From Bacillus sp. (in: firmicutes) (GTDB taxonomy: Bacteria > Bacillota > Bacilli > Bacillales > Bacillaceae): DNA of 46,215 nt. The position numbers were made by a program, and so were the translations under genes. This document shows positions 1 through 46,215 of the stretch, piece by piece. The stretch covers positions 1-46,215 of the forward strand of contig JAPSLL010000032.1 in assembly GCA_031180805.1 (NCBI GenBank), read 5' to 3'. Every line of letters begins with the position of its first letter. The stretch's first letter is position 1. The notes beneath the pieces are model-generated. The model searched no databases. It was given only the letters and a program-made list of their open reading frames with translations, and was not told the DNA's origin.

Positions 1-587
1 AAGTCCGTGTTGGAGATATTGTGACGTATACGATTGAAGCGAAAAACGGTGAAACGGGCGGTAAATGGAATGGTACAATCCAGGATCAACTCGTTAACCA
101 AGTTGAGCTTGTCGCAAATACAACTAAATTAAATGGTAAAGCATTAACAGATGGTGACGTCTGGAGCAAAGGTCAATTAACGGTAAGCCCGGTTACTTTA
201 CGAGCTGGTGAAACAGCAACGATTACCTTCCAGGTGAAAGTATTAGAAAGTGCGGCAAATACGACAGTTGAAAACATCGCAATCGCGTATGACCCAGACC
301 AACCATTAGAGCCAAATGAACCAGGAAAGGATCCAGAAAATCCAATTAAGACAACACCTACAAAAACGAAAGTAGTACCAGTTGATGGTGACGTCCCTCC
401 TCCAAATGACGGAGATAATGACAATGATGGTACAGACCCTGTAAAGCCAGACAATGAACCAGCAAGAGAACCACAAAAGCTGCCACAAACAGGTGAAGAC
501 CAATCAAATTACATTCTGATTGGATTACTCATGATCGGAACTGCGTTAATTGGACTGTTAGTGAGAAGAAGATTTTCAGCAAAATAA
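1..587 (+). CDS. LPXTG cell-wall-anchored surface protein (3' part)
   Basis: This is the C-terminal end of a secreted protein that sortase links to peptidoglycan. The reading frame is open from the first bases of the window (codons from position 3 read VRVGDIVTYTI), so the gene begins outside. The first ~85 residues resemble a DUF11 or isopeptide-forming beta-sandwich repeat, where the phrase 'VGD.VTYTI' is typical. Next comes a Pro/Asp/Asn-rich wall-spanning spacer. The protein ends with the sorting signal: LPQTG, a hydrophobic segment of about 20 residues, and a basic tail (RRRFSAK). A sortase gene follows at 881 and is the likely partner. What the surface domain binds cannot be told from this fragment. 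Confidence 0.9.
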   Translation, partial: VRVGDIVTYTIEAKNGETGGKWNGTIQDQLVNQVELVANTTKLNGKALTDGDVWSKGQLTVSPVTLRAGETATITFQVKVLESAANTTVENIAIAYDPDQPLEPNEPGKDPENPIKTTPTKTKVVPVDGDVPPPNDGDNDNDGTDPVKPDNEPAREPQKLPQTGEDQSNYILIGLLMIGTALIGLLVRRRFSAK

Positions 588-606
588 TCTAATAAGTTAT
601 TAAACT

Positions 607-656
607 AGCACCTAAAGATAAATGTATAGTTACAATTTATTTTTAGGTGCTTTTTC
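607..656 (+). terminator. Rho-independent terminator after the surface protein
   Basis: AGCACCTAAA (607-616) pairs with TTTAGGTGCT (642-651), and inner bases (ATAAAT/ATTTAT) extend the stem. The last stem T joins the T run that follows. Confidence 0.85.
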
Positions 657-880
657 TAAATTTGGATTTGATAGTGTGAAGCTTTGTTTAATGAATCGAG
701 TATTTAAAAGGGATATAGAAGATTCTAAATACTTCTTTTTGATTAACTTATCAATTGGTAATTTTGTTCGATTCGAAACTAGATAATAATTAACTTAAAA
801 CTTAAAAATAATCTTATAAAAATACTTTAATGAGCTAATTGTATAGTGAGAATATTTTTTCGAAATGATTAGGAGATTTT

Positions 881-1585
881 ATGAGGAAGAAAAATCATAA
901 AAAAATAATCAACCTGTTACTTTGGACTTTGCTAGTGTGTGGAACATTATTTTTATTCCATGAGCCAATAAAAAATCTACTTGTATCCTTAGGAATAAAC
1001 ACAATAGGAATTGATAATATAAGTGCCGACGATATTAAAAAAAATAATGGTAGGAATAGTTCATTTGATTTCGATGAAGTACAAGAACTAGATTTAAGAA
1101 CGATTCTTATGGCAAATTTAAATAAAAATGATATTACAATTATTGGTGGAATTAGTATCCCAAGTGTAAATATGAATTTGCCAATTGGTAAAGGAACTTC
1201 AAAGTATACATTAGCTTTAACAGCTGGAACTTTGAAAGAAGAACAAGTAATGGGTGAGGGCAATTATGCTTTAGCGGGGCATCATATGAAACGTGACGAT
1301 TTGCTGTTTAGTCCTTTGTATAATGTTGAAAAAGGAGCAGCCGTATATTTAACAGATTTAAATTACATATATGAATATAAAATATATGAGCAAAGAACGA
1401 TAGAAGCAACAGATGTTGAAGTGATTGACGATATAGAAGGGGAGACGATTTTAACCCTTATAACATGTGATGATGATGGTGAGACTAGATTATTAACGAG
1501 AGGTCACTTTGTAAAGAAAACGACTATTGATGAGGCAGAGAAAGAAGCAAGAGATGCGTTTAAGCTAGAAGTAAATAATAAATAA
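881..1585 (+). CDS. srtA: Class A sortase
   Basis: This is a membrane-anchored transpeptidase that cleaves LPXTG proteins between Thr and Gly and joins them to the cell wall. It has 234 residues. A basic start and one N-terminal membrane segment (about residues 8-26) are followed by the sortase beta-barrel. The catalytic residues are visible: His134 in 'LAGHH', Cys196 in 'TLITC', and Arg203 by alignment of 'TRLLTRG' with the streptococcal class A motif. The start is set by AGGAG at 871-875, five bases before the ATG. It lies ~290 bp after the LPQTG protein, separated from it by a terminator, so it is transcribed on its own. Being next to a substrate gene, it could be a dedicated sortase or the housekeeping one. 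Confidence 0.9.
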   Translation: MRKKNHKKIINLLLWTLLVCGTLFLFHEPIKNLLVSLGINTIGIDNISADDIKKNNGRNSSFDFDEVQELDLRTILMANLNKNDITIIGGISIPSVNMNLPIGKGTSKYTLALTAGTLKEEQVMGEGNYALAGHHMKRDDLLFSPLYNVEKGAAVYLTDLNYIYEYKIYEQRTIEATDVEVIDDIEGETILTLITCDDDGETRLLTRGHFVKKTTIDEAEKEARDAFKLEVNNK

Positions 1586-1598
1586 ACGCCAATTAATT

Positions 1599-1638
1599 AC
1601 CCCAAAGGAGATCTGTTAATCCAATGGGGTATTTTTTT
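1599..1638 (+). terminator. Terminator after the sortase gene
   Basis: ACCCCA (1599-1604) pairs with TGGGGT (1625-1630), followed by ATTTTTTT. The loop is long (about 20 nt). Confidence 0.7.
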
Positions 1639-1676
1639 CAGGAAAAGAATGAGTAAATTTTGTATACATTCTGAGA

Positions 1677-2618
1677 CTATAAATGTTCGATTAAATCTAA
1701 ATAATATTGCCGCAAGTCCTCCTTTAGTTTCGCAGGCTCAATAATTTTAATCGATTTCCCAAAGCCTGCAAGATATGTCGTGATAAAGTTTGTTTCATTT
1801 GCCTCATATGAACCTACTAGAAATGTTTCCTCTTTCTCATAAAGCAATTTCATAGATGGGTAATTCTCCTGTTTAAATCGTTCAATTCCCGCTTTATCCT
1901 TAATCAAACATTTAAAATGAATCGCAGCCTTTGAAGGTCTCCAAAGGGAATGAGCGTTTTCGAACGTAATGTCAATAAGCTTTTCATCTGGTTGAATTGT
2001 TGTTGCCTCAGCTGATGTGATTCGATCACAACGGAACACGCGATAAGCTCTTTTATTCATATCATAAGCCTGACAATACCAATATCCCTTCATCGTATTA
2101 ATAGCAATCGGGTGTATAATGCGGGTGCTTTTTTTACTCGTTGTTTGGTACGTAATTTGCAGCACAATATTTTTAACTGCAGCCATTAATAACGTATCTA
2201 AATGTTCACTATCTTTGATTTGCCTTATATGATGGAACGAGATACGGTTTTGCATCCTTTCAATTTCTTTACGTTGGTTTTCCGAAAGCTCATGTAAAAA
2301 CTTATTGTGAATCGATTGAAAAGAGATTTGAAAGGGTATCGTCGAGAAGCTCTTAAGCGACTGCATTGCAAAATAAAGTGCATAAATTTCTTGGTTTGTA
2401 AATGATATTGGTGGGAGCTGAATTTGAGTAAGTAAACGATAGCCACCAAACCGACCATATTCAGCGTAAATGGGTGCTCCAAGTTCTTCTAATGAAGCAA
2501 TATCTCTTATTGCAGTTCTTTTTGAGATTTGAAATTGTTCCATAAGGTCACGAAGAGTAAATTGTTGTTTTTTGTTTATAAAGCGGAGCATTTGATTAAG
2601 CCGTTCTGATTTTTTCAA
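1677..2618 (-). CDS. YafY-type transcriptional regulator (HTH + WYL domain)
   Basis: A 313-residue DNA-binding regulator. Residues ~1-60 form a DeoR-like helix-turn-helix ('FTLRDLMEQFQISKRTAIRD'), and the 'YGRFGGYRLL' stretch after it is typical of this family. The middle and C-terminus match WYL-domain regulators: 'GYWYCQAYDMNKRAYRVFRCDRI' corresponds to the WYL core, with WYC in place of WYL. Such proteins sense ligands or nucleic acids through the WYL domain. The gene is divergent from the VOC protein at 2706, with only 87 bp between them containing a perfect inverted repeat, so it probably controls that gene and itself. The ligand is unknown. Confidence 0.85.
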   Translation of the reverse strand: MKKSERLNQMLRFINKKQQFTLRDLMEQFQISKRTAIRDIASLEELGAPIYAEYGRFGGYRLLTQIQLPPISFTNQEIYALYFAMQSLKSFSTIPFQISFQSIHNKFLHELSENQRKEIERMQNRISFHHIRQIKDSEHLDTLLMAAVKNIVLQITYQTTSKKSTRIIHPIAINTMKGYWYCQAYDMNKRAYRVFRCDRITSAEATTIQPDEKLIDITFENAHSLWRPSKAAIHFKCLIKDKAGIERFKQENYPSMKLLYEKEETFLVGSYEANETNFITTYLAGFGKSIKIIEPAKLKEDLRQYYLDLIEHL

Positions 2619-2634
2619 TTAAATCCCTCTTAAT

Positions 2635-2653
2635 GGTGCCTTAATGTGGCACC
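2635..2653. promoter_or_regulatory. Operator-like inverted repeat between divergent genes
   Basis: GGTGCC-TTAATGT-GGCACC is a perfect 6-bp inverted repeat with a 7-base spacer. It lies 16 bases upstream of the WYL regulator start and just upstream of the likely promoter of the VOC gene. A binding site for the WYL regulator is inferred from position only. Confidence 0.45.
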
Positions 2654-2705
2654 TTTGTTGATTATAGTTATAAGTGTAATCAATAATGACTAAGGAGGCA
2701 ATCAA

Positions 2706-3149
2706 ATGAATTTTGAAGTGATTCCATTTCTATCGTTAAATGGTCAAGCTGCGGCAGCAATAGCATTTTATGAGGAATATATGGGAGCGAAGGTTATTTT
2801 TAAGAAAACCTATCAGGAAATGAAAGAAATGGTGCCAAGTTTCCGCTATGAAGCAGGAAAAGAAGATTATATTACACACTCTGTTCTAGAAATAGGTAGA
2901 AATAAGCTTATGATTGCAGAGGAACAAATGGATACGACGCAACCTTGGCAACAAGGGAATAGCTTTTCATTATGTATACAATCAAAGGATTACAACGAAA
3001 TTGATAAATTATATAGGTCATTAACTAAACATAAAGAGGTAACAGTTTTAGCCCCGTTTGAAAAAAACTCATTTAGTACAGGGTATGGAATTATTAGAGA
3101 TCCATTTGGGGTTGTAATTCAGCTATGTGTAACCGTTCATGACTATTAA
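2706..3149 (+). CDS. VOC-superfamily protein (PhnB/glyoxalase-like)
   Basis: A 147-residue protein of the vicinal-oxygen-chelate fold. The N-terminus 'VIPFLSLNGQAAAAIAFYEEYMGA' and the C-terminal 'GYGIIRDPFGVVIQLCV' are the two family landmarks: the betaalphabeta start, and the 'DPFG' turn leading to the last metal-ligand strand. The His/Glu pattern is weak, so enzymatic activity is uncertain. PhnB-like members are often annotated as 3-demethylubiquinone methyltransferase-like or glyoxalase/bleomycin-resistance proteins. A strong AAGGAGG lies 7 bases upstream of the start. The gene is divergent from the WYL regulator, which probably controls it. Confidence 0.8.
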   Translation: MNFEVIPFLSLNGQAAAAIAFYEEYMGAKVIFKKTYQEMKEMVPSFRYEAGKEDYITHSVLEIGRNKLMIAEEQMDTTQPWQQGNSFSLCIQSKDYNEIDKLYRSLTKHKEVTVLAPFEKNSFSTGYGIIRDPFGVVIQLCVTVHDY

Positions 3150-3168
3150 TTGAAAAAAATAAAAAGAG

Positions 3169-3215
3169 AATGTCTCGAAGTTGTTAGCCCCTTAGCTTTG
3201 AGACATTTCTATTTA
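3169..3215 (+). terminator. Hairpin terminator after the VOC gene
   Basis: AATGTCTCGAAG (3169-3180) pairs with CTTTGAGACATT (3196-3207) with one G-U pair. The downstream T stretch is short, so termination strength is uncertain. Confidence 0.55.
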
Positions 3216-3389
3216 CTTAACAAAAATTTTTAGTATAAAAAGAAGGATTGTAACGAGACGTTTTAGAATTTACATAAAGATAATTTTCTATATCTATGAT
3301 AGAAAGATGGTTTCACATACATTGTTGCTTTTCATAGTATGTACGTTAGAGAAAAATAAATTTGAGCACATATTTTTCTTATATTTACT

Positions 3390-3566
3390 TTACCCTTTTT
3401 TAGGCTTTTGATATGTTGGTATCATGAATGTTCCTACTAGAAAGCTTGCAAACGAAAGTCCTCTTATTAAATCGTAATTTCCATTAGACTTAAAGAATAA
3501 AACATTTAAACACATTGCTATCACACCTATTAATAACAGAATTATCCCAATTACTTTTCTATTCAT
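3390..3566 (-). CDS. Small membrane protein, 58 aa
   Basis: A short minus-strand gene, below the usual ORF length cut-off. It encodes MNRKVIGIILLLIGVIAMCL, then a polar stretch (FFKSNGNYDLIRG), then a second hydrophobic stretch (LSFASFLVGTFMI) and a basic tail ending PKKG. The predicted topology is two membrane segments joined by a short loop. A good ribosome binding site (TTAGGAG, about nine bases before the ATG) supports translation. It lies alone between the VOC gene and the MFS gene. I do not recognise the family and assign no function. Confidence 0.65.
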   Translation of the reverse strand: MNRKVIGIILLLIGVIAMCLNVLFFKSNGNYDLIRGLSFASFLVGTFMIPTYQKPKKG

Positions 3567-3863
3567 TATACTTAACTCCTAACTTTCCTTTTAAATACAA
3601 CTTTTGAAAAGGCTAGTGGACATAAGTAACATTTTACCAAAAATACAAATATTAGCATGCGTAAATACATTAAGTTTGAGAAAAGAAGTAAATGAGTATG
3701 AATTCAATAGAATTTTTAAATGGCTATCTCTCTTTTGAAGATTTAATAAACGCTAGAATTGAAAGAATCTGCTTCTGGGGGGCGTTGACTCCAATGTACG
3801 GTTGTCCTTTTTTGATGGAGTGAAAAAAACTACTTAAGTACAAAAATAAAAGGTTGTGAAAAA
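3567..3863. other. Intergenic stretch with a doubtful 43-codon ORF
   Basis: No confident gene. An open frame at 3692-3823 (+) starts 'MSMNSIEFLNGYLSFEDLIN' and looks protein-like at its N-terminus, but has only a poor AGAAG upstream. The next stretch reads plausibly in a different frame (GVDSNVRLSFFDGVKK). This could be a decayed gene or chance. The MFS gene start follows, with only a weak GGTTGTG as ribosome binding site. Confidence 0.35.
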
Positions 3864-5114
3864 ATGAATACAGGAACAGAGCAAATATCGGGAAACTGGA
3901 AAAGGAATATTATCCTTTTTCTAAGTAGCCAAACAATATCTTTATTCGGATCAGCATTAGTTCAATATGCTATTATGTGGTATATTACGCTTGAAACAGA
4001 GTCAGGTGTTATGATGACCTTGTTCATTATCTGCGGCTTTATCCCGACATTTTTTTTATCTCCTTTTGCAGGAGTATGGGCTGATCGCTATAACAGAAAA
4101 AGATTAATCATGTTAGCTGATGGGATGATTGCAACAGCAACCTTACTGCTAGCGATCTTGTTTTTGATGGGCTATGACGCATTTTGGTTACTGTTTGTAA
4201 TGGCAGCTATTCGTGCTTTAGGTACAGGGATACAAACTCCAGCTGTTGGAGCGATATTGCCACAAATCGTACCTAAGGATATGCTAACAAGGGTAAACGG
4301 GATTAACGGGAGCATTCAAGCGATCATTATGTTTATTGCTCCAATGGTTAGTGCCGCATTATTAAGTATGACATCAATTGAAATCATATTCTTTATTGAT
4401 GTTGTGACAGCAGTGATTGCAATTTTAACATTGCTCGTATTTTTAAACATTTCAACTCATCGGAAGGCTTTAGAACAGCAACAGACGAGTTATTTTAATG
4501 ATTTTAAACAAGGGATTGTTTATATAAGGAAGCATGCCTTTTTATTGAAGTTCTTTTTATTCTTTGCTATATTCTTTGTTCTCATGGCTCCAGCCTCATT
4601 TTTAACCCCATTGCAGGTTACGCGAAGCTTTGGAAGTGATGTATGGAGACTAACGGCAATTGAACTAGCATTTTCGGTCGGGATGATGGTAGGAGGAGCC
4701 GTAATAGCTTCCTGGGGTGGTTTTCAAAATAGGATTAATACGTTGGCATTTGCAAGCTTTATTATGGGAGCCTGTACATTAGGATTAGGTGTTGTTCCTA
4801 ATTTTTGGGTTTACTTAGCGATTATGGCGATATTTGGGTTAGCGATGCCGATTTTTAATACACCGGCAAATGTCTTGTTACAGGAGCGAGTAGAAGAAAA
4901 CTATTTAGGGAGAATTTTTGGTGTATTAGGGATGATTTCTACCTCGATGATGCCATTAGGAATGCTTATTTTCGGTCCAATCGCCGATATCATAAAAATT
5001 GAATGGCTATTAATCGGAACAGGGCTGTTCATACTAGTTCTTACCGTTTTCTTAATGAGAAATCGAACATTAGTTGAAGCAGGTAAACCGATAGAAGAGG
5101 AATCTGGTAGCTAG
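3864..5114 (+). CDS. MFS transporter of the macrolide-efflux type
   Basis: A 416-residue major facilitator with about twelve hydrophobic segments. The loop between helices 2 and 3 carries the MFS motif A equivalent 'GVWADRYNRKRLIMLAD' (about residues 70-86). The N-terminus ('NWKRNIILFLSSQTISLFGS') and overall pattern resemble the Mef/EntS branch (MFS_3), which exports macrolides or siderophores by proton antiport. The substrate cannot be read from the sequence, and similarity to Mef proteins does not by itself mean antibiotic resistance. It appears monocistronic, and a broken hsp20 fragment lies directly behind it. Confidence 0.85.
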   Translation: MNTGTEQISGNWKRNIILFLSSQTISLFGSALVQYAIMWYITLETESGVMMTLFIICGFIPTFFLSPFAGVWADRYNRKRLIMLADGMIATATLLLAILFLMGYDAFWLLFVMAAIRALGTGIQTPAVGAILPQIVPKDMLTRVNGINGSIQAIIMFIAPMVSAALLSMTSIEIIFFIDVVTAVIAILTLLVFLNISTHRKALEQQQTSYFNDFKQGIVYIRKHAFLLKFFLFFAIFFVLMAPASFLTPLQVTRSFGSDVWRLTAIELAFSVGMMVGGAVIASWGGFQNRINTLAFASFIMGACTLGLGVVPNFWVYLAIMAIFGLAMPIFNTPANVLLQERVEENYLGRIFGVLGMISTSMMPLGMLIFGPIADIIKIEWLLIGTGLFILVLTVFLMRNRTLVEAGKPIEEESGS

Positions 5115-5124
5115 TTTTACTAAA

Positions 5125-5241
5125 TATAGCTTCATAAAGGAGGAAGGTGTTAAGGCATCCTATAAAAATGGTGTATTGGAGGTCCGGATGCCAAAGCTAC
5201 AAAATGAGCCAAAGAAGAGAATTGATGTAGAATTTCATTAA
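5125..5241 (+). pseudogene. hsp20 (small heat-shock protein) 3' remnant
   Basis: Directly after the MFS stop codon, the frame ending at 5239-5241 reads IKEEGVKASYKNGVLEVRMP, then KLQNEPKKRIDVEFH and a stop. 'VKASYKNGVLEV.MPK' is the hallmark C-terminal part of the alpha-crystallin domain, and 'KKIDVEFH' is the typical Bacillus Hsp20 tail. There is no start codon or N-terminal two thirds, so this is a truncated remnant, presumably left by a deletion that brought the MFS gene next to it. A terminator still follows it. Confidence 0.8.
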
Positions 5242-5245
5242 AATT

Positions 5246-5285
5246 AGGGCCAGTCCCCACTAATGGAGACTGGCCTTTAACTTTA
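5246..5285 (+). terminator. Terminator behind the hsp20 remnant
   Basis: GGCCAGTC (5248-5255) pairs with GACTGGCC (5268-5275), followed by a short T stretch. It probably serves the MFS gene now. Confidence 0.7.
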
Positions 5286-5489
5286 AAGACTTTTTACTAA
5301 AATATTGTTTGTAAAAGCTATTAGGAGCGTAAGTGAGAGACTCCTACAAAATGTGTGTGAAAGCGAGCACTGCACAAGAAAATCAACGAAAACAGCCTAG
5401 TTAAAAGACTAGAACAAATCTATAGTAACTTGCCTAGTTATTATTGATATAATTATATAAAGCTATATTTTTTATGATAGGTGATAGAT

Positions 5490-6068
5490 ATGTCAGAAAT
5501 GAAAAAATTCCCGTTAATTACAGGTATTATTTCACTAGATTTTATTAATACAGAAGTTGTTAGGCGTGGACAGCGTCATAACTTATTGAGTTCAGAAACT
5601 GATGTGAAAGATTGGCTTTACGGAATGAAGGATTATAATCCGACAATTCCATTGCTTTTCAATGATGAAGTAGAAGTAACAAATCTTTTGCTGAATGAGC
5701 TATTAAAATTTCGTTCTTTATTAAGAGAAGCCTTTGATGAGATTGCAGATGGGAAAGGAGCTTCAAGTGAGTTTCTTCGACTGTTAGAAAGAAAGATTGA
5801 AGCAGCTCCCTTTAGCTTTAAGGTTAGTGAACATCAAATTATTCCTCTTCCGGTTGGGAAAATAGAGGATTCAATTATTTCACTTATAGCTTATGATGTC
5901 CTCAAGTTAGTTGAGGGAAAAAAACTAAATTCTTTAAAACGTTGTTCAAATCCAGAATGCGTGTTGCTGTTTATTGATGAAGGTGGAAGACGTAAATGGT
6001 GTTCAATGAAGATATGTGGGAATCGTAAGAAAGTAGCACGGTATCAGCAGAAGGAAAAAGAGAGATAA
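5490..6068 (+). CDS. ABATE/CGNR zinc-finger protein
   Basis: A 192-residue protein with the two-part architecture of the CGNR family. The N-terminal ABATE (stress-induced) domain contains 'ISLDFINTEVVRRG'. The C-terminal zinc finger has four cysteines: C-x4-C in 'CSNPEC', then 'WCSMKICGNRKKVARYQQK' with the CGNR signature. Members are thought to be DNA-binding transcription regulators. The ATG at 5490 is preferred over an upstream in-frame GTG (5481) because AGGTGAT at 5479-5485 is suitably placed for the ATG and overlaps the GTG. The target is unknown, and no divergent partner is present. Confidence 0.85.
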   Translation: MSEMKKFPLITGIISLDFINTEVVRRGQRHNLLSSETDVKDWLYGMKDYNPTIPLLFNDEVEVTNLLLNELLKFRSLLREAFDEIADGKGASSEFLRLLERKIEAAPFSFKVSEHQIIPLPVGKIEDSIISLIAYDVLKLVEGKKLNSLKRCSNPECVLLFIDEGGRRKWCSMKICGNRKKVARYQQKEKER

Positions 6069-6134
6069 CTGACCAACTTGTTTTAATTAGCAGGAGGGTC
6101 TTTTTTATTTTGTGGATATCTTTAGAATAATAAT

Positions 6135-6185
6135 AACTAACCATAAAAATAACATTTGACAGGTTAGTTGCCTACGGTGTAAATT
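6135..6185 (+). promoter_or_regulatory. Promoter of the DinB-like gene with a flanking inverted repeat
   Basis: TTGACA (6156-6161), an 18-base spacer and TAAATT (6180-6185) form a SigA-type promoter. AACTAACC (6135-6142) and GGTTAGTT (6162-6169) make a perfect 8-bp inverted repeat embracing the -35 box, as expected for a repressor operator. Confidence 0.5.
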
Positions 6186-6228
6186 ATAGGTGATATGAAA
6201 ATAATGGAAGAACATTAGGGGGATGGGT

Positions 6229-6702
6229 ATGGAGCAATATATTTTTAAACAGTTGAATTTTGTGAGAGGGAATACGATTCGTCTTTTGGAGAATATAGAT
6301 GATGACACCTCAGAAATCATTCCTGCTAGATTTAATAATCATATTAAATGGAATGCTGGACATATTTATCTTGTCCAAGAAAGGTTTGCTTTTTATTTTA
6401 TCGGGAAGGAAATGATTTTACCTAAGGAATTTCAAGCATTATTCAGCCCTGGAACTAAGCCAGATGAATGGTCACAGCCGATTCCATCAATGAGTGATCT
6501 TACTAATCTATTAAAGGAACAGATAGATCGAATTGAAAGGGAATTGCCATTGCACTTAAACGAGAAGCTGTCACAGCCGTATACAACATCAACAGGACTG
6601 ACGTTATCTTCAGTTGAAGAGCTGTTAAGCTTTTGTTTATATCACGAGGGGATGCACTTTGCGACAATTAAAGCGCTGAAGCAGCTCGTTACGCAGAGCT
6701 AA
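6229..6702 (+). CDS. DinB-family four-helix protein
   Basis: A 157-residue protein of the DinB/YfiT superfamily, a metal-binding four-helix bundle. The metal-ligand histidines are visible: one in 'HIKWNAGHIYLVQERFA' and the pair in 'YHEGMHFATIKAL' near the C-terminus. Many members are thiol-S-transferases using bacillithiol or are DNA-damage-inducible proteins of unknown role. The substrate is not evident here. The ATG at 6229 is chosen because the TTAGGGGG box ends at 6222, immediately before the alternative ATG at 6223. The upstream promoter carries an operator-like repeat, so expression is probably regulated. Confidence 0.8.
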   Translation: MEQYIFKQLNFVRGNTIRLLENIDDDTSEIIPARFNNHIKWNAGHIYLVQERFAFYFIGKEMILPKEFQALFSPGTKPDEWSQPIPSMSDLTNLLKEQIDRIERELPLHLNEKLSQPYTTSTGLTLSSVEELLSFCLYHEGMHFATIKALKQLVTQS

Positions 6703-6979
6703 TTAAAAAGGTTTTGTTGGAACAGACATGCGAAATGTAAGTAGCTTTACAAGTCTGTAATGCGAAAGGCAACAAATAAAAAGAACCATTCTCACCATAT
6801 AGTTTTTGAGAATGGTTCTTTCGGTGTTTACTTTGCATTTGCGCCAATGCTTCCTGTTTTGTTTTCGTATGACGAACATAAGGATTAACATTTCCCCAGC
6901 TACCACGCTTCATTGAAACATCTAGCTTGCCTTCCCTAATTAATTTTTCACGGTGTTTTTTAGCTTTTGATTTGGACAT
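6689..6979 (-). CDS. Small basic Bacillus-type protein of unknown function
   Basis: A 96-residue, Lys/Arg-rich protein beginning MSKSKAKKHREKLIREGKLD. This start, with 'KTKQEAL' and a 'KHRKNH...NGSFY' stretch, resembles a family of short, uncharacterised Bacillus proteins that I remember as conserved. A strong GGAGAGGAAA precedes the ATG. The 3' end overlaps the DinB-like gene by 14 bases on the opposite strand. An intrinsic terminator hairpin (6782-6820) lies inside the coding region, about 95-130 bases before the stop, so the last ~30 codons would be read only past it. The tail after 'NGSFYLL' may therefore be an extension rather than the ancestral end. Confidence 0.65.
   Translation of the reverse strand: MSKSKAKKHREKLIREGKLDVSMKRGSWGNVNPYVRHTKTKQEALAQMQSKHRKNHSQKLYGENGSFYLLPFALQTCKATYISHVCSNKTFLISSA
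6776..6822 (-). terminator. Terminator hairpin inside the small basic gene
   Basis: AAAGAACCATTCTCA (6781-6795) pairs with TGAGAATGGTTCTTT (6807-6821). Read on the minus strand it is followed by TTTTTATTT, a good terminator. It could also stop transcripts arriving from the plus-strand DinB gene. Confidence 0.7.
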
Positions 6980-7221
6980 CTATTTTCCTCTCCAATCATT
7001 TTTTTGGCTGCCATGTTTTTCCTAAGAGTGGATTTCTCGCGAAAAAAATCCCTTAGCCATTGTTTGATAAGGTCAAAAATCCTATATCAATTAAATTATA
7101 ACCAAATATTTGAAAGAAATAAATTAATTTAGGTTGAAATTCTCATCTCAAAGACAGGAGAATCATGTATAATAATAGACTGATTATTTATTAAATCTCC
7201 CTTATATTGAGGTGTTTACAT

Positions 7222-7818
7222 ATGATTATATGGATTAATGGAACATTTGGTGCCGGTAAAACAACGGTTGCTTATGAATTACATAGAAGATTGCCTTTAT
7301 CACATGTGTATGATCCGGAACGGTTTGGTTATGCGCTAATGGATAATATCCCGAAAGAAATATTAAAAAAGGACTTTCAAGATTATCCTCTTTGGAGAGA
7401 AGCGAACTATAATCTATTAAAGCAGCTTTCAAAGGAATATGTTGGAACGATAATTGTTCCTATGACACTTACAAACGAGGAGTATTATGATGAAATAATA
7501 GGGAAGCTAAGTGAGGATGGTATCGAAATCAAACATTATACTTTAGCTGCTTCAAAGCAAACAATCGAGAAAAGATTAAGAAAACGATTTGAAGGTAAAA
7601 AATCTTGGGGATATGAGCAGGCAGAAGAAAGAATCATGAACTTAAAAAAGGATCGATTCAAGGAGCATATACAAACAGATACGTTGTCAATAGATGAGAT
7701 TGTCAATGTTATCGCAAATACATCAGGGCTAACATTGCTACCTGATTTAAGAACTAAAGGCAGACGTTTATATGAGAGATTATTAGTTACAATGAAGGAA
7801 ATTAGTTTGTTTAAGTAG
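7222..7818 (+). CDS. tmrB: TmrB-like P-loop ATPase
   Basis: A 198-residue protein closely resembling Bacillus subtilis TmrB, a tunicamycin-resistance ATP-binding protein. The N-terminal Walker A is 'GTFGAGKT' (about residues 7-14), and family stretches include 'YDPERFGYAL', 'DFQDYPLWR', 'IIVPMTLTNEEYYDEIIG', 'RLRKRFEGKKSW' and 'HIQTDTLSIDEI'. In B. subtilis the protein binds tunicamycin at the membrane, and a similar role is inferred. The ATG at 7222 is preferred over an upstream TTG (7207): TTGAGGTG lies seven bases before it, and the protein start MIIWING matches TmrB. It is monocistronic. Confidence 0.8.
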   Translation: MIIWINGTFGAGKTTVAYELHRRLPLSHVYDPERFGYALMDNIPKEILKKDFQDYPLWREANYNLLKQLSKEYVGTIIVPMTLTNEEYYDEIIGKLSEDGIEIKHYTLAASKQTIEKRLRKRFEGKKSWGYEQAEERIMNLKKDRFKEHIQTDTLSIDEIVNVIANTSGLTLLPDLRTKGRRLYERLLVTMKEISLFK

Positions 7819-7902
7819 TACTTCTTAGATAAAGCATTAAGGAGAAAGGCTACTATAATAGGAATTCATTAAGAATATTAAATTATCCTAATAAAATAAT
7901 CA

Positions 7903-7939
7903 AAAAAACGTTTACAAACAATAAAATCTTCTCTATAAT
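7903..7939 (+). promoter_or_regulatory. glpFK promoter with overlapping cre-like site
   Basis: TTTACA (7911-7916), a 17-base spacer and TATAAT (7934-7939) form a near-ideal SigA promoter. AAAAAACGTTTACA (7903-7916) matches the CcpA cre consensus except at its first two positions and covers the -35 box. This would give catabolite repression by blocking RNA polymerase. Confidence 0.75.
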
Positions 7940-7946
7940 GACACTA

Positions 7947-8038
7947 ACAAGTTAAGAATCGTGCTGATGAGTCTATGAGAGACAGCTTTTTGTGTTAAAA
8001 GGTTTATTGATCTTTTAATGCATGAGCTGTCTTTTTGT
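7947..8038 (+). promoter_or_regulatory. glpFK leader: candidate GlpP antitermination element and terminator
   Basis: The untranslated leader ends in an intrinsic terminator: GACAGCT (7981-7987) with inner TTAAAAG (7995-8001), pairing with CTTTTAA (8012-8018) and AGCTGTC (8025-8031), then TTTTT. Upstream are ACAAGTTAA (7947-7955) and, 12 bases on, TGAGTCTATGAGAGAC (7968-7983). The glpD leader has the same two motifs with the same 12-base gap. GlpP is known to allow read-through of glp leader terminators in the presence of glycerol-3-phosphate. Assigning these motifs as its target is inference. Confidence 0.7.
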
Positions 8039-8071
8039 CTTTTAACACGGTTTTTAACTGATTACATTCTT

Positions 8072-8085
8072 TGAAAACGCTTAAA
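8072..8085 (+). promoter_or_regulatory. Second cre-like site, upstream of glpF
   Basis: TGAAAACGCTTAAA fits the cre consensus with one mismatch. It sits between the leader terminator and the glpF ribosome binding site, where bound CcpA would act as a roadblock. Confidence 0.5.
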
Positions 8086-8106
8086 AGGGAGAGAGGGGTA
8101 GAGGCT

Positions 8107-8928
8107 ATGTCTGCATTTTTAGGTGAAGTCATTGGCACAATGATTTTGATTATTTTTGGTGGCGGTGTTGTTGGAGGAGTTGTCCTAAATAAATCTAAGG
8201 CGCAAGACTCTGGTTGGATTGTTATTACAATGGGGTGGGGATTTGCGGTAGCATTTGGTGCTTATGCGGTTGGAAGTATAAGCGGAGCACACTTAAATCC
8301 TGCTGTAACTTTAGGTTTTGCTTCTATAGGTGAATTTCCATGGGCAGACGTTCCAATTTATATTGCAGGTCAAATGCTAGGAGCATTTCTCGGTGCAACA
8401 ATTGTCTGGCTTTATTATTACCCTCATTGGAAGGCAACAGAAGACAAAGGTGCAAAGCTAGCTGTGTTCTCAACAGATCCAGCAATTAAGCATACACCAG
8501 CAAATTTTATTAGTGAAACAATCGGAACAGCCGTTTTAGTATTTGGCTTACTAGCAATAGGTGCCAATGAATTTTCTCAAGGCTTAAACCCAATTATAGT
8601 TGGATTTTTCATCATGGCGATTGGACTTTCATTAGGAGGAACAACGGGATATGCGATAAATCCAGCGCGTGACCTAGGACCTCGGATTGCACATTTTCTA
8701 TTACCGATTGCTGGAAAGGGTTCATCTAATTGGAAGTATGCTTGGGTACCTGTAGTCGGACCGATAGTCGGTGGGATATTAGGTGCACAGTTTCATCAAG
8801 CTGTATTTGTGTCTGGTTCACTAAATGCGTTATATATATTAATAGGGATTTTGGCAGTCAGCGTACTAATTGCTAGATTTTCAAATACAAATAAAAGTAT
8901 AGATATGAAGAGAAATGAAAGCATTTGA
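8107..8928 (+). CDS. glpF: Glycerol uptake facilitator (aquaglyceroporin)
   Basis: A 273-residue integral membrane channel that lets glycerol diffuse in. It has six hydrophobic helices and the two aquaporin half-helix motifs: NPA in 'SGAHLNPAVTLGF' (first half) and 'GYAINPARDLGPR' (second half). The Asp after the second NPA-R is typical of glycerol-selective members. The ATG at 8107 is used because GAGAGGGG lies just upstream. An in-frame start at 8071 would overlap the cre-like site and lacks a ribosome binding site. It is co-transcribed with glpK, 45 bases downstream, from the 7911 promoter. Confidence 0.95.
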   Translation: MSAFLGEVIGTMILIIFGGGVVGGVVLNKSKAQDSGWIVITMGWGFAVAFGAYAVGSISGAHLNPAVTLGFASIGEFPWADVPIYIAGQMLGAFLGATIVWLYYYPHWKATEDKGAKLAVFSTDPAIKHTPANFISETIGTAVLVFGLLAIGANEFSQGLNPIIVGFFIMAIGLSLGGTTGYAINPARDLGPRIAHFLLPIAGKGSSNWKYAWVPVVGPIVGGILGAQFHQAVFVSGSLNALYILIGILAVSVLIARFSNTNKSIDMKRNESI

Positions 8929-8937
8929 CAAAGATAG

Positions 8938-10479
<1,542 letters not shown>

Positions 10480-10499
10480 AAATTTTGTTATCAAAGGCA

Positions 10500-10527
10500 T
10501 TGAATAAACATATAGATATAGTAAAAT
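10500..10527 (+). promoter_or_regulatory. Probable glpD promoter
   Basis: TTGAAT (10500-10505), a 16-base spacer and TAAAAT (10522-10527), with the leader terminator downstream. A TATAAA at 10533-10538 is an alternative -10 box but has no fitting -35. Confidence 0.5.
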
Positions 10528-10543
10528 GAAGGTATAAACATTT

Positions 10544-10634
10544 ACAAGTTAATAAATAAAGGTCTGAGAATCTGAGGGGACCACAGCAAGGCTGTTAGCA
10601 AGCGCTAATACAGCTTATGTTGTGGTCCCTTTTT
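10544..10634 (+). promoter_or_regulatory. glpD leader: candidate GlpP antitermination element and terminator
   Basis: ACAAGTTAA (10544-10552), 12 bases, then TGAGAATCTGAGGGGAC (10565-10581). This runs into a terminator stem GGGACCACA (10577-10585) / TGTGGTCCC (10621-10629) followed by TTTTTA. An inner hairpin GCTGTTAGC/GCTAATACAGC strengthens it. The organisation mirrors the glpF leader, so glpD is most likely also under GlpP antitermination. Confidence 0.7.
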
Positions 10635-10667
10635 ATTTACTTTTCTTAAAGAAGGGACGGAGAGAAT

Positions 10668-12338
10668 ATGTCATTTTCAAGTTTAAAAAGAGCAGAGTAT
10701 TTAGAGGAAATGGAGAAGCAAACATTCGATTTACTTGTTATTGGTGGTGGAATTACAGGGGCTGGAATTGCCTTAGATGCACAGGCAAGAGGGTTAAAAA
10801 CAGCGTTAATTGAAATGCAGGATTTTGCAGCTGGTACGTCTAGTCGTTCAACAAAGCTTGTCCATGGGGGACTTCGATATTTAAAGCAGCTTGAGGTGAA
10901 GCTAGTTGCTGAGGTTGGAAAGGAGCGGGCAATTGTTTACGAAAATGCACCACATGTGACAACACCAGTATGGATGATGCTACCGATTTATAAAAATGGT
11001 ACATTTGGAAAGTTTTCAACGTCAATCGGTTTAAAGGTGTATGATTTCTTGGCTGGAGTAAAAAAGTCAGAGCGCCGCAGTATGCTAAAAGGTCGTTCGA
11101 CAATCGCTAGAGAGCCCCTTTTATTAACAGATGGACTTAAGGGATCAGGGGTATATGTTGAATATAGAACAGATGATGCCCGCTTAACGCTTGAAGTTTT
11201 GAAGGAAGCTGTGAACCGTGGAGTATTAGCTGCCAATTATACAAAGGCTGAATCCTTCATTTATGAAAACGAAAAACTAATAGGAGTAGAGGCAATAGAT
11301 CAAATAACAAGTGAGAAAAAAACAATCTATGCTAAGAAAATCGTCAATGCAGCAGGACCATGGGTAGACTCTTTAAGAGAAATAGACCAATCAAAGAAGG
11401 GGAAATACCTTCATCTTACAAAAGGAGTACATCTCGTCATTGATTCCTCACGCTTTCCGTTGAAAGAGGCAGTTTATTTTGATACACCGTTCAACGATGG
11501 AAGAATGATGTTTGCGATTCCGCGTGATGGAAAAACATATGTTGGTACGACAGATACAAACTATAAAGGATCAATAAAACATCCAAGAATGACAACAGCA
11601 GACCGCGACTATATATTAAATGCAATAAACTATATGTTCCCTACCTTAAAATTACAAGTAAATGATGTCGAGTCAAGCTGGGTTGGTCTTCGTCCCTTAA
11701 TTCATGAGGAAGGTAAAGACCCATCAGAAATTTCAAGAAAAGATGAAATCTTCCTTTCAAATAGCGGACTTATTACAATTGCAGGAGGCAAACTAACAGG
11801 CTATCGAAAAATGGCTGAAAGTGTAGTTGATTTAGTTCTTCAGCAATTAAGCGGAAATAAAAAGATCCCAAAAACAACAACCGATCGATTAACATTATCT
11901 GGTGGTTATGTTGGTGGCTCAGCAGGCTTTTCACAATTTGTAAAAGAAAAGGTGAACGAAGGAATTAGCTTAGGCTTAACGAGAGCAGAGGCAGAGAAAT
12001 TAGTAAAACGATATGGTTCAAATAGTGATAAGTTATATGACATAATTAATATCGATAAGGATGAGGCAACGAAATATGGTTTATCAATGGAGGTTTATGC
12101 CTCTCTCAAATATGGAATTGAGCATGAAATGGTGGCAACTTTAACAGATTATTTCATACGGAGAACAGGAGCATTATTTTTCGATATTCATTGGGTGAAG
12201 AAGTGGAAAGATGCTGTGTGTCGTTATATGGAAGATGTGCTATCATGGTCAAATGAGGAAAAGCTTCGTCAACTAGAGGAATTGGAACGACAGCTTCACG
12301 ATGCAGTAAACCCACTAGAGGTTAAAGAGGAAATATAA
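10668..12338 (+). CDS. glpD: Aerobic glycerol-3-phosphate dehydrogenase
   Basis: A 556-residue FAD flavoprotein of the membrane that oxidises glycerol-3-phosphate to dihydroxyacetone phosphate and passes electrons to menaquinone. The N-terminal dinucleotide-binding motif is 'VIGGGITGAGIALDAQARG' (about residues 25-43). It is followed by 'SSRSTKLVHGGLRYL', typical of GlpD substrate/FAD contacts, and later 'KIVNAAGPWVDSLR'. The C-terminal ~130 residues form the GlpD cap domain. It has its own leader with a terminator and shared motif. Together with glpF and glpK it completes glycerol entry into glycolysis. Confidence 0.96.
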   Translation: MSFSSLKRAEYLEEMEKQTFDLLVIGGGITGAGIALDAQARGLKTALIEMQDFAAGTSSRSTKLVHGGLRYLKQLEVKLVAEVGKERAIVYENAPHVTTPVWMMLPIYKNGTFGKFSTSIGLKVYDFLAGVKKSERRSMLKGRSTIAREPLLLTDGLKGSGVYVEYRTDDARLTLEVLKEAVNRGVLAANYTKAESFIYENEKLIGVEAIDQITSEKKTIYAKKIVNAAGPWVDSLREIDQSKKGKYLHLTKGVHLVIDSSRFPLKEAVYFDTPFNDGRMMFAIPRDGKTYVGTTDTNYKGSIKHPRMTTADRDYILNAINYMFPTLKLQVNDVESSWVGLRPLIHEEGKDPSEISRKDEIFLSNSGLITIAGGKLTGYRKMAESVVDLVLQQLSGNKKIPKTTTDRLTLSGGYVGGSAGFSQFVKEKVNEGISLGLTRAEAEKLVKRYGSNSDKLYDIINIDKDEATKYGLSMEVYASLKYGIEHEMVATLTDYFIRRTGALFFDIHWVKKWKDAVCRYMEDVLSWSNEEKLRQLEELERQLHDAVNPLEVKEEI

Positions 12339-12454
12339 ATTGCCTGTCTGGAATGTTCTCCTAATGATGAACATATTCCCTCTGCAAATTAAATAATGTA
12401 GAAGATGAGGGAGGCCTCTACTAGTAAGAAATTGAAAGAAAAAGGAGGGCACTT

Positions 12455-13012
12455 ATGGCGTTTAATGGGCAATATATTTTACCTGCAATAAAATCAATGA
12501 AGGATTTTGAAAAAATATTGAAAAGTGAGATTGAGTATATTGTAATGTTAGAGGTTCATATCGCTCAGCTAGAAAGTATAATGAAATATGCTGAGCAACA
12601 TCATAAAAAGGTTATTTTACATGCAGACCTGATTCAAGGATTGAAAAACGATGAATATTCAACAGAATACCTTTGTCAAAAAGTAAAACCAGCAGGTTTG
12701 ATCTCAACAAGGGGAAGTGTAGTAAAAACGGCTAAGAAAAATAAAATATTAGCGATCCAACGGCTCTTTCTCCTTGATACAATAGCTATTGAAACAAGTT
12801 ATCGACTTGCAGAAAAAGTGCATCCAGATTATATTGAGGTTCTACCAGGCTGTGTACCACATCTTATTGAAAAGGTTCATTTGGAAACAAAAATTCCTGT
12901 TATTGCAGGAGGGCTCATCACGAAAAAGGAAGAGATTACAAGTGTTCTAAATGCGGGAGCAAAGGCGATAACGACGTCCCGTAGTGAGCTATGGTCAGTA
13001 AATGTAGGGTAA
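12455..13012 (+). CDS. glpP: Glycerol operon antiterminator
   Basis: A 185-residue RNA-binding regulator which, with glycerol-3-phosphate, prevents termination in glp leader mRNAs. The sequence matches the GlpP family throughout: 'VVLEVHIAQLES'-like start region, 'VILHADLIQGLKNDEYSTEY', 'KPAGLISTRGSVVKTAKK', 'LPGCVPHLIEKV', 'PVIAGGLITKKEEI' and 'AGAKAITTSRSELW'. It has a TIM-barrel-like fold with no classical RNA-binding motif. AAAGGAGGG precedes the start. As I remember it, B. subtilis glpP comes first in the cluster; here it follows glpD by 116 bases containing an imperfect hairpin (GGAATGTTC 12350-12358 / GAACATATTCC 12369-12379) with no T run. GlpP may thus be made by read-through from glpD, a positive feedback. 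Confidence 0.92.
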   Translation: MAFNGQYILPAIKSMKDFEKILKSEIEYIVMLEVHIAQLESIMKYAEQHHKKVILHADLIQGLKNDEYSTEYLCQKVKPAGLISTRGSVVKTAKKNKILAIQRLFLLDTIAIETSYRLAEKVHPDYIEVLPGCVPHLIEKVHLETKIPVIAGGLITKKEEITSVLNAGAKAITTSRSELWSVNVG

Positions 13013-13034
13013 TTCTAAAAGGGAAGGTAACAAA

Positions 13035-13739
13035 ATGAAGAAAAGAATGCTCTATTCTATACTCGCAATCATTATTATTATCGCTATTCTATTTAGCACC
13101 TATAAATTAATGAATTCTCGGACCTATCAATTATTCGGATCGATCACACATGAGGTAAATACAAAGGGGAAGGTAGTTGCATTAACCTTTGATGACGGAC
13201 CATCAAAACAAGTGGAAGGTCTCCTATCTGTTTTAAAAAAATACAATGCAAAGGCTACCTTTTTCTTAATAGGCAATGATATCGTAAAATTTCCAGATGA
13301 AGCAAAGAAAATTGTTGAAGCAGGCCACCAAATTGGCAACCATACCTATTCTCATAATCGAATGGTTTTCAAATCACCTTCATTTATAAAAGAGGAGATT
13401 GAAAAAACGGATAAACTAATTCGTGAAGCTGGATATAAAGGCGAGATTGACTTCAGGCCGCCTAACGGAAAAAAGCTGATCGGATTGCCATATTATCTAA
13501 ACAAGCATAGTCGCGAAACAATTACATGGGGTCTTGAGCCTGATAGTTATTATACTTCTGCAGCTGATAAAGCAAATTATGTAAAGGAAAATATTAAAAA
13601 TGGCTCAATAATATTAATGCATCCAATGTACGATGAGACAGGAGAAGAATTAAAAGCTGTCGAGCAAATAGTAAAGGAGCTTTCAGCAGAAGGCTATCAA
13701 TTTGTCACAGTTGATGAATTGCAAAGTATGGAAAGATAA
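13035..13739 (+). CDS. Membrane-anchored polysaccharide deacetylase
   Basis: A 234-residue NodB-fold deacetylase on the outer face of the membrane. One N-terminal hydrophobic segment (about residues 5-24) serves as signal anchor. The catalytic domain shows motif 1 'TFDDGPS' (catalytic base and metal Asp), motif 2 'GNHTYSH' (metal-binding His pair), motif 3 'DFRPPNG' and a C-terminal 'ILMHPMYDE' with the catalytic His. Likely substrates are N-acetylglucosamine or N-acetylmuramic acid in peptidoglycan, but this is not determined by sequence. It starts 22 bases after glpP with GGGAAGG, so may be co-transcribed with it. No functional link to glycerol is evident. Confidence 0.87.
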   Translation: MKKRMLYSILAIIIIIAILFSTYKLMNSRTYQLFGSITHEVNTKGKVVALTFDDGPSKQVEGLLSVLKKYNAKATFFLIGNDIVKFPDEAKKIVEAGHQIGNHTYSHNRMVFKSPSFIKEEIEKTDKLIREAGYKGEIDFRPPNGKKLIGLPYYLNKHSRETITWGLEPDSYYTSAADKANYVKENIKNGSIILMHPMYDETGEELKAVEQIVKELSAEGYQFVTVDELQSMER

Positions 13740-13742
13740 TAC

Positions 13743-13780
13743 AAAGGACAAGGGACTGGCCCTTGTCCTTTCGTACTGTT
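13743..13780 (+). terminator. Strong hairpin after the deacetylase gene
   Basis: AAAGGACAAGGG (13743-13754) pairs perfectly with CCCTTGTCCTTT (13760-13771) around a 5-base loop. The following T stretch is interrupted (TCGTACTGTTT). Confidence 0.75.
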
Positions 13781-13950
13781 TATTTGTTATCTGAAGGTAA
13801 TCGCCCTTATCCTTTATCTATATCGCAACATAAGAAGAGAGCTTTTAAGCGTTAAGACTCCCTTACTCCGGTTGTTAAGAGACTATCATTTATATGATAT
13901 GTGTGTGAAGTGCTGCTTTATTAGATATTCGAAAGGTGTTTTTTCTATTT

Positions 13951-14268
13951 TTACAATGAACTTGATAAAAATTCAATTACCTGTTCCGGTGTTTTAGCAT
14001 TTGCACTATGTAAATGTGCTAGTTTTTCTCCTTCCTTAAAAACAAGGAGACTAGGAATTCCCATAACATCATATTGTTCAGCGAGCTCTGGAAATTGATC
14101 CTTGTCGATTTCACGCATTGTCACGTTTTGTACTTCTTCAAAAACCGTTGGTAAAAACATATCCATTCTTTTGCAATCAGGACACCAATCAGTGACAAAC
14201 TTGACGACAACTGGCTCCTTACTTGAAATAAACTGTTGGAATTCCTCTTTTGATTTTAATTGTTCCAC
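13951..14268 (-). CDS. ytpP: Thioredoxin-like protein YtpP
   Basis: A 105-residue cytoplasmic thioredoxin fold. It has the redox motif in 'WCPDC' (WCxxC, about residues 28-32) and the cis-proline loop 'MGIPSLLVFK'. The sequence follows B. subtilis YtpP closely ('DWCPDC.RM.MF', 'AE.Y.VMGIPSLL.FK.GEK.AHLHSANAK'). YtpP-type proteins have been linked to bacillithiol or other disulphide reduction. The exact partner here is unknown. AGGTGATATG precedes the start. It is transcribed opposite to its neighbours, alone. Confidence 0.88.
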   Translation of the reverse strand: MEQLKSKEEFQQFISSKEPVVVKFVTDWCPDCKRMDMFLPTVFEEVQNVTMREIDKDQFPELAEQYDVMGIPSLLVFKEGEKLAHLHSANAKTPEQVIEFLSSSL

Positions 14269-14374
14269 TTCATATCACCTCTACGTTATTTTAACCAATT
14301 CACCAAGAAAAAACAGTATCTAAGCTTCTGTTTCAGATAATGTCCAAGAAAAAACTACTAATCACGCATATTTC

Positions 14375-14404
14375 TTGACGTCTCGTTTAAATTGTCCCTA
14401 TACT
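14375..14404 (+). promoter_or_regulatory. Promoter of the ribA-ribD pair
   Basis: TTGACG (14375-14380), an 18-base spacer and TATACT (14399-14404) lie about 50 bases before the ribA start. That distance is too short for an FMN riboswitch leader. Confidence 0.6.
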
Positions 14405-14453
14405 CACCTTACTACATAAAAAAATTGATTAATAGTGAGGAAGGTTTATAAAA

Positions 14454-15200
14454 ATGGAAATAACGAAAAGTAATAAAGTAGATCTTATAAAAGAAAAAGT
14501 AACCATTGTACCACATGGTAACGGTGCTACTTATTTAGTTGGTCCTATTCGTTTACCTGTTCAGTTAGAAGGAAGTACCGTTCACTTTAAATGGTATTGC
14601 TGGTTAGATGTGAAGGAGCAGAATAGTAATAGCTTAGAAGAAATTCTAGAAAAGCTACCTGATGCTAATTTAGCAAGTCAGCAGCAATCAAGTGTATTAG
14701 TTTATGGTGATTTTAATGAGTCTGAGGATGCGCTAATCCGGATGCATAGTATTTGTCATACAGGAGATATTTTTGGTAGTAAACGTTGTGATTGCGGGTA
14801 TCAATTAAAACAATCGATGAAAATGATTGTTGAGCATGGTTCAGGAGCGGTATTTTATCTTGCTAATCATGAAGGTAGAGGAATTGGATTATTTAGTAAG
14901 GCGTTAGCCTATCTCCTCCAAGAAGAAGGGTTAGACACGGTAGAAGCGAATGAGGAGTTAGGGTTTGCTGATGATACAAGAAGCTATGATGCAGCAATAC
15001 GAGTATTAAAAAATCTTCGTACGAAACCTGTAACGGTCATTACGAATAATCCGAAAAAGCTTTCTGCGCTTCAAAATTCAGGTGCAAATGTTTTAGGTCG
15101 AGTTCCTTTATGGGGAGATGTTTCAGGTTATAATAAGCATTATCTCGAGACAAAGATGGAGAAGGCAGGTCATCTTAAAGGAGGATATCCAATTGAGTGA
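14454..15200 (+). CDS. ribA: GTP cyclohydrolase II (stand-alone)
   Basis: A 248-residue enzyme that opens GTP to 2,5-diamino-6-ribosylamino-pyrimidinone phosphate, formate and pyrophosphate, the first committed step to riboflavin. The zinc site is seen in 'CHTGDIFGSKRCDCG' (C-x10-C-x-C). GTP contacts are in 'NHEGRGIGL', and the catalytic Tyr/Arg region in 'LGFADDTRSYDAA'. The N-terminal ~75 residues are an extension beyond the core. In contrast to Bacillus RibAB there is no DHBP synthase domain. Its stop codon lies inside the start of ribD, indicating translational coupling. See the finding on the isolated ribA-ribD pair. Confidence 0.9.
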   Translation: MEITKSNKVDLIKEKVTIVPHGNGATYLVGPIRLPVQLEGSTVHFKWYCWLDVKEQNSNSLEEILEKLPDANLASQQQSSVLVYGDFNESEDALIRMHSICHTGDIFGSKRCDCGYQLKQSMKMIVEHGSGAVFYLANHEGRGIGLFSKALAYLLQEEGLDTVEANEELGFADDTRSYDAAIRVLKNLRTKPVTVITNNPKKLSALQNSGANVLGRVPLWGDVSGYNKHYLETKMEKAGHLKGGYPIE

Positions 15201-16281
15201 GCATGAGTTTTATATGAATTTAGCATTGACAAATGCAAGAGCGATGAAGGGACAAACAGACCCAAATCCATTAGTAGGATCAGTTATTGTCAATGAAAAT
15301 CGAATAGTTGGTGTTGGGACACATTTAAAGGCTGGAGAACCACATGCGGAAATCCATGCATTAAGAATGGCTGGCGAGAAAGCGAGAGGTGGAACAATTT
15401 ATGTAACACTTGAGCCTTGCTCACACCATGGTCGGACAGGCCCTTGTGCTGAAGCTATTGTAAAGGCAGGATTAAAAAAAGTAGTTGTAGCCACTTTAGA
15501 TCCGAATCCTGTAGTTGCGGGGAATGGGATAAAAATTTTAAAAGATGCAAATATAGAAGTAGAGATAGGGATTTGTGAAGAGGAGTCTAAAAGGTTAAAT
15601 GAAGTTTTTAATAAATTTATCGTGACTCGAAAACCGTTTATCACCTTAAAATCAGCGATGACACTGGACGGGAAAATATCTTCCTTTAGCTGGGATAGTA
15701 AATGGATTACTTCGGAACAGGCGAGAAAGGATGTTCATCAATTACGCCATGAACATGTTGGAATCCTTGTTGGGGTAAATACTGTTGTAAAGGATAATCC
15801 AGAATTAACAACTAGAATCCCGAATGGCAGAAATCCGATACGAATTATTTTAGATAGTTCCTTGAAAATTCCTTTTGAGGCAAAGGTCGTTACAGACAAG
15901 CTAGCAGAAACATGGATTTTCACATCACAGAAATATTCTAGAGAAGCAAAGGAAAGGCTTGAACAGCTTGGTGTAAAAGTTTTTGTAACGAGTGGTAAGG
16001 AACGTGTTGATTTACATGAGACACTTTCGATTTTAGGTGAGCATTCTGTTTCATCTGTCCTAATTGAAGGAGGAGGAGAGGTAAATGCATCTTTCCTACA
16101 AGAGGGATTAGTTGATAAGCTTATCCTCTATGTTGCGCCAAAATTAATTGGTGGAAGAACCTCGCCAAGCTTCTTTTCAGGGGAAGGGATCGAAAAGATG
16201 GCAGATGCGATAAAGATAGACAACATGGAAGTCGAAAAAGTAGGGAATGACTTTAAATTTACAGGCTATGTTAATAATTAA
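15193..16281 (+). CDS. ribD: Bifunctional pyrimidine deaminase/reductase RibD
   Basis: A 362-residue enzyme for the second and third riboflavin steps. The N-terminal deaminase domain has the zinc signature 'PHAEIHAL' and 'LEPCSHHGRTGPC' (H-A-E, PC-x-x-C type). The C-terminal reductase domain (about residue 145 on) has 'KSAMTLDGKIS', 'GVNTVVKDNPELTTR' and 'VLIEGGGEVNASFL'. The TTG at 15193 is taken as start because AAAGGAGGA ends seven bases before it and the protein then has normal RibD length. The longer frame from 15118 would run far back into ribA. It overlaps ribA by 8 bases. Confidence 0.92.
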   Translation: MSEHEFYMNLALTNARAMKGQTDPNPLVGSVIVNENRIVGVGTHLKAGEPHAEIHALRMAGEKARGGTIYVTLEPCSHHGRTGPCAEAIVKAGLKKVVVATLDPNPVVAGNGIKILKDANIEVEIGICEEESKRLNEVFNKFIVTRKPFITLKSAMTLDGKISSFSWDSKWITSEQARKDVHQLRHEHVGILVGVNTVVKDNPELTTRIPNGRNPIRIILDSSLKIPFEAKVVTDKLAETWIFTSQKYSREAKERLEQLGVKVFVTSGKERVDLHETLSILGEHSVSSVLIEGGGEVNASFLQEGLVDKLILYVAPKLIGGRTSPSFFSGEGIEKMADAIKIDNMEVEKVGNDFKFTGYVNN

Positions 16282-16301
16282 TTACATGATCACACATAAA
16301 A

Positions 16302-16345
16302 GACCTTTCTTAACTGTCTAAATCATTAAGAAAGGCTTTTGTTTA
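16302..16345 (+). terminator. Terminator after ribD
   Basis: CCTTTCTTAA (16304-16313) pairs with TTAAGAAAGG (16326-16335), followed by CTTTTGTTT. It closes a two-gene ribA-ribD operon. Confidence 0.85.
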
Positions 16346-16471
16346 TGTTTATATATTAGTATTGTCATCGCTAGAGAAATAGCGTAAAATAAAACCAAGT
16401 AAACATATAAGAATTATAATATATAAATGATGAAGATACATGAAAATAGAAGCTTTATTGGAGGTATAGAA

Positions 16472-17245
16472 ATGAGTGATGAGGTATATCCAGTCATATC
16501 TGGAGCTGAAAGTTTATTTTACCGAGGAAATGAAATAGGGGTTATCCTCTGCCACGGATTTAACGGAACACCACAAAGTATGCAATATATTGGTGAACAA
16601 TTAGCGAAATATGGCTATACGATTTCAATTCCACGACTATATGGACATGGAACACATTATTTAGAGTTAGAAAAATCCAGTTATCATGATTGGATAAATA
16701 GCTTGCAGTCTGCCTATGTAGATTTAACAAAAATATGTGAAAAGGTATATATTGTAGGGCAATCAATGGGAGGGGCATTAACGATACAAATTGCCGCAGG
16801 AAATCCCGAGATTGCAGGTGTTTTCTTAATAAATGCTGCGATAACGGATGTATGTTATCGCCAATATCAACATCAGGAAGAGCCAAGATTTATAGAGGAA
16901 GGAAAACCTGATATTAAAAAGCCTTCAGTCTATGAAATTACGTATGAAAAAGTTCCGATTACAGCAGTTCATCAATTATTGAACGTAATGGAGGATTCGA
17001 AGGAAAAGCTATCTCATGTTACAACTTCAACGGTTATTTTTAAGTCCGCAGTTGATCATGTCGTTCCGCCTGAAAACTCACAATATATTCTTGAACATGT
17101 AAATTCGAAAGATAAAAAAGTGATTGAACTTCAAAATTCCTACCATGTTGCTTCAATGGACTATGATGCAATGGAGATTGTGGATAACATTTATCAACAT
17201 ATTAAACAAGATATGCGAAAGAAAATAGGGAATCCTGTGAGGTAG
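16472..17245 (+). CDS. Alpha/beta hydrolase (carboxylesterase / monoacylglycerol-lipase type)
   Basis: A 257-residue cytoplasmic serine hydrolase. The oxyanion region is 'ILCHGFNGTPQSM', the nucleophile elbow 'GQSMGG', the acid Asp in 'SAVDHVVPP', and the catalytic His in 'NSYHVASMD'. The pattern resembles Bacillus/Geobacillus Est30-like carboxylesterases, which hydrolyse short acyl esters or monoacylglycerols. The physiological substrate is unknown. The ATG at 16472 follows TTGGAGGT. An in-frame ATG at 16427 has no ribosome binding site. A second esterase of the same broad family is at 25956. Confidence 0.85.
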   Translation: MSDEVYPVISGAESLFYRGNEIGVILCHGFNGTPQSMQYIGEQLAKYGYTISIPRLYGHGTHYLELEKSSYHDWINSLQSAYVDLTKICEKVYIVGQSMGGALTIQIAAGNPEIAGVFLINAAITDVCYRQYQHQEEPRFIEEGKPDIKKPSVYEITYEKVPITAVHQLLNVMEDSKEKLSHVTTSTVIFKSAVDHVVPPENSQYILEHVNSKDKKVIELQNSYHVASMDYDAMEIVDNIYQHIKQDMRKKIGNPVR

Positions 17246-17252
17246 ATAAATG

Positions 17253-17286
17253 AGCCTGTGGATAACGCAAGAATTACCCACAGGCT
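17253..17286. repeat. Inverted repeat / hairpin holding two DnaA-box-like sites
   Basis: AGCCTGTGG (17253-17261) pairs perfectly with CCACAGGCT (17278-17286). It starts 8 bases after the esterase stop but has no T run, so it is a weak terminator at best. Confidence 0.6.
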
Positions 17287-17376
17287 TGTCCACATTATTC
17301 ATAACTTTTCCACATTAATGTAAACGTTTTACAAAATATTAGAAGAAATTTACCGAATTCAACACGGTTATCCACT
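17257..17376. promoter_or_regulatory. Cluster of five DnaA-box-like 9-mers
   Basis: Within 120 bases there is one perfect DnaA box (TGTGGATAA at 17257-17265, the complement of TTATCCACA) and four 9-mers each one base off: TTACCCACA (17274-17282), TTGTCCACA (17286-17294), TTTTCCACA (17306-17314) and TTATCCACT (17368-17376). Four lie in the same orientation. Such density is far above chance. DnaA-box clusters outside oriC that titrate DnaA are known in B. subtilis; this function is inferred here. Confidence 0.7.
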
Positions 17377-17440
17377 TATAGCTGCTGAGCAATAGGCAGT
17401 TGTCCCCAATACCTGTTATTCGCTAATTACTTAAAAATAA

Positions 17441-17467
17441 AAAAGCTCGCTGAATACGAGCTTTTAT
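17441..17467 (-). terminator. Terminator of the DMT exporter gene
   Basis: AAAAGCTCG (17441-17449) pairs with CGAGCTTTT (17457-17465). On the minus strand a T-rich run follows. It overlaps the stop codon of the gene. Confidence 0.85.
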
Positions 17468-18450
17468 GTAGAAAATCGTTTCGTTGAAGCAGCAGCTTTT
17501 CCTACTTTAACTACCTTTGTTCGTGTTATATAACTATGCAACACTAAGCCTACGACTACTAATAGGATGCCAATTAAGGATATGACTGTAGGAAGTGGCG
17601 TATGTAAGAACATAATTTCACCGAATAGGACAAAAACAACTTGAATTGATTGTGTTGCTTCAACAGCTGATAGCTTTGCCATATCGTGTTGAACTAAAGT
17701 AGTTGCTTGGAAGAAGAGCAGAGTTGCAATAACTCCAGAGCAAATAGCAATAATAAATGATTGAATCGTTTGTGTCCTAGATGGAGCACCAGAAGTAAAT
17801 AGTGCGATAACGGCTAACAATATCCAAAAAGGCATACTGCAGATTGTCATACCGAGAACACGCTGAAAGACATCTATTTTTTTACCACTTAACTCCATCA
17901 TTTTGCGATTTCCTAACGGATAAGCAAAGGAGGCAATGATAATTGGGATTGTACATAATAAAACGGGCTTTAATGAAAGAGTTGTCGCATGTTCAATTTG
18001 CATAAGTGCAACACCGGCAATAATAATGAATGACATAAAAAGCCCCTTCATAGGGATTTTCCCCTTCACCTTGATTACACCATTTTCTGTCTGTCTTTCT
18101 TCATAAAAGAACGGAACGAGAAGTGAGCCTGATAAAATCGTAATTTGCCATGTTGCAGAAACTAACCAGCCTGGTCCATATGCTCCGGCAAAGCATATCG
18201 GTGCATAAAAGAGGCCGAATCCAATTGTCCCCCAAAGCACCCATTGCTTAGGATGCTTTTTCATTTCTTCTAATAGAGGCTGCCATCCCTTTCTCCCTAA
18301 TACGATTAAAAACAAAAAGGGGAGCATAAAAAAGTAACGCAATGATGCGCTCCATAGCCAGCTTCCTCCTGATAATTCCATAGAACGATTCAAGACAAAT
18401 GTAAAAGCAAAAAAGAATGATGAACAAATTCCAAGAAGAATAGCTTTCAA
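17464..18450 (-). CDS. DMT-superfamily multidrug-efflux-like transporter
   Basis: A 328-residue membrane protein with about ten hydrophobic segments, built of two EamA-like halves ('GICSSFFFAFTFVLNRSMEL' at the start; 'SFAYPLGNRKMMELSGKK' in the second half). It resembles the putative multidrug-resistance efflux (EmrE-like) branch of the drug/metabolite transporter superfamily. The substrate is unknown. It begins with TTG, supported by GAGGTGG six bases upstream. The last ~20 residues are basic and cytoplasmic. It is monocistronic with its own terminator. Confidence 0.83.
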   Translation of the reverse strand: MKAILLGICSSFFFAFTFVLNRSMELSGGSWLWSASLRYFFMLPFLFLIVLGRKGWQPLLEEMKKHPKQWVLWGTIGFGLFYAPICFAGAYGPGWLVSATWQITILSGSLLVPFFYEERQTENGVIKVKGKIPMKGLFMSFIIIAGVALMQIEHATTLSLKPVLLCTIPIIIASFAYPLGNRKMMELSGKKIDVFQRVLGMTICSMPFWILLAVIALFTSGAPSRTQTIQSFIIAICSGVIATLLFFQATTLVQHDMAKLSAVEATQSIQVVFVLFGEIMFLHTPLPTVISLIGILLVVVGLVLHSYITRTKVVKVGKAAASTKRFST

Positions 18451-18596
18451 AATTGACCACCTCAGCTTTTGAATGAATGGATAAATTATATAACACTAGT
18501 AAGCTCATTACGAATTAGATAGTTTAGAAGAAAAATGTGATAATTTCTATCCTCAAGAATAATATGTACAAGCACACTTTTTTGGAGGAATAGAGA

Positions 18597-19220
18597 ATGA
18601 ACATGATATTTAGTTATATTTTTCTAGGACTATCTTTAGCAGCCCCTATTGGACCGATAAATGCAGCACAAATAGATAAAGGGATTAAAGGGGGGTTTTT
18701 AAATGCTTGGCTAGTAGGCCTTGGAGCAACGATGGCAGATATCGTCTACATGCTACTCGTATATTTAGGCTTAGTTCATTTTCTGGAAATCCCATTTATG
18801 AAAGCATTTTTGTGGTTATTTGGATTTTTTGTATTAGTCTATACAGGGATAGAGAGCCTTATTAGTGCAGGGAAATTAACATTACAAGGAAAACGCTCAA
18901 ATGTAACCTATTCAAGATCATTTATTTCTGGCTTTTTTATGTCATTAGCTAATCCTCTCACTATTTTATTTTGGCTAGGAATTTATGGTTCCGTATTAGC
19001 GAATGCTGTCGAGGCTTATAGTATGAAACAGCTTATGATAAATAGCTTTGCGATTATTTTAGGACTTTTGATTTGGGATTTTACGATGGCTTGTGTTGCC
19101 AGTACATTTAGAAGATTTTTAACAAATAGATTGCTAATTGGTATTTCTTATTTGTCAGGTTTATCTTTAATAGGTTTTGGATTGTATTTTGGCTATCAAG
19201 CATTTAAGCTACTCTTTTAA
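18597..19220 (+). CDS. LysE-family exporter
   Basis: A 207-residue membrane protein with six hydrophobic segments and the LysE/RhtB N-terminal signature 'LGLSLAAPIGPINAAQIDKG'. A second landmark, 'SGFFMSLANPLTILFWLGIYG', lies near the middle. The family exports amino acids or related small molecules; the substrate is not predictable. TTTGGAGGAA precedes the ATG. It is divergent from the DMT exporter (about 146 bases apart) and appears independent of the minus-strand genes behind it. Confidence 0.85.
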   Translation: MNMIFSYIFLGLSLAAPIGPINAAQIDKGIKGGFLNAWLVGLGATMADIVYMLLVYLGLVHFLEIPFMKAFLWLFGFFVLVYTGIESLISAGKLTLQGKRSNVTYSRSFISGFFMSLANPLTILFWLGIYGSVLANAVEAYSMKQLMINSFAIILGLLIWDFTMACVASTFRRFLTNRLLIGISYLSGLSLIGFGLYFGYQAFKLLF

Positions 19221-19263
19221 CGGAAGGCAAAAGGGAGGAAGCCTCAGAAGAGACGCCCCCCAT

Positions 19264-19722
19264 TTACTTATTCTCAAGATATGAACTAATAAGTCCGATC
19301 ACAATTCCTAGCAAAGCACCACCTGCAACCTCAGCAGGCTGATGGCCTAATAGTTCATTCAATTCTTTTTCTTGTTTTACATGGAAGATTCCAGGTAAAT
19401 GGCCAGAAAGCACTTCAATATCAGCATCTATATCATTGACGATTTTTGCTATTTCACCAGTATGTCTACGGATTCCTTGAGCATCATACATAACGATAAT
19501 TCCGAATATGACTGCTAAAGCTGCATCAATAGAGTCCCAGCCTTTTTTCGATGCTACATATGTTGCAAGTGCAGATACACCAGCCGAATGGGAGCTTGGC
19601 ATGCCACCTGTTGAAAAAATTGGTCTCCAATCCCATACGCCATTTTCCTTACGATGTGTAAAGATTTTTAACCCTTGAGCAATACCTATTCCTGAAAGAG
19701 CAGTCCATATTCCTCGATTCAT
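19264..19722 (-). CDS. yuiD: Divergent PAP2-family membrane protein YuiD
   Basis: A 152-residue protein of the DUF212 (divergent PAP2 phosphatase-like) family. Diagnostic stretches are 'QGLKIFTHRKENG', 'STGGMPSSHSAGVSALAT' (the PSSH phosphatase motif) and 'YDAQGIRRHTGEIAKIVND'. Several hydrophobic segments place it in the membrane. A lipid-phosphate phosphatase function is suggested by the fold but not established. The ATG at 19722 is preferred over an in-frame GTG at 19731, because the GAGGTGA box overlaps the GTG. Confidence 0.88.
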   Translation of the reverse strand: MNRGIWTALSGIGIAQGLKIFTHRKENGVWDWRPIFSTGGMPSSHSAGVSALATYVASKKGWDSIDAALAVIFGIIVMYDAQGIRRHTGEIAKIVNDIDADIEVLSGHLPGIFHVKQEKELNELLGHQPAEVAGGALLGIVIGLISSYLENK

Positions 19723-19879
19723 CACATTCACCTCATATAGTTAGTGTTTAACAAATCGAATATGATATGCATCCAAAAAGCTTTATCAGGATTTCAAATG
19801 GCAAGGGTTAAAAATCGAAAGTCAGTTTGCCATGAAGATATTATTTTTCGGGAAATAATTTGTCTTTTTTAGTCGATAA

Positions 19880-20467
19880 TTAAATTTCTTGTCGACTAAT
19901 CCATTTCGGCAATACGGTTGGAACGTACTGTTTAAATTTATCAAGTAATATATTTGGTTGTTCTTCAACAATTAATAGTGAGTGATATTCTTCCTTTAAA
20001 AATTGCTGGTCAATCATATGATTGAAAAAGTCGAGAAGCTTATCATAGTAATGATTTGTGTTTAAGATGCCAATTGGTTTTTGGTGTTCACCAAGCTGAG
20101 CCCAAGTATATACTTCAAAAAACTCTTCCATTGTTCCTGGTCCGCCCGGTAGGACAATAAACCCATCGGATAATTCTTCCATTTTCGCCTTGCGCTCATG
20201 CATTGTATTGACGATGATTAACTCTGATAGACCTTTATGAGCAATTTCACGCTCCATTAACATTGTTGGAATTACTCCAATTACTTCTCCGCCTGCTTTT
20301 AATGAAGCGTTTGCGACAGCACCCATAATCCCAACTTTAGATCCGCCGTATACAAGTGTAATCCCTTCTTTAGCTAGTTGGGTTCCAAGACGTACGGCAT
20401 CCTGTTCATACAAAATAGAAGCACCATGGTTAGAACCACAAAATACACTTACACGTTTCAACCTCAT
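19880..20467 (-). CDS. LOG-family (lysine-decarboxylase-like) protein
   Basis: A 195-residue Rossmann-type protein with the LOG signature 'LPGGPGTMEEFFEVYTWAQL' (PGGxGTxxE) and the N-terminal 'VSVFCGSNHG' nucleotide-binding start. Biochemically studied relatives cleave ribose-5-phosphate from nucleoside monophosphates such as cytokinin nucleotides. In Bacillus (YvdD type) the role is unclear, and it is not a lysine decarboxylase. The ATG at 20467 is favoured by AAAGGA at 20472-20477. TTGTAT-N16-TATACT on the minus strand just upstream is a possible promoter. Confidence 0.88.
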   Translation of the reverse strand: MRLKRVSVFCGSNHGASILYEQDAVRLGTQLAKEGITLVYGGSKVGIMGAVANASLKAGGEVIGVIPTMLMEREIAHKGLSELIIVNTMHERKAKMEELSDGFIVLPGGPGTMEEFFEVYTWAQLGEHQKPIGILNTNHYYDKLLDFFNHMIDQQFLKEEYHSLLIVEEQPNILLDKFKQYVPTVLPKWISRQEI

Positions 20468-20470
20468 CAC

Positions 20471-21007
20471 ATCCTTTGAAATTTTTGCCTAAGTATAACT
20501 CCTATTTATAATAATACAACCTCGATTAAGCGTGGGATAGAGACATGTTGAATAGGAACTGGTAATTGTCAATAACGATTGACGACAAGTTAGTAGTTGG
20601 TAATCCAATGAAGATGTACCTTATGTATTTGCCTCGATCGGCCTCATCCCACGACTTGGCTGCTACAACTGTAGTCTTTGTACTTGTTGGTCAAATCATC
20701 GAGCCCGGCAATAAAGGCAGATAAAACCGACATATGTAACCTTCATTGTACAACCATCATTTATAGTTTAGTTTCTTTTGAATAAATTGGGAACCATTTT
20801 TAAAAATCAATTTCTAAGATTACTGAAGAATAAGTCATTTTTTATTTGGAAAATACTATGAGTTTTTTGGAACCGTTTTGTTTTTGAGACGTAAATAAAT
20901 GAGGAAGAGATATAGGAGGAAATAAATTTCTAGGTGGGTCAGACTTCATTGGGATGTTCCTTAAATATATCCCTTCGAGAACTTATTTTTGAAAAGGGGA
21001 CAAGCAT
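20471..21007. other. Non-coding stretch with a long-range inverted repeat
   Basis: No gene I can support. CGTGGGAT (20531-20538) and ATCCCACG (20646-20653) are a perfect inverted repeat bounding 123 bases, with an internal GTCAAT/ATTGAC hairpin. A 29-codon ORF on the minus strand (MSVLSAFIAGLDDLTNKYKD...) ends inside it, and open frames on both strands nearby are short and interrupted. An AGGAGG at about 20915 precedes no sensible frame. Confidence 0.4.
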
Positions 21008-21433
21008 ATGGTAGTCGTGAGTACATCAAATTATTATGTTAGAGCTTATAGCTGTAGTGGTCAATCAGTATCGACAAACAATTTGCAGTCAGAATCCTCG
21101 GGTTATACGTGGATTATTAATCAGGGATGGAAGGGCTATATACAGGAAGGAAAATCCGGTGGGGAAACATTAGGAGTTGTTCTAAATGATACAAAAATAG
21201 ATTTTAGCAGCTCTTATTTAGCTAAAAAAGGGTATTCAGGTAATATATCATCTTATGTAAAAGGAATTCAAGCGGCATTAAATTGTCTTGGGTATGATGC
21301 GGGTCAACCAGACGGAATATTCGGAGCAAATACAGAAGCTGCCGTAAAAGCCTTTCAGCGAAATAAAGGATTAACAGTAGATGGTATTGTTGGAAAACAG
21401 ACCTATCATTATTTATCGTTTGCATCAAGCTAA
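21008..21433 (+). CDS. Protein with C-terminal peptidoglycan-binding domain
   Basis: A 141-residue protein. The last ~55 residues are a PG_binding_1 domain: 'VKGIQAALNCLGYDAGQPDG', then 'IFGANTEAAVKAFQRNKGL' and 'TVDGIVGKQTYHYL'. The first ~75 residues are Ser/Tyr/Asn-rich and not recognised. There is no signal peptide, and the frame is closed by a TGA shortly upstream, so export would need another route, or the protein acts inside (for example in the mother cell or spore). AAAAGGGG lies eight bases before the ATG. Possibly a truncated relative of a cell-wall hydrolase. Confidence 0.7.
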   Translation: MVVVSTSNYYVRAYSCSGQSVSTNNLQSESSGYTWIINQGWKGYIQEGKSGGETLGVVLNDTKIDFSSSYLAKKGYSGNISSYVKGIQAALNCLGYDAGQPDGIFGANTEAAVKAFQRNKGLTVDGIVGKQTYHYLSFASS

Positions 21434-21435
21434 AA

Positions 21436-21490
21436 AAAATTTGAAGGGTCAGGCACCATTTGTATTTGGTTTCCTGACCCTTCAATAGCC
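21436..21490. terminator. Bidirectional terminator
   Basis: TTGAAGGGTCAGG (21441-21453) pairs perfectly with CCTGACCCTTCAA (21473-21485). The minus strand is followed by a run of eight T. It separates the convergent peptidoglycan-binding and anti-sigma genes. Confidence 0.88.
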
Positions 21491-21508
21491 TTTTGTGCTA
21501 TACCTTAT

Positions 21509-22363
21509 CTATTGTATCGTCTCATCAACTATTTTTGCTCCTTCTGGGGCAATAAAGTCAAATAGCTTGTGATCCTTCTCAACTTCAATAACTTTAAATT
21601 CCTTAAGGAACTCGTTCTCCTCGCGTTTTCCGTTTGTAATTTCAACGACTTTTAATAACATCCTAGTCTCCTTATCAAACCAATATTCGCTTTGAAAATC
21701 CTTTGATTCCTTAACAAGATAGACTTCAACAGTACGATTTGCATATGATTTTTCTCCTAAATAACTTATTACGTCAGAATTTATATCCTTGAACATATCG
21801 ATCATCGGATTTTTCCCGTTTTGTTCTTGAATAAGAAATATATTGTCCTTTTTCGAATAAGTAGCAAAATATTTTCCATCAGATATAATAAAATCTCCAT
21901 TTTCATATTGAATTCGAATATGTTTTCCCGAGGCATAGCTGATCACTTCACCTTGAGGTTGTTGTGATTTTGTATAGGTTATTTTTTCGGTTTTAGACGT
22001 TTCATTTTCAGGTTCTAAAGGTTCCATATTTTTTATTAAGTATTCGACAATGACTTCATTTATCGTTGATTCGATAACAGCCCTCACAGAATCATTATTC
22101 CAGACTAGTAAAAAAACGATGAACATCGATGCACAGGCGAGCAATGCCGGTCTCAATATTACAGGAATGCTTTTATTTTTATTAGCGGATAGCGGTATCG
22201 CTTCATCCATAAGTAGGACGTCTAGTCCTTCCTCTAATAATAAGTATTGGTCAAAATAGGTTTCACACGTTGAACATGTCTCGATGTGGTCTAACAGCTG
22301 ATTTTGTTCACTCTCTGTTAGCTGGTCAAACATAAGGATTCTATTTTGCTTTCGACAGGTCAT
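21509..22363 (-). CDS. Anti-sigma factor (zinc-finger, membrane-anchored)
   Basis: A 284-residue regulator. Residues 1-45 form a short cytoplasmic anti-sigma domain with a zinc-binding H-x3-C-x2-C in 'DHIETCSTCETYF'. There is one membrane helix at about residues 70-87 ('PALLACASMFIVFLLVW') and a ~190-residue external domain of the lipoprotein/DUF4367-like beta type ('YWFDKETRMLLKV'). It would hold the ECF sigma factor at the membrane until an envelope signal triggers release. The start ATG shares one base with the sigma stop codon (TAATG), so the two are translationally coupled. Confidence 0.85.
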   Translation of the reverse strand: MTCRKQNRILMFDQLTESEQNQLLDHIETCSTCETYFDQYLLLEEGLDVLLMDEAIPLSANKNKSIPVILRPALLACASMFIVFLLVWNNDSVRAVIESTINEVIVEYLIKNMEPLEPENETSKTEKITYTKSQQPQGEVISYASGKHIRIQYENGDFIISDGKYFATYSKKDNIFLIQEQNGKNPMIDMFKDINSDVISYLGEKSYANRTVEVYLVKESKDFQSEYWFDKETRMLLKVVEITNGKREENEFLKEFKVIEVEKDHKLFDFIAPEGAKIVDETIQ

Positions 22364-22878
22364 TACAACACCCCCTTATCAATTAGATGGTCCATCATTT
22401 TTTTTCTTCCACGAAATATTTTTGTTTTTACTTTACCGAGAGAAAGGTTTTTTAGCTGTGCAATTTCCTGGTATGAATACCCTTTGTTACGGAGAATAAA
22501 GATTTCTCTTGTTTCTTCATCAAGTAAGTGGAAGACCTGATTAATATGCTGGACCTGCTCTTTTGATATAAGTTGTCTCTCCGGTGTATCTAGTGTTTTT
22601 TCCTGTTGGTATCCATCGCTAACCTGTTGATGTACTTCTTGATGACGTTTTAATTTTCTAAGATGATCATAGGCGGTGTTTTTAGTAAGAATTGTTATCC
22701 ATGCTTCAATATTTTTAGGAATCTCATGATCCCGTTTTTGAAAGTAAGTGTAGATTTTGATACTTGCATCTTGAACAATATCTTCTACCAGAGAGGGATT
22801 TTTGATGATATTTTTCGTTACCTTAATAATTTTTGCTCGATGTGTCTCGATCAACTGTGTAATTGTCTCTTTGTCCAA
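22363..22878 (-). CDS. ECF-type RNA polymerase sigma factor
   Basis: A 171-residue group IV sigma factor. Region 2 is about residues 15-80 ('PSLVEDIVQDASIKIYTYFQ', 'WITILTKNTAYDHLRKLKR'). Region 4 is about 115-165 ('LLDEETREIFILRNKGYSYQ' and 'EIAQLKNLSLGKVKTKIFRG'). It is SigV/SigW-like in size, but I cannot name the ortholog. The likely start is TTG (22878) after AGGGGGG. The gene is followed by its anti-sigma partner and preceded by an ECF-type promoter, so it is probably autoregulated. The regulon is unknown; envelope stress is the usual theme. Confidence 0.9.
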   Translation of the reverse strand: MDKETITQLIETHRAKIIKVTKNIIKNPSLVEDIVQDASIKIYTYFQKRDHEIPKNIEAWITILTKNTAYDHLRKLKRHQEVHQQVSDGYQQEKTLDTPERQLISKEQVQHINQVFHLLDEETREIFILRNKGYSYQEIAQLKNLSLGKVKTKIFRGRKKMMDHLIDKGVL

Positions 22879-23260
22879 AATTGTTTCCCCCCTAGCTTCA
22901 TTTAAAAGACGTATAAAGATTGAAGATGTTTCGTTTTGTTTTCATAAAAGAGAAAAAAGTAGTGAAACTAAAATGATGTTAGTAACGACTAACAGGTATG
23001 AAATTACAGTTTTATTAGTGGCCTTGTGCCTAATAGGAACATACATATAATTGAAAAGCCAAAAAAATCTTAAGCGAACGTATGTTATATATGTAACTAT
23101 CTTGATTATGACATATATTCCCTAAATGACCTTTAGGAATTTTTGTTCATAATGGGTTAAAGAAAGTAAAACTTAGTTGAGTAAATATAGATTCATGGCT
23201 AACAATTTCTATGTAAAGTGATAAAATAGGAATGATTAAACTCGAGGAGGAAGTCTAAAA
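22879..23260. other. Divergent intergenic region, sigma operon / ddl
   Basis: It contains the ECF promoter described separately and the ddl ribosome binding site GAGGAGGA (23243-23251). TAAAAT at 23223 may be a ddl -10 box. I see no gene. A 25-codon hydrophobic frame ending at 23050 has no ribosome binding site. Confidence 0.5.
22908..22932 (-). promoter_or_regulatory. ECF-type promoter of the sigma/anti-sigma operon
   Basis: On the minus strand, GAAAC (complement of 22928-22932), a 16-base spacer and CGTC (complement of 22908-22911) match the ECF pattern GAAAC-N16-CGT, about 30 bases before the TTG start. It suggests autoregulation. Confidence 0.65.
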
Positions 23261-24337
23261 ATGAAAATGAAATTAGGTCTTATCTACGGTGGGAAGTCTG
23301 CAGAGCATCAAGTATCATTGCAAACAGCCCTTGCAGTTATAAATGCGTTAGATTTTAACAAGTTTGAAATACATCCTATATATATATCAGATAAAGGTGA
23401 GTGGATTAGAGGGGGAGCATTACAAGAGCCAATTAAGGAAGTAAGTGTACTTAAGCTTGAACAAGGAAGTTTGTTTTCCCCAGTCTCATTAAACTCAGAT
23501 TTATTCCCTACAACTGTTGAAGCGGAAAAGCTAGATGTGATTTTCCCATTATTACACGGACCTAATGGAGAGGACGGTACTGTACAGGGGCTTCTAGAGT
23601 TATTGAATATTCCGTATGTTGGGAATGGTGTTTTAGCATCTGCAGCTGGAATGGATAAAGTAGTCATGAAAAATTTATTTGCACAAGCTGGTTTAGCACA
23701 AGCAAATTATGTATCTTTTATTAAGAGCGATTTTGAAAGTAACCAAGAACAAGCCTATAAGGAAGTAGAAGAACAATTAGGTTATCCTTGCTTTGTGAAG
23801 CCTGCCAATTTAGGGTCAAGTGTAGGGATTAGCAAATGTAAAGACAGAGCTGAGCTTGAGGTTGCCTTCAAGGAAGCGTTTGAATACGATCGGAAAGTAA
23901 TTATCGAAGAGGGGATAGTTGGTCGGGAAATCGAAATTGCTGTAATTGGAAATGACAATCCACAATGCTCTGTAGTAGGAGAAATTGCCCCTAAAAAAGA
24001 ATTTTATGATTATAAGGCAAAATATGAAGATGGCGACACAGATTTAATTATTCCTACACAGTTATCTCAAGATGAATATGAAACAATTAAAGACATGGCA
24101 ATTAAAGCCTTTAAAGCAATTGACGGCTCTGGTTTAGTTCGTGCAGACTTCTTTCTAACTGAGGATGGGAAGGCAATAATCAATGAAGTAAATACAATGC
24201 CAGGATTTACACCTTACAGTATGTTCCCGTTATTATGGAAAGAGAGTGGTATTAACTATCCTAACCTTATTGAAGAGCTCGTTGACTTAGCGCTTGAACG
24301 TTATGAACAAAAACAACAAATCAAATATACATTTTAA
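23261..24337 (+). CDS. ddl: D-alanine--D-alanine ligase
   Basis: A 358-residue cytoplasmic ATP-grasp enzyme that joins two D-Ala with ATP for the peptidoglycan stem peptide. Visible landmarks: the N-terminal '[16 protein letters not shown]' (Ser/His of the first D-Ala site), '[20 protein letters not shown]' (H-G-x-x-G-E-D-G), '[16 protein letters not shown]' (ATP-binding Lys and Ser loop) and '[17 protein letters not shown]' (metal ligands). The loop '[15 protein letters not shown]' carries Tyr, as in D-Ala-D-Ala rather than D-Ala-D-Lac enzymes. It is followed by murF, the next user of the dipeptide. Confidence 0.97.
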
Positions 24338-24367
24338 TCATCTTTTTATATAGAGTTTACAAAAGCT

Positions 24368-24405
24368 GGAACTGAATAGGGATCATATCAGTTCCTCTTT
24401 ATTTT
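24368..24405 (+). terminator. Weak terminator between ddl and murF
   Basis: GGAACTGA (24368-24375) pairs with TCAGTTCC (24388-24395), followed by TCTTTATTTT. Some read-through into murF is plausible. Confidence 0.6.
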
Positions 24406-24457
24406 GTGAAAAAGAAATGTTACATATTAGAAATGGTAAGAAAAAGGAGTGAAGAGA

Positions 24458-25822
24458 TTGATACGAAGAACATTATCTCATATTGAAAAAGCGGTACATG
24501 GCTGGGGGTTAGCTGAACCAGATTACAATCTTGAAATTTATGGGGTCACAACAGATTCCCGTGCAGTAATTAAGGGGAATTTGTTTTTTCCGCTTGTTGG
24601 AGAAAAATTTAATGGGCATGAATTTGTTGCAAGTGCATTAAAAAATGGTGCAAGTGCAATTATATGGCAGGAATCAGAAGGAAACCCTCCGAAAGATGTT
24701 CCAGTCATTTTTGTTAAAGATACATTACGTGCATTACAGCTGCTTGCAGAGGCTTACTTAAATGAAGTGAAACCAAAAATTGTAGGAATTACGGGAAGTA
24801 ATGGGAAGACAACAACGAAGGATATGGTCGCATCTGTTCTTGAAACAACCTATAAAGTTCATAAAACAAAGGGGAATTTCAATAATCATATAGGTTTACC
24901 AATAACTGTGCTAAATATGGAAGAGAAGACGGAGATAGCCATATTAGAAATGGGCATGAGCGGTAAAGGAGAAATAGAGCTGTTATCAAAAATTGCAAAA
25001 CCAGATGTAGCGATTATAACGAATATTGGTGAAGCACATCTGATGGATTTAGGCTCAAGGGAAGGAATTGCTGATGCTAAGCTAGAAATTGTAAAAGGTT
25101 TGAAGGAAGACGGCATCTTAATTTATCATGGTGATGAGCCACTTCTAGAAGAAAGAGTGCAGGCTTTACCTATTAAAACCATTACTTTTGGGGAACGCAG
25201 CCAAAACGACTTTGTTGCAACGAACATGAAGCAAGCGATTAACGGCACAAGCTTTCAAGTAAATAATGTAGAATACACAATACCTGTTTTAGGTAAGCAT
25301 AATGTTCTAAATGCTTTAGCAGCATATGCAGTCGCAAAGCATTTCGAAGTACAGGAGGATGCAATAATTCAAGGATTTAGCCAATTAAAGGTAACGGGAA
25401 TGAGATTAGAGCTCATAGAGACAGAGCAAGGTGTATCTTTCATTAATGATGCATATAATGCAAGCCCTAGCTCAATGAGGGCTGCAATCAATCTATTGGT
25501 GGATCTTGACGGTTTCAATCAAAAAATCGTTGTTTTAGGAGATATGCTTGAATTAGGAGAAGAAGAAAAGGAATATCACTATCAGATTGGGGCTTCTATT
25601 GATTCTGCTAAAATAGATTATGTGTTTACATATGGCTCATTAGGGAAGGAAATTGCTAGAGGTGCGGAAGAGAAATTTTCTCCAAATGTAATTCACCATT
25701 TTGATGATAAAAATGCGTTAATTAAACAACTAAAATCATATCTGCAACCTAAAGATATTGTTCTTGTTAAAGCATCACGTGGTATGAGGCTTGAAGAAGT
25801 AGTCAATGCACTAACTAATTGA
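24458..25822 (+). CDS. murF: UDP-MurNAc-tripeptide--D-alanyl-D-alanine ligase
   Basis: A 454-residue Mur ligase that adds D-Ala-D-Ala to UDP-MurNAc-tripeptide, the last cytoplasmic peptide step. Substrate-domain start 'VTTDSRAVIKGNLFFPLVGE'; ATP P-loop 'GITGSNGKTTTKDM' (about residue 110); 'HLMDLGSREGIADAKLEI'; C-terminal domain 'INDAYNASPSSMRAAI' and 'VLGDMLELGE'. The TTG at 24458 fits AAAGGAGTG six bases upstream and the usual MI(K/R)RT start. The GTG at 24449 overlaps that box. It works directly with the ddl product upstream. Confidence 0.95.
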   Translation: MIRRTLSHIEKAVHGWGLAEPDYNLEIYGVTTDSRAVIKGNLFFPLVGEKFNGHEFVASALKNGASAIIWQESEGNPPKDVPVIFVKDTLRALQLLAEAYLNEVKPKIVGITGSNGKTTTKDMVASVLETTYKVHKTKGNFNNHIGLPITVLNMEEKTEIAILEMGMSGKGEIELLSKIAKPDVAIITNIGEAHLMDLGSREGIADAKLEIVKGLKEDGILIYHGDEPLLEERVQALPIKTITFGERSQNDFVATNMKQAINGTSFQVNNVEYTIPVLGKHNVLNALAAYAVAKHFEVQEDAIIQGFSQLKVTGMRLELIETEQGVSFINDAYNASPSSMRAAINLLVDLDGFNQKIVVLGDMLELGEEEKEYHYQIGASIDSAKIDYVFTYGSLGKEIARGAEEKFSPNVIHHFDDKNALIKQLKSYLQPKDIVLVKASRGMRLEEVVNALTN

Positions 25823-25955
25823 AAAACATGTGGATGAAATTTTTATAAAAAGTGAATGATAACATTGTGGAAAACACCATTTCCTTACCTTCGAAAAATG
25901 ACATTTTGCCATATAAACGTGTGTGTATGCTTTCAAAGGGAGGTTTACATTTCAT

Positions 25956-26669
25956 ATGATAGGTTGCCTTTTTATTCATGGCTTTACCGGTGCGCCGTAT
26001 GAAGTAGATCCATTGGCAAATGATATTAGGGAAAAAACAGGATGGATTGTGCGAGTTCCAACTTTACCTGGGCATGGGGAAACCCTTTCATTAAAGGGAC
26101 ACACATATGATGAATGGGTTTCCCATGCTGAACAGGAGCTTTTGGCCTTAATGGAAGAAGTTGATGAAGTATATGTTATTGGATTTTCCATGGGGGGGAT
26201 CATTGCCTCTTATTTGGCTGCAAATTATCAGGTGAAAAAACTCGTTTTACTAAGTGCTGCAGCATATTATGTTAATCCAAAGCAGCTTTTATTAGATTTT
26301 AAAGACATGCTAAAAGATTTCTGGTCGGGGAAGCTAAGTCAAAATGAGCTTTATAACCGTTATAGAAGGAAGCTTTTTGAGACTCCATTACGTGCAACGC
26401 TTGAATTTCAAAAGCTTGTCAAAAAGGTACGCCCTATTTTAAAGGAATTAACATTACCTGTCCTAATTATTCAAGGTGAGCGTGATGGGATTGTCCCTGT
26501 CAAAAGTGCCTATTATTTATATGAAGCAATTCCTTCCAAGGAAAAGAAGCTTAAGCTACTTCCTACTTCTAAACATCATGTTTGCTATGGAGAGGATTAT
26601 GAAGTATTAAGAGAATCTGTAGAAAGATTTCTCTACGAGGAACAAATGAATAACGCCCTATTGTCATAA
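25956..26669 (+). CDS. Alpha/beta hydrolase (carboxylesterase)
   Basis: A 237-residue serine esterase. It has 'CLFIHGFTGAPYEV' (oxyanion region), nucleophile elbow 'GFSMGG', acid Asp in 'GERDGIVPV' and catalytic His in 'SKHHVCYGED'. It is similar to Est30-type carboxylesterases and a distant paralogue of the enzyme at 16472. The ATG at 25956 starts the recognisable fold. The frame extends to 25923, but AAAGGGAGG at 25936-25944 only makes sense for the later start. It lies between murF and cshA; no link to wall synthesis is known. Confidence 0.85.
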   Translation: MIGCLFIHGFTGAPYEVDPLANDIREKTGWIVRVPTLPGHGETLSLKGHTYDEWVSHAEQELLALMEEVDEVYVIGFSMGGIIASYLAANYQVKKLVLLSAAAYYVNPKQLLLDFKDMLKDFWSGKLSQNELYNRYRRKLFETPLRATLEFQKLVKKVRPILKELTLPVLIIQGERDGIVPVKSAYYLYEAIPSKEKKLKLLPTSKHHVCYGEDYEVLRESVERFLYEEQMNNALLS

Positions 26670-26816
26670 TGTTAGTTGAAGTGAAGGTAAGAGACAAAAT
26701 TTTTCTATCCATGCATATTTTTAGAAGTAGCTGTCTTACATTAAGTTGAAATAAGGGGCTTGTAGTGGTATGATTACTTTTAAAGTGTTTGCGGGCTTTA
26801 AATAAGGTAAACTGCT

Positions 26817-26846
26817 GCCCTTGTAAGAAAATAAAAGGGCTTTTTT
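26817..26846 (+). terminator. Terminator between the esterase gene and cshA
   Basis: GCCCTT (26817-26822) and AAGGGC (26835-26840) with a 12-base loop, followed by six T. Confidence 0.75.
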
Positions 26847-27238
26847 GTGTGAAGGTGAGGGAAAGGAAAGCTTAAAGGCGTACTTTAATGATTAAGCCAC
26901 ATTTGTTGAGTAAGCTTTGTTTGAATCAATCCCTTTGAATAGACTTCAGCTTTTTATCCTTCTATAACAGGACGTTAAGGAGTATCAGATGAGGATTTAA
27001 GGCTGAAATCTGTCCATTACTATCAGATAGTTCGGCGATAGTTTGTTTTCTTTCAGTTAAATAATGGCAGGTACCATTGTTAATTGAACACAATTTTATT
27101 TAAGCGGTTTTTTCATCACTGTTTTCATGATGAATCATTATTAAATAATCTTTCTTATAGCTTTTAGATAAAGCTAAAGTTGAATATATAACATCGTTTC
27201 ATTATGAATACGATTAAGAAACCTATTACCTATAAGGT

Positions 27239-27254
27239 CTGTAAATATTTACAG
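27239..27254. promoter_or_regulatory. Perfect 16-bp palindrome before cshA
   Basis: CTGTAAATATTTACAG is fully symmetric and ends 12 bases before the AAGGAG of cshA. It could be an operator or a small RNA hairpin. Confidence 0.45.
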
Positions 27255-27282
27255 CAAACGATATAGAAGGAGTATGAATACA

Positions 27283-28761
27283 TTGACATTAACGTTTCAA
27301 GATTTAGGTTTAAGTTCGTCACTTATGCAATCAATAAGTAAAATGGGCTTCGAGGAGCCATCACCAATTCAAGCACAAACCATTCCGTTAGGCTTGCAAA
27401 ATAAAGACGTAATTGGTCAAGCACAAACAGGAACTGGAAAAACAGCAGCATTCGGAATACCTCTTATCGAAAAGATCGATGTGAAAAAGGAGCATATTCA
27501 AGTAGTTGTCGTTGCTCCAACTCGTGAATTAGCGATTCAAGTTTCGGAAGAGCTTTATAAAATTGGATATCATAAACGCACACGCGTTCTTCCAATTTAC
27601 GGTGGCCAAGATATTAACAGACAGATTCGTTCATTAAAGAAAAACCCGCATATTATTGTCGGAACTCCTGGACGTTTAATTGACCATATTAATCGTAAAA
27701 CTATTCGTCTTAACGCGGTTCACACAGTCGTCTTAGACGAAGCAGATGAAATGCTAAATATGGGATTCATCGAGGATATTGAATCAATTTTATCAAATGT
27801 ACCTGAAGATCGTCAGACATTATTATTCTCAGCTACTATGCCAGATCCAATTAGACGCATTGCAGAGAAATTTATGCAAAATCCAGAGTTAGTCAAAGTA
27901 AAAGCAAAAGAAATGACGGTTCCGAATATTACACAATATTATTTAGAAACACAAGAAAGAAAGAAATTTGATATTTTAACAAGACTTCTTGATATTCAAT
28001 CTCCTGAGCTGGCGATTGTCTTTGGACGCACAAAACGTCGTGTAGATGAGTTATCTGAGGCATTAACATTAAGAGGCTATACAGCTGAAGGTATTCACGG
28101 GGACTTAACTCAAGCAAAACGTATGTCAACATTACGTAAATTTAAAGAGGGTGCAATTGAAGTTCTTGTTGCAACTGATGTTGCTGCACGTGGTCTAGAT
28201 ATCTCTGGCGTAACACATGTATATAACTTTGATGTGCCACAAGATCCTGAAAGTTATGTACACAGAATTGGTCGTACTGGACGTGCTGGTAAAACAGGTA
28301 TGGCGATGACATTCGTTACACCACGTGAATTAGATATTGTTAAAAATATCGAGCGCACAACAAAACGTAAAATGGATCGTATGAAGCCACCAACATTGGA
28401 TGAGGCAATCGAAAGCCAACAACAAATGACTGTTGAAAAAATCCGCTCAATTATCGAAAGCGATAATTTATCTTTCTATAAGCGTACGGCAGAAGAGCTT
28501 TTAGAGGAATTTGATGCTCAAGATGTAGTGGCAGCAGCGATTAAATACATGACAAAAGAACCTAACTCTGTTGAAGTGAAGTTAACAGAAGAGGCTCCGT
28601 TGTATTCAAAATCAAAAGGTAAAAACCGTTCTTCTAATAACCGCAGACGTGGCGATTATAATCGAAGTGGCGGACAAAAGAAATCGAATAATCGTTCTTA
28701 CGGTGATCGTGATCGAAGCAAAGGTAATAATAACAAGCGTCGTTACTCTAATTCAAAATAA
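27283..28761 (+). CDS. cshA: DEAD-box ATP-dependent RNA helicase
   Basis: A 492-residue RNA helicase of the CshA type, which unwinds RNA in ribosome assembly and mRNA decay (degradosome) and aids growth in the cold. All core motifs are present: Q motif '[16 protein letters not shown]', I 'AQTGTGKT', Ia 'PTRELA', Ib 'TPGR', II 'DEAD', III 'SAT', V '[11 protein letters not shown]', VI '[10 protein letters not shown]'. The C-terminal tail (~60 residues) is rich in Arg, Asn, Ser and Gly, for RNA binding. The TTG at 27283 is favoured: it gives the MTxTFQDL start of CshA, and AAGGAG (27267-27272) is too close to the ATG at 27274. Confidence 0.95.
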
Positions 28762-28768
28762 TGAAAAG

Positions 28769-28803
28769 GTCGAATCCAATTTCTTGGGTTCGGCTTTTTT
28801 TAT
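28769..28803 (+). terminator. Terminator after cshA
   Basis: GTCGAATCC (28769-28777) pairs with GGGTTCGGC (28785-28793) using G-U pairs, followed by seven T. Confidence 0.85.
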
Positions 28804-28904
28804 TGTGTCATAAAAATGGATTTAATTTATTTGGGAATGCTAGAGGGGAGAAGAATTAATAAATATACCAATTATCTCTATTGGTTAAATAGGGGTGCTT
28901 TGAG

Positions 28905-29870
28905 ATGACGATTATTCGATTAGGTTATGTTGCGATGAGCATGAATCTGCAAAATTGTTCTCCTTCTAAGACGATGACATTTACACAATTTCAAAAAATT
29001 AAGGACAGAGAGGCGGCAATTGCAAAGCTTGAAAGGATTGCCCAAATAAATCTTGAGAACTGCCTTCGCTTATTGAAGCATAATGCTGCTCACGACATTC
29101 ACTTTTTTCGGTTTAGTTCTAAATTAATTCCTTTAGCAAATCATGAAGAGCTTCCTGATTGGGACTATATGGTGAGTTTAATCCCTTCCTTAAAACGAAT
29201 TGCCGATTATTTAAGGCAGCATCCGATGAGGGTTGATTTTCATCCAGATCATTTTGTCGTACTTAATTCAACAGATCCATCTATCTTCAAAATGTCTTTA
29301 AAGACTTTACAAATGCATGAACGTTTACTAAAGGGGATGGAAATTACTCCAAAGCATCGCTGTGTTTTGCATATAGGTGGTGCCTATAATGATAAGGATA
29401 AGGCGTTAGAGCAATTTATCAATAATTGGGGACATATTCCGGTTAAAATTCAGGAAATGTTAATGCTGGAAAATGACGATACTACTTTTCATGTAAATGA
29501 TGCCTTATATTTATGTGAAAAGCTAGGGATTCCACAAGTATTTGATTATCATCATCATTTAGCCTATCATGATGACGAAAACTGGGAGCATAATTGGCAA
29601 AGAATTCTTTCGACCTGGAACGGTTCAAGTTTACCACCAAAAATGCATATTTCCAGTCCGAAAAGTGAAAAAGACTTTCGCGCCCATTCTGAGTATGTCG
29701 ATGACAAAATGTTTATGAAGTTTTTAACAACGATTAAGGGAAGCCTTGATAAGCTTGATTGTATGATTGAAGCAAAGCAAAAAGATAATGCACTCTTTCA
29801 GCTTGCAAACGATTTACGGAAGTATTCAGAAATCGAGTGGGTCGATAAAACAACCTTTAAAATCCATTAA
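28905..29870 (+). CDS. uvsE: UV DNA damage endonuclease
   Basis: A 321-residue TIM-barrel metal enzyme (UvsE/UVDE) that nicks DNA 5' of UV photoproducts, a repair path independent of nucleotide excision. The family start 'IRLGYVAMSMNLQNCSPSKT' is clear. Metal-site residues appear in 'VDFHPDHFVVLNS', 'HIGGAYNDKDKAL', 'LENDDTTFHVNDAL', 'FDYHHHLAYHDD' and 'HISSPK'. AGGGGTG precedes the ATG. From memory, this gene is not in this position in B. subtilis, so it looks like an insertion between cshA and ydbS. The terminator before it and its own start signals suggest separate transcription. Confidence 0.93.
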   Translation: MTIIRLGYVAMSMNLQNCSPSKTMTFTQFQKIKDREAAIAKLERIAQINLENCLRLLKHNAAHDIHFFRFSSKLIPLANHEELPDWDYMVSLIPSLKRIADYLRQHPMRVDFHPDHFVVLNSTDPSIFKMSLKTLQMHERLLKGMEITPKHRCVLHIGGAYNDKDKALEQFINNWGHIPVKIQEMLMLENDDTTFHVNDALYLCEKLGIPQVFDYHHHLAYHDDENWEHNWQRILSTWNGSSLPPKMHISSPKSEKDFRAHSEYVDDKMFMKFLTTIKGSLDKLDCMIEAKQKDNALFQLANDLRKYSEIEWVDKTTFKIH

Positions 29871-29979
29871 ATTATAAAGTTTACATAAAATAGAAAAGGT
29901 TAGGAAGTCATTATGATATAATAAACTGAGTTTTTATTGGTTATATCATATGTTAATGGTGTTTAAAGGGGAGAGTGTA

Positions 29980-30459
29980 TTGCGAGAATTACCTCGAAAT
30001 CAAATAAGCTTAAAAGCACTAGCTGTTTGGAAGATCAGTGCAATGATTAGTGCGATTATTTGTTTAATTATCGGTATTGCTATCGGATTTGGTATTTATT
30101 TTTTTGAGTTTCCTTTTTGGATTACGATAGGTTTAGCGGTGGTATGGGTAATTTATTCAATTTTAGCGATTATTATCATCCCTAAGCTGCGGCACCGCGT
30201 CTGGCGTTATGAAGTTCATGAGCATGAGATTGATCTTCAATATGGTTTTTTTGTTGTCAAACGAGTTCTTATTCCGATGGTAAGAGTACAGCATGTTGAT
30301 ACACATCAAGGTCCTTTATTGCGGAAATATCGATTAGCCTCCATTGAAATTTCAACAGCTGCTACAACACATGAAATTCCAGCTCTGGATATTAACGAGG
30401 CTGAGGTGCTAAGAGATCGAATTTCAAAGCTAGCTAGGGTGACTGATGATGATGTTTGA
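29980..30459 (+). CDS. ydbS: PH-domain membrane protein YdbS
   Basis: A 159-residue protein with two membrane helices (about residues 18-40 and 47-67) followed by a bacterial PH-like domain ('RYEVHEHEIDLQYGFFVVKR', 'PMVRVQHVDTHQGPLLRKY'). The TTG at 29980 is chosen: AAAGGGGAG lies just upstream and the resulting start MRELPRNQIS matches B. subtilis YdbS. The frame opens earlier at 29950 without a site. It overlaps ydbT. In B. subtilis the pair is linked to membrane-associated stress and antimicrobial tolerance, possibly SigW-controlled; the molecular role is unknown. Confidence 0.88.
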   Translation: MRELPRNQISLKALAVWKISAMISAIICLIIGIAIGFGIYFFEFPFWITIGLAVVWVIYSILAIIIIPKLRHRVWRYEVHEHEIDLQYGFFVVKRVLIPMVRVQHVDTHQGPLLRKYRLASIEISTAATTHEIPALDINEAEVLRDRISKLARVTDDDV

Positions 30460-31870
30460 ACCTAAGCGTATTCACCCGGTTGGCATGATATTAAACCTAA
30501 TCAAGGCGATTAAATCTTATATTGCTTCATTTATTGTTCTATTTTTCGTTGGAGGAAATATAGATTTCAATATTTATTTCTTCCTTGGTATTGTCGCAAT
30601 TTTTGCCTTCATGCTATTATCTAGTTTTCTAGAATGGTTGAAATTTAAATATTGGATTGAAGACGGGGAATTTAGAATAGAGCATGGAGTTTTTGTGAAG
30701 AAAAAGCGCTATATTCCGATTGAACGGATTCAATCTATAAATATTCGTGCCGGAATTATTCAACAAATCTTCAGATTAGTCAAAGTTCAAATAGAAACAG
30801 CGAGCGGTGGCATTGAGGCTGAAGCTGTCTTAACAGCGATCAAGAAAGAGGATGTACATACTATTGAACAGGCCATTTCGATATATAAAAATGGGGCCAC
30901 ACTTTCACAAGATGATGACGAGAAAGAAATCGAACTTCCAACCTATAAAATTAGCAAGAAAGAGCTGCTTATTGCAGCATCTACATCAAGTGGAGTAGGA
31001 GTTATTTTATCAGCTATTGCGGCTTTTATATCACAATTTGACGAAATTATCCCATATGAGAAGATATATGATCAGTTTGATTTTTTAGCAAATGCTAGCT
31101 TCACAATCTACGCCATTTTAATTTTTATAGCATTCGTAATTACATGGATATTAAGCGTTATCGGAGTCTTACTGAAATATGCGTATTTTACGGTAACGAA
31201 GGATGAAAAGGAAATAAAAATTTCGAAGGGGATATTTGAGAAGCAACAGGTCTCTATTCCAATATCGCGGATTCAAGCAATTAGAATTGTTCAAAATCCA
31301 TTAAGAGAACTATTGGGCTATTCAACGATTTATATCGAAAGTGCAGGAGGTAGTGCGAGTGATCAAGGACTATCAACAGTATTATTCCCTGTCGTCAACC
31401 GAAAGGATGTGCAAACACTGCTTGCTCAGTACCTCCCTTCATTTACAAACGAGCAAACCGTATACCCTTTGCCTAAAAAATCTTTACAACGATATTTGTT
31501 TAGAAAACTATTACCGGCGGTAGTTATTTGCATTCCATTAATTATTGTTTATTTGCAGTGGGGATTATTATCAATTGTTTTACTTCCGATAAGCTACTAT
31601 TGGGGTTACCTTGCGTTTAAAAATGCTGGATGGGTGATTAATGATAATCGACTCCAATTAAGCTTTCGAGTGATTTCGAAAACTACCGTATTAATTCAGC
31701 GAAATAAAATACAATCGATGAAAAGTAAAACTTCTTATTTTCAAAGAAGAAATGGGCTGCAAACGATTAGTGTGACAATTAAAACTGGAGTATTGGGTAA
31801 ATCATTTGTTGTAAAGGATCTGGATGAAAGGGACGCTGATTCAATCGTTGATTGGTACTCTTATTCATAA
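30446..31870 (+). CDS. ydbT: PH-domain membrane protein YdbT
   Basis: A 474-residue membrane protein with paired hydrophobic helices and three bacterial PH-like (bPH2) modules. Module cores are recognisable by repeated 'GVFVKKKRYIPIERIQSI', 'GIFEKQQVSIPISRIQAI' and 'VISKTTVLIQRNKIQSMK', each after a membrane pair. The start overlaps the 3' end of ydbS by 14 bases, so the two are co-translated and probably form a complex. Several ATGs in a row (30446, 30449, 30452 out of frame) leave the exact start uncertain by one codon. The function is not known. Confidence 0.88.
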   Translation: MMMFEPKRIHPVGMILNLIKAIKSYIASFIVLFFVGGNIDFNIYFFLGIVAIFAFMLLSSFLEWLKFKYWIEDGEFRIEHGVFVKKKRYIPIERIQSINIRAGIIQQIFRLVKVQIETASGGIEAEAVLTAIKKEDVHTIEQAISIYKNGATLSQDDDEKEIELPTYKISKKELLIAASTSSGVGVILSAIAAFISQFDEIIPYEKIYDQFDFLANASFTIYAILIFIAFVITWILSVIGVLLKYAYFTVTKDEKEIKISKGIFEKQQVSIPISRIQAIRIVQNPLRELLGYSTIYIESAGGSASDQGLSTVLFPVVNRKDVQTLLAQYLPSFTNEQTVYPLPKKSLQRYLFRKLLPAVVICIPLIIVYLQWGLLSIVLLPISYYWGYLAFKNAGWVINDNRLQLSFRVISKTTVLIQRNKIQSMKSKTSYFQRRNGLQTISVTIKTGVLGKSFVVKDLDERDADSIVDWYSYS

Positions 31871-31878
31871 AGAAGGAA

Positions 31879-31912
31879 AACAGACACGAATGCTTTTTCG
31901 TGTCTGTTTGTT
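31879..31912. terminator. Terminator after ydbT
   Basis: AACAGACACGAA (31879-31890) pairs perfectly with TTCGTGTCTGTT (31897-31908) around a 6-base loop. It also faces the convergent rhomboid gene. Confidence 0.85.
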
Positions 31913-31944
31913 ATGAATACATATTTCTAATGTAGTTATGAAAC

Positions 31945-32664
31945 CTAATTAAATTGAACGAGAAAACCAATTAAGATGAGGATGGCAAGAACTATCCACG
32001 CAATATGTTTTGCTTTGAGTTTATTTATTGTAAAGCTTCGAGACTGTGGACTGTAATATGTTTGATGAACAAAACGGCCACTTTTTTTGACAAAGAGAGG
32101 AGCTATAAGAAAGCCCCCAAATAAACCAAATAGATGGGCAACAACATTTGTATTTGAATTAAAAAAGGTCATAATAACACCTATAACTAGGATACTAATA
32201 ATAACTTGAGAATTTGCTTGGTCAATTAAGCCCTTTCTAAAATAGACAATAAAAAGATAGACTCCGAACAACCCAAATATTGCTCCAGATGCACCTAAAT
32301 GGGAATAATTGAGTGGTTCAATCAGGTAGGTTGCTATGTTTGCGATAATACCAGAAATACAATAGATGAGAATAAATTTAACCTTCTTTAGCATTCTTTC
32401 TAACGCAGGTGCAAATAAAATGAGAGAGATTGTATTAAAGAATAGATGACTAAAGGTCATGTGAAGGAAAATAGGTGTAATTAACCGCCAATATTCTCCA
32501 TTTGCAATCCCTGCATTGTAACCGTCTAATAAGCCTAAAAAGAGTTGAATAGCTGGAATGGGCAATTGAAATAAAAACCAGAATACAAGATGTATGCAAA
32601 CAATAATCGATACAATTGGGTACAGAGAAAGGAAAGTGCGGAAATTTTCAGTTCTAGTAAACAT
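31945..32664 (-). CDS. ydcA: Rhomboid-family intramembrane serine protease
   Basis: A 239-residue membrane protease with about seven hydrophobic segments. The catalytic Ser is in 'LGASGAIFGLFGV' (GxSG) and the catalytic His in 'VVAHLFGLFGGFL'. The first-loop 'EYWRLITPIFLHMTFSHLFFN' with WR and HxxxxH is also typical. It cleaves within the membrane; substrates are unknown. The ATG at 32664 is preferred: CAGGAGGG stands seven bases before it, whereas the frame's first start (32700) has none. It is convergent with ydbT and divergent from acpS, its usual neighbour. Confidence 0.9.
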   Translation of the reverse strand: MFTRTENFRTFLSLYPIVSIIVCIHLVFWFLFQLPIPAIQLFLGLLDGYNAGIANGEYWRLITPIFLHMTFSHLFFNTISLILFAPALERMLKKVKFILIYCISGIIANIATYLIEPLNYSHLGASGAIFGLFGVYLFIVYFRKGLIDQANSQVIISILVIGVIMTFFNSNTNVVAHLFGLFGGFLIAPLFVKKSGRFVHQTYYSPQSRSFTINKLKAKHIAWIVLAILILIGFLVQFN

Positions 32665-32885
32665 AATTCGCCCTCCTGAATTTTGTAAGGTTGTCATCAT
32701 AAACCTTTATGTAAATTAGCCCATGTTTATTAAAAATGTATGAATTAAATGGGGAAACTTCTAGTAAATGACTTTATGGTTGTAAGAAATCCACAAATTA
32801 AGGTCTCAACTTTATACTAACACGAATATGTACAAGTTGGATAAAATAGTACTATAAATGGTTGTGTGGAAGGATGTTACGTTAG

Positions 32886-33248
32886 ATGATAATGGGCATT
32901 GGTTTAGATATTATTGAATTAGATAGAATTAGAAGAATTATTGAACGACAGCCTGGATTTATAAAGCGGATTTTAACAATCGGGGAAATTGAGAAGTTTA
33001 TGACTCTTTCAATGGAAAGAAAGGTAGAATTTTTAGCAGGACGATTTTCTGTAAAAGAAGCCTTTTCAAAGGCATTAGGTACAGGTATCGGGAAAGAGAT
33101 AGGATTTTTAGATATTGAGGTCTTGAATGATGAAAGAGGCAAGCCTTTTATCAAGGTGCTAAAGGAAATAAAGGAGCCATTTACGATTCATGTCACGATA
33201 ACACATACAAGGCAATACGCCGCGGCTCAAGTTATTATAGAAAAATGA
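32886..33248 (+). CDS. acpS: Holo-[acyl-carrier-protein] synthase
   Basis: A 120-residue phosphopantetheinyl transferase that moves 4'-phosphopantetheine from CoA to the serine of acyl carrier protein, activating fatty acid synthesis. The magnesium-binding Asp is in 'MGIGLDIIELDRI', and the Glu is in 'FLAGRFSVKEAFSKALGTGI' (the WxxKEAxxK equivalent). 'VTITHTRQYAAAQVI' closes the fold. The ATG at 32886 gives the MIxGIGLD start seen in Bacillus, although GAAGGA lies rather far upstream. Confidence 0.96.
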   Translation: MIMGIGLDIIELDRIRRIIERQPGFIKRILTIGEIEKFMTLSMERKVEFLAGRFSVKEAFSKALGTGIGKEIGFLDIEVLNDERGKPFIKVLKEIKEPFTIHVTITHTRQYAAAQVIIEK

Positions 33249-33511
33249 AGCTCTAAACATAAATAGGTTTCATTTCTCTTTTATTATGAATCAATCCTAA
33301 ACTATTTTCTGGACAAAATATCTTGCATATTAGGAAAGTTTGTCTCATATATTTGGTAATGCGATAGGGAAGACAAGTTGTTTTAGGAGTTCATCTTTTA
33401 ATCTTTGGCTAAGCAAAATAATGTACAGCAAGTCTCTTCAGCTGATGAAGGTGAGGTTCTAGCAAAACGATTTCTTCCTTTTTAACGTTATATGAGGCAA
33501 AGGGGTTGGAC

Positions 33512-34537
33512 ATGTTGAAAAAAAGCTTGGTGTTATTATTAGTAGGGCTTTTAACAGTATTCGTTCTCGCAGCATGTGGCGAGAAATCACAGTCAGATGT
33601 AGTTCGGGCGTTAGAAAAGAAGATGGATGAAATGTCAGGGTATAAGGCCAAAGGGAAGATGACGCTTCAAACAGGTAGTGAGCCACAGGAATATGAAATT
33701 GAAGTATGGTTTAAAGGACCGGAATATTACCGAGTAAATCTTAAAAATTCTCAAAAAGAGCAAAGTCAAATGATTTTGCGTAATGATGAAGGTGTGTTTG
33801 TATTAACTCCGGCATTAAACAAAAGCTTCCGTTTCCAAAGTGAATGGCCGCAAAACAGTAGTCAAGCTTACCTTTATGAATCATTAATTAAAGATATTGT
33901 GAATGACCCGGAAGCTACTTTTAGTGCAGCGGAAAACAAATATGTGTTTGAAACAAAGACGAACTATCAAAATAATAAAATGCTGCCTACACAAGAAATC
34001 ACCTTTAATAAAAAAGATCTATCACCATCTAGTGTGAAAGTGATGGATACAGATAAAAATCCACTAGTTATTGTTGAATTTACAAAGTTTGAATTCAATG
34101 CATCATTTGACGATAACTCATTCGATGTCGAAAAGAATATGTCTAGTGCACAAATTGAAGTACCAACAATGGCATCTGGTGACAATGAGTCATTTGCTGT
34201 TAAGTATCCTCTAGAAATGCCAGAAGGATTCTCATTAGTTGAAGAAAATGAAGTGAAAACTGAAAATGGCAAACGAGTTATTCTTACTTTTGAAGGAAAT
34301 GAAAAATCATTTACTTTAATTCAGGAAAGTGCTGAGATTGCTGCACCAGCTTCAGCCTCAACATCAACATATGTGAACGGTCAACCGACAGATTTAGGAT
34401 TCACAATTGGAGCGATGTCTGATACAGCATTGACATGGACTCATGACGGTGTTGACTACATGTTAGCATCTGAAGATTTATCAGAGGATGAAATGCTTAT
34501 GGTGGCAAAATCAATCCAAGGACAGGCGGCAAAATAA
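33512..34537 (+). CDS. ydcC: Sporulation-associated lipoprotein YdcC
   Basis: A 341-residue lipoprotein. The N-terminal signal peptide ends in the lipobox 'VLAAC', making Cys22 the lipid-modified residue. The mature part resembles the LolA-like/DUF4367 beta-fold of YdcC ('GYKAKGKMTLQTG', 'YEIEVWFKGPEYYRVNLKN'). In B. subtilis ydcC lies in this place and is a SigE-dependent sporulation gene; germination or spore quality effects are known. The ATG at 33512 follows AAAGGGG (33499-33505) at seven bases. The TTG at 33506 is too close. Confidence 0.88.
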   Translation: MLKKSLVLLLVGLLTVFVLAACGEKSQSDVVRALEKKMDEMSGYKAKGKMTLQTGSEPQEYEIEVWFKGPEYYRVNLKNSQKEQSQMILRNDEGVFVLTPALNKSFRFQSEWPQNSSQAYLYESLIKDIVNDPEATFSAAENKYVFETKTNYQNNKMLPTQEITFNKKDLSPSSVKVMDTDKNPLVIVEFTKFEFNASFDDNSFDVEKNMSSAQIEVPTMASGDNESFAVKYPLEMPEGFSLVEENEVKTENGKRVILTFEGNEKSFTLIQESAEIAAPASASTSTYVNGQPTDLGFTIGAMSDTALTWTHDGVDYMLASEDLSEDEMLMVAKSIQGQAAK

Positions 34538-34542
34538 TCATT

Positions 34543-34572
34543 CGGGTGGCAGAGTCCACCCGTTCTTTCATT
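34543..34572 (+). terminator. Terminator after ydcC
   Basis: CGGGTGG (34543-34549) pairs with CCACCCG (34556-34562), followed by TTCTTTCATTT. Confidence 0.75.
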
Positions 34573-34773
34573 TATTTCGTTGGATGTAAAAGGAAGGAAC
34601 CTTCCTCGATTGCTTATTGTAGTGGAGTAACCTATTAAAATAAGGGCTGCGTATCAAATTTTAAATCATTGTAAAATCCTCCTAATTTTTCCCTCAAAAC
34701 TATTTGACAATTTTGCATTGTAATCAAATAATAAATGGTGTAGTAAAGTCAGGCTGAGGAAGTGTAATTGTAA

Positions 34774-35931
34774 ATGCAGCAAGAATTTTATCGAGATACG
34801 TGGATTGATGTTGATTTAGATGCAATTTCACATAATGTTAAGTCAATGAAAGAGCATGTTGGTAAAAATGTTAAAGTCATTGCAGTAGTCAAGGCAAATG
34901 CTTATGGTCATGGCTCCGTTCAGGTAGCAAGAACAGCGATAGAATCTGGAGCATCCATGTTAGCTGTAGCGTTTCTTGATGAAGCGATTGCGTTGCGTAA
35001 CAGTGGGATTGAGGCGCCGATTTTGATACTTGGTGCAACAAGGGCGAGTGCTGTCCAGTTGGCTATTAAGTATGATATAACATTAACGGTGTTTTCTTTA
35101 GATTGGCTTGTTGAAGCAACGCAATATATTCAAGAGGGTACTGTAAAAATTCATGTCAAATTAGATACGGGAATGAGTCGATTAGGAATAAGGGAAGGAA
35201 AGAGCCTTTTAGCGATATTCGACTATGTAAAAACATCCTCGTGTTTTCATATTGAAGGAATTTATACTCATTTTGCAACAGCAGATGAGAAAGACGTAAC
35301 ATATTTTAATGAACAATATAAGAAATTCGATGAGTTTTTAGACCTGATTCCACACGATGAATTACTTGTTCATTGTGGAAATAGTGCAACAGGACTTCGG
35401 TTTCCAGAGAAGGTATATAATGCTGTAAGACTAGGCATTTCCATGTACGGCTTAACACCTTCACTTGAAATAAAGGATGAATTGCCATATAAACTTAAAG
35501 AGGCTTTTTCTTTAAAATCCAAATTAGTGAATGTTAAGAAGGTTCCAAAGGGAACAAAGGTAAGCTATGGTGCAACATATGAAGCGAAATCAGAGGAATG
35601 GATCGGGACGATTCCAATTGGATATGCTGATGGTTGGATTAGGGCTTTAAGGGATGTAGATGTACTTGTAGCAGGTCAACGAGCTCCATTGGTTGGGCGA
35701 ATCTGTATGGATCAATGTATGGTCAAGTTGCCCCATGAGTTACCGATTGGTGAAACAGTCACACTGATTGGTAGACAAAATAATGAAAAAATCTCTGTTG
35801 ATGAAATTGCAAGTCATTTAAATACAATAAATTATGAAATAACATGTATGATCTCTATGAGAGTGCCTCGAATTTTTTGGGAAAATGGACAAAAAATCGA
35901 TGTAGATAATCCGATCATAAAAAACCTTTAA
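34774..35931 (+). CDS. alr: Alanine racemase
   Basis: A 385-residue PLP enzyme that interconverts L- and D-alanine, supplying the substrate of ddl and of teichoic-acid D-alanylation. The PLP Lys40 is in 'VVKANAYGHG', and the catalytic Tyr265 in 'KVSYGATYEAKSE'. The start 'FYRDTWIDVDLDAISHNV' is that of the vegetative Bacillus enzyme. A GAGGAAGTG box lies upstream of the ATG. It is monocistronic; ndoAI follows after a long non-coding region. Confidence 0.96.
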   Translation: MQQEFYRDTWIDVDLDAISHNVKSMKEHVGKNVKVIAVVKANAYGHGSVQVARTAIESGASMLAVAFLDEAIALRNSGIEAPILILGATRASAVQLAIKYDITLTVFSLDWLVEATQYIQEGTVKIHVKLDTGMSRLGIREGKSLLAIFDYVKTSSCFHIEGIYTHFATADEKDVTYFNEQYKKFDEFLDLIPHDELLVHCGNSATGLRFPEKVYNAVRLGISMYGLTPSLEIKDELPYKLKEAFSLKSKLVNVKKVPKGTKVSYGATYEAKSEEWIGTIPIGYADGWIRALRDVDVLVAGQRAPLVGRICMDQCMVKLPHELPIGETVTLIGRQNNEKISVDEIASHLNTINYEITCMISMRVPRIFWENGQKIDVDNPIIKNL

Positions 35932-36575
35932 TATAAAATCCTAAACTGATATAAATGTTCCAAATAAAATGAATAAATAACATGTATATGTCGATAATAG
36001 AGAAGGGTTAACAAACAAGGTTGTTGAATAATAAAATAGTTCCTTATGGTTCATGCTTTTTATTGTAGACTGGCTAACCACCTCGCTTTGTTATAATGGT
36101 TATATGATAAAGCAAAAGTGAAGAAATCCAAGGTAAATAAGCCAATCATGAATAGAGGGTAATGAATTCCTTTGTTTTGATTGGCTTATTTATCTGTGGT
36201 TAGTGCTGTGTTATCTTTTTTATTAGTGGAAAATGGTCGTTTAGTCACAAATCTTTTTGAGCAAAGGATTTATTAAAGTGGTATACTGACTATCTTTGGT
36301 GATTTCTACAAGGTGGAAGCTTTAAGGCGTTCTCGCTTTATTTTCCAGCTGCAACGCCTAGCATACAAAGAGCACACAATCCTCCTTATGATAAGCTAAC
36401 ACCGAAAAGATCTTGCTCTTCGTGTTTTTTATCTCAGACGGATTGCGCTGGTTCATACTCGCTGACCAAACGGTTCCACTTTTCTAGGGAAAATGCTTTG
36501 CTTATTGGGAAGTAAGTGTTATTATTAAACTTGGAATGAATTATAGGATGGTAAGTTTTGTGGAGGTGTGTGTTT
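35932..36575. other. Long non-coding region upstream of the EndoA toxin-antitoxin genes
   Basis: No coding frame I can support. TATAAT at 36092-36097 may be a -10 box, followed by a perfect 15-bp inverted repeat (36134-36192). From about 36310 to 36480 comes a stretch with several pairing segments (AGGCGTT/AACGCCT) and 'CCAGCTGCAACGCCTAGC'. The latter reminds me of an intergenic repeat found in many Bacillaceae genomes; this copy would be degenerate. The ndoAI ribosome binding site (TGGAGGTG) is at its end. Confidence 0.45.
36134..36192 (+). repeat. Perfect 15-bp inverted repeat (possible terminator or small RNA end)
   Basis: TAAATAAGCCAATCA (36134-36148) and TGATTGGCTTATTTA (36178-36192) are exact complements around a 29-base loop. 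The 3' arm ends T-rich, so it could be a terminator for a short RNA starting from TATAAT at 36092. Confidence 0.65.
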
Positions 36576-36857
36576 GTGTCTGAATCCAGCGCAACAACAG
36601 AAATCTTAATTCAGTTACCTCAAGCATTAGTTTCAGAATTAGATGGACTGGTTAAACAGGAGAACGGAAACAGAAACGAGCTTATTTATCAAGCAACAAA
36701 GATGTATATTCGTGAGCGTAAAATGCGCCATATTCGCGAATCTATGAGACGTGGTTACATGGAAATGGCGAAAATTAATTTAAATATTGCATCTGAAGCA
36801 TTTCTGGCAGAATCTGAGGCTGATCATACCGTTGAACGCTTAGTAAGCGGGGGTTAA
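36576..36857 (+). CDS. ndoAI: EndoAI antitoxin (ribbon-helix-helix)
   Basis: A 93-residue antitoxin that neutralises the EndoA (MazF-type) RNase and binds DNA as a dimer. The N-terminus '[20 protein letters not shown]' with '[14 protein letters not shown]' is the ribbon-helix-helix. The C-terminal '[20 protein letters not shown]' and 'ERLVSGG' match B. subtilis EndoAI nearly residue for residue. The GTG at 36576 is used because it gives the exact 93-aa family length and TGGAGGTG lies before it. It is followed after 4 bases by the toxin gene. Confidence 0.94.
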
Positions 36858-36861
36858 TCAT

Positions 36862-37212
36862 TTGATTGTTAAACGCGGTGACGTATATTTTGCTGATCTT
36901 TCCCCTGTTGTAGGCTCGGAGCAAGGTGGCGTACGTCCTGTATTAATTATTCAAAATGATATCGGAAACCGCTTTAGTCCTACAGTTATTATAGCGGCAA
37001 TAACGGCCCAAATTCAAAAAGCAAAATTGCCAACTCATGTTGAGATTGATGCAAAGCGTTACGGATTTGAACGGGATTCAGTAATACTCCTTGAACAGAT
37101 TCGAACGATTGATAAGCAAAGGCTAACAGATAAAATTACCCATCTTGACGATGAAATGATGGATAAGGTGGACGAAGCCTTACAGATAAGCTTAGGACTC
37201 ATTGATTTTTAG
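36862..37212 (+). CDS. ndoA: EndoA toxin, MazF-type mRNA interferase
   Basis: A 116-residue endoribonuclease of the MazF/PemK family. It cleaves mRNA at UACAU in B. subtilis; the same specificity is expected but not shown. Typical stretches: '[20 protein letters not shown]', '[20 protein letters not shown]', 'LPTHVEI' and '[13 protein letters not shown]'. The catalytic Arg is in 'GGVRPV'. The start is a weak TTG directly behind ndoAI, a common way to keep toxin below antitoxin. It lies just upstream of the sigB operon, the classical arrangement. Confidence 0.95.
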
Positions 37213-37240
37213 GGAAAAATAAATTTAGTTTCAATAAAGA

Positions 37241-37272
37241 AAAAGGTTGCTGAAATGGCAACCTTTTTTATT
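37241..37272 (+). terminator. Terminator after ndoA
   Basis: AAAAGGTTGC (37241-37250) pairs with GCAACCTTTT (37258-37267), followed by TT. It separates the toxin-antitoxin operon from rsbR. Confidence 0.88.
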
Positions 37273-37436
37273 TATACTAATTTAAAATATGATACCTTAA
37301 AAGGTAAGAATCAGTAAGGCTAAGATAATGATTTAAAAGAAAAAATTATAAGCTATTTAGCGTATTTCTTTTTTTAGAATAAAATCGATATAATGAAGAG
37401 GGTACAAAGTGGTTTTAAATAATAGGGGAGATTAAT

Positions 37437-38273
37437 ATGCAGGAATCATTAAGCCCGTTATATAAATTTATTCTTAAACATAAAAAAGAAATTTTATATG
37501 ATTGGGTAAACGTGATGGAAGAAACCGTATTACTAAAAGCGTCAAATACCAATAACTCTCAAGTGATTTTTACTATTTATAATGAATATATCAATATAGT
37601 AGTCCATTATTTACAAAACCCAAAAGAAGATATGGTTAGCACAATCAGTGATTTTTCAAAGAAAATTGTGCAAATAGGGTGGTCATTACAGCTAGTTTCA
37701 ATGGCCCTAATAGAATTTAACAAAGTTTTATTTGATATGATGACAATAAATCAATCAGCTGAAGAAAAAATGAAGCTTGTATTTGATTTCGATAAGTGGT
37801 TAACACCTCTGAATTATGAGGTACTTAATCAATATGCCGAGTCGTGGGAAAAAATTGTAGCACTTCAAAAACTAGCATTAAAAGAATTGTCAGCACCATT
37901 AATACCAATTTTTGATAATATTAGCGTTTTTCCGTTAGTTGGGACGATTGATACAGAACGAGCAAGGAACATTATGGAGAATTTGCTATTTGGTGTCGTT
38001 AAGCATCGTTCAGAGGTGGTATTAATAGATATTACTGGTGTTCCGATTGTTGATACGATGGTGGCCCATCACATCATTCAAGCTTCTGAAGCGGTTAGAC
38101 TCGTCGGTGCTAAATGTTTACTCGTAGGAATTAGACCTGAAATAGCCCAAACGATCGTTAACCTTGAGATTGATTTAAGTCAAATCATTACGAAAAACAG
38201 CTTACAAGCTGGCGTTGAATATGCACTACAATTAACGAATCGTAAAATTGTTACATTGGGGGAAAGAAAATGA
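37437..38273 (+). CDS. rsbR: Stressosome scaffold RsbR
   Basis: A 278-residue stressosome protein. The N-terminal ~150 residues form the non-heme globin-like sensor domain, diverged from B. subtilis RsbRA. The C-terminal STAS domain is almost identical to it ('[20 protein letters not shown]', '[16 protein letters not shown]', '[20 protein letters not shown]'), including the conserved threonines phosphorylated by RsbT. With RsbS it forms the large complex that traps RsbT until stress. TATAAT at 37389-37394 is the likely SigA -10 box of the operon, and AGGGGAG is the ribosome binding site. It overlaps rsbS. Confidence 0.95.
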
Positions 38274-38632
38274 ACACCAGAATACCAATTTTAAAATTAG
38301 GAAATTGTTTACTCATTTCAATTCAATGGGAGCTTGATGATCAAACTGCACTTCAATTCCAAGAGGATTTGTTACATAGAATATATGAAACTGGTGCAAA
38401 CGGAGTAGTGATTGATTTAACTTCGCTAGATGTCATTGACTCCTTTATTGCGAAAGTACTTGGGGATGTTATAAATATGTCAAACTTAATGGGAGCAAAG
38501 GTTGTGTTAACGGGGATACAACCTGCTGTAGCAATCACTTTAATTGAACTTGGGATTCGGCTAGAGGGAGTGCAAACAGCTTTAGATCTAGAAAAAGGCC
38601 TCGAAACATTACGGCGGGAGTTGGGGGAGTAA
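38270..38632 (+). CDS. rsbS: Stressosome antagonist RsbS
   Basis: A 120-residue single STAS-domain protein of the stressosome core. The phosphorylatable serine, Ser58, lies in '[15 protein letters not shown]'. Unphosphorylated RsbS holds RsbT; phosphorylation by RsbT under stress releases it. The protein matches B. subtilis RsbS almost throughout ('[20 protein letters not shown]', '[13 protein letters not shown]'). The ATG overlaps the rsbR stop (ATGA), so translation is coupled. Confidence 0.96.
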
Positions 38633-38634
38633 GC

Positions 38635-39036
38635 ATGGAGAACCAATCCTGTGTGAAGATTACCACTGAGTGGGATATTGTGGCGGCACGTCAATTAGGA
38701 CGTAGCGCAGCAAAAGAGATCGGTTTCGGTCCGGTAGATCAAGCAAGAATTACAACAGCGATATCAGAACTAGCCCGTAATATTTACTTATATGCAGGAC
38801 GTGGTGAAATACAAATTGAACTTATTGAGCAAAATGGCAAAAAAGGATTGAAGATAATTGCGGATGATCAAGGTCCTGGAATACAAGATATTCGCCAAGT
38901 TATGGAAGATGGTTATTCGACATCAGGAGGGTTAGGTGCAGGGTTACCTGGTGTTAAGCGCTTAATGGATAATTTTGATATTAACTCTGAAGTTGGAATT
39001 GGTACAACGATTCATGCGGTGAAATGGTTGCGGTAG
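38635..39036 (+). CDS. rsbT: Serine/threonine kinase RsbT
   Basis: A 133-residue GHKL-fold kinase. It phosphorylates RsbR and RsbS and, when free, binds and activates the RsbU phosphatase. ATP-site motifs: N box 'AISELARNIYLYA', G1 'ADDQGPGI', G2 'GLGAGLPGVKRLM'. It begins two bases after the rsbS stop, with GGGGGAG in front. It is the switch that passes the stress signal from stressosome to the RsbV/RsbW module. Confidence 0.96.
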   Translation: MENQSCVKITTEWDIVAARQLGRSAAKEIGFGPVDQARITTAISELARNIYLYAGRGEIQIELIEQNGKKGLKIIADDQGPGIQDIRQVMEDGYSTSGGLGAGLPGVKRLMDNFDINSEVGIGTTIHAVKWLR

Positions 39037-39046
39037 GAGGGGTTGA

Positions 39047-40054
39047 ATGGATTTTAGACACTTTTTAGAGGAAAAGTATGTAAGTCTATTAAGAAATTAC
39101 ATAAATAATCAAACTGAAACGGCTTTGTATCAGGGACAAAAGTTTAGTAGAAAATCGATTGAGCACCAAGTACCCCCTGAGGAAATTATTAGTACACATC
39201 GTAAAGCTCTTCAGGAATTATATCCGCAAATCCAGAGTGAAGTCCTCACCTCATTTGATTTTTTACTAGAGATTATGATGGGGTATGGCTTAGCTTATCA
39301 AGAGCATCAAAGTTTACGAGATCAACAATTAGAAATAAAATCAGAAATTCAAATTGCTGCAAATGTTCAACGCTCCTTATTAGAAACATCAATTCCACAT
39401 GTAAATTCATTAGATATAGGAGTTATAAGTGTTCCTGCTAAGCAGATGAATGGAGATTTTCATCACTTTGTACAGGATGATGAGGCAATTAGTGTTGCAG
39501 TAGCTGATGTGATTGGGAAAGGGATTCCTGCGGCTCTTTGTATGTCGATGATTAAGTATGCGATGGATAGCTTGCCAGAATCACGAAAAAGCCCAAATCA
39601 AGTTTTAGAAAATTTAAATAGAGTTGTAGAGAGAAATGTAGACCCAAGCATGTTTATTACGATGTTTTATGGTATGTATAACATTGAAAAACATATATTT
39701 ACATATGCATCTGCTGGTCATGAGCCAGGCTTTTATTATTTCGCAAAGACGGATACATTTGAGGATTTAAACTCAAAAGGACTCGTTTTAGGTGTTAATA
39801 AACAAGTAACGTATGAGCGGTATGAAAGACAGATTGAAGTGGGAGATATGATTGTATTATTAACTGATGGAGTAACTGAACTAAGAACGGAAAGTGGTTT
39901 TGTTGAAAGGACGTTTATCACCAGCTTAATACAAAAATATAAACATTATTCTTCGCAGAAATTAGTGGAAAAAATATTCAAACATTTTGAAAAGATGCAG
40001 GACTTTCACTTAAGGGATGACTTTACTTTAATAATACTAAGAAGAGTGGTTTAA
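39047..40054 (+). CDS. rsbU: Phosphoserine phosphatase RsbU
   Basis: A 335-residue PP2C-type phosphatase that dephosphorylates RsbV~P after environmental stress. The N-terminal ~80 residues form the RsbT-binding helical domain ('VPPEEIISTHRKALQEL'). A coiled linker ('QLEIKSEIQIAANVQRSLL') follows, then the SpoIIE-like PP2C domain with metal residues in 'MNGDFHHFV', 'VAVADVIGKGIPAALCMSMI' and 'LTDGVTELR'. The usual 'GGDFYD' has become 'MNGDFHHF' as in other Bacillus RsbU. TAGGAGGGG precedes the ATG. Confidence 0.95.
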   Translation: MDFRHFLEEKYVSLLRNYINNQTETALYQGQKFSRKSIEHQVPPEEIISTHRKALQELYPQIQSEVLTSFDFLLEIMMGYGLAYQEHQSLRDQQLEIKSEIQIAANVQRSLLETSIPHVNSLDIGVISVPAKQMNGDFHHFVQDDEAISVAVADVIGKGIPAALCMSMIKYAMDSLPESRKSPNQVLENLNRVVERNVDPSMFITMFYGMYNIEKHIFTYASAGHEPGFYYFAKTDTFEDLNSKGLVLGVNKQVTYERYERQIEVGDMIVLLTDGVTELRTESGFVERTFITSLIQKYKHYSSQKLVEKIFKHFEKMQDFHLRDDFTLIILRRVV

Positions 40055-40074
40055 TCTATAGATTTTTCGGGTAT
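40049..40074 (+). promoter_or_regulatory. SigB-dependent promoter in front of rsbV
   Basis: GTTTAA (40049-40054), 14 bases, GGGTAT (40069-40074) match the SigB consensus. The -35 box overlaps the rsbU stop codon. It gives autocatalytic expression of rsbV-rsbW-sigB-rsbX, as in B. subtilis. Confidence 0.88.
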
Positions 40075-40111
40075 GGAAAAGATACTAAAGCTCTTTCTGA
40101 GGTGAAGAAGG

Positions 40112-40444
40112 ATGGACATAAAAATTGAAATTACGAATAATAGTGATGAAACGAATATATCGATTACAGGTGAAATTGATGTATATACTGCTCCAAAATT
40201 GAGGGAGTCAATTTTCCCGCTTGCGCAAATGCCGAATCCTTCTATTGTTGTGAGTCTTGCGAATGTTTCTTATATGGATAGTACAGGATTAGGAGTGTTT
40301 ATCGGTTTGTTAAAAATGGTTAGAAAAAATGAAGGTCAGCTCAGACTAATTGAGCTGTCAGAACGATTGGTACGTTTATTTAGAATAACAGGCTTAAATG
40401 ACATCATTGATATATCTTCTAAATCAAAGGGTGGAGTACAATGA
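40112..40444 (+). CDS. rsbV: Anti-anti-sigma factor RsbV
   Basis: A 110-residue STAS protein. Dephosphorylated RsbV binds RsbW and frees SigB; RsbW inactivates it by phosphorylating the serine, here Ser57 in 'VSYMDSTGLGVFIGLLKMV'. It is the first gene behind the SigB promoter. Its stop overlaps the rsbW start (ATGA). Confidence 0.96.
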   Translation: MDIKIEITNNSDETNISITGEIDVYTAPKLRESIFPLAQMPNPSIVVSLANVSYMDSTGLGVFIGLLKMVRKNEGQLRLIELSERLVRLFRITGLNDIIDISSKSKGGVQ

Positions 40445-40923
40445 ATCAATTAGTGGATTATATAGAAATGAAGATTCCCGCAAAGCCAGAGTACGTAGGA
40501 ATTATACGATTAACCCTTTCAGGAATTGCCAGTAGAATGGGATATTCATATGATGAAATTGAGGATTTAAAAATTGCCACTAGTGAAGCATGTACAAACG
40601 CAGTACAGCATGCCTATAAACATGATGAGGGTGGAGATATTGTTGTAGGCTTTGGCCTTTATGAAGATCGCTTGGAAGTTATTATTGCAGACGATGGTAA
40701 CAGCTTTGATTTTGAACAAGTGAAAAGTGAAATCGGCCCCTTTTCTGCTTCAAGTCCTATAGACCAGCTGCCTGAAGGTGGATTAGGTCTGTATTTGATG
40801 GAAACGCTCATGGATGAAGTCCGTATCCTTGATAAATCAGGTGTTACAGTCTTCATGATTAAGTATTTAAGTGAGGGGCGAATCAAACATGGCGCAACTA
40901 TCTCAAACTTCGAAGCTAACTAA
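40441..40923 (+). CDS. rsbW: Anti-sigma-B factor / kinase RsbW
   Basis: A 160-residue GHKL kinase that sequesters SigB and phosphorylates RsbV. ATP-site motifs: N box 'ATSEACTNAVQHAYKHD', G1 'IADDGNSFD', G2 'LPEGGLGLYLMETLMDEV'. The gene overlaps sigB by 35 bases, a tight coupling that keeps RsbW and SigB in balance. Confidence 0.96.
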   Translation: MNQLVDYIEMKIPAKPEYVGIIRLTLSGIASRMGYSYDEIEDLKIATSEACTNAVQHAYKHDEGGDIVVGFGLYEDRLEVIIADDGNSFDFEQVKSEIGPFSASSPIDQLPEGGLGLYLMETLMDEVRILDKSGVTVFMIKYLSEGRIKHGATISNFEAN

Positions 40924-41683
40924 AGAAGACATAAATAAGCTCATATTAGAATTTCAACAGAATGAGGAAGAAATGGCTCAATCCGTTCTTGTTGAATACT
41001 ATTCGGGCTTAGTCGATACGTTGGCAAAAAAGTATTCTAAAGGGAAAGGGTTCCATGAAGACTTAAAGCAAGTGGGGATTATTGGGTTGCTAGGTGCGAT
41101 TCGGAGGTATGATCCTTCTGTTGGAAAGCCATTTGAAGCTTTTGCGATTCCAACGATTATTGGAGAAATAAAGCGATTTCTTAGAGATAAAACATGGAGT
41201 GTCCATGTGCCAAGACGAATCAAGGAATTAGGACCGAAAATGAAAGCAGCGGTTGATGCTTTAACAAATGAAAAGCAACGCTCGCCTAGAGTCGAAGAGA
41301 TAGCAAAGTATTTAGATGTTACAGAAGAAGAAGTGTTAGAAACGATGGAAATGAGTAAAAGTTATCATGCATTGTCTGTTGATCATCCAATCGATGCTGA
41401 TGCGGAAGGAAGTACGGTAACAATTCTTGATATAGTAGGTGCGGAAGATCAAGGCTATGAAAGGGTAAATCAAAGGCTCATGTTAGAAAGTGTTCTTCAT
41501 GTTTTAACAGAACGTGAAAAGGAAATTATTGATTATACGTTCATTATGAATAAAAGCCAAAAGGAGACGGGCAAAAAGCTGGGGATTTCGCAAATGCATG
41601 TTTCTCGGATACAGAGAAGGGCCATCCAAAAATTGAAAGAAGCGATCGATGGAGATTTGTTTAATTCGGAGATGGAAAAATGA
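40889..41683 (+). CDS. sigB: General stress sigma factor SigB
   Basis: A 264-residue group III sigma factor directing the general stress regulon. Region 2: 'YYSGLVDTLAKKYSKGKGFH' and 'EAFAIPTIIGEIKRFLRDKT'; region 3: 'VHVPRRIKELGPKMK', 'RSPRVEEIAKYLDVTEEEV'; region 4: 'LTEREKEIIDYTFIMNKSQK', 'GISQMHVSRIQRRAIQKLKE'. The ATG at 40889 yields the normal length, with GAGGGG before it. A GTG at 40871 is unlikely. It lies between its regulators rsbW and rsbX. Confidence 0.97.
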   Translation: MAQLSQTSKLTKEDINKLILEFQQNEEEMAQSVLVEYYSGLVDTLAKKYSKGKGFHEDLKQVGIIGLLGAIRRYDPSVGKPFEAFAIPTIIGEIKRFLRDKTWSVHVPRRIKELGPKMKAAVDALTNEKQRSPRVEEIAKYLDVTEEEVLETMEMSKSYHALSVDHPIDADAEGSTVTILDIVGAEDQGYERVNQRLMLESVLHVLTEREKEIIDYTFIMNKSQKETGKKLGISQMHVSRIQRRAIQKLKEAIDGDLFNSEMEK

Positions 41684-42279
41684 TAATTCAGGAATCAAAT
41701 AGTTTTGTTCAGACGTTAGCATACCAAATACCTAAACAAGGAAAGGATTGCTGTGGGGATAGTTTTTTTCTAAAGGCTACAGACGAATATTTGATTTGTG
41801 CCTTGGCTGACGGACTAGGAAGTGGTGAACGCGCAAATGAATCATCCTCTGCAATAAGTACTTTAGTTGAAGAGAAACATGATGAAAAGGTTGAAGTGTT
41901 AATTGAGCTATGTAATAAGGAACTAAAAAATAAACGTGGTGCAACAGTTTCCATATTGAAAATAGAATTCCAGACAAAGCAGTTCACATATAGCTCAGTA
42001 GGTAATATTCGCTTTGTTTTTTCTTTGCCCTCAGGCTCATATATTTATCCGATACCGATTTTAGGATATTTATCAGGGAAGCCCCAGAAATATCGAACTC
42101 AAACGTATTCCTATGAACAAGGGTCTAAATTTATCATTTATACAGACGGTCTTGTGTTACCTGCTGTTAAAGCATTGTTGGAAAAAAGCCATTCTGTTGA
42201 GGAATTATCTCAATCTTTGAAACAATATACAAACAATCGCAATGATGATTTAACCTATATAGTCGGTCAACTATTTTAG
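41680..42279 (+). CDS. rsbX: Phosphoserine phosphatase RsbX
   Basis: A 199-residue PP2C-type phosphatase that dephosphorylates RsbR and RsbS, resetting the stressosome (negative feedback). The PP2C pattern is visible in 'GDSFFLKATDEYLICALADG', 'GATVSILKIEF', 'IYTDGLVLPA' and 'NDDLTYIVGQLF'. The start overlaps the sigB stop (ATGA). It is the last gene of the eight-gene operon; no clear terminator hairpin is seen behind it. Confidence 0.94.
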   Translation: MIIQESNSFVQTLAYQIPKQGKDCCGDSFFLKATDEYLICALADGLGSGERANESSSAISTLVEEKHDEKVEVLIELCNKELKNKRGATVSILKIEFQTKQFTYSSVGNIRFVFSLPSGSYIYPIPILGYLSGKPQKYRTQTYSYEQGSKFIIYTDGLVLPAVKALLEKSHSVEELSQSLKQYTNNRNDDLTYIVGQLF

Positions 42280-42498
42280 TTTTGGGAATGGTTGAACGGC
42301 TTTTATTTTTATTTAATCGTAGCAGTAGTAGTCTTAGCAGCGGATTAGCGCAATGTTCTCTCTAGGGTGCTAAGGTGGAATGAAAGGTAAAGAGTAAATT
42401 TTTGCTTTAGGCATACTAAGTCCACTGTTTTCCTTTGTTTGGAAAACGAATTTAAGATAAAATGATATGAGAATGCTGAAATATATTGGAGGCTTATG

Positions 42499-44658
42499 AT
42501 GATCGATAAACAGGATTATATCATGCAACATATTAGTAAAGAGCTTTCTATAAATGTAAAACAGATAGCGAATGTTATATCGTTATTAGAGGAAGGGAAT
42601 ACAGTTCCGTTTATAGCTAGATATCGGAAAGAGCAAACTGGTGCACTTGATGAGGTGCAAATTCGCGATATATCAGAAAAGTGGACATACATACAGAATT
42701 TAGAGAACCGTAAAGAGGAAGTCCTTCGCTTAATAGAAGAACAAGGAAAACTAACAGAACAGCTTGCTGCAGAAATAAAAAGCTCAATGAAGCTGCAACA
42801 AGTTGAGGATTTATATAGACCATATAAACAAAAAAGACGTACTAAAGCAACGGTTGCAAAGGAAAAAGGATTAGAACCACTTGCTAAATGGATTTTACAA
42901 TTGCCAACTGAAGGAGATGTTTTTCATAAGGCAAACGAATTTATAAATGAAGAAAAAGAAGTTCACACGGCTGAAGAGGCAATACAAGGAGCAAAGGATA
43001 TTATTGCTGAGCAAATTTCTGATGAGCCAAAGTACCGCCAATGGATTCGCGATGTGACATTTAGAAAAGGGAAAATAGCTTCTGTCGTAAAAGATGAAGA
43101 AAAAGATGAGAAAAATGTTTACGAAATGTATTACGAATATGAAGAGCCTATCTTAAAAATTGTTCCACATCGTGTCCTTGCGATAAATCGTGGTGAGAAG
43201 GAAGAAATTCTTCGGATCTCAATATTACCACCTTATGAGCAAATTATAGAATATCTTCAAAAGCAGGAACTGAATAAAACGACGATTGTGAAGGAGCTTA
43301 TAGTTGAAACAATTGAAGATGCGTATAAAAGGTTAATTCAGCCTTCAATTGAAAGAGAAATACGAAAAGAATTATCTGAAAAGGCAGAGGACCGTGCCAT
43401 TCATATTTTCTCTGAAAATCTAAGAAATCTATTATTACAGCCGCCTTTAAAAGGAAAAATGGTATTAGGAGTAGACCCTGCGTATCGGACAGGCTGTAAA
43501 TTAGCAGTAGTTGACCAAACGGGGAAAATGTTACATATCGGTGTTGTATACCCTCATCCTCCAGTAAGTAAAACAGAGCGAGCAAAGACTACTGTTATAG
43601 AGGTTCTTAAAAAATATAATATTGAAGTAATAGCAATCGGAAATGGAACGGCGTCAAGAGAAACAGAACAATTTATCTCTGATATTTTAAAAGATAGCAA
43701 AAGCGAAGCCTCATATTTAATTGTTAACGAGGCAGGTGCAAGTGTATATTCTGCATCTGATTTAGCGAGAGAAGAATTCCCTGACCTTCAAGTAGAGGAA
43801 CGAAGTGCAGTTTCTATTGCGCGAAGATTACAGGATCCTTTAGCAGAGCTAGTGAAAATTGACCCAAAATCAGTTGGAGTTGGCCAATATCAACATGATG
43901 TTTCTCAAAAGAAGCTAAATGAATCATTAACATTTGTTGTTGAGACTGTAGTTAACCAAGTTGGAGTAAACGTCAATACCGCATCGTCTTCATTGCTTCA
44001 ATATGTTGCTGGTCTTAGTAAATCAGTAGCAAATAATATTGTAAAAAGAAGAGAAGAGCTTGGTGGATTCTCCAATCGTAAGCAATTAAAGGACATACCA
44101 AGACTAGGTGCAAAAACATATGAACAGTGCATTGGTTTCTTAAGGGTGTTAGAAGGTGATCAACCTTTAGATCGTACAAGTATCCACCCTGAGCATTACA
44201 ATGAGGTAAAGAAACTACTAAAACAGCTTGGTGTAACAGAGTCAGATTTAGGTAGTGATAAATTAAAGGAACAAGTAAAAAACTTAAATTTAAAGGAAAC
44301 CTCTTCAATTCTCGAAATTGGCGAATTAACTTTAAAGGATATATGTGATGCGCTCATTCGCCCTGAAAGAGATCCACGCGATGATGTTCCTAAGCCGCTA
44401 TTAAAGAAGGATGTTCTGAAATTGGAGGATCTTAAGGAAGGTATGGAGCTCCAAGGAACAGTACGTAATGTTGTAGACTTTGGAGCATTTATTGATGTCG
44501 GAGTAAAACAAGACGGACTTGTTCATATATCAAAGTTAAGTAATAGCTTTGTTAAACATCCGCTAGATATTGTATCAGTTGGTGATGTTGTAACTGTATG
44601 GGTAGATAGCGTTGATTTTAAAAAAGGAAGAGTAGCATTAACGATGGTAAAAGAATAA
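42499..44658 (+). CDS. tex: Tex-family RNA-binding transcription accessory protein
   Basis: A 719-residue nucleic-acid-binding protein. Domains in order: helical Tex N-terminal region with 'GNTVPFIARYRKEQTGALDE'; a YqgF/RNase-H-like domain ('MVLGVDPAYRTGCKLAVVDQ', about residues 320-450); helix-hairpin-helix pair ('ASSSLLQYVAGLSKSVANNI', 'FSNRKQLKDIPRLGAKTYEQ'); and a C-terminal S1 domain ('ELQGTVRNVVDFGAFIDVGV', last ~75 residues). Tex proteins influence transcription and stalled ribosome or RNA-polymerase events; details in Bacillus are limited. The ATG at 42499 or 42496 follows TTGGAGG. It corresponds to B. subtilis ydcI. Confidence 0.95.
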   Translation: MIDKQDYIMQHISKELSINVKQIANVISLLEEGNTVPFIARYRKEQTGALDEVQIRDISEKWTYIQNLENRKEEVLRLIEEQGKLTEQLAAEIKSSMKLQQVEDLYRPYKQKRRTKATVAKEKGLEPLAKWILQLPTEGDVFHKANEFINEEKEVHTAEEAIQGAKDIIAEQISDEPKYRQWIRDVTFRKGKIASVVKDEEKDEKNVYEMYYEYEEPILKIVPHRVLAINRGEKEEILRISILPPYEQIIEYLQKQELNKTTIVKELIVETIEDAYKRLIQPSIEREIRKELSEKAEDRAIHIFSENLRNLLLQPPLKGKMVLGVDPAYRTGCKLAVVDQTGKMLHIGVVYPHPPVSKTERAKTTVIEVLKKYNIEVIAIGNGTASRETEQFISDILKDSKSEASYLIVNEAGASVYSASDLAREEFPDLQVEERSAVSIARRLQDPLAELVKIDPKSVGVGQYQHDVSQKKLNESLTFVVETVVNQVGVNVNTASSSLLQYVAGLSKSVANNIVKRREELGGFSNRKQLKDIPRLGAKTYEQCIGFLRVLEGDQPLDRTSIHPEHYNEVKKLLKQLGVTESDLGSDKLKEQVKNLNLKETSSILEIGELTLKDICDALIRPERDPRDDVPKPLLKKDVLKLEDLKEGMELQGTVRNVVDFGAFIDVGVKQDGLVHISKLSNSFVKHPLDIVSVGDVVTVWVDSVDFKKGRVALTMVKE

Positions 44659-44663
44659 AAAAA

Positions 44664-44695
44664 AACACTGCCTACGAGCAGTGTTTTTCTCTATA
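44664..44695. terminator. Hairpin between tex and cmpA (bidirectional)
   Basis: AAAAACACTGC (44664-44674) pairs with GCAGTGTTTTT (44680-44690) around a 5-base loop, with A runs before and T runs after. It overlaps the cmpA stop codon and can serve both convergent genes. Confidence 0.88.
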
Positions 44696-44785
44696 GAAAA
44701 ACCAACACTGATTAAGTAATCTGATTTGATATCGATTTTTTTCTAAGAAAGCACGTCGCATTTGGCTTTGTAACCATGATGGCAT
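44672..44785 (-). CDS. cmpA: Cortex morphogenetic protein CmpA
   Basis: A 37-residue sporulation protein, far below usual gene-finder size. It reads MPSWLQSQMRRAFLEKNRYQ, then IRLLNQCWFFYREKHCS, matching B. subtilis CmpA in length, sequence and position (between ydcI and ydcK). CmpA works with ClpXP in the mother cell to remove misassembled SpoIVA coats before cortex formation. A strong AAGGAGG precedes the ATG. The same frame extends upstream to 44923, but that part has no family similarity. CATACATT (complement of 44830-44837) could be a SigE -10 box. Confidence 0.92.
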   Translation of the reverse strand: MPSWLQSQMRRAFLEKNRYQIRLLNQCWFFYREKHCS

Positions 44786-44880
44786 TGCTCTTACCTCCTT
44801 ATCCATTATAATGGAGTATGGGTGTTTATAATGTATGCATAAGACTAGGCTGATGTTACTAAAAAAGTGAGGAAATAATT

Positions 44881-45333
44881 TTGGATGATAAAAAGCTGCA
44901 ACAACTAGTTGAGGAAATTTCATTAAGGTTTTTTAATAAAAAATTTACCCACAAAGCAACATTCAATAAAAGACTTAGAACTACTGGTGGACGTTACATA
45001 TTGAATACCCATAATATAGATATTAATCCAAAGTATTTAGAAGAGCACGGACTTGATGAAGTGATAGGCATTATTAAGCATGAGCTATGTCATTATCATC
45101 TTCATATAGAAGGAAAAGGATATAAGCATCGTGACAATGATTTTAGAGAATTGCTAAAGAAGGTAGGTGCACCAAGATTTTGTACACCATTAAAATCCGA
45201 ACCCAAACTCGTTAGAAAAATCCTTAAATATCAATGTCAAAGCTGTCAGCAAATATTTAATCGGAAGAAAAAAGTAGATACGACTAAATATGTGTGCGGG
45301 AAATGTGGTGGGAAAATCTATCTGATGAAATAG
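44881..45333 (+). CDS. ydcK: SprT-like zinc metalloprotease-fold protein
   Basis: A 150-residue SprT-family protein. The metal motif HExxH appears as 'IIKHELCHYHLHIEG', with further 'YKHRDNDFRELLKKVGA'. The C-terminus is a zinc ribbon with two CxxC pairs ('YQCQSCQQIF' and 'YVCGKCGGKIY'). The TTG at 44881 follows GTGAGGAA. Eukaryotic SprT relatives (Spartan) cut DNA-protein crosslinks; the role of the short bacterial form is not established. It is divergent from cmpA, as in B. subtilis. Confidence 0.9.
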   Translation: MDDKKLQQLVEEISLRFFNKKFTHKATFNKRLRTTGGRYILNTHNIDINPKYLEEHGLDEVIGIIKHELCHYHLHIEGKGYKHRDNDFRELLKKVGAPRFCTPLKSEPKLVRKILKYQCQSCQQIFNRKKKVDTTKYVCGKCGGKIYLMK

Positions 45334-45413
45334 GGTTGACGAAAGAGGTATAGCTATGATAAATTATAAAAGCCGTCGCTGATGGCATGTAATTGAATAA
45401 AAAATAGATAGTA

Positions 45414-45442
45414 TTGACATGATAAGTGATACTAACTATAAT
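45414..45442 (+). promoter_or_regulatory. Promoter of the tRNA cluster
   Basis: TTGACA (45414-45419), a 17-base spacer and TATAAT (45437-45442): a perfect consensus promoter, as expected for stable RNA. Confidence 0.92.
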
Positions 45443-45463
45443 AAAAGAAGTCTTTTATATTGT

Positions 45464-45538
45464 TCCGCAGTAGCTCAGTGGTAGAGCTATCGGCTGTTAA
45501 CCGATCGGTCGTAGGTTCGAGTCCTACCTGCGGAGCCA
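45464..45538 (+). tRNA. tRNA-Asn (GTT)
   Basis: Complete cloverleaf: acceptor TCCGCAG/CTGCGGA, D arm AGCTCAGTGGTAGAGCT, anticodon GTT in CTGTTAA, T loop GTTCGAGTC, encoded CCA. Confidence 0.96.
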
Positions 45539-45541
45539 TAT

Positions 45542-45632
45542 GGGGAAGTACTCAAGTGGCTGAAGAGGCGCCCCTGCTAAGGGTGTAGGTCGTGTAAGCG
45601 GCGCGAGGGTTCAAATCCCTCCTTCTCCGCCA
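45542..45632 (+). tRNA. tRNA-Ser (GCT)
   Basis: A class II tRNA with a long variable arm (GTAGGTCGTGTAAGCGGCGC), anticodon GCT in CTGCTAA, acceptor GGGGAAG/CTTCTCC with a G-U pair, encoded CCA. Confidence 0.95.
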
Positions 45633-45640
45633 TACATTAT

Positions 45641-45712
45641 GGCCCGTTGGTCAAGCGGTTAAGACACCGCCCTTTCACGGCGGTAACACGGGTTCGAATC
45701 CCGTACGGGTCA
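45641..45712 (+). tRNA. tRNA-Glu (TTC), CCA not encoded
   Basis: Acceptor GGCCCGT/ACGGGTC, anticodon TTC in CTTTCAC, T loop GTTCGAATC. After the discriminator A the sequence runs into T6, so the CCA end must be added by nucleotidyltransferase, unlike its complete neighbours. Confidence 0.94.
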
Positions 45713-45731
45713 TTTTTTATACGTGGAATCT

Positions 45732-45784
45732 AATAGGGAGTGGACATATCTTATTTCCATGATTCGTCCACCTCCTATTTATTT
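45732..45784 (+). terminator. Hairpin between tRNA-Glu and tRNA-Asp
   Basis: AATAGGGAGTGGAC (45732-45745) pairs with GTCCACCTCCTATT (45766-45779) with one A-C mismatch and one G-U pair, followed by TATTTCC. It could be an attenuator or a processing signal that splits the cluster. Confidence 0.55.
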
Positions 45785-45798
45785 CCTTGACTTTATTT

Positions 45799-45875
45799 GG
45801 TCCGGTAGTTCAGTTGGTTAGAATGCCTGCCTGTCACGCAGGAGGTCGCGGGTTCGAGTCCCGTCCGGACCGCCA
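45799..45875 (+). tRNA. tRNA-Asp (GTC)
   Basis: Acceptor GGTCCGG/CCGGACC, anticodon GTC in CTGTCAC, T loop GTTCGAGTC, encoded CCA. Confidence 0.96.
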
Positions 45876-45974
45876 TTTTATTTTTTATTTGGTAATAATT
45901 ACAACTTGAAGTTGTAATTAAGATATGGTATCATATAATTCTTGTTGTTTTAATTTGCTTAAAGCAATATTCGA

Positions 45975-46049
45975 TGGGCTATAGCCAAGTGGTAAGGCAA
46001 CGGACTTTGACTCCGTCATTCGTTGGTTCGAATCCAGCTAGCCCAGCCA
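45975..46049 (+). tRNA. tRNA-Gln (TTG)
   Basis: Acceptor TGGGCTA/TAGCCCA, anticodon TTG in CTTTGAC, T loop GTTCGAATC, encoded CCA. Confidence 0.95.
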
Positions 46050-46092
46050 TTTTTATTCTTTGTTTTAAAATACTATATTTTATTATTGTAAT

Positions 46093-46168
46093 GAGCCATT
46101 AGCTCAGTTGGTAGAGCATCTGACTTTTAATCAGAGGGTCGAAGGTTCGAGTCCTTCATGGCTCACCA
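46093..46168 (+). tRNA. tRNA-Lys (TTT)
   Basis: Acceptor GAGCCAT/ATGGCTC, anticodon TTT in CTTTTAA, T loop GTTCGAGTC, encoded CCA. Confidence 0.96.
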
Positions 46169-46180
46169 TTTACACACCTT

Positions 46181-46215
46181 GCGGGTGTGGCGGAATTGGC
46201 AGACGCGCTAGACTT
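46181..46215 (+). tRNA. tRNA-Leu (5' part, cut by window end)
   Basis: The acceptor strand GCGGGTG and D arm GGCGGAATTGGCAGACGCGC are those of a Bacillus tRNA-Leu. The anticodon lies at or beyond the window end, so the isoacceptor is not determined. Confidence 0.85.

Follow-up and report, generated by a model that had tools for sequence, protein, structure and literature searches.

A near-rigid, conserved array of DnaA boxes at an esterase gene junction in Metabacillus, probably an oriC-proximal DnaA-sequestering cluster

Genes and DnaA boxes at the esterase junction

The stretch of DNA analysed here (the window; 46,215 bases) comes from a draft genome (G000; 4.58 Mb, 119 contigs) belonging to the genus Metabacillus, the closest named relative by identity of the window esterase being M. 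niabensis (93%). The esterase gene (16472..17245, forward strand) encodes an alpha/beta hydrolase (serine aminopeptidase S33/esterase-like; Pfam PF12146, E 2.6e-21); its ORF opens at 16427, but translation most likely begins at the ATG at 16472, which, as read from the sequence, is preceded by GGAGG. The 5′ neighbour is ribD (15118..16281, forward strand). On the other side a putative efflux transporter gene of the EmrE family (PF13536; 17464..18450, reverse strand) is convergent with the esterase gene, and an intrinsic terminator-like hairpin (17441..17465, reverse strand) marks its end. A plasmid origin of the site was considered and dropped, as the segment 17100-17500 has no match in 72,556 plasmid records (distant mode).

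A DnaA box was taken to be any sequence differing from TTATCCACA at one position or none; in comparisons across genomes, two mismatches were accepted at array positions 2–4 (see below). Seven boxes, two perfect and five imperfect, lie within 198 bp (17179-17376), spanning the 3′ end of the esterase gene and extending into the gap before the convergent transporter gene. Two of these are in coding sequence: a perfect box on the reverse strand (17179..17187), coinciding with the codons GTG GAT AAC near the 3′ end of the esterase gene, and TTATCAACA (17191..17199, forward strand; one mismatch) in the last codons, which is found at the same position in the nearest relative (G010). A perfect reverse box (17257..17265, reverse strand) and three forward boxes with one mismatch each (TTACCCACA, 17274..17282; TTGTCCACA, 17286..17294; TTTTCCACA, 17306..17314; all forward strand) occupy positions 1 to 4 of an array found in 20 genomes; in all 20, position 1 has at most one mismatch and positions 2, 3 and 4 have at most two. 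The remaining box, TTATCCACT (17368..17376, forward strand; one mismatch), is outside the conserved array and reads TTATCCCCA in G010. The original prediction had recognised five boxes, every one of which was recovered between 17257 and 17376, but its extent was too narrow, missing the two boxes at the coding end, and its account lacked both the near-rigid spacing of the boxes and a second element at fixed distance from them.

The perfect box at the coding end suggests selection on the DNA itself, since the triplet GTG GAT AAC has an expected frequency of 0.019 (from the codon use of 17 window ORFs) and ATYGTGGATAACAT is present at this position in 12 of 20 genomes; the species are related, so this is put forward with caution. 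Elsewhere in the window, a pair of single-mismatch boxes, 37 bp apart (25829-25874), lies between an ORF whose end is at 25822 and one that begins at 25923.

Box density and genome-wide ranking of clusters

When one mismatch is allowed, G000 contains 1538 boxes, compared with 1739 matches to a reversed control pattern; perfect boxes number 65, compared with 75. A genome-wide excess of perfect boxes was accordingly dropped as evidence, boxes being no commoner than the reversed pattern, and the 13 boxes in the whole window are not above the number in dinucleotide shuffles (mean 15.3). Only clustering sets the boxes apart from the reversed control. At the genome-wide rate 0.04 box is expected per 120 bp, where five were found, in agreement with the original estimate that chance would supply far fewer than one. 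The Poisson probability of at least five boxes in 120 bp is 8.5e-10 (~3e-5 over the whole genome) and that of seven boxes in 198 bp is 1e-12 (~2.5e-8 genome-wide). A group of boxes that arose by chance or drift and has no function would be in keeping with the abundance of single-mismatch sites in G000 and with the imperfection of five of the seven junction boxes. Such an origin is nevertheless extremely improbable, given the genome-wide expectation for five boxes in 120 bp and, as the chief objection, the fixed spacing and the higher identity of boxes than of spacers across 20 genomes described below.

Clusters were ranked by the number of boxes, perfect or with a single mismatch, that lie up to 200 bp to either side of each of the 65 perfect boxes, the central box included; the ranking thus covers groups containing a perfect box. 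No neighbour was found for 32 of the perfect boxes and one neighbour for 10. Groups of at least five boxes occur at six places only: the region before dnaA, taken as oriC (contig C101; up to 10 boxes), between tsaC/ywlC and a GNAT gene (C33; eight boxes), upstream of an N-acetylmuramoyl-L-alanine amidase gene (C115; seven boxes), the window site (seven boxes), beside rlmH/yydA (C101; six boxes, all perfect) and between tsaD/gcp and an ABC-F gene (C85; five boxes). At a threshold of at least four boxes these are joined by the group between sda and yqeG (C44; four boxes), and two perfect boxes lie upstream of mnmE/trmE. Around 30 of the 75 reversed-pattern sites, used as a control, the count never exceeded two including the site itself (at most one neighbour). 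A search for similar density elsewhere, proposed with the original prediction as a check, therefore yielded nothing comparable in the surroundings of perfect boxes other than clusters of known type and the amidase site. Since groups of at least four boxes are so few (oriC, counterparts of the B. subtilis DnaA-box clusters, or DBCs, the amidase site and the window), the window site appears, on sequence grounds, to be of a kind with the regions that DnaA binds in B. subtilis. The genes beside these clusters presumably correspond to ywlC, yydA, ydiF and others of B. subtilis. Their identification fits Table 1 of PMC4447404.

A scan for triple CCACA, which reaches some of the groups lacking a perfect box, gave nine matches (three overlapping at ywlC, one each in the window, oriC and the amidase cluster, and three elsewhere), fewer than the 27 of its reversed control, of which 23 are on one strand, and is descriptive only. 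Among the groups ranked in this way in G000, the rlmH/yydA cluster (C101:151412-151717; L067:1913-2218) contains the largest number of perfect boxes, six in ~300 bp.

Conservation of a 73-bp array in Metabacillus

A relative of the esterase is present in all 21 Metabacillus genomes. In 20 of these, the 300 bp from -90 to +210 of the esterase stop codon contain three to seven boxes each, amounting to 90 boxes versus seven control matches in the 20 esterase-end stretches. The exception, G004, has an esterase relative (56% identity) with no boxes and without an adjoining ribD match, and four esterase paralogues also have none. Outside the genus, 10 of 59 genomes from the family had a relative of the esterase at E 1e-70; of the ten homologues from other genera nine were scanned, eight having no box and one having a single box.

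The conserved unit is a near-rigid array of 73 bp, consisting of the reverse box, the three forward boxes and an 11-bp element, in 20 of 21 Metabacillus genomes. With the start of forward box 3 as reference, the other boxes are offset by -49 (reverse box; one genome has -50), by -31 or -32 (forward box 1) and by -20 (forward box 2) in every one of the 20. Mean pairwise identity in the 20-genome alignment is 0.80 for the 36 box columns and 0.85 for the 11 element columns, compared with 0.44 for the 26 spacer columns and 0.39 for 51 downstream columns, and a 15-genome subset without some of the close relatives gives almost the same values (0.80 box, 0.84 element, 0.44 spacer and 0.38 downstream). 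As the 20 genomes are related, and hence not independent tests, the contrast between box and spacer columns is the main safeguard. Conservation in relatives, suggested originally as a check, was thus borne out by retention of the array in 20 of 21 congeners, and the arrangement of the boxes appears to have been kept by selection. Because most array boxes have one or two mismatches in one genome or another, the affinity of single boxes for DnaA may be modest.

A composite pattern joining boxes 2 and 3 to the element, at up to two mismatches, is present as a single copy in each of 20 of the 21 congeners and absent from G004; it was written from sequences of the genus, so that matches within the genus to this pattern, or to that of the element, hold by construction. 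What carries information is that each genome has one copy only and that matches are lacking outside the genus and, for the element, at two other clusters. In 397 genomes drawn from the order, which included no Metabacillus other than G000, the sole match was G000 itself, with none in the other 396.

The 11-bp element and a possible partner protein

The element (TGWAARC[AGC]YTT; 17319..17329, forward strand) lies 4 bp 3′ of box 3; its offset from the beginning of that box is +13 in all 20 genomes, a fixed distance for a pattern written from these same sequences. In G000 it belongs to a dyad, TGTAAA-CGT-TTTACA (17319-17333), which is complete in G010 and G016 also and has one to five mismatches in the other 17 genomes. 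The pattern occurs four times elsewhere in G000 (85,470 bp scanned) and is missing from all 20 gcp cluster stretches and all 20 amidase cluster stretches of Metabacillus that were searched. Its fixed distance and its absence from those two clusters point, more tentatively than the boxes point to DnaA, to a second protein that might bind the element and stabilise or gate a DnaA complex.

The element resembles the catabolite-responsive element (cre) of CcpA, which has the consensus TGWAANCGNTNWCA and a near invariant central CG. However, each of the 20 sequences has one to three mismatches to TGWAANCGNTNWCA, and the central dinucleotide is CG in seven, CA in 12 and CC in one, i.e. CG is missing in 13 of 20; cre-like sequences with at most one mismatch are also not rare (seven in 170,940 strand-bases of G000). 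CcpA was therefore set aside as the partner and is kept as a lead only, and no joint DnaA-CcpA site was found in the available part of PMC1866360.

Inverted boxes and folding

Array positions 1 and 2, together with short flanks, form an inverted repeat (17253..17286; 14 bp paired, 6-base loop), corresponding to the hairpin with two boxes as its arms in the original prediction. It is terminator-like on the reverse strand, and from this score may play some part in transcript ends. Folded as single-stranded DNA, 17246-17380 gives z = -3.1. The inverted boxes can pair at eight or nine of nine positions in all 20 array genomes, as inverted boxes must; extension of the stem past the boxes is 4 or 5 bp in seven genomes and 0 to 3 bp in 13. 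The extended hairpin, short or absent in these 13, was dropped as the conserved feature.

These properties, and the constant position of the array 3′ of the esterase gene, raise the question of an element acting at the RNA level, i.e. a hairpin, a terminator or a stabilising structure in the transcript of the esterase or transporter gene, its match to DnaA boxes being incidental. Outward pairing is also above expectation (49, against a shuffle mean of 28; reached by two of 5000 shuffles), although shared ancestry inflates this figure. Such an element is very unlikely to be the explanation, since the extended stem is not kept in most genomes and the box pairs used differ by lineage, no T run comes after the hairpin on the esterase strand, and the third forward box, the element fixed at +13 and the perfect box at the coding end are all left without explanation.

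Neighbouring genes and chromosomal position

While ribD is 5′ of the esterase gene in all 20 genomes with the array, the array stays as the downstream gene changes between species: 11 genomes have a co-directional GNAT gene there, six a convergent EmrE-family gene, one a LysE gene and two none of these. This bears on whether DnaA bound at the array might regulate the esterase gene or its downstream neighbour. The co-directional GNAT (11/20) or LysE (1/20) genes do have the array in their upstream region, and DnaA is reported to act as a gene regulator at several B. subtilis sites (PMC4447404). Where the EmrE-family gene is convergent (six genomes, including G000), however, the array is identical in layout, it sits 3′ of the esterase gene, and a scan limited to the window genome revealed no sigma-70-like promoter in 17100-17600. 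Flanking-gene regulation, the second of two functions originally proposed, is thus disfavoured and appears improbable; the first, a DnaA titration site, gains from the likeness to DBCs set out below.

In near-complete genomes the distance from dnaA to the esterase gene is 190, 191, 194, 206, 208, 222 or 234 kb, and 1152 kb in G005, placing the site near oriC in seven of eight congeners. In all eight, tsaD (gcp) follows 35–46 kb beyond the array on the same arm. In G000, dnaA is on a different contig (C101) from the window, and gene order suggests that the site is close to oriC here as well. The esterase array and tsaD of G005 (a four-contig assembly) are together on contig C1, 1152-1191 kb from dnaA instead of the ~190-275 kb seen elsewhere, indicating that this segment has been moved or misassembled.

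Comparison with B. subtilis clusters and proposed function

The closest parallel is the gcp/ydiF cluster of B. subtilis, located where two genes converge. DnaA binding at this cluster is proven (PMC4447404), and Table 1 of that paper gives it 10 sites, bound more tightly by ATP-DnaA than by ADP-DnaA. It shares with the window site dense boxes in both orientations, convergent gene ends and a location outside oriC, but differs in locus, box order and spacing and lacks TGWAARC[AGC]YTT (0/20). The gcp cluster, whose G000 counterpart is on contig C85, was used as a positive control, with 30 of 78 matching loci scanned within 490 bp. All 30 genomes scanned have three to nine boxes, and none of the 21 Metabacillus genomes, G004 among them, departs from the cluster's spacing, a forward box with reverse boxes following at 78-80, 109-111 and 118-120. 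As this control keeps a spacing of its own, conservation of boxes at fixed spacing seems to characterise genuine clusters of this kind. The remaining strong B. subtilis regions outside oriC in Table 1 of PMC4447404 are ywcI/vpr, ywlC, yydA, trmE and yqeG/sda; they differ from the window site in being upstream of genes, several of them reported to be DnaA-regulated. The ywlC, yydA, trmE and yqeG/sda sites resemble it as clustered boxes outside oriC and have counterparts in G000, and no ywcI/vpr counterpart was found among the G000 groups around perfect boxes. The esterase junction is not among the eight strong DnaA regions of B. subtilis given in the part of PMC4447404 consulted.

The site is probably a DnaA-sequestering DBC, proximal to but outside oriC, that restrains initiation and is specific to Metabacillus among the genomes searched. 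The features of this class that can be assessed from sequence, namely clustering outside oriC, proximity to oriC and a kept arrangement, all appear to be present. The likeness to the oriC-proximal clusters of B. subtilis, first drawn in the original prediction, holds in density, which is comparable, in conservation (20/21) and in location near oriC (7/8). Counter-evidence comes from G004, which lacks the site despite keeping the gcp cluster, and from G005, where it is 1152 kb from dnaA.

If the site is a DBC, DnaA would bind the array cooperatively as an ordered multimer. Close to oriC, the site would be copied soon after initiation, and the new copies of the array would take up DnaA and so delay the next initiation, as reported for B. 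subtilis clusters; a second protein on the fixed element might, more speculatively, stabilise or gate the DnaA complex. Removal of six clusters in B. subtilis (originally Okumura 2012) is reported to result in earlier initiation (PMC5295017 and PMC13220808), with a strong effect only when all six are removed together according to PMC5295017, so that the effect of a single site may be small.

A pure titration sink would need neither near-rigid spacing nor an additional element, and titration alone therefore fails to explain the anatomy of the site. A rival proposal is that the array is a regulatory device and not a sink, in which DnaA in fixed geometry and a partner alter the nucleotide or oligomer state of DnaA, as at datA or DARS. 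DARS1 and DARS2 have established gene places in E. coli, and a DARS core consists of three boxes. These sites and datA share with the window site the grouping of DnaA boxes in non-coding DNA outside oriC, and a partner protein, IHF, is reported for datA (PMC13220808), where the window array has its element as a candidate partner site. The near-rigid spacing with a partner-like element at fixed distance in 20 of 20 genomes, and the absence of that element from the gcp and amidase stretches (0/20 each), fit the proposal. Spacing between tandem boxes is also close, at 12 bp in the DARS places and 11–12 bp in the window array. As read from the E. coli K-12 sequence, with up to two mismatches allowed per box, however, the DARS1 and DARS2 places have a forward box, 14 bp, a reverse box, 12 bp and a reverse box, with the first two convergent, whereas the window array has a divergent inverted pair at 17–18 bp, followed by 11–12 and 20 bp, and the opposite polarity. 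Membership of the DARS group thus failed on layout (the datA place was also compared). PMC13220808 also reports that datA, DARS1 and DARS2 are absent from B. subtilis, as is IHF, and the gcp cluster keeps its spacing in 21 of 21 genomes without the element, so that fixed spacing alone does not imply activity of the datA/DARS kind. Overall, we regard a device of this kind in place of a sink as unlikely.

A related idea, likewise unlikely, is that the array is a geometry-locked device for control of DnaA, with four boxes and a dedicated partner site, in which a signal read by the partner would change DnaA activity. If true, this would to our knowledge be the first such site in Bacillota outside oriC with a fixed layout and a co-factor site, similar in working to datA/DARS and independently evolved within one genus. 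Whether B. subtilis possesses regulators of the balance between ATP-DnaA and ADP-DnaA is called unknown in a 2026 review (PMC13220808).

A cluster found in a single genus and with spacing held within one base pair suggests selection on such sites and on their architecture. The 73-bp module and its natural variants in 20 genomes would allow cooperative binding, titration and a partner protein to be tested directly, and the element behind box 3 makes involvement of partner proteins at clusters a testable question. A search of the open-licence literature found no report of the esterase-junction site, or of a DnaA box together with Metabacillus, which is no proof of absence.

Additional features of the gcp and amidase clusters

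In the gcp cluster of Metabacillus (3′ flank of tsaD; L128-L147), conserved blocks around TTGTAGAATTGTGTAAAA, CCTGTCAAATC and TCTGTTGATATGTTGGAAATA lie between the boxes in many of the 20 aligned sequences, among the matches listed, and hint at partners besides DnaA. In G020 (L146) this cluster starts ~390 bp past tsaD, further than in other Metabacillus; the intervening DNA contains two additional perfect boxes, and the spacing of the cluster itself is intact.

The cluster upstream of the amidase gene (C115:15745-15925; L169:9745-9925; L172-L191) is a second one without a match among the top eight B. subtilis regions. It has four to 10 boxes in all 20 Metabacillus genomes with the gene, and four paralogues have none or one; G004, without a match to the amidase gene at E 1e-60, also lacks the window array and keeps the gcp cluster. 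The amidase cluster is 516–660 kb from dnaA in seven of eight near-complete genomes and 1494 kb from it in G005.
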